Shown piece by piece: positions 1 through 20,374 of a DNA stretch of 20,374 nucleotides. A program made the position numbers and the translations under genes. The stretch lies in IMG/VR virus record IMGVR_UViG_3300032163_000120, positions 1 through 20,374 of that record; one strand, written 5' to 3'. The stretch's first letter is position 1, and every line of letters starts with the position of its first letter. Under the pieces are notes generated by a model. That model worked only from the letters and a program-made list of their open reading frames with translations, did no database searches and was not told the DNA's origin. Origin of the DNA: a virus.

Positions 1-3000
1 GGGGATGAGTCTATACGTAAGGGTAAGGTAGTGGGTACTGATATGTATGACAACCCCCTTGTGCAACTCAAGCCCAGGCCCCGGAGTGAGAGGTCGGCAG
101 CAATGCGGGATGCTATGCGCAAGGCCGGGATAGAAGTGCCCGAGGGTACCCCGGAGAGACCAGTGGCACAGAGGGCCAAGACCGGGTTGATATCGGATCA
201 TCCCAACGATAAGCTCACATTGCGAAAGGCACACAAGACCATCCCGGATATCAACAGGGAGTTGGAGAAGTCCAGGCAGGTCCGCAGCCCAGCGGGTAGG
301 AGGAAGGCGGAGGAGTTGTTAGCTGAGAGAAGTGCCAGATCAAAGGCGGAAGTGGTTAAAGAGAAGGGCAAAGAAACCCCCCCTACTCCGTCATACGATG
401 CAGTGGCTGAGCAATTAGGGATTATCTTTAACGGTATGCAGGAGAGGCCGGGTGGGAAGGAGCCTATTGCCCTGTTTACAGATACCAAGACAAAAAGCAC
501 CTTTGGGGTAGAGCCAGGGAAGACTGTGGCAGAGAGCTTACGTAATAGTCGTAAGGTGAATGGTGTTAAGGAAGGGGCTGTTCCTGAGACCCCGGAGAAA
601 CCCCTACCGGCCATAAAGGATACTGCCACCGGTAAGGTATGGGTTGGCACTTCGCACATGGAAGCTCTCTCCAAGGCCGGAGGTGAGGTTAAATCTACCT
701 ACAGGGATGGGTGGGCTGCGCCGAATGGTGCAGAGTTTGTAGAGAAGATTTCCCTGCCAACCAGGGGCGCAGGTGGGAGAGCCTATAGTGCTGAGGAACA
801 GGCTTACATGAAGGCTGAAAGGGAGAGGACCAACGCCAAAGTAGCAGCATTGCGAAGGGGTACCCCGGAGCGTATCCCGACTGCCAAAGAACCTGCACCC
901 GACCTCTTAAAAGAAATTAACAAGCTGGCTCGTAAGATTAAGCGAGAGACCCAACCGGTGGAGGAGACCCTCAAGGAAGCTACGAAGGCCGGGAAGGTAA
1001 ACATTGAGACAGACACAGACCTTATGTTTCAGGCCTTTGGGACTGAGGAGAGAGCACCCCTTCCTACGCCCAAGGCTCGCCCCATTAAGGAGACTCTTAA
1101 GGATGCTGGTACAGTCCTGGGAGCAAGTATCAAAGGTGAGAGAGGATCGGTTAGTGGTAAACCCCTGACAGATGTTGAGGTGGTTGCTGCCCTCAAGCGG
1201 CTTAAGGAAGATTATGCCCGGTACAGTGAGTTGGCTGAATCCGAGATGAAGGATATGGCCGAGTACCTTAAGGAGAATGGTTTTAATCCGGTGCAGATCA
1301 AGAGTCTGGAGGCTGCTGCGGCCACCCCAGTGGCTAATGACCCTACCCCTCCCAAGGTGGTCCTTCCTACCAATATAGAATCCATGACCAGGGACATGAA
1401 AGCACCCATTGCAGAGAGGGGAGTACCTCAGACCCCGTATAAGTATAAGCCGCCCAAGGTAGAGATCACCACAGCCCCTACCAAGCCCACCGAACCCTTT
1501 GCCAGGAAAACCGCAGAGACCGGAGTGGAGACTCAGTTACGCTATATGGAAGAGCATAACCGCATTGTACCTGATTATGAGAAGGGCAGTGGGGTGATGC
1601 CCAAGAGGCAGGAGCCAATCATACCAGGGACCGCTCCCGAGGCCAGTAGAGATATCCGAAAGTCCGCTACCTACCTCTCACCTTCCAAAACCTTTGGTAG
1701 GGTGTTCGGGATCATGAGTCACCCTGTGGTGGATGGCTTTGAGTCCCTGATGTCCTATGTCCACAATACCAAGAATATGGAGAAGTGGACCAAGGATGTC
1801 CTGGCCCCGATCAAGGATAGCTCCAAGGATGTGATGGCTGAGATACAAAAGGTGGTGGACAAGCACCAAGACACTATTGATCTGGCCAATAAACTGGCGG
1901 ATGATAGGAAGTTCCTGGTCAAAGAGTTACGCAATGTAGACAAGACCAGTGAGAGGTATCAAGGTGCGATACAGAAGATAGCCGCAGTAGACAAACAGAT
2001 CAAGGTCTTGGCCCCCAAGATACAAGAAATGTATGGAGACCACACCCTGACCAATGAGGCCCTGGCCCGGCAGTTCTCAGACGTAAGGGTCTACCTCCAT
2101 GCGGCTGATGAGTTGCCCAGGGGGATACTCCTGGATGCTGTGGAACTTAAAGCCTCGCAGCAGTTGCGAGGGTACATGGAGAGCACCAAAGGTGACTTGC
2201 TCAAGGGTGGTGCCCCGGTACTCAAGGGCCAGGCATACATGCCCAGGGTATGGAGTGCCTTAATGGGAGATGAAGGGTTACGCAACATCGCTCAGCAGAA
2301 AGCCGGGCTGCCCGCAGTCCTCAAGTTCATGTCACGTACAGATAATCCCAACTCCTGGTTTCCCTCTGCCCATGGGGCTATGAAATCCTACGTCCCTACT
2401 GTAGAGTACAAGGTGGCGTTTCAACCCTTCGTCAACAGGTGGAATAGATTTGCCAGCACCACACAACGTGCGGTCCTGGGTGAATATATGCAGAGATGGA
2501 TACAGGAGAATGTCAACCGCAGGATACCCAATAACATGGAGCGTATCCTTAATGGGGCTGTGGCCTTAGAGTACACCCGATTGATTGGCCTATCCCTGTC
2601 GGTAGGGTTCAAGCACGTTTTGAAGCTGGTGAATACCATGTCCACCTTTGGGGCAGGCACAACGGCTAAGGCCACAGTACAGTATGGCAAAGTACCGGTC
2701 CAAGCCCTGGCTGATAAGCTGGGAGTCAAGGGGGCACATAATGAGTTGCGTGTGGTTCGGTCTTATGTCAACATGGAGCAGATGGTACGTCAGTTGGATG
2801 AGAATCCTATGTTGGGTAAGATCAGTGCCAAGACCAAGGCCTTCCTGGGAAACCCTGTAACTGCGGTGGAGATGATGGACAATGGTATCTCTGTCCTGGC
2901 AGGTATTGCCAAGGGTACAGGTAGGGGTATGTCACCGGAGACGATTCACCGTGCTATCTGGTCCACAATCTTCGACTGCAACTTCCGATCAGGGTTTGAC

Positions 3001-3606
3001 CAACCCTTATGGCAGAAGAGTACCATCAACCGTATGTGGTCTATGTTCCAGATGACCCCGTTCAAGCTGGCTGAGTTCAAACTCAAGGTCATACGCAATA
3101 TGACTGAGGATGTGGCGAGTATGGCCAAGGGCCAGGGTGGGGTGAAGGATACCTTTGGGACCCATTATAGTACCATCTTCATGCGCTACATGATGGCGGT
3201 AGGGGCAGCAGAAGCAATTGCTCGATCCCAGGGTACTTCTATCGTTGAGTTGTTCCTCCATGTGCCCTTTGTCTCTGATGTCTTTCACGGGACCAAACAG
3301 TCCCCTTACTTCCAACTTGGTAAGATACAGGCTGCGGAATCCCCAGTAGTGCAAATGATTGGCCGCCTTCATGCCAAAGGTCTGACCCCGGAGGGTGTCA
3401 CCTCTGCCGTTGCGGGTCAGATGACGGAGTTTGGTCCTATAACCAAGGTACGGAAAGCTATTAATGACAAGTACCCCAAGACCTATGAGGGTCCAAACCA
3501 GTATCTCCTGGGCCTTAAGAAGCTGGAACATAATAAACCCACCCATACCTTACGAGAAGTGAACAGGAACCTACACACTCTTAAGAAGACTGTTTGGGGA
3601 AGGTAA
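1..3606 (+). CDS. Large structural/ejection-type virion protein (5' end outside window)
   Basis: The frame is open from base 1 (Gly-Asp-Glu-Ser...), so the true start lies left of the window; the GTG at 31 is only the first internal candidate. At least 1191 residues are encoded, ending in TAA. Roughly the first 550 residues are Lys/Pro/Glu/Thr-rich and look disordered, with repeated 'TPE' and 'APxP' stretches. From about residue 550 the sequence becomes folded-looking, with helical, heptad-like segments (about 590-680) and hydrophobic stretches near 'IGLSLSVGFKHVLKLV' and 'FMRYMMAVGAAEAIA'. No catalytic motif was recognised. A giant protein with a disordered N-terminus just before the tail fibre fits an internal virion/ejection protein or a large polyvalent-type protein, but that is inference from position and size. 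The following gene starts 4 nt after its stop, so the two are probably co-transcribed. Confidence 0.8.
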   Translation, partial: GDESIRKGKVVGTDMYDNPLVQLKPRPRSERSAAMRDAMRKAGIEVPEGTPERPVAQRAKTGLISDHPNDKLTLRKAHKTIPDINRELEKSRQVRSPAGRRKAEELLAERSARSKAEVVKEKGKETPPTPSYDAVAEQLGIIFNGMQERPGGKEPIALFTDTKTKSTFGVEPGKTVAESLRNSRKVNGVKEGAVPETPEKPLPAIKDTATGKVWVGTSHMEALSKAGGEVKSTYRDGWAAPNGAEFVEKISLPTRGAGGRAYSAEEQAYMKAERERTNAKVAALRRGTPERIPTAKEPAPDLLKEINKLARKIKRETQPVEETLKEATKAGKVNIETDTDLMFQAFGTEERAPLPTPKARPIKETLKDAGTVLGASIKGERGSVSGKPLTDVEVVAALKRLKEDYARYSELAESEMKDMAEYLKENGFNPVQIKSLEAAAATPVANDPTPPKVVLPTNIESMTRDMKAPIAERGVPQTPYKYKPPKVEITTAPTKPTEPFARKTAETGVETQLRYMEEHNRIVPDYEKGSGVMPKRQEPIIPGTAPEASRDIRKSATYLSPSKTFGRVFGIMSHPVVDGFESLMSYVHNTKNMEKWTKDVLAPIKDSSKDVMAEIQKVVDKHQDTIDLANKLADDRKFLVKELRNVDKTSERYQGAIQKIAAVDKQIKVLAPKIQEMYGDHTLTNEALARQFSDVRVYLHAADELPRGILLDAVELKASQQLRGYMESTKGDLLKGGAPVLKGQAYMPRVWSALMGDEGLRNIAQQKAGLPAVLKFMSRTDNPNSWFPSAHGAMKSYVPTVEYKVAFQPFVNRWNRFASTTQRAVLGEYMQRWIQENVNRRIPNNMERILNGAVALEYTRLIGLSLSVGFKHVLKLVNTMSTFGAGTTAKATVQYGKVPVQALADKLGVKGAHNELRVVRSYVNMEQMVRQLDENPMLGKISAKTKAFLGNPVTAVEMMDNGISVLAGIAKGTGRGMSPETIHRAIWSTIFDCNFRSGFDQPLWQKSTINRMWSMFQMTPFKLAEFKLKVIRNMTEDVASMAKGQGGVKDTFGTHYSTIFMRYMMAVGAAEAIARSQGTSIVELFLHVPFVSDVFHGTKQSPYFQLGKIQAAESPVVQMIGRLHAKGLTPEGVTSAVAGQMTEFGPITKVRKAINDKYPKTYEGPNQYLLGLKKLEHNKPTHTLREVNRNLHTLKKTVWGR

Positions 3607-3609
3607 GGT

Positions 3610-5196
3610 ATGTCTGATACACCAATCACACCGGATATCAATGTTCCCAGGGGATTTAATACCACCAAGATGAGGTCGGTAGTTCCCCCTGGTATGGGGG
3701 AGTTGAATTATATCCAGATGCTCCTGGCAGGGCTGATAGACCAGAGTCTATATACCACCTCATCCCCTACCTTTGCGGCCCTGACCTTATCAGGTCTTAC
3801 TGCATCCACCCTGGTGGGGACCACGGCTGCCAAGCAGTTGCAGAGCGTCAACCCCGGAACCAGCTTGAGTCTATCCGGGACCAATCTTAATACTATTCAA
3901 GGGATAAGGACAGCGGATAGCCCTACCTTTACCGGTCTTACCCTGGGAAGTATGGCCGGGATACTAAAAGCGGCCGCTGGGGTTGTGGCCGCTGCCACTA
4001 TCGGGAACAGTCTGAGTTATTCAGCCCCTACCCTGGACGCCATCCAGGGAATACGTACTGTGGATACCCCATCCTTTGCCGGACTCAAGCTGACCACCAG
4101 CCCATCGGTGGGCAAGATATGGAAGTGTAGCAACGTGGATGGTAGTGGGGGGTGGGATACGGTAGGTGGCATGGTGTACCCCGGTGCGGGTCTTCCTGTT
4201 TCAACCGGCGCTGCCTGGGATACATCTGTGGCCAATGATGTCTCTAACGCTCGAAAGTTTCTACGGGAGTTATCCGTAGCCGGTGTGTTCCAGACTCCAG
4301 TATGGGACACCCTCCTGGCTGCCGACATCCCGGATATCTCCGCAACGTATGTGCCTAAATCCCTTTATGATGCTCAGACCATCCTGGCGGCGACTACGGA
4401 CAATACTCCTGCGGCCCTGACTGTAGGCGAGCAAACACTGGTGGGGAGGATCACCAGCGGTAATATCGCAGCCCTCTCCGTTAGTCAGGTCAAAACCCTG
4501 TTGGCCATTGCCCAGGCGGATGTAACCGGACTGCACACTGCCGATTCCCCTACCTTTGCCGGGGCCACCTTTACGGGGTTAGCGGTTAATCGCCCAGTAC
4601 AAACAGGTGATACTAAGTTTCTTGATACCCCTACCTGGGCAGACTTTAAAGGCAACCTTGCTATTGCCCAAGCTGATGTCTCTGGTCTACATACCGCCGA
4701 CTCTCCCACCTTTGCCGGGGCCACTATTGGTTCTCTGGCCGGGATAGTCAAGGCTGCTGCCGGAGTATTGAGTGCCCAGGCCCTGGGTGCCGCCGACCTC
4801 AAGTTATTTATGAATACTGCCGGCAATGGTATCGAGTGGGCCAATGGGATGAAATTGATATCATTTACCAGAGATATATCTATAGCCGCAGGTACACAGG
4901 CGGTAACAGGTGTGGGATTTAAGGGTTCTCATGCTTTCTTTCTTTCTATGATAAATGGCGGTCTTTATATGTGCCAAGGATTTGATAATGGAGTAGTTCC
5001 ATATCATATACTTGCTAACGCATGGACTACTTGGCATATAGATTCAACCTATAGCGTACTTGGAGTAGGAGCGGATTTAGCTAATTATCTGGTAGGAAGA
5101 ATAACTTCCTGGGATAGTGATGGATTCACTATCACCTGGGGCAAGGTAGGGACTCCGGCAGGAACCTGCACTGTTTATGTATTTGTATTTAGATAG
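3610..5196 (+). CDS. Tail fibre / receptor-binding protein
   Basis: The protein has 528 residues and starts at an ATG 3 bases after the upstream stop, behind GGAAGG. The N-terminal and middle parts are built from phage-fibre repeats of the type 'TADSPTFAGATFTGL', seen at least five times in variants (TTSSPTFAALTLSGL, TADSPTFTGLTLGSM, TVDTPSFAGLKL). Two longer internal duplications are present: 'LAIAQADVTGLHTADSPTF' against 'LAIAQADVSGLHTADSPTF', and 'GSMAGILKAAAGVV' against 'GSLAGIVKAAAGVL'. Such repeats form beta-rich fibre shafts in known phages. The last 110 residues (from about 'MKLISFTRDISI') contain no repeats, are aromatic-rich and should be the receptor-binding tip. The DNA for this tip is clearly more AT-rich than the shaft. 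The role in host attachment is inferred from the family and from its place between a virion gene and the lysis genes. Confidence 0.85.
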   Translation: MSDTPITPDINVPRGFNTTKMRSVVPPGMGELNYIQMLLAGLIDQSLYTTSSPTFAALTLSGLTASTLVGTTAAKQLQSVNPGTSLSLSGTNLNTIQGIRTADSPTFTGLTLGSMAGILKAAAGVVAAATIGNSLSYSAPTLDAIQGIRTVDTPSFAGLKLTTSPSVGKIWKCSNVDGSGGWDTVGGMVYPGAGLPVSTGAAWDTSVANDVSNARKFLRELSVAGVFQTPVWDTLLAADIPDISATYVPKSLYDAQTILAATTDNTPAALTVGEQTLVGRITSGNIAALSVSQVKTLLAIAQADVTGLHTADSPTFAGATFTGLAVNRPVQTGDTKFLDTPTWADFKGNLAIAQADVSGLHTADSPTFAGATIGSLAGIVKAAAGVLSAQALGAADLKLFMNTAGNGIEWANGMKLISFTRDISIAAGTQAVTGVGFKGSHAFFLSMINGGLYMCQGFDNGVVPYHILANAWTTWHIDSTYSVLGVGADLANYLVGRITSWDSDGFTITWGKVGTPAGTCTVYVFVFR

Positions 5197-5205
5197 GAGG
5201 GGACT

Positions 5206-5577
5206 ATGCGAGTTTGTTACGAAAAGGTAACCAAGAGAATCATTGAGATGCAGTCAGGAGGAGATACTGAAGACCATTTGCAGACCTTGATTGACAATGC
5301 AGTCCGGGCCGGTTGGGACCCATCTGCCATCACCTGTGTCTATATGGACGATGCTCAATATGCCGCCGCACAAGCAGCCGACCCAGTGCAATCTGCGGCC
5401 AAGGCAGCACAAGCGGCAAATACCCTGGCCCGGCAGACCGATATGGCCATCATCCTGCCATCCTGGGCACAGGTGGCAGCCGCAGTGGATAGATTATCGA
5501 ACCTGACAGATGCCAAGGTGTTTATCAAAAAACTGACCAGGGTGGTCTACTGGCTGGTTAAGAACTCACAAACCTAA
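5206..5577 (+). CDS. Small protein downstream of the tail fibre, function unknown
   Basis: This 123-residue protein starts at ATG 5206 with a perfect AGGAGG at 5195-5200 that overlaps the tail-fibre stop (TAGGAGG). It contains no signal peptide or membrane segment. The N-terminal half has 'MQSGGDTEDHLQTLIDNAVRAGW'-like helices, the centre is alanine-rich (AAAQAADPVQSAAKAAQAAN), and the C-terminal part ends with a Trp/Tyr-containing helix (KLTRVVYWLVKN). Small Ala-rich proteins of this kind often follow tail-fibre genes and may be fibre chaperones or minor structural parts, but I do not recognise the family. The tight spacing to both neighbours indicates translation from the same transcript as the fibre. 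Confidence 0.75.
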   Translation: MRVCYEKVTKRIIEMQSGGDTEDHLQTLIDNAVRAGWDPSAITCVYMDDAQYAAAQAADPVQSAAKAAQAANTLARQTDMAIILPSWAQVAAAVDRLSNLTDAKVFIKKLTRVVYWLVKNSQT

Positions 5578-5590
5578 AGGAGGGGTGACA

Positions 5591-5821
5591 ATGATAGATG
5601 AAATGGAAGTGTTGCGGCTGAAATTGATTAACACCCAGCTTCAAGCCCAATCTTTGGAACGGGACGTGATTGTTTTGAATTATGCCCGGCTGTTACAGGA
5701 GGCTCAGGGCCTCCAGCAAGAGATAAGTAAAATAGAGGAGGAGGTGAGGAGAGATGAAGAAACAAGGATTGAAAAAGAGTTTGATGGTCTTACTGGCAGC
5801 GCTGATCCTAACGCTCAGTAG
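5591..5821 (+). CDS. Small coiled-coil protein, function unknown
   Basis: A 76-residue acidic protein. ATG 5591 is preferred over the in-frame GTG at 5585 because AAGGAGGGG (5577-5585) sits about six bases upstream of it. Nearly the whole chain is a heptad-patterned helix (EVLRLKLINTQLQAQSLE, then QEAQGLQQEISKIEEEVRR), with no signal peptide or membrane segment. Its last 68 bases overlap the start of the exported fibronectin-like gene in another frame. The overlap and the coiled coil recall spanin-type pairs, but the lack of a membrane anchor argues against an inner-membrane spanin. A small structural or scaffold role is equally possible. Confidence 0.65.
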   Translation: MIDEMEVLRLKLINTQLQAQSLERDVIVLNYARLLQEAQGLQQEISKIEEEVRRDEETRIEKEFDGLTGSADPNAQ

Positions 5822-6167
5822 TGTTGCCTTTGCTGGCCAGGATGTTAAGTTCCTCTGGGACCCGTACACGGCAGACCCCATTGTTGGGTTCAAGTTGTAC
5901 ATGGCCAGTACCCCCAACGTATCTGTGGTCCCAGCTAACCTGGTGGCCACCATACCTGGGCAGGCAGTTGTGAATTACACCCAGGTGAATACTCCGGTTG
6001 GGATGCACTATTGGGTACTCACAGCCTACAACGCCACACTGGAGAGCGATAAGAGCAATGAGGTCAATTATACCGTCAAGCTCAAACCGCCTTCCGGGCT
6101 TAGCAGTACAGTTGTTTTATCCTTTACTGGGACCACTACGATTATGGTCTCTAATATTAAAAAGTGA
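5754..6167 (+). CDS. Exported fibronectin type III-like protein
   Basis: 137 residues. It starts at ATG 5754 with GGAGGAGG centred about ten bases upstream, inside the preceding gene. Residues 1-27 are a clear Sec signal peptide: basic KKQGLKK, then a Leu/Ala core, then a V-A-F-A cleavage site before Gly28. The mature chain opens with 'VKFLWDPYTADPIVGFKLYM', the usual first strands of bacterial fibronectin III domains (W-D-P ... G-Y/F-K-L-Y). It closes with the typical 'SNEVNYTV' G-strand, followed by a Ser/Thr-rich tail. The domain is a non-catalytic binding fold. In a phage this protein would act outside the cytoplasm, either on the cell surface or on released virions. Signal peptide and domain are seen directly; the role is inference. 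Its 3' end touches the next gene's leader. Confidence 0.75.
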   Translation: MKKQGLKKSLMVLLAALILTLSSVAFAGQDVKFLWDPYTADPIVGFKLYMASTPNVSVVPANLVATIPGQAVVNYTQVNTPVGMHYWVLTAYNATLESDKSNEVNYTVKLKPPSGLSSTVVLSFTGTTTIMVSNIKK

Positions 6168-6184
6168 ATTGTGGTGAGGTTGAA

Positions 6185-6745
6185 ATGAGTAATGATCTGA
6201 CTATCTATAACCAGTATGCCCCGGTCATGGATACCGGTGATGCCCTGCTCTATATCGGCAATGCCATTATCAGCCATGTTATTCAATGGTGGGTGAAGTC
6301 CTTCCTGCTCCCCAAGGAGGAGAAAGATAAGTCCATCTTCAACCACGGTAATCTGGTACTGCGTTTGGCGGCCTATGAAGGTAAGACGGATCGCAGGTGG
6401 GTGTTGGATGCCAGGGCCAGTGGGGTCTATCCAGTCCTGTTGTCCCGCTATCTGGAGGAGTACGATGGTCATTGTTACTGGTATCCTCTAAAGGATCAGT
6501 ACGGTCCCCAGCGGGTAGATATCGGTTGCACAGCCCTGGAATTGGCTGGTAAGAAGTATGACTTCGAGGGCTTGGTGAAGAACACCATAGGTAGGGTGAG
6601 CGCCAATGCCCGGAAAGTCTTTTGCACCGAGTCCATATTTATATCTTATCGAGACGGGGGGCATATTGTCACCGGGGACAAGGCCCCACGTCCCGATCAA
6701 CTGCCGTCCCTGGGAGTTTTCAAAGAACCCATTAAATTATTTTAG
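6185..6745 (+). CDS. Permuted papain-fold cysteine hydrolase (NlpC/P60, YiiX-like)
   Basis: 186 residues from ATG 6185, chosen over an in-frame GTG at 6164 because TGAGG lies five bases upstream. The N-terminus 'GDALLYIGNAIISHVIQWW' matches the opening of circularly permuted NlpC/P60 proteins (YiiX/YaeF group), which typically read G-D-hydrophobic followed by I-S-x-x-I-x-x-W. The expected catalytic His is H54 in 'FNHGNLVLRL' and the expected nucleophile is C147 in 'VFCTESIFISY', in the family order His before Cys. No signal peptide is visible. Family members cleave amide or ester bonds in peptidoglycan peptides or lipids. Lying between exported proteins and the endolysin, it could assist cell-wall attack or be a virion component. 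The assignment rests on motif pattern and length, not on a profile search. Confidence 0.7.
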   Translation: MSNDLTIYNQYAPVMDTGDALLYIGNAIISHVIQWWVKSFLLPKEEKDKSIFNHGNLVLRLAAYEGKTDRRWVLDARASGVYPVLLSRYLEEYDGHCYWYPLKDQYGPQRVDIGCTALELAGKKYDFEGLVKNTIGRVSANARKVFCTESIFISYRDGGHIVTGDKAPRPDQLPSLGVFKEPIKLF

Positions 6746-6756
6746 GAAGGTGAAAC

Positions 6757-7464
6757 ATGAAAAGAAAGATTTTTACTTGCTTGACTCTGGCCCTGTTCCT
6801 CCTGGTGGGGTGCGCCCCCTCCATAATCATCAGGCCGGATAAGACAATCGAGATCAAGGGCTATCACTCTGTTGTTCAAAAGGATGGTGGAATCAGTCTT
6901 ACTGCCAAGCCTATTATTTCAGTTGGGTTTCTGGATAGTGCCGTCAAACTGGCAGGGACCCTGGTGCAGGAAGTCATTAAAGTAAACCCAACGCCGACTC
7001 CGGCACCCAGTCCTGTCGTCCCACCTGCGCCTGTGCCATCACCTACCCCAGTTCCACCTACACCTGTTCCTACACCCGCCCCTGGGCCAGTGGTGACAAC
7101 TACCCTTACTTTATTTGATCTACCACAGACAGCTATAGCCATGAATGTGGCAGGGTTTCCGGGCAGGGAGGGGGTGGTGTTATATGCCCTTGGCCAAATG
7201 GCTAACGGCTGGCCGATCCCTGGACAATCAGCCGAATTAATAGCCATTGATGCTTACTATAATCAAATCCAGGCTTGGTATGATGCCCAGGTGACGGCTG
7301 TGGAGAGCAGGTTGAAAGCCGATCCTGGGTTGACTGTAACTATCATTGGTAATGATGCCAAAGATCGCTTTGGTTGCCGGATAGGACCTCCCACAGCGGC
7401 AAGATTACAGGGGTTTGGCAGTAGGATACAGACCGGTATTATCATTCCTGAGAGTTCCTATTAA
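6757..7464 (+). CDS. Lipoprotein with Pro/Thr-rich linker
   Basis: 235 residues starting at ATG 6757 behind AGGAAGG. Residues 1-18 form a signal peptide ending in the lipobox L-V-G-C, so Cys19 should be lipidated. The region up to about 77 looks folded, residues about 78-111 are a Pro/Thr/Val-rich linker (PTPTPAPSPVVPPAPVPSP...), and the last about 120 residues form a second folded segment with one Cys near the end. Linkers of this type usually hold a domain away from a membrane. Its place directly before the holin candidate and endolysin suggests a role in the envelope during lysis (an outer-membrane spanin-like part) or in superinfection exclusion. It is far longer than Rz1-type spanins, and no family is recognised for the C-terminal domain. 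Confidence 0.72.
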   Translation: MKRKIFTCLTLALFLLVGCAPSIIIRPDKTIEIKGYHSVVQKDGGISLTAKPIISVGFLDSAVKLAGTLVQEVIKVNPTPTPAPSPVVPPAPVPSPTPVPPTPVPTPAPGPVVTTTLTLFDLPQTAIAMNVAGFPGREGVVLYALGQMANGWPIPGQSAELIAIDAYYNQIQAWYDAQVTAVESRLKADPGLTVTIIGNDAKDRFGCRIGPPTAARLQGFGSRIQTGIIIPESSY

Positions 7465-7479
7465 GGGGGGAGATTTAAA

Positions 7480-7806
7480 GTGACTACGTTTCATGAAGGA
7501 CTTCTGATTGCGTTTGCTACTATTGTTCTGACACTCTTTGCCAGGTGGATATGGGACCGCTGGTTATCAGAAGCCAGTCGAGTAACCCTGAAATCATGTG
7601 AAATGGCTCGTAAGTTATGCCAACAACAGTTATTGGATAAGATATGTTCCCAAGGGGAAAGACTTGACGATGGGGATTTGACTTTTAAATCTACACGACA
7701 TTATCAGAGGGCTGTGATCCTCACTCTTTTACAGCTATGTAATAAAATGGGGGTTGACTGTGACAGTATTACCAAGGTCATGGTTGACCAGGATATACTC
7801 CAATGA
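7480..7806 (+). CDS. One-TM small membrane protein, holin candidate
   Basis: 108 residues from GTG 7480, with an AAGGGGGGAG purine tract 6-17 bases upstream. Residues about 7-25 form one hydrophobic segment (LLIAFATIVLTLFARWIW), followed by a soluble, Cys-containing domain with five cysteines. The stop codon overlaps the endolysin start by 4 nt (ATGA). A membrane protein translationally coupled to an endolysin is the classic position of a holin, although the topology (one TM and a long C-terminal domain) is not that of the best known holin classes. It could instead be an anchor or antiholin-like regulator. The holin role is inference from neighbourhood. Confidence 0.65.
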   Translation: MTTFHEGLLIAFATIVLTLFARWIWDRWLSEASRVTLKSCEMARKLCQQQLLDKICSQGERLDDGDLTFKSTRHYQRAVILTLLQLCNKMGVDCDSITKVMVDQDILQ

Positions 7807-8108
7807 GCGAGTTATTTGAAAAGAGAGTCCTCTTCTCCCGGCTGATACCCCGGCTCCTGGACCGGATGGTGGAGGCGGGATATACCCCTTTGATAGGGAA
7901 GGATGGGTTGAAGCACAAGGTAGGATCACTCCACTTTGAGGGCCTGGCTATGGATGTGGACCTGTTCAGGGGTGGGGTGTACTTGGAGAAGACAGAAGAC
8001 CACCTACAGTTCGGGGAGTGGTGGGAATCACTGCACCCGGACTGCCGATGGGGTGGGAGGTTTGAGGATGGTAACCACTACAGCATCACCTACCAGGAAA
8101 AGAAATAA
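7803..8108 (+). CDS. Endolysin, M15 family zinc peptidase (L-alanyl-D-glutamate/D-Ala-D-Ala type)
   Basis: 101 residues. ATG 7803 overlaps the previous stop by 4 nt. The motif S-L-H-F-E-G-L-A-M-D (residues 42-51) supplies His44 and Asp51, and 'DGNHYSI' supplies His92, the three zinc ligands of the M15 peptidases. The stretch 'LHPDCRWGGRFEDGNHY' (77-93) is the signature of small phage endolysins of the T5/Ply500 type, in which Trp-Gly-Gly precedes the last ligand. The protein is short (about 130-140 residues is usual) and carries only the catalytic domain, with no wall-binding module and no signal peptide, so it needs a holin to reach peptidoglycan. It should cut the peptide stem of the wall at the end of infection. 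It is the last plus-strand gene. Confidence 0.88.
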   Translation: MSELFEKRVLFSRLIPRLLDRMVEAGYTPLIGKDGLKHKVGSLHFEGLAMDVDLFRGGVYLEKTEDHLQFGEWWESLHPDCRWGGRFEDGNHYSITYQEKK

Positions 8109-8117
8109 CCCACCTAC

Positions 8118-8300
8118 CTATTCTAATACCGACCACCCACACAGGGTAGCCTTGGGAAAGGTTGCAGTTTTAAATTTGCCATCCGACATAGCGGTATACC
8201 GAAATACCAATACCGTCTCATTATCACACACCATCTCCACATCACGAAAGGTATAGGTCCTTCCAGTAGGGGTGAAGATACATAGTATACTGTACCTCAT
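8118..8300 (-). CDS. Nested 60-residue protein inside the DUF1737-like frame
   Basis: Internal ATG at 8300 lies eight bases after a perfect AGGAGG (8314-8309 on the minus strand), as strong as any ribosome binding site in the window. The product 'MRYSILCIFTPTGRTYTFRDV...' looks like an independent beta-rich small phage protein (x-F-x-G-x-T-Y-x-F-x-x-V, then 'LVFRYTAMSDGKFK'). Because it is in frame with the upstream gene and no stop separates them, the cell may make both the long and the short form. No function is recognised. Confidence 0.55.
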   Translation of the reverse strand: MRYSILCIFTPTGRTYTFRDVEMVCDNETVLVFRYTAMSDGKFKTATFPKATLCGWSVLE

Positions 8301-8468
8301 AATCATCACCTCCTTTCTATCTTTAACCATTGCTTGAGCATAATATTCTAAACCCATGTTGGGTACAATCTTTAAACTCCCATGGAGCTTCCACCCCTGG
8401 GACATGGCTTCCTCAATTGCTGCTTCCATGATAGCCATATTTGACCCTTTTATAACTCTGTATCCCAT
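8118..8468 (-). CDS. DUF1737-like small protein with in-frame C-terminal extension
   Basis: The open frame encodes 116 residues from ATG 8468 (GAGGAG eight bases upstream; an in-frame GTG at 8474 is an alternative behind AAGGAGG). The first about 50 residues, 'GYRVIKGSNMAIMEAAIEEA' to 'YYAQAMVK', match the pattern of DUF1737-type small proteins, which normally end right after Q-A-M-x-K. Here the frame continues without a stop through 'DRKEVMIM' into a second, beta-rich 60-residue segment that has its own ribosome binding site. So this is either a real fusion, a pair made by read-through plus internal initiation, or a pair whose first stop was lost. The function of either half is unknown. It is the last gene of the minus-strand block and ends 9 bp from the endolysin stop. 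Confidence 0.6.
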   Translation of the reverse strand: MGYRVIKGSNMAIMEAAIEEAMSQGWKLHGSLKIVPNMGLEYYAQAMVKDRKEVMIMRYSILCIFTPTGRTYTFRDVEMVCDNETVLVFRYTAMSDGKFKTATFPKATLCGWSVLE

Positions 8469-8480
8469 CTCCACTGCTCC

Positions 8481-8648
8481 TCACCTCCTTTCAAATAATC
8501 TATCCAACCGTGCCAATATCTCTTTAACCCTTACCCTCTGGTTCTGGAAATGCACACACCTCCGGGGAATACACTTCACCTTTGCCTCCTTCCCCCCTAT
8601 CTGCCTCTGATGATACCGGCAACGGCCACCCGTACCGTAGACACTCAC
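8481..8648 (-). CDS. Small basic Cys/His protein, function unknown
   Basis: 55 residues from GTG 8648, which overlaps the previous stop as GTGA and has AAGGGG five bases upstream. An ATG at 8675 in the same frame has no ribosome binding site and would overlap the upstream gene by 31 nt, so the GTG is preferred. The chain is strongly basic with three cysteines and two histidines ('GRCRYHQRQ', 'KCIPRRCVHF') and a helical, Arg-rich tail, which could be a small zinc-binding or nucleic-acid-binding protein. No family is recognised. The next gene's ribosome binding site lies over its last codons. Confidence 0.5.
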   Translation of the reverse strand: MSVYGTGGRCRYHQRQIGGKEAKVKCIPRRCVHFQNQRVRVKEILARLDRLFERR

Positions 8649-8863
8649 ACCAGCCCCTTCTGTACACCAAGCCATTCAGGTACTGTGAACGACTCCAGCT
8701 CCATTATCTTTTCATCCAGCTCATCCCCCACGTACCCGGCCAGCTCCTCAATGAGCGACAAGGGTATCCATACATCGTGTGTGCCGTCCGTTACCAGGAT
8801 GGCTGTATTCGTTCTCATCTTGAATGTCCATCCAGTCACCTCTACCATTTTCTTATGCCCCAT
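8645..8863 (-). CDS. Small phage protein of the 'PEWL..KGL' type
   Basis: 72 residues from ATG 8863 with AGGAGG (8876-8871) seven bases upstream. The body reads 'TNTAILVTDGTHDVWIPLSL' and the end 'FTVPEWLGVQKGLV'. This matches a pattern I know from short early proteins of many phages: a strand ending in V-W-I-P-x-S, an acidic helix, then P-E-W-L ... K-G-L. Their function is not established. The frame remains open upstream of this ATG to 9058, but the strong site makes 8863 the likely start. The stop overlaps the next gene by 4 nt (GTGA). Confidence 0.65.
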   Translation of the reverse strand: MGHKKMVEVTGWTFKMRTNTAILVTDGTHDVWIPLSLIEELAGYVGDELDEKIMELESFTVPEWLGVQKGLV

Positions 8864-9030
8864 CACCCCACCTCCTTTCTCGTCTATAAGTATCATCCAC
8901 ATTTTGTGTACTGCTGCCCCCAAAGGGATACTACCACCACCATCACCACCATCCGTGATTAACCACCCTACTCCATCAAGCAAGGGACCACCACCTCTTG
9001 TCCGGTCGGATACTTTACCCCTTCTGCCAT
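8864..9030 (-). other. Small ORF apparently split between two frames
   Basis: Directly after the stop of the 9344 gene, AAAAGG and ATG 9030 open a short frame, 'MAEGVKYPTGQEVVVPCLME', that hits TAG at 8970-8968. In the -1 frame, protein-like sequence continues from about 8983 ('GWLITDGGDGGGSIPLGAAV' and on to 'MWMILIDEKGG') up to the start of the next gene. One extra base in the CCC at about 8985-8987 would join them into a single roughly 55-residue gene. Possible explanations are a sequencing or assembly indel, a decayed gene, or recoding. No classic X-XXY-YYZ slippery heptamer is visible, so recoding is the least supported. The -1 part is also in frame with the 72-residue gene. Confidence 0.35.
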
Positions 9031-9035
9031 CAGTA

Positions 9036-9344
9036 TTACCTTTTCTCCACTCTACCATGGCGGTAGCCCTCTAAAAGTATAGGGAACAGGTCCTCATCCT
9101 TAATACCATCCAAGGCCATTACCTCATATTGATCCTTGTTCCATATCAGTGGCTTTTTATAATATACCTCTGTCCTAAAGTGGATGCTAACCGGCTCTCT
9201 GTCCAGAAGCGTATCGTTTGGTACATCTCTCAGCCAGCCTGGGGGATCAAGAACTCTGCTTCTTATTTCCCATCTACTCTTCTCTACCTCCCACCACTGG
9301 CCATCCCTCTGTCCTTCTATAAACAGCAACACTTGTTTATCCAT
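9036..9344 (-). CDS. Hypothetical acidic/aromatic protein
   Basis: 102 residues from ATG 9344, seven bases after AGGAGG; an ATG at 9347 in the same frame is only four bases away. The chain is rich in Trp and charged residues ('GQRDGQWWEVEKSRWEIRSR', 'YYKKPLIWNKDQYEVMAL') and looks like one compact alpha/beta domain. No membrane segment, cysteine cluster or known motif is seen. It lies 19 bp downstream of the polymerase stop and belongs to the same transcription unit. No function is assigned. Confidence 0.65.
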   Translation of the reverse strand: MDKQVLLFIEGQRDGQWWEVEKSRWEIRSRVLDPPGWLRDVPNDTLLDREPVSIHFRTEVYYKKPLIWNKDQYEVMALDGIKDEDLFPILLEGYRHGRVEKR

Positions 9345-9363
9345 CATCTCTCCTCCTTTCCAA

Positions 9364-11913
9364 CTATACCTTTGACATCTTACCCCACACCGGGCCCATC
9401 TTAGGGTCCACTGGAGTCGGTACTACCAGCTTCACAGCTGTCTCCATTGTACCTTGTATCACTCCTGTTAGCCACTCCACCTCCTTCTCTTTGATCTCTG
9501 CTAATAAATCATCGTGAGTTTGTAGAAGCATCCTCACTGTGTCCTTGGGCAGCTTGAGCAGCACCTCATACCACAGCTTCCTCATCGCTGTCTTGATAAC
9601 ACCTTGAGCACCGGACTGGACGGGCTGGTTAATCGCATACCGCAGACCCTCTTCCACTATCTTCTTACTGGAGCTGTAGACCTCCGGGATAAGTCGCCTG
9701 CGCCCCCACATATCTACCATATACCCCAAGCGGCGAGCCTGGGCACGGTCCTCATCCATCTGAGCAGCAATACCCGGGTAGGAGGCAAGCCAGGAGGTAA
9801 TGAGTGCCTCACAGCTCTCCACGGTCCAGCCCATGGCTCCCCCTACCTCCATCTGGTCTACCAGCCCCTGGGGGCTGATACCATACAGAATACCAAACCC
9901 AATCCTCTTAGCCGGGTAGCGGTGCTTCATACTATCCAGGGCCTCGATGGGTAGGTGAAACATCCTACTGGCGGTCTCACTGTGAATGTCCAGGCCCTTG
10001 CGAAAGATGTTGAGCATGGCTTCATCCATTGCCCTGCACGCCTCTACCCTCATCTCGATCTGTGAATAATCCAGGCTCACCAGGACATAGCCCTCACTGG
10101 CCTCGAATACATTGCGAAGCAGCAGGCCCTCTGGAGTACGGACGGGCATGGCCATAAGGTTGGGGTTCTCAGTAGCAAGACGCCCAGTTATGGTACGGGT
10201 GATCTTGATGGTCGTGTGCACCTTACCGTCTGGCCCCACATACTTGGGTATGGTATCCACAAACACAGACTTGAGGGTGGCATACTTCTTCCACTCCAGG
10301 GCCTCACACACCACCGGGTAGTCAGCTCTCAGTGGCTCCAGTACCTTGACTCCGGTGCTCTGCTTACCACTCTTGCCTACCTTACGCTTACCAGGGATAT
10401 CCTGCTGCACCAGCATTGCCGCCATCTGGTCGCTACTCCTGGGGTTCACCTTGTAGCCCAGGAGCTTCTCCAACTCCCTCTCATGGTGCTCCATCCTCCT
10501 CTCATAGAAGTCTCCCACTTCCCCCAGGGTCTTGAGGTTTACCGTAATCCCATTGTGCATCATGGAGAGGACCATGGGGATTACCCCCATGTCCATATCC
10601 AGTACCCCTTGGAGACCTTCGCCCTGGATGCGGTGCTTAAGGATGGGGTAAATGCGCCGGGTAGCGTCAGCATCACGGCAGGCATAGATCAGAGCAATAC
10701 TCTCCTCCACATCCCGGAGGTCGGCATCGGGCATAGGGCCAAGCTCCTTCTCCACAATCTCGGTACCCTCCATGTCGTACCACCGTTTGTGGAGGTCAAG
10801 TGGCTCCATAGCATGGTCCCTGAGCGCCCGTGCCACCTTCCTCCCTATGTTCTGTGGCTTCTTGACATGGGGACTGCCATCTTCCTTGAACTCCAATATA
10901 TGCTCAGGGTTGGGCCATTGCAGGGCCTCCACAGTCTCCAGATAAGCCTTAGCCTTGGAGTCCCCCCTACTCCCTATCACTGAGCGATAACTCTTCATCT
11001 CCATACCGGCCAGGCGGTAGGCAAGGGGCTTGAGACCCAGGGGCAGGTCTCCCAGGAGGTAGGCCATGACCATGGTGTCAACCACATGGGGAGGGTGGAT
11101 ATCCACTTGGTGGAGTACCTCCAGATCGAACATAGCATTGTGAAGAATGATAAGGAGGTCCGGGTTCTCCAATATCAACTTGGTCCACTTCATCTGTTCC
11201 TTATCCTCACACTTCTCCAACTGGGCAAAGTGCTCCTTACCGCATAGCTGGATGTATAGGGGCTTGCTGTCCCAGGTAGTCTCCGTATCCACTGCAATGG
11301 AGGCATAGTTCTCCCACTCCCGTGACCATACCCCAAACTCCTTTGCGGTCTGGTACCGAGTCATACCCTCGTCCTTACTCCATACCTCATTTCCATTCAA
11401 CCACAACCCCAGCCGCTTGAACCCCTCACTTATCATGGGGAGCATCCGGGTGTTGTGCAGGCCAAGGGCGGGGTGGTGGAGAGGAAATATCCAAGTGTCT
11501 CCCTCAATAGATTGCGGTATCCCCCATACCATATCGAGACTGAGGGGGCGTAACCGCCGTAGAGCTATAGCCCCCAGGGTAACTATCACCTCCGGGTTTA
11601 CCATCTCCAACTCCTGCTCCAGATAGTGACTGCACCTCTTCATCACCTCCGGTTGTGGGTCCTCGTTCTCCGGGGGGTTGCACTTCACCACATTGGTAAT
11701 CCATACCTCCTCTCGGGAGATGTGAATACCGTGGAGCCACCGGTCCAACTCCTTACCCGCTGGGCCAGTGAAGGGGTGGTGAGAGCGGAACGCCTCATCC
11801 ACTCCCGGTGCCTCACCGATGAACATCAAACGTGCCTCGGGATTACCCTTGCCCTCAACATACCCCCTCCGATAGTATGGACATGGGGCACAAATTGCCG
11901 TATCTTGCTTCAT
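9364..11913 (-). CDS. Family-4 uracil-DNA glycosylase fused to DNA polymerase A
   Basis: 849 residues from ATG 11913, chosen over an upstream in-frame TTG because GAGGAGG is just upstream. Residues 1-185 are a family-4 UDG: four likely iron-sulfur ligands (C8, C11, C78, C94), motif 'GEAPGVDEAF', 'HPFTGPAGKEL', 'TNVVKCNPP' and the distal 'HHPALGL'. Next comes a 3'-5' exonuclease with 'AVDTETT' near residue 206, 'HNAMFD', and 'YACRDADAT'. The polymerase domain has motif A 'DYSQIEMR' near 612, motif B 'RYPAKRIGFGILYG' near 670 and motif C 'QTHDDLLAE' near 800. There is no 5'-3' exonuclease. It is the replicative polymerase with built-in proofreading and an attached domain that should bind or remove uracil. 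Phage SPO1 polymerase has the same domain order. Motif C reads His-Asp-Asp where most PolA enzymes have His-Asp-Glu. The 176 bp upstream (11914-12089) hold no convincing gene. Confidence 0.93.
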   Translation of the reverse strand: MKQDTAICAPCPYYRRGYVEGKGNPEARLMFIGEAPGVDEAFRSHHPFTGPAGKELDRWLHGIHISREEVWITNVVKCNPPENEDPQPEVMKRCSHYLEQELEMVNPEVIVTLGAIALRRLRPLSLDMVWGIPQSIEGDTWIFPLHHPALGLHNTRMLPMISEGFKRLGLWLNGNEVWSKDEGMTRYQTAKEFGVWSREWENYASIAVDTETTWDSKPLYIQLCGKEHFAQLEKCEDKEQMKWTKLILENPDLLIILHNAMFDLEVLHQVDIHPPHVVDTMVMAYLLGDLPLGLKPLAYRLAGMEMKSYRSVIGSRGDSKAKAYLETVEALQWPNPEHILEFKEDGSPHVKKPQNIGRKVARALRDHAMEPLDLHKRWYDMEGTEIVEKELGPMPDADLRDVEESIALIYACRDADATRRIYPILKHRIQGEGLQGVLDMDMGVIPMVLSMMHNGITVNLKTLGEVGDFYERRMEHHERELEKLLGYKVNPRSSDQMAAMLVQQDIPGKRKVGKSGKQSTGVKVLEPLRADYPVVCEALEWKKYATLKSVFVDTIPKYVGPDGKVHTTIKITRTITGRLATENPNLMAMPVRTPEGLLLRNVFEASEGYVLVSLDYSQIEMRVEACRAMDEAMLNIFRKGLDIHSETASRMFHLPIEALDSMKHRYPAKRIGFGILYGISPQGLVDQMEVGGAMGWTVESCEALITSWLASYPGIAAQMDEDRAQARRLGYMVDMWGRRRLIPEVYSSSKKIVEEGLRYAINQPVQSGAQGVIKTAMRKLWYEVLLKLPKDTVRMLLQTHDDLLAEIKEKEVEWLTGVIQGTMETAVKLVVPTPVDPKMGPVWGKMSKV

Positions 11914-12089
11914 AATCCTCCTCACTCTCCTTTCCGATCTCAAAATGGGGTTATTTCCACCTGTGAAACCCGCAAATCTGACCTCCTGGCTGCCTTCAAG
12001 AGCAATTTGCTACCTCTGGGGGGTACAATCTACCAGCCCCGGCCCCCAGGGGGTGCCTATCGCCCGTCCTGGAGGCTCCTGCGAGGCCC

Positions 12090-12347
12090 CTAATGCATCA
12101 CCGGACAGGTACTCCTTGCTGCTCCTTCCACTTCTCCACACTTCTCACAATCCCCATTACACCCACCCAACTGGGCTATACGCCGGGCAGCGTCTATTAT
12201 TAGTGCTCCCAGGTGTTTTGGTGGGCCTATCATAGCATTGATGGCCTTCTCCCCATCTGTTATACCCAGGACCAATGACAGTCCCAATACCCTACAGATC
12301 GACTGCAACACCTCCACTACCCCTTTAATTTCCTCTATCCTATCCAT
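12090..12347 (-). CDS. Small helical protein with C-terminal Cys cluster
   Basis: 85 residues. ATG 12347 overlaps the stop of the ERCC4 gene (TAATG), with GGAGGAGGGGG just upstream. The N-terminal two thirds are helical and moderately hydrophobic ('IKGVVEVLQSICRVLGLSLV'), ending in 'DAARRIAQLGG'. The C-terminus carries 'CNGDCEKCGE' and one more Cys, an arrangement (C-x3-C-x2-C ... C) able to bind a metal. No family is recognised. Translational coupling to the nuclease suggests it is needed at the same time, perhaps as a partner in recombination or repair. Confidence 0.65.
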   Translation of the reverse strand: MDRIEEIKGVVEVLQSICRVLGLSLVLGITDGEKAINAMIGPPKHLGALIIDAARRIAQLGGCNGDCEKCGEVEGAARSTCPVMH

Positions 12348-13246
12348 TACCCCCTCCTCCATTGTAAGATGTTCACTACCTTGCGAGCGGTCTCCTTGCC
12401 TATACCCTCAACCTTGCACCACTCCCTCTCATCAGCAAGCACCATATCTATCAGGCAGGCAAAGTGCTTCTCTACCGCCTTACTCCTCTTCCACCCTATC
12501 CCCGGCAGACAGGCTGCCATGTACTGCAACACACTGGGCTTGCGGAACATCAGGGTGTCCACGGGCGGGTACTGAATAGCAATGTGCGATTGGTGCTCAC
12601 TCCAGTCCTTCCCGGTCCACCAGGAGTGGAGTGCCTGTATCTCCTGGACCGTGGCCCGTTTGTCTTCTGTATACCTCAACCTCACCCCCGCCATGTTCTC
12701 CAGGGTGGTGAGGAATTTTCGTATAGCCTCTGCCATAAAGCGGGTAGTACCATTGGCCACATCCTCCCAGGAGGGCCTCCCTGTCTTCCAGTATACCTTG
12801 GTCTGGAGTACCCCTGTCCTGGGGTCTCCCCTCCACCTACCCTCCACCACCAGGTACACCACCTGATACTCCTGTACCAGACCAGGCACCTGGTGGCCGA
12901 CCAGCCTACCGGCTGATAGCTCTCCAGCTATCTCCCTTATCCCCTTTCTCTCTATACCAATATTTAAAGGAAGCCCTCCTGGCCCGTTTCCTACAAAACA
13001 AAAATCACCAAACTGTAATGTTGTCAGCCGGGCTATTCCTTTCGGGAATAAATGGAATAACTCTTTTGAACCTACCCTACTGTCTACGGATATCATCCAA
13101 GCCCCCTTTCTATTAGATGCCTTTACCTCAACAGAGTGAAGACTTTTATACTTTGTTATGGCTTTTTTGTTAATTGCTCTTACCCTATCAGGATTTTTAG
13201 CAGCCCACCTCTTGTTTGCTTCCAATCTTGCAGGTGTTAGACTCAT
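12347..13246 (-). CDS. ERCC4-family nuclease with C-terminal helix-hairpin-helix
   Basis: 299 residues from ATG 13246. The stop of the upstream gene overlaps as ATGA, and the ribosome binding site is the GAG repeat that encodes that gene's poly-Glu tail. Residues 1-45 are basic and helical (EANKRWAAKNPDRVRAINKK). The nuclease core has Asp55 ('SVDSR') and the ERCC4 signature 'GIERKGIREIAGELSAGRL' around residues 97-115 (E99-R100-K101). The end holds two helix-hairpin-helix turns, 'LPGIGWKRSKAVEKHF' and 'VEGIGKETARKVV'. XPF/Mus81-like proteins with this order cut branched DNA at ss/ds junctions. In this phage it would resolve replication or recombination intermediates. It has no helicase domain. 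Confidence 0.85.
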   Translation of the reverse strand: MSLTPARLEANKRWAAKNPDRVRAINKKAITKYKSLHSVEVKASNRKGAWMISVDSRVGSKELFHLFPKGIARLTTLQFGDFCFVGNGPGGLPLNIGIERKGIREIAGELSAGRLVGHQVPGLVQEYQVVYLVVEGRWRGDPRTGVLQTKVYWKTGRPSWEDVANGTTRFMAEAIRKFLTTLENMAGVRLRYTEDKRATVQEIQALHSWWTGKDWSEHQSHIAIQYPPVDTLMFRKPSVLQYMAACLPGIGWKRSKAVEKHFACLIDMVLADEREWCKVEGIGKETARKVVNILQWRRG

Positions 13247-13440
13247 TCCTCCTCCTCCTCCTCCTCCTCCTCCTCGTCCTCTTCCTCTCTTTCCACCTCC
13301 CGCTTGATATCCTCTGCATCCCACCTCGCCTCCTGCTCCCTCTCCTCCTGATATCTCATGCAGTCACAGGCTACCCCGTCATCCGGGGCAAAGCGCACAT
13401 GGCACACGGGACAGTGTGCGGTCACACTAAAGTCACTCAT
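13243..13440 (-). CDS. Small zinc-ribbon-like protein with poly-Glu tail
   Basis: 65 residues from ATG 13440, with AAGGAG about eight bases upstream, inside the end of the HAD gene (ATGA overlap). Four cysteines, C10-x2-C13-x11-C25-x-C27, could hold one zinc ion. From residue 30 the chain is almost entirely charged, and it ends in a run of ten Glu, an acidic disordered tail of the sort that mimics DNA or recruits basic partners. The role is unknown. Translational coupling to the downstream branched-DNA nuclease suggests a regulator or targeting factor for it, which is inference. Confidence 0.7.
   Translation of the reverse strand: MSDFSVTAHCPVCHVRFAPDDGVACDCMRYQEEREQEARWDAEDIKREVEREEEDEEEEEEEEEE
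13248..13275 (-). repeat. (GAG)9 trinucleotide tract, coding and ribosome-binding
   Basis: Nine uninterrupted CCT units on the plus strand (GAG on the minus) encode most of the ten terminal Glu residues of the zinc-binding protein and abut the ATG of the ERCC4 nuclease. The tract therefore serves as a purine-rich ribosome binding site as well as coding sequence. Confidence 0.8.
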
Positions 13441-13766
13441 ATCTCTTTCTCCTTTCTACAACAGGGACGGCCAGTGTTTCGTATGACCCTCACACACCGG
13501 TCATCCCATAGCTCTATCATTGCAAAGTCCTTGACATTGGTGATGGGGCAGGAGCCTATACCATACCGGTCAAGCCATGCCTGTACTGGAGCAACCTGTT
13601 CTGGTACCCCGCACCGGGTCGTGAATATTCTTACCTCCTGTCCTGCCTCCAACCACTTCTTGACCCTGGTGAGCATCGCCGGTATAGGTGGCCCGATATA
13701 ATCTGCACTCACCCACCCATCATAATGCGCCAGGGTCCCGTCCAAATCCACTCCTATCCAACCCAT
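13437..13766 (-). CDS. HAD-superfamily phosphatase, small phage type
   Basis: 109 residues from ATG 13766 behind GGGAGGAG. Motif I is 'GVDLDGTLAHYDGW', with nucleophile Asp7 and Asp9. Motif II is the Thr pair in 'VRIFTTRCG', followed by 'NVKDFAMIELWDDRCV', which should supply the Lys and the acidic metal ligands. The length is close to the minimal HAD core without a cap. Phages carry such enzymes as nucleotide phosphatases or polynucleotide 3'-phosphatases. The substrate cannot be told from sequence. The longer frame upstream of this ATG overlaps the Sak4 gene and is not credible. Confidence 0.8.
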   Translation of the reverse strand: MGWIGVDLDGTLAHYDGWVSADYIGPPIPAMLTRVKKWLEAGQEVRIFTTRCGVPEQVAPVQAWLDRYGIGSCPITNVKDFAMIELWDDRCVRVIRNTGRPCCRKEKEI

Positions 13767-13815
13767 TGCGCTCCTCCCGTTTACTGGTTTTTGAAAAACG
13801 TGGGGCGTCTGACCC

Positions 13816-14535
13816 CTACCCCATGACCGCCATCTTAAGGAACTCCCAATTACACATCTCACCCTCCAGGTCCAACCCGGCCACGGCAGGATTCTGGCGG
13901 CAGTCAAGCACGGTGAGGTGAAAGGGACCATCCATCCCATCCCGCCAGGCAAGTAGATTTATCTGGACTAAATAAGCCGTATCTTTGAAGCCCGCAGGCT
14001 CATCATTCCCCGTCTTGACATCCTTCACATACTCATCCCGCATCTTCTTAATCAACACCAGGTTCTTGTCACTCATGAAAGCCAGGCGGAGCAACTCTCG
14101 GAACTCAGCATTAACTGGGCCATACTTGTACCCGGCATCCTTGGGCAGGGCCAGGGTCCCCAACCGTGCAAATCTTATGAGGTCAAACGCCTCACTCTCC
14201 GTGTCCAGACCGATGGTCTTGATCTCCTTCTGCCCCAGGAAGTAGAGATAGTCGTGGCGAAACTTCTCCCACACCGGCAAGGCAATGGCTGCTGTGCTGG
14301 CCCCTGTCTCAGTCCGGTATTGATAGTCATTGGTGTAAATCTCTTTGATCCTGCAAAACTTCTCTATGACCCCTTCCAGACCCACATCCAGGTTGAAGTG
14401 AGCAATACCCGGCGGAGCTGTGAGTAGGAAGTTTGTCTTGCCCTGCTTCTGCCTCCCACTTATGGTGATGGTCATTCTATCCGGGATGACCAAGTCCTTG
14501 CTATTGACCCAACCTTCCGGTAATTTCATTGCCAT
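13816..14535 (-). CDS. Sak4-like RecA-fold ATPase (single-strand annealing)
   Basis: 239 residues from ATG 14535, with GGGAGGTG seven bases upstream. Walker A is 'GRQKQGKT' (27-34) and the Walker B strand is 'IKTIGLDTES' with Asp111. Between them lies 'TAPPGIAHFNLDVGLEGV', the typical segment of phage Sak4/AAA_24 ATPases ('APPG ... D ... GLE'). Family members promote annealing and recombination, usually working with a phage ssDNA-binding protein. Here the likely partner is the 252-residue gene two positions upstream. The missing RecA N- and C-terminal domains and the length of about 240 fit Sak4 rather than RecA. The substrate and partner are inferred from family and context. Confidence 0.8.
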   Translation of the reverse strand: MAMKLPEGWVNSKDLVIPDRMTITISGRQKQGKTNFLLTAPPGIAHFNLDVGLEGVIEKFCRIKEIYTNDYQYRTETGASTAAIALPVWEKFRHDYLYFLGQKEIKTIGLDTESEAFDLIRFARLGTLALPKDAGYKYGPVNAEFRELLRLAFMSDKNLVLIKKMRDEYVKDVKTGNDEPAGFKDTAYLVQINLLAWRDGMDGPFHLTVLDCRQNPAVAGLDLEGEMCNWEFLKMAVMG

Positions 14536-14539
14536 TATC

Positions 14540-14755
14540 TCACCTCCCTCTCTTTGTCACCTTCGGCCCTATCGGCTCCAGGTCTGATTTATACAGATTG
14601 ATATAGGTTTGGTGCTTGGCCATTTGCATTTCCAGTTTGATAATCCTACCCTGTTGCTTCCACACCACAGGGATTACCACCACCATAGCTGCTATAGCTG
14701 TCCAAAGAAACACCGTAATGGACAGTACCAATATTACCTCTCGGTTGATATTCAT
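14540..14755 (-). CDS. Small single-TM protein, function unknown
   Basis: 71 residues from ATG 14755, five bases after AGGAGG (14766-14761). An upstream in-frame GTG at 14815 lacks comparable support. Residues about 7-30 are one long membrane segment (VILVLSITVFLWTAIAAMVV), followed by a basic coiled helix (QQGRIIKLEMQMAKHQ) and a Lys/Arg-rich end. It is an inner-membrane protein with a cytoplasmic or periplasmic helical tail. Its presence inside the recombination genes is unexpected: it could tether replication to the membrane or be an early host-takeover or exclusion factor. Confidence 0.65.
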   Translation of the reverse strand: MNINREVILVLSITVFLWTAIAAMVVVIPVVWKQQGRIIKLEMQMAKHQTYINLYKSDLEPIGPKVTKRGR

Positions 14756-14855
14756 ATAACCCTCCTTTATTCTGTACCGGGGCGGGAGATCAAGGCCTCT
14801 ACTTATCCCCCACACCCCACTTTAATCGGTAGTACCCGAACCCCGGCACTGTTAC

Positions 14856-15614
14856 CTACATAGTGATAATCCCCTCCGTGATACTCCACGGACCACTGGC
14901 CATGAACTCCTCATCATAGGCCATCTTGACGATCTCGGTCTTGGAGGGATTGGCACTCACGACCGCAAAGGCCTTAGCTGCCAACTGCTGCTTGGTCAGG
15001 CCCTCCGGATTCTCACTCAACACCTGCATAAACGCCCCCAGGGCCATATCACTGATCTCGGAAGTATCACCAGCCGGGGCTTTGGCCTTCGCTGCTGCCG
15101 GAGCCTTACCCGTCACCTTGGCCGGTGCCTTGGCCTTGGCCTTAGCTCCAGGGAGTTCCAACACCTTGGTAACGATGAGGATCATATCCTCATACACCTT
15201 ACCATCCGCACGGGGTGCCTTGACCAACCCTGCCCTCTTGGGTGCCGCCACTCTCTCAAAGTGAGCTTTGGTGCCCACCAGGGCACTGGCCTTATCCTCC
15301 AGGCGATTCTCCGGGAACCCTCCTGAGACCATGGAGGATAGAAACAACCCAAAGTTACTTCCAGAGTTGAGCTTGCCCGATCCTTCCAGGCTCTCACCAT
15401 CCTCGCTGGGGGTCCCACCTTTCCCAGTGCTTAGCAACTGCTCATACTCCTCCCCGGCAGCGTCCGCAACCGTCAATTCAAAGACCGGAACCTCAGAAAC
15501 GGCCTTTCCCCCAAAGTTGCTCATAATGAACCTGGCCCCTGTGATCGTAGCGTCCATATCACCCCAAAGCCCTCCTCCTACCGACATTTCACTTGGTTTT
15601 AAGCTAATACTCAT
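14856..15614 (-). CDS. Probable ssDNA-binding accessory protein with flexible linker
   Basis: 252 residues from ATG 15614. The ribosome binding site is a weaker GAGAGG, ten bases away. Residues 1-150 are beta-rich ('DMDATITGARFIMSNFGG', 'PVFELTVADAAGEEYEQLLS', 'SNFGLFLSSMVSGGF'), like a family of phage proteins that accompany Sak4/annealing ATPases. Residues about 155-185 are an Ala/Lys/Pro linker (GAKAKAKAPAKVTGKAPAAA). The last 65 residues form a helical, winged-helix-like domain ('GLTKQQLAAKAFAVV'). I infer single-strand DNA binding or loading from the neighbourhood and layout; no OB-fold signature is certain. It is the first gene after the 397-bp control region, so it is probably transcribed from its own promoter. 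Confidence 0.5.
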   Translation of the reverse strand: MSISLKPSEMSVGGGLWGDMDATITGARFIMSNFGGKAVSEVPVFELTVADAAGEEYEQLLSTGKGGTPSEDGESLEGSGKLNSGSNFGLFLSSMVSGGFPENRLEDKASALVGTKAHFERVAAPKRAGLVKAPRADGKVYEDMILIVTKVLELPGAKAKAKAPAKVTGKAPAAAKAKAPAGDTSEISDMALGAFMQVLSENPEGLTKQQLAAKAFAVVSANPSKTEIVKMAYDEEFMASGPWSITEGIITM

Positions 15615-15656
15615 GGTGTAAGTTCCTCTCTTTCTTGGTTAATTGTTAATTTCGAT

Positions 15657-15791
15657 ACCCTACCCAAGTAGTTCTACCCCTCCCATTTCACCCCCTCTCT
15701 GTAAGTACCTATGATTATTATACTATACGGTGCGTTTAATAATATCAATAACTTAAGGCTCTTTTTGCCACCCTACCTAAGCAGCTCCACC
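15657..15791. repeat. Pair of 22-bp direct repeats (C/T variants)
   Basis: Copies at 15657-15678 and 15770-15791 share 18 of 22 bases (core ACCCTACCyAAGyAGyTC), and all four differences are C/T transitions. They are 113 bp apart. This could be a protein-binding site in a control region. The 15657 copy overlaps the 8-codon leader-like frame. Confidence 0.55.
15717..15748 (-). promoter_or_regulatory. Candidate promoter for the ssDNA-binding/Sak4 unit
   Basis: On the minus strand TTGATA (15748-15743) precedes TATAGT (15 bp spacer) or TATAAT at 15722-15717 (20 bp spacer). Neither spacer is ideal, but this is the best sigma70-like match in the gap and it points at the 15614 gene, about 100 bp away. 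Confidence 0.3.
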
Positions 15792-15912
15792 TATTTTGTA
15801 ACTATGTGGTTTTGCTGCCAATCACCCCTATTTTTCCTTTGTGACGGGTTTTTTACTCCTATATCTTTCCTATATAATTTGACTTACTATTAAAGTTGTT
15901 TGGAAGTAAAAC

Positions 15913-15980
15913 TATACACAAGGTACACTTAGTTAAAGGTATTAATAACTTAATGTATACACAGGGTATACATCATACCC
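15913..15980. repeat. TATACACA repeats with nested inverted repeat
   Basis: TATACACAAGGTACAC (15913-15928) and TATACACAGGGTATAC (15956-15971) match at 14 of 16 positions. The second copy contains two GTATAC palindromes 5 bp apart, and GGGTAT (15964-15969) pairs with ATACCC (15975-15980). They look like iterons or operator half-sites next to the helicase gene. Confidence 0.5.
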
Positions 15981-16011
15981 TACATTTAGTATTTATATCA
16001 ACAACTTGTTA

Positions 16012-17421
16012 TTAACACATGGTGAGGTGCCTATTTTTAAGAGCAAAGTGGTAGACACTCCCCTCTCTGGTCCTCTTCCTACTTACCACTCTGGTAAGGT
16101 TACGGCCAAAGGCGGTAATGTTCACAGGACTCAGGCCACGGTCCTGCGCCCATACCCTATACCTACGGTAGATATCAATAGCCCGGGTCCATACCTCACC
16201 ATTGATATCCACCGCCTCATCCCCCAGGAAGGATTGCAGGTAGTCCTCTTCCTCTTCATACTCCTTGGTACTCTGACGTATCACAGGTGGGGTTAGCAAT
16301 CCGTACTCCTGCCACTCCAGGCATCCCCGGATAGCCCAGGCAAGTATACCCTGGTCCTCGATCTGTGTGAAGCGGCGCATAAGGTCCAAGTCCCGCTTCC
16401 TTTCGTCAGGTTTGGTAGGGTTTTCCACAAAGGACAGGGTGAAGGGCACCAGGTGGAGACGTTGGAACAGGGCGTAGTCGTTGGCATCCACCTGGGGTTT
16501 GTGATTAGTGAGTAGAAACATGGTGTGGGTAGGGTGAAAGGTTATCTCATCCTTACCGTATAGGGGCCGGGCCGTGATGGTATCCCCACCGCAGAGCCAC
16601 TTGACCAGGGAGGTGGAGAGCTTTCGCCCCTCATCGGTCTCGTTGGCCCACACCAACCTCTTACCCTGGAGATTCATGAGGTCCGGGCTGGCAGAGGCGC
16701 TGTTCCGGGTATAGGTCTGCTCCATTAAGAGGGATGAGGACACCGGGGTGGCAAAGCTCCCCAACACCTTACCCAACACCTCCAGCATCGTACCCTTGCC
16801 ATTACGTCCTCGTCCGTATAGGACCGGGAATATACCCTCACTCGATGTACCACTCAAAGCATACCCCACCAACCTCCTTAGATAACCTGCCATAGCCTTA
16901 TTCCCATTCATGATCTGGAGCAGAAATTCCTCCCACCGGGGACAGGTGACTTGCAGACCCCGGAAGGTGGTGGGGCAGCAGGCTCGCAGATAATCCTCCT
17001 GCTTCCCACTTACCATCTTACCGGTCCTGAGATTCACTACCCCGTTCTCACAAGGAAGGAGCCAGGGGGTGCTATCCCACCGTATCCCCCCCTCGCGGGA
17101 TAGTTTTGAGGCTGCGAGCTTCAACACACTCACTCTGCGGCTGTAGGTGTTAAGGCTGTTGATCCTCTTCTTCAATTCTCTCCGTATATCCTCCTGCCAT
17201 TTATCGGAGGTGTTCAGTAACTCCTTCCTATAGACTTTGGCTACCTCATCCACCGCACTCACCACCCCCTCACCACTGTCCTCCTTCCAATAGTGATCGC
17301 CCCACTTGTACCAGGTGCGGGTAGAACGGTCATAGCAGTATTCGGCTATAAACAACTCCACAAACAGGTTTGCGTCCCCTACTTCGTTCATCTCCAGGTG
17401 TTTGGTAATTTGTGGGTCCAT
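16012..17421 (-). CDS. D5/P4-type SF3 replicative helicase (no primase domain)
   Basis: 469 residues from ATG 17421, seven bases after AGGAGG; the ATG at 17427 is only one base from it. Residues about 1-190 contain the D5-N-like region ('WLLPCENGVVNLRTGKMVSG', then 'CCPTTFRG'). The SF3 ATPase follows: Walker A 'GRGRNGKGT' (203-211), Walker B 'RLVWANETDEG' with Glu261, and motif C 'MFLLTNHKP' with Asn306. A C-terminal winged-helix-like segment ('IDIYRRYRVWAQDRGL') ends the chain. Proteins of this family unwind the phage or plasmid origin. Most phage and P4-type forms carry an N-terminal primase, which is missing here. It ends right at the AT-rich gap, which supports an origin role for that gap. 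Confidence 0.88.
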   Translation of the reverse strand: MDPQITKHLEMNEVGDANLFVELFIAEYCYDRSTRTWYKWGDHYWKEDSGEGVVSAVDEVAKVYRKELLNTSDKWQEDIRRELKKRINSLNTYSRRVSVLKLAASKLSREGGIRWDSTPWLLPCENGVVNLRTGKMVSGKQEDYLRACCPTTFRGLQVTCPRWEEFLLQIMNGNKAMAGYLRRLVGYALSGTSSEGIFPVLYGRGRNGKGTMLEVLGKVLGSFATPVSSSLLMEQTYTRNSASASPDLMNLQGKRLVWANETDEGRKLSTSLVKWLCGGDTITARPLYGKDEITFHPTHTMFLLTNHKPQVDANDYALFQRLHLVPFTLSFVENPTKPDERKRDLDLMRRFTQIEDQGILAWAIRGCLEWQEYGLLTPPVIRQSTKEYEEEEDYLQSFLGDEAVDINGEVWTRAIDIYRRYRVWAQDRGLSPVNITAFGRNLTRVVSRKRTREGSVYHFALKNRHLTMC

Positions 17422-17432
17422 AGGCATACCTC

Positions 17433-18092
17433 CTACATCTTCAGGGTCACACTGATCTGGCGGCCCTCGGTAACGGTCACACCGGGTATCTTGCGTATTC
17501 CTCCTTCAATAGTAGCCCGGATTATCTGCTCCAACCCCTCCCGGCCCCTTTTGGTCTCCACAGCCCGGCGCAAATACTCCACAGGGACCTTGGTACTGTA
17601 CCCATCCTCAAGTTCAAAGTTCCATACCGGGGTGGCAGAGGTCCGTCCACTGTCGTTCTCTATCCTGGTCTCAGGGGCGAGGGCCACAGCACCATCAACA
17701 TCCTTGAGCGCCTCAGCAAGCTCCTTCATGTCTGTGTCCTTCTTCATCATGTAGTCCCCAATAGCCACCTTGTACATCTTCTCGGCTTTCTCCAGGGGAG
17801 GGATCACCAGTTTGAAGAAGGCCTCGATAGGAGCAATGAGCTGGTCCTTAATGGGCCGCATCACAAGCTCCTTATCAGCCTTGGCCCGACTCAACATCTC
17901 CTTAACCCTCACTAAGCGGTTATTAACCACCACCTCACCTTTATCATTCTTGATCTTCACCTTGGTGGCGGTCTCAAGCAATTCCGCACTCTCCTGCACC
18001 ACAGGGTCATCCTCCCGTGGAATCATAAACCTAAAGGCCATTGTTGCCGTAGTGAGCTTTGCTTCCTCTGCACTTACTGTTTGTTTTGCCAT
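17433..18092 (-). CDS. Coiled-coil protein of the replication module, function unknown
   Basis: 219 residues from ATG 18092 (GGAGAG upstream), ending in a TAG that is itself part of the helicase ribosome binding site (TAGGAGG). The middle has long charged helices ('RLVRVKEMLSRAKADKELVM', 'KLVIPPLEKAEKMYKVAIGDY'). The end has a compact domain, 'PVWNFELEDGYSTKVPVEYL' followed by 'GGIRKIPGVTVTEGRQISV'. This layout (long helices, then a W-x-F ... P-x-E-Y-L ... I-P-G-V domain) is common in phage proteins encoded beside recombination genes, but I know no proven activity. It may be an accessory or loading protein for the helicase or nuclease that flank it. Confidence 0.7.
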   Translation of the reverse strand: MAKQTVSAEEAKLTTATMAFRFMIPREDDPVVQESAELLETATKVKIKNDKGEVVVNNRLVRVKEMLSRAKADKELVMRPIKDQLIAPIEAFFKLVIPPLEKAEKMYKVAIGDYMMKKDTDMKELAEALKDVDGAVALAPETRIENDSGRTSATPVWNFELEDGYSTKVPVEYLRRAVETKRGREGLEQIIRATIEGGIRKIPGVTVTEGRQISVTLKM

Positions 18093-18101
18093 ATACTCTC
18101 C

Positions 18102-18194
18102 CTACCTTTCTATTAGAATTGAGATTAACTGCACCAGGAACATTAACCCCACCACCACCGGTATCAACCGGGTCACAACCCGGAGGACCCTCAT
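18102..18194 (-). CDS. 30-residue single-TM small protein
   Basis: ATG 18194 overlaps the nuclease stop as ATGA and follows TAGGTGAGG. The frame of 30 codons ends in TAG at 18104-18102, immediately before the GGAGAG site of the next gene, so it fills the gap between two genes exactly. The product is a basic head ('MRVLRVVTR'), one hydrophobic helix ('LIPVVVGLMFLVQLISILI') and Glu-Arg at the end, an ideal one-pass membrane peptide. Similar small proteins act as modulators or inhibitors at the inner membrane, but its target is unknown. The precise coupling at both ends is the main evidence that it is real. Confidence 0.55.
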   Translation of the reverse strand: MRVLRVVTRLIPVVVGLMFLVQLISILIER

Positions 18195-18862
18195 ACCTCA
18201 CCTACACTTTCCAACCACCGGTATGCAGCCAGAAGGGTCAGGAAGCCTTGGAAGTCACCGGGGTCATCGTGTGCCTTGAACCTCACCTTGCCGGTCTTGC
18301 GGCTCACACCTACCAACCCTCTCCGGCCTATAGACCTGTTGGTCATCTCTGTATAAGCCTGGGCATAGGCCGCTGTCTGTGCCCGGTCAATGTTGCGTAT
18401 GGTCCCGGTCTTGATATCCCCCACACTGGGAAGAGTATCACCCTTCAGGACCCACACCCGGTCCAACTTCCCTGCATACCCATAGGCAAGGCTATACACT
18501 ACCTTCTCCACCTCAACGATCTCCTGGACACTCCTATCCCGCCACACAATATAGTTACTTAATTGCGTGTACATCTCTGCTGGTGGGGTACCGATAATCT
18601 CCAACCCCCCACCTGTCATGTCCATGATAGCGGTGAAGTCGTGAATAGCCTGGCCGTACAGGGCGGCATCATTAGTCACTTGGTTGGCTTGCTCATTCCC
18701 CACCCTGCCTCGCCACTGTTGGAGGTATGGGTGGCCTATAATCCCTTTGACAGTCGTGACAGAGGGTAGGAGCCTCCCTTGGACAGGGTAATACCTCGGC
18801 TCCTCCCGCTCTTCTTGTCCGATCTCAAACCACCCCTCATCGGGGGCTGTGAGAACCATCAT
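18191..18862 (-). CDS. PD-(D/E)XK nuclease (RecB/Cas4-like exonuclease)
   Basis: 223 residues from ATG 18862 (ATG also at 18859); the ribosome binding site is weak. Motifs follow the family order: 'LPSVTTVKGIIGHPYLQQW' (32-50), 'YGQAIHDF' with His74, 'GYAGKLDRVWVL' with Asp134, 'VGDIKTG' (148-153) with catalytic Asp149 and Lys151, and 'AQTAAYAQAY' (161-170) with Gln162 and Tyr166. This is the core of the RecB/Cas4/lambda-exonuclease superfamily. It probably resects DNA ends to make single strands for the annealing ATPase encoded further down the same strand. No iron-sulfur Cys set like that of Cas4 is present, so a phage exonuclease is favoured over Cas4. Confidence 0.85.
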   Translation of the reverse strand: MMVLTAPDEGWFEIGQEEREEPRYYPVQGRLLPSVTTVKGIIGHPYLQQWRGRVGNEQANQVTNDAALYGQAIHDFTAIMDMTGGGLEIIGTPPAEMYTQLSNYIVWRDRSVQEIVEVEKVVYSLAYGYAGKLDRVWVLKGDTLPSVGDIKTGTIRNIDRAQTAAYAQAYTEMTNRSIGRRGLVGVSRKTGKVRFKAHDDPGDFQGFLTLLAAYRWLESVGEV

Positions 18863-18869
18863 AGGTGGC

Positions 18870-19892
18870 CTACTTCCGGGGGGTCTTGGGGGTGGTTTTA
18901 CCAGGGGACGGGGTAGTTGCCCTGGTTTTGCCCTTGCCTGCCGCCTGTGCCCTTCCAGGGGCCTTCTTCACAGCCTCTGTGGGTGGTTTTGCAATAGCTT
19001 GATAGGTTTTTTTGGCTGCTTTGGCCATCTCGGCCCGGCGAGCTACCACTTTGGCATGGGCACGGGCATTGTGGGCCGTATTCTTGGCCCGGCGAGAGCA
19101 GGGCTTGCACAGGGTGACCGGGTGGGATTCAATTCCTGCATTGCGAGGATCAAGATACCTCGGTTGCCCACAGGTACTACAGATAATCTTGTTGGGATAT
19201 AGGTTGATATCAATCTTCTCCGGGGTGCCGTTCCAGTTGAGCTGCCTCCTCCACACCGGCTCCTTGGGACCCACCTTGGTAACCTTGCCCGTCTTCTTGC
19301 TCATGGAGGTCTTGAGCGGCACAGTGACCTTACCACTCTTGGCCTTGTTGCCCTTGGCCTTGGGGTCCACGGGCCTACCTACATAAGCCAGCTTGGTAGG
19401 GGGCTGTTCAGGTACTTTGCCTGTCTTGGCCTTCTCTTTAGCCACAGCCGTCCGGGGCCGGGCCACCTTGGGTGCTATTTTCTTCGTTGCCATACTCTTC
19501 TCCTTCTCTTTGGCTTTGTGTGTATCCCCCACCACCTTCTTCTTAGCTGGGGATACGGTTGGGATTAGTGACATGGTTTTGGGTTTAGCCGGGGGTGGGG
19601 TCTCCATTGGGACCTGTGTCTTGGGGGTAGGGGGTGATGCTACCGGTGCTACCGGTGCTACTCCCTTCCCCGCCTCCAGGTCCAACTCATTAAACTTTAC
19701 CCTCATGATCTGGTCATCCACTATGGCCCACTTCTCTCTCACATCAGGAAAGGTTATGGTGAAGGTAGGTATTGCATTAATCAAGGCACTCCTTACCACT
19801 GCCCGTCCAAAGTCGGTCTCAATAACCCCTTTGGACAATCCCCCTTCCACCAGGGACTTCACAATATCCTGTGTTAGAAACACATTATCCAT
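18870..19892 (-). CDS. Lys/Pro/Ala-rich zinc-ribbon protein (putative DNA-binding)
   Basis: 340 residues from ATG 19892, with AAAGGAGGAGGAACT directly upstream; an earlier in-frame start at 19910 would overlap that site. Residues 1-75 look folded ('NVFLTQDIVKSLVEGGLSKG'). A Pro-rich spacer and a long Lys/Ala-rich, histone H1-like region follow (about 105-210). A zinc ribbon comes next, C238-x2-C241-x20-C262-x2-C265 ('IICSTCGQ' ... 'TLCKPCSRR'), then a second basic, disordered tail ('KKAPGRAQAAGKGKTRATT'). It should bind nucleic acid, perhaps as a phage nucleoid or transcription-modulating protein. An internal ATG at 19493 has AAGGAG six bases upstream and could yield a 207-residue form lacking the N-terminal domain. 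Confidence 0.65.
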   Translation of the reverse strand: MDNVFLTQDIVKSLVEGGLSKGVIETDFGRAVVRSALINAIPTFTITFPDVREKWAIVDDQIMRVKFNELDLEAGKGVAPVAPVASPPTPKTQVPMETPPPAKPKTMSLIPTVSPAKKKVVGDTHKAKEKEKSMATKKIAPKVARPRTAVAKEKAKTGKVPEQPPTKLAYVGRPVDPKAKGNKAKSGKVTVPLKTSMSKKTGKVTKVGPKEPVWRRQLNWNGTPEKIDINLYPNKIICSTCGQPRYLDPRNAGIESHPVTLCKPCSRRAKNTAHNARAHAKVVARRAEMAKAAKKTYQAIAKPPTEAVKKAPGRAQAAGKGKTRATTPSPGKTTPKTPRK

Positions 19893-19906
19893 AGTTCCTC
19901 CTCCTT

Positions 19907-20134
19907 TCACTCGATAGAATCAAGACCCGTAAGGGCCTCCTCCAAATTGTTAACTACATCCTCCAGGGCATTGATTGCCTCTTCTGCTGCATAAGCCTTA
20001 TCACCACCCTCCATATTCTCCGGCATATTATCCCGGTACTCCTGTTCCTCCTCCAGGGCAGTGTCTAACATTCCCTTGGCCTCTTCCAACATATTCACGA
20101 CCCTCTCCAAATTCTTGCGCCTCTTTTTGTTCAT
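19907..20134 (-). CDS. Small acidic helical phage protein
   Basis: 75 residues from ATG 20134, with AGGAGGTGAGAGAGT upstream. The pattern 'NKKRRKNLERVVNMLEEAKG', then 'EEQEYRDNMPENM', then 'AINALEDVVNNLEEAL' is that of a very common small early phage protein: two acidic helices joined by an E-x-Y-D-N-x-P-E loop. Its function has not been established to my knowledge. It is the first gene after a sigma70-like promoter and a long inverted repeat, so it should be expressed early and strongly. Confidence 0.8.
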   Translation of the reverse strand: MNKKRRKNLERVVNMLEEAKGMLDTALEEEQEYRDNMPENMEGGDKAYAAEEAINALEDVVNNLEEALTGLDSIE

Positions 20135-20160
20135 ACTCTCTCACCTCCTTTGTTTGATCC

Positions 20161-20188
20161 ATCCTATACCTATTACACCCCTTGTCAA
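20161..20188 (-). promoter_or_regulatory. Sigma70-like promoter for the minus-strand operon
   Basis: On the minus strand a perfect -35 TTGACA (20188-20183), a 16-bp spacer and TAGGAT (20166-20161) lie just upstream of the 75-residue gene. The predicted transcript would start only about 20 nt before the ATG, just ahead of the AGGAGG site. The -10 box is imperfect, hence moderate confidence. Confidence 0.5.
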
Positions 20189-20189
20189 C

Positions 20190-20236
20190 CCACATAATGT
20201 AGTGGTTTTGGTACTGTCCACCACTACATCTTGTGG
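20190..20236. repeat. 17-bp inverted repeat next to the promoter (operator candidate)
   Basis: Arms at 20190-20206 and 20220-20236 pair at 15 of 17 positions, with a perfect inner 10 bp (ATGTAGTGGT / ACCACTACAT) and a 13-bp loop. It ends one base from the -35 box. There is no T-run after it on either strand, so a terminator is less likely than a protein-binding operator or activator site. Confidence 0.65.
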
Positions 20237-20294
20237 TCTATCACCTCTCTCCCTCCTACGGGACAGACTTGCCCTGCCCCCCGGCACCAAAGGT

Positions 20295-20374
20295 TTAGTT
20301 GCACCTTATCCAATACTCCTCACCGTCAAAGTCCACAGAGGTATAGTCCTGCTTTAGCTCCTCTGCTGCTGCGT
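20295..20374 (-). CDS. 3' end of a truncated minus-strand gene
   Basis: The last codons of a gene whose start lies beyond the right edge. The frame entering at about 20372 reads 'AAAEELKQDYTSVDFDGEEY' followed by 'WIRCN' and TAA at 20297-20295. The charged, protein-like sequence and the AT/GC usage typical of the neighbouring genes support real coding. No family can be named from 25 residues. The 160 bp from its stop to the next start hold the inverted repeat and the promoter. Confidence 0.55.
   Translation of the reverse strand, partial: AAAEELKQDYTSVDFDGEEYWIRCN

Follow-up and report, generated by a model that had tools for sequence, protein, structure and literature searches.

The 397-nt non-coding gap at positions 15615-16011 is probably the replication origin of this phage, served by the helicase whose gene adjoins it. 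We refer to the whole stretch of DNA analysed here, 20,374 nucleotides long, as the window. On the best reading of the sequence, the gap would be an origin of an already known kind, that of A2, Sfi21 and SaPI initiator-helicases, perhaps assisted by IHF and possibly sharing its space with a promoter. The basis for this reading is position, AT-richness, low calculated stability, IHF-consensus sites, the predicted fold of the helicase and the recurrence of the same position in relatives; from these we infer binding, melting, loading and origin activity. An earlier note made from the letters of the window had proposed an origin here, and that interpretation is now supported, largely by evidence from beyond the window sequence (annotated origins, relatives and fold).

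The gap sits between two minus-strand genes in the ORF list of the window. Rightward of ~8.1 kb, all genes that we take as real are on the minus strand; among them, read leftward from the right end, are an exonuclease-like gene, the D5_N/SF3 helicase, then the gap, a 252-aa unassigned protein, a Sak4-like ATPase and a UDG-PolA polymerase. By this order and strand, the gap immediately follows the helicase gene and precedes a gene of the same orientation.

15615-16011, no strand: candidate origin of replication, a non-coding and AT-rich stretch immediately 3' of the helicase gene, placed like the annotated A2 and Sfi21 origins
16012-17427, minus strand: D5_N/SF3 helicase gene, 471 aa, proposed initiator (PF08706, E 4e-26; PF19263, E 3e-10)
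14856-15614, minus strand: gene that follows in operon direction, encoding 252 aa without a PHROG or Pfam match
15711-15893, plus strand: 60-aa ORF within the gap, from the ORF list, taken as spurious
15849-15958, no strand: candidate unwinding element, with the least stable 50 nt (15849-15898) and the least stable 100 nt (15859-15958)

With the genes as chosen here from the ORF list, this is the longest intergenic gap, the runner-up measuring ~146 nt (11944-12089); at the right contig end, 240 nt carry no chosen gene. At 34.5% GC versus 52.2%, it is the most AT-rich stretch of its length in the window: 43 of 19,978 segments of 397 nt are equally AT-rich, all 43 start at 15597-15647 and overlap the gap, and the best segment clear of it has 40.8% GC. 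By nearest-neighbour energies, no other DNA in the window is less stable, whether measured over 50, 100 or 397 nt. The description in the earlier note, of an AT-rich and only long gap beside an SF3 helicase gene, thus stands. Traits of an origin of the D5-type initiator-helicase kind that are found here are the adjacent D5_N/SF3 helicase gene, the non-coding region directly 3' of it and, by calculated stability, an AT-rich, easily melted core.

Several other signals were absent. The cumulative GC skew, a check that the earlier note had proposed, makes no turn at the gap; the curve declines from ~8 kb to the right end, with small positive windows at 16251-16750 (inside the helicase gene) and 18751-19250. 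We rejected GC skew as an origin signal, the profile being accounted for by gene strand. Near the convergent gene-strand switch at ~8108-8118 the cumulative skew does turn, as gene strand predicts. No end repeats were found in the 20,374-base record, in which the gap DNA matches only itself, no terminators were found in 15000-16600 (1.3 expected), and the window gave no tRNAs and no Rfam families at gathering score.

The AlphaFold model of the helicase encoded beside the gap (mean pLDDT 89.2) has an ASFV primase-helicase as its closest fold match (Z 32.4), with other D5-type helicases also among the top rows; SaPI5 Rep (7om0_D), tied among others, matches with Z 28.4 and an rmsd of 4.9 over 394 aligned residues (range 4-469). 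The C-terminal winged helix, a further trait of D5-type initiators, is present in the predicted fold.

16045-16191, minus strand: proposed iteron-binding domain, winged-helix-like, codons ~413-461; predicted strand-helix-helix-strand-strand, pLDDT 76 to 86 in blocks 411-460

Pox_D5 matches 22 of 29 aligned members at E<=0.1 but does not appear among the matches of the window protein, whose residues 416-460 match DUF3874 weakly (E 0.0095). The window helicase presumably acts as the initiator. The 252-aa protein on the far side of the gap is called ssDNA-binding-protein-like, from its place and composition only.

Other minus-strand genes have features of their own. A 346-aa Lys/Ala/Pro-rich protein without PHROG or Pfam match (18870-19910) lies directly upstream of the exonuclease-like gene. 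DNA polymerase A (9364-11943) combines an N-terminal uracil-DNA-glycosylase domain (residues 31-165) with 3'-5' exonuclease and polymerase domains in one protein. At 12347-13440, overlapping ORFs cover a TCCTCC-rich run (~13247-13290) that is Gly-rich in one frame and Glu-rich in another, and an ERCC4/HhH-like nuclease within this stretch may begin at an internal ATG.

Two features of the gap stand clearly above chance, its AT-richness and a pair of exact IHF-consensus sites. Measured against shuffles of the gap that keep dinucleotides, the repeats of the window itself are weak. The TATACACA repeats that the earlier note took as iteron-like are present in two copies (15913 and 15956), and the search for repeats elsewhere that it suggested found none in the rest of the window; 198 of 200 shuffles reach an exact 8-mer in two copies, and by themselves the repeats are not convincing iterons. 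Its 22-bp direct-repeat pair exists as 29 nt at 76% identity (15650-15678 and 15763-15791), with the best pair equalled in 10 of 200 shuffles; both this pair and TATACACA are at or near chance. The AATAACTTAA blocks are likewise where it had seen them (15747 and 15944), with a third, degenerate copy within an 18-nt family at 15990-16007, and a three-copy 18-mer is reached in 8 of 200 shuffles. As for the inverted repeat, a perfect dyad is there, and a dyad with 8-bp arms occurs in 113 of 2000 shuffles. The best inverted pair of the gap is matched by 37 of 200 shuffles and short-loop dyads with 7-bp arms by 23 of 2000. The heptamer ACCCTAC occurs three times, as in 11 of 200 shuffles, and its reverse complement GTAGGGT resembles the repeats of five related loci (L015, L105, L093, L023 and L066).

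15953-15973, no strand: perfect dyad ATGTATAC-N5-GTATACAT, 8+8 bp, inside the TGTA array
15977-15983, plus strand: ACCCTAC copy 1, reading GTAGGGT on the gene strand; an alternative candidate for the iteron
15770-15776, plus strand: ACCCTAC copy 2, within the direct-repeat pair
15657-15663, plus strand: ACCCTAC copy 3, within the direct-repeat pair
15912-15984, minus strand: candidate initiator-binding array of five TGTA sites at 15984, 15972, 15961, 15927 and 15918, about one helical turn or multiples of it apart

The five phased TGTA sites are suggestive as candidate initiator sites. Their spacings are 12, 11, 34 and 9, and they lie behind the helicase stop, where the iterons of relatives often start. 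With TGTA chosen in advance, from the related locus L048, 6 of 2000 shuffles do as well; with the choice of 4-mer left free, 38 of 300 do. L048, whose repeats are GGTGTATACC and GGTGTAGG, is the third nearest of 40 loci by helicase C-terminal domain, though only 25% identical there. Ranking the TGTA cluster above the three GTAGGGT copies as candidate sites is a judgement.

As an iteron array the gap scores z 0.4 over its first 350 nt and 1.3 to 1.7 as a whole, compared with 16 to 17 for A2. Motif z-scores were computed with 12 shuffles each in the 55-locus survey, the window scan, the other-gap control and the 30-locus set described below, so single values are rough, that of the gap ranging from 0.4 to 1.7 with length and shuffles. 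The method also under-scores the annotated Sfi21 origin (z 0.4 to 3.6); with exact shorter words Sfi21 stands out (0 to 2 of 200 shuffles) and the window does not (11 of 200 at best). We rejected a better iteron array elsewhere in the window: among 100 scan windows placed every 200 bases, three exceeded z 4, all in coding sequence and two from one TCCTCC run.

The stronger evidence comes from relatives of the helicase. A scan of IMG/VR gave 562, of which the best 80 were kept; together with the window these made 81 loci, six of which were left out (three without a helicase ORF found and three running off the contig). The remaining 75 (74 relatives and the window) were reduced to 55 non-redundant loci, window included, by removing near-duplicates through shared 5-mers; gene ends and gaps in this survey come from mechanical ORF picking. 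A second set, found around a Desulfobacterales MAG and one Deltaproteobacteria MAG, used 30 of 36 bacterial-genome loci, six being duplicates of others.

AT-richness directly behind the helicase recurs in both sets. The GC content of the 250 nt after the gene minus that of the gene has a median of -0.090 in the 54 relatives (from the best 80 of 562) versus -0.012 at 160 other gene ends, taken from other long ORFs (Mann-Whitney p 3e-14, with relatives that are not independent). A drop below -0.10 is seen in 24 of these 54 relatives, again from the best 80 of 562, versus 10 of the 160 ends, and all 30 of the 30 loci in the second set have lower GC behind the helicase.

Iteron arrays show the same preference for place. 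Arrays with z>4 lie just behind the helicase in 22 of 55 loci (from the best 80 of 562; the window, included, is a miss). Controls rarely have them: 2 of 55 stretches within the helicase itself, 1 of 53 following other genes and, in the same loci, 2 of 124 further gaps at least 120 nt long. At z>3 the counts are 26 of 55 (from the best 80 of 562) versus 12 of 124 other gaps, and a simpler, earlier repeat count gave 19 of 55 (same best 80 of 562) versus 4 of 60 controls. In the second set, 11 of 30 loci have such arrays at z>4 behind the helicase versus 1 of 30 inside it, the sole control there. No array at z>4 was found in 33 of the 55 loci (from the best 80 of 562). Weaker cases among the 22 are L018, which looks low-complexity, and L037, with its motif at least 278 nt away; among the 11, the top motif of L099 falls outside its AT-rich part. 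By eye, many of the printed regions consist of repeats, an AT core and repeats again, often inverted, and the repeats differ by locus (CAGGACCATT, TATGACGATT, GGTGTATACC, TTAGGGTATT and others). Arrays around an AT core just after the helicase occur in several phages and related loci, L004, L085, L025, L028, L102, L107, L105 and others among them. Among the annotated records retrieved, those of A2 (L004) and Sfi21 (L122) call this place the origin and that of L085 does not. The statement in the earlier note that origins bound by D5/P4-type helicases often lie next to the helicase gene is borne out by the A2 and Sfi21 annotations, the arrays, the AT dip and SaPI Rep.

The gap itself could not be aligned to a near-identical counterpart: the 252-aa protein gave no relative in viral contigs and the polymerase patterns gave no matches, so these searches supplied no close relative. 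Over 148 and 60 comparisons, its similarity to the relatives' regions was no more than chance. The nearest likenesses are L048 (2 of 100 shuffles) and L099 (5 of 300, an IHF-like site), which we call suggestive; equal or better are L059 (1 of 100), L035 (2 of 100), L117 (2 of 300) and L114 (4 of 300).

The IHF consensus, as given in the part of PMC10380432 drawn on here, is WATCAANNNNTTR, and the AATAACTTAA blocks fit IHF sites, better than they fit iterons.

15996-16008, plus strand: exact IHF consensus site TATCAACAACTTG, adjoining the helicase stop
15743-15755, plus strand: exact IHF consensus site TATCAATAACTTA, a AATAACTTAA block
15940-15952, plus strand: TATTAATAACTTA, an IHF-like site one base off the consensus and the second of the AATAACTTAA blocks

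Exact matches number four in the whole window, two of them in the gap. Two or more exact sites arise in 1 of 500 and 0 of 3000 shuffles (1 of 3500 together), and the four gap sites within one mismatch are reached by 9 of 500; these figures are optimistic because the motif was recognised only after the repeat had been seen. Behind the helicases of the 30 loci from Desulfobacterota-type genomes there are six exact sites, three of them in one locus, versus 1.2 expected (0 of 100 shuffles), and the 54 IMG/VR relatives (from the best 80 of 562) show no excess, with 1 versus 1.1 expected. TIGR00988, the IHF-beta family, matches 10 of 10 genomes with related helicases, none above cut-off, as well as 9 of 14 control genomes; these matches do not establish IHF, because HU-type proteins account for them equally. 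The literature searched, as far as its text was available, gave no description of an IHF feature at phage origins behind D5-type helicases.

These data also bear on two other accounts of the gap. That it is a neutral AT-rich spacer or what is left of a lost gene, its repeats arising from base composition, would agree with most of its repeats being at or near chance for that composition. We regard this as highly improbable, given that the AT dip recurs at the same place in relatives, that two exact IHF sites lie in the gap and that 397 nt are unusual for so tightly packed a genome. Equally implausible is an origin of the DnaA type, in which the TATACACA copies would be degenerate DnaA boxes (TTATNCACA) and host DnaA would open the AT-rich stretch. 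Three sites within one mismatch do lie in or at the edge of the gap (12 of 500 shuffles), the third (16009-16017) running into the helicase stop; against this, the phage carries its own D5-type helicase, the gap has no exact box, and sites within one mismatch number 9 versus 12.3 expected in the 30 loci and 15 versus 14.2 in the 54 (from the best 80 of 562). As an origin signal, DnaA boxes are unconvincing and were rejected, since the gap lacks an exact one and relatives are not enriched in them.

A more serious competitor, although in our view an unlikely one, is that the gap serves mainly to control transcription of the cluster starting at 15614 on the minus strand, through promoters with TTGATA -35 boxes and an operator in the dyad at 15953-15973, IHF acting as co-regulator, and that the origin is elsewhere, perhaps off the contig. 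The gene downstream is co-oriented, and 15000-16600 holds five sigma70-like matches versus 1.6 expected (sd 1.3), including minus-strand matches at 16001-15972 and 15748-15720.

15720-15748, minus strand: sigma70-like promoter match TTGATA-17-TAGTAT toward the downstream gene, its -35 within an IHF-like site

TTGATA is part of the IHF motif on the opposite strand and doubles as a -35 box; two of the three repeat copies serve as such, but the third is not listed with a -10 at promoter distance. The 8-bp dyad overlaps the -10 of the promoter at 16001-15972 by two bases. A promoter alone does not explain the position and the iterons in relatives, because other gaps in the same loci rarely carry arrays. 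In L086 the same motif is present in both orientations. The origin reading leaves room for both functions, and the same region may contain a promoter for the downstream gene.

If the gap is an origin, the C-terminal winged helix of the helicase would bind short repeats just behind its own stop codon, the best candidates being the five phased TGTA sites and the dyad (15912-15984). IHF would introduce bends at two or three sites, the middle of the gap, where AT content is very high, would melt, and helicase hexamers would load and, working outward, unwind the DNA for the polymerase of the phage. For this phage, the analysis thus names candidate sites for both initiator and IHF.

Across loci, the repeats appear to follow the helicase. 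Among 40 loci for which a motif was called, similarity between motifs rises with the sequence identity of the C-terminal domain (rho 0.30, p 0.0005) and with that of the helicase core (rho 0.31, p 0.001), and the C-terminal domain retains a partial Mantel correlation of 0.175 (p 0.005) given the core. This set comprised loci with z above 3.3; L099 (z 4.3, top motif outside its AT-rich part), L098 and L108 (both z 3.3) were left out, and L018 and L037 were kept. The covariation fits a direct reading of the repeats by the C-terminal domain, and since the repeats follow that domain over 40 loci, a recognition code between initiator and origin could be derived from sequence. We tentatively propose, at somewhat less than even confidence, a shared plan in D5-helicase phages: private iterons and an AT core behind the helicase would be read by its winged helix, the repeats would track that domain, and some origins in IHF-bearing hosts would have shifted to an IHF-bent form with few iterons, the window being an example. 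The wider position rule and the covariation of repeats and domain are more interesting than this single gap: the rule for finding where replication of many uncultured phages starts would be to look directly behind the D5-type helicase gene. We found no published cross-phage survey of origins behind such helicases, in an open-access search that is weak evidence of absence.

Among known systems, E. coli oriC, which is IHF-assisted, resembles the window in having IHF consensus sites beside an AT-rich unwinding stretch, according to the part of PMC10380432 consulted; it differs in that the window has no convincing DnaA boxes and that the IHF sites of the window are predicted from sequence. The initiator family treated in the consulted part of PMC7145576 is a different one from the D5-type helicases and was set aside.

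The annotated origin of A2 (AJ251789, rep_origin 32208-32717) takes in the end of the homologous primase ORF35, which is 30.6% identical to the window helicase, and continues behind it. As in the window, the origin region is AT-rich and adjoins the 3' end of a homologous D5-type primase/helicase gene; in A2 it also reaches slightly into that gene. Unlike the window, A2 has a clear ACGGGAGGAT-like array in both orientations, with none as strong in the window, and its gene is longer ('putative primase', 2313 nt), the window encoding a 471-aa helicase alone. Sfi21 (NC_000872, 34487-34784) likewise has an annotated non-coding origin, of 302 bp, at the end of and behind a putative primase gene whose product is a homologue of the window helicase (blastp E 6e-9, 19% identity over 297 residues); in contrast to the window, it contains many AGTAAC repeats (seven exact). 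No papers on the A2 origin were found in the literature searched, and the A2 and Sfi21 origins are taken from record annotation.

For the staphylococcal elements, the consulted part of PMC7581432 reports that SaPI Rep recognises an origin directly downstream of its own gene through its C-terminal domain. It also reports that direct repeats lying downstream of the SCC gene for Cch2 are bound by Cch2 and by its C-terminal domain in isolation, and that no more than three iterons were found for this protein (PMC7581432). These are satellite or cassette elements, their repeat sequences differ from those of the window, and IHF is not mentioned in that part of the source. The likeness to the window lies in a D5_N-type helicase that has a C-terminal DNA-binding domain, predicted in the window, and whose gene is immediately followed by an origin or a putative one.
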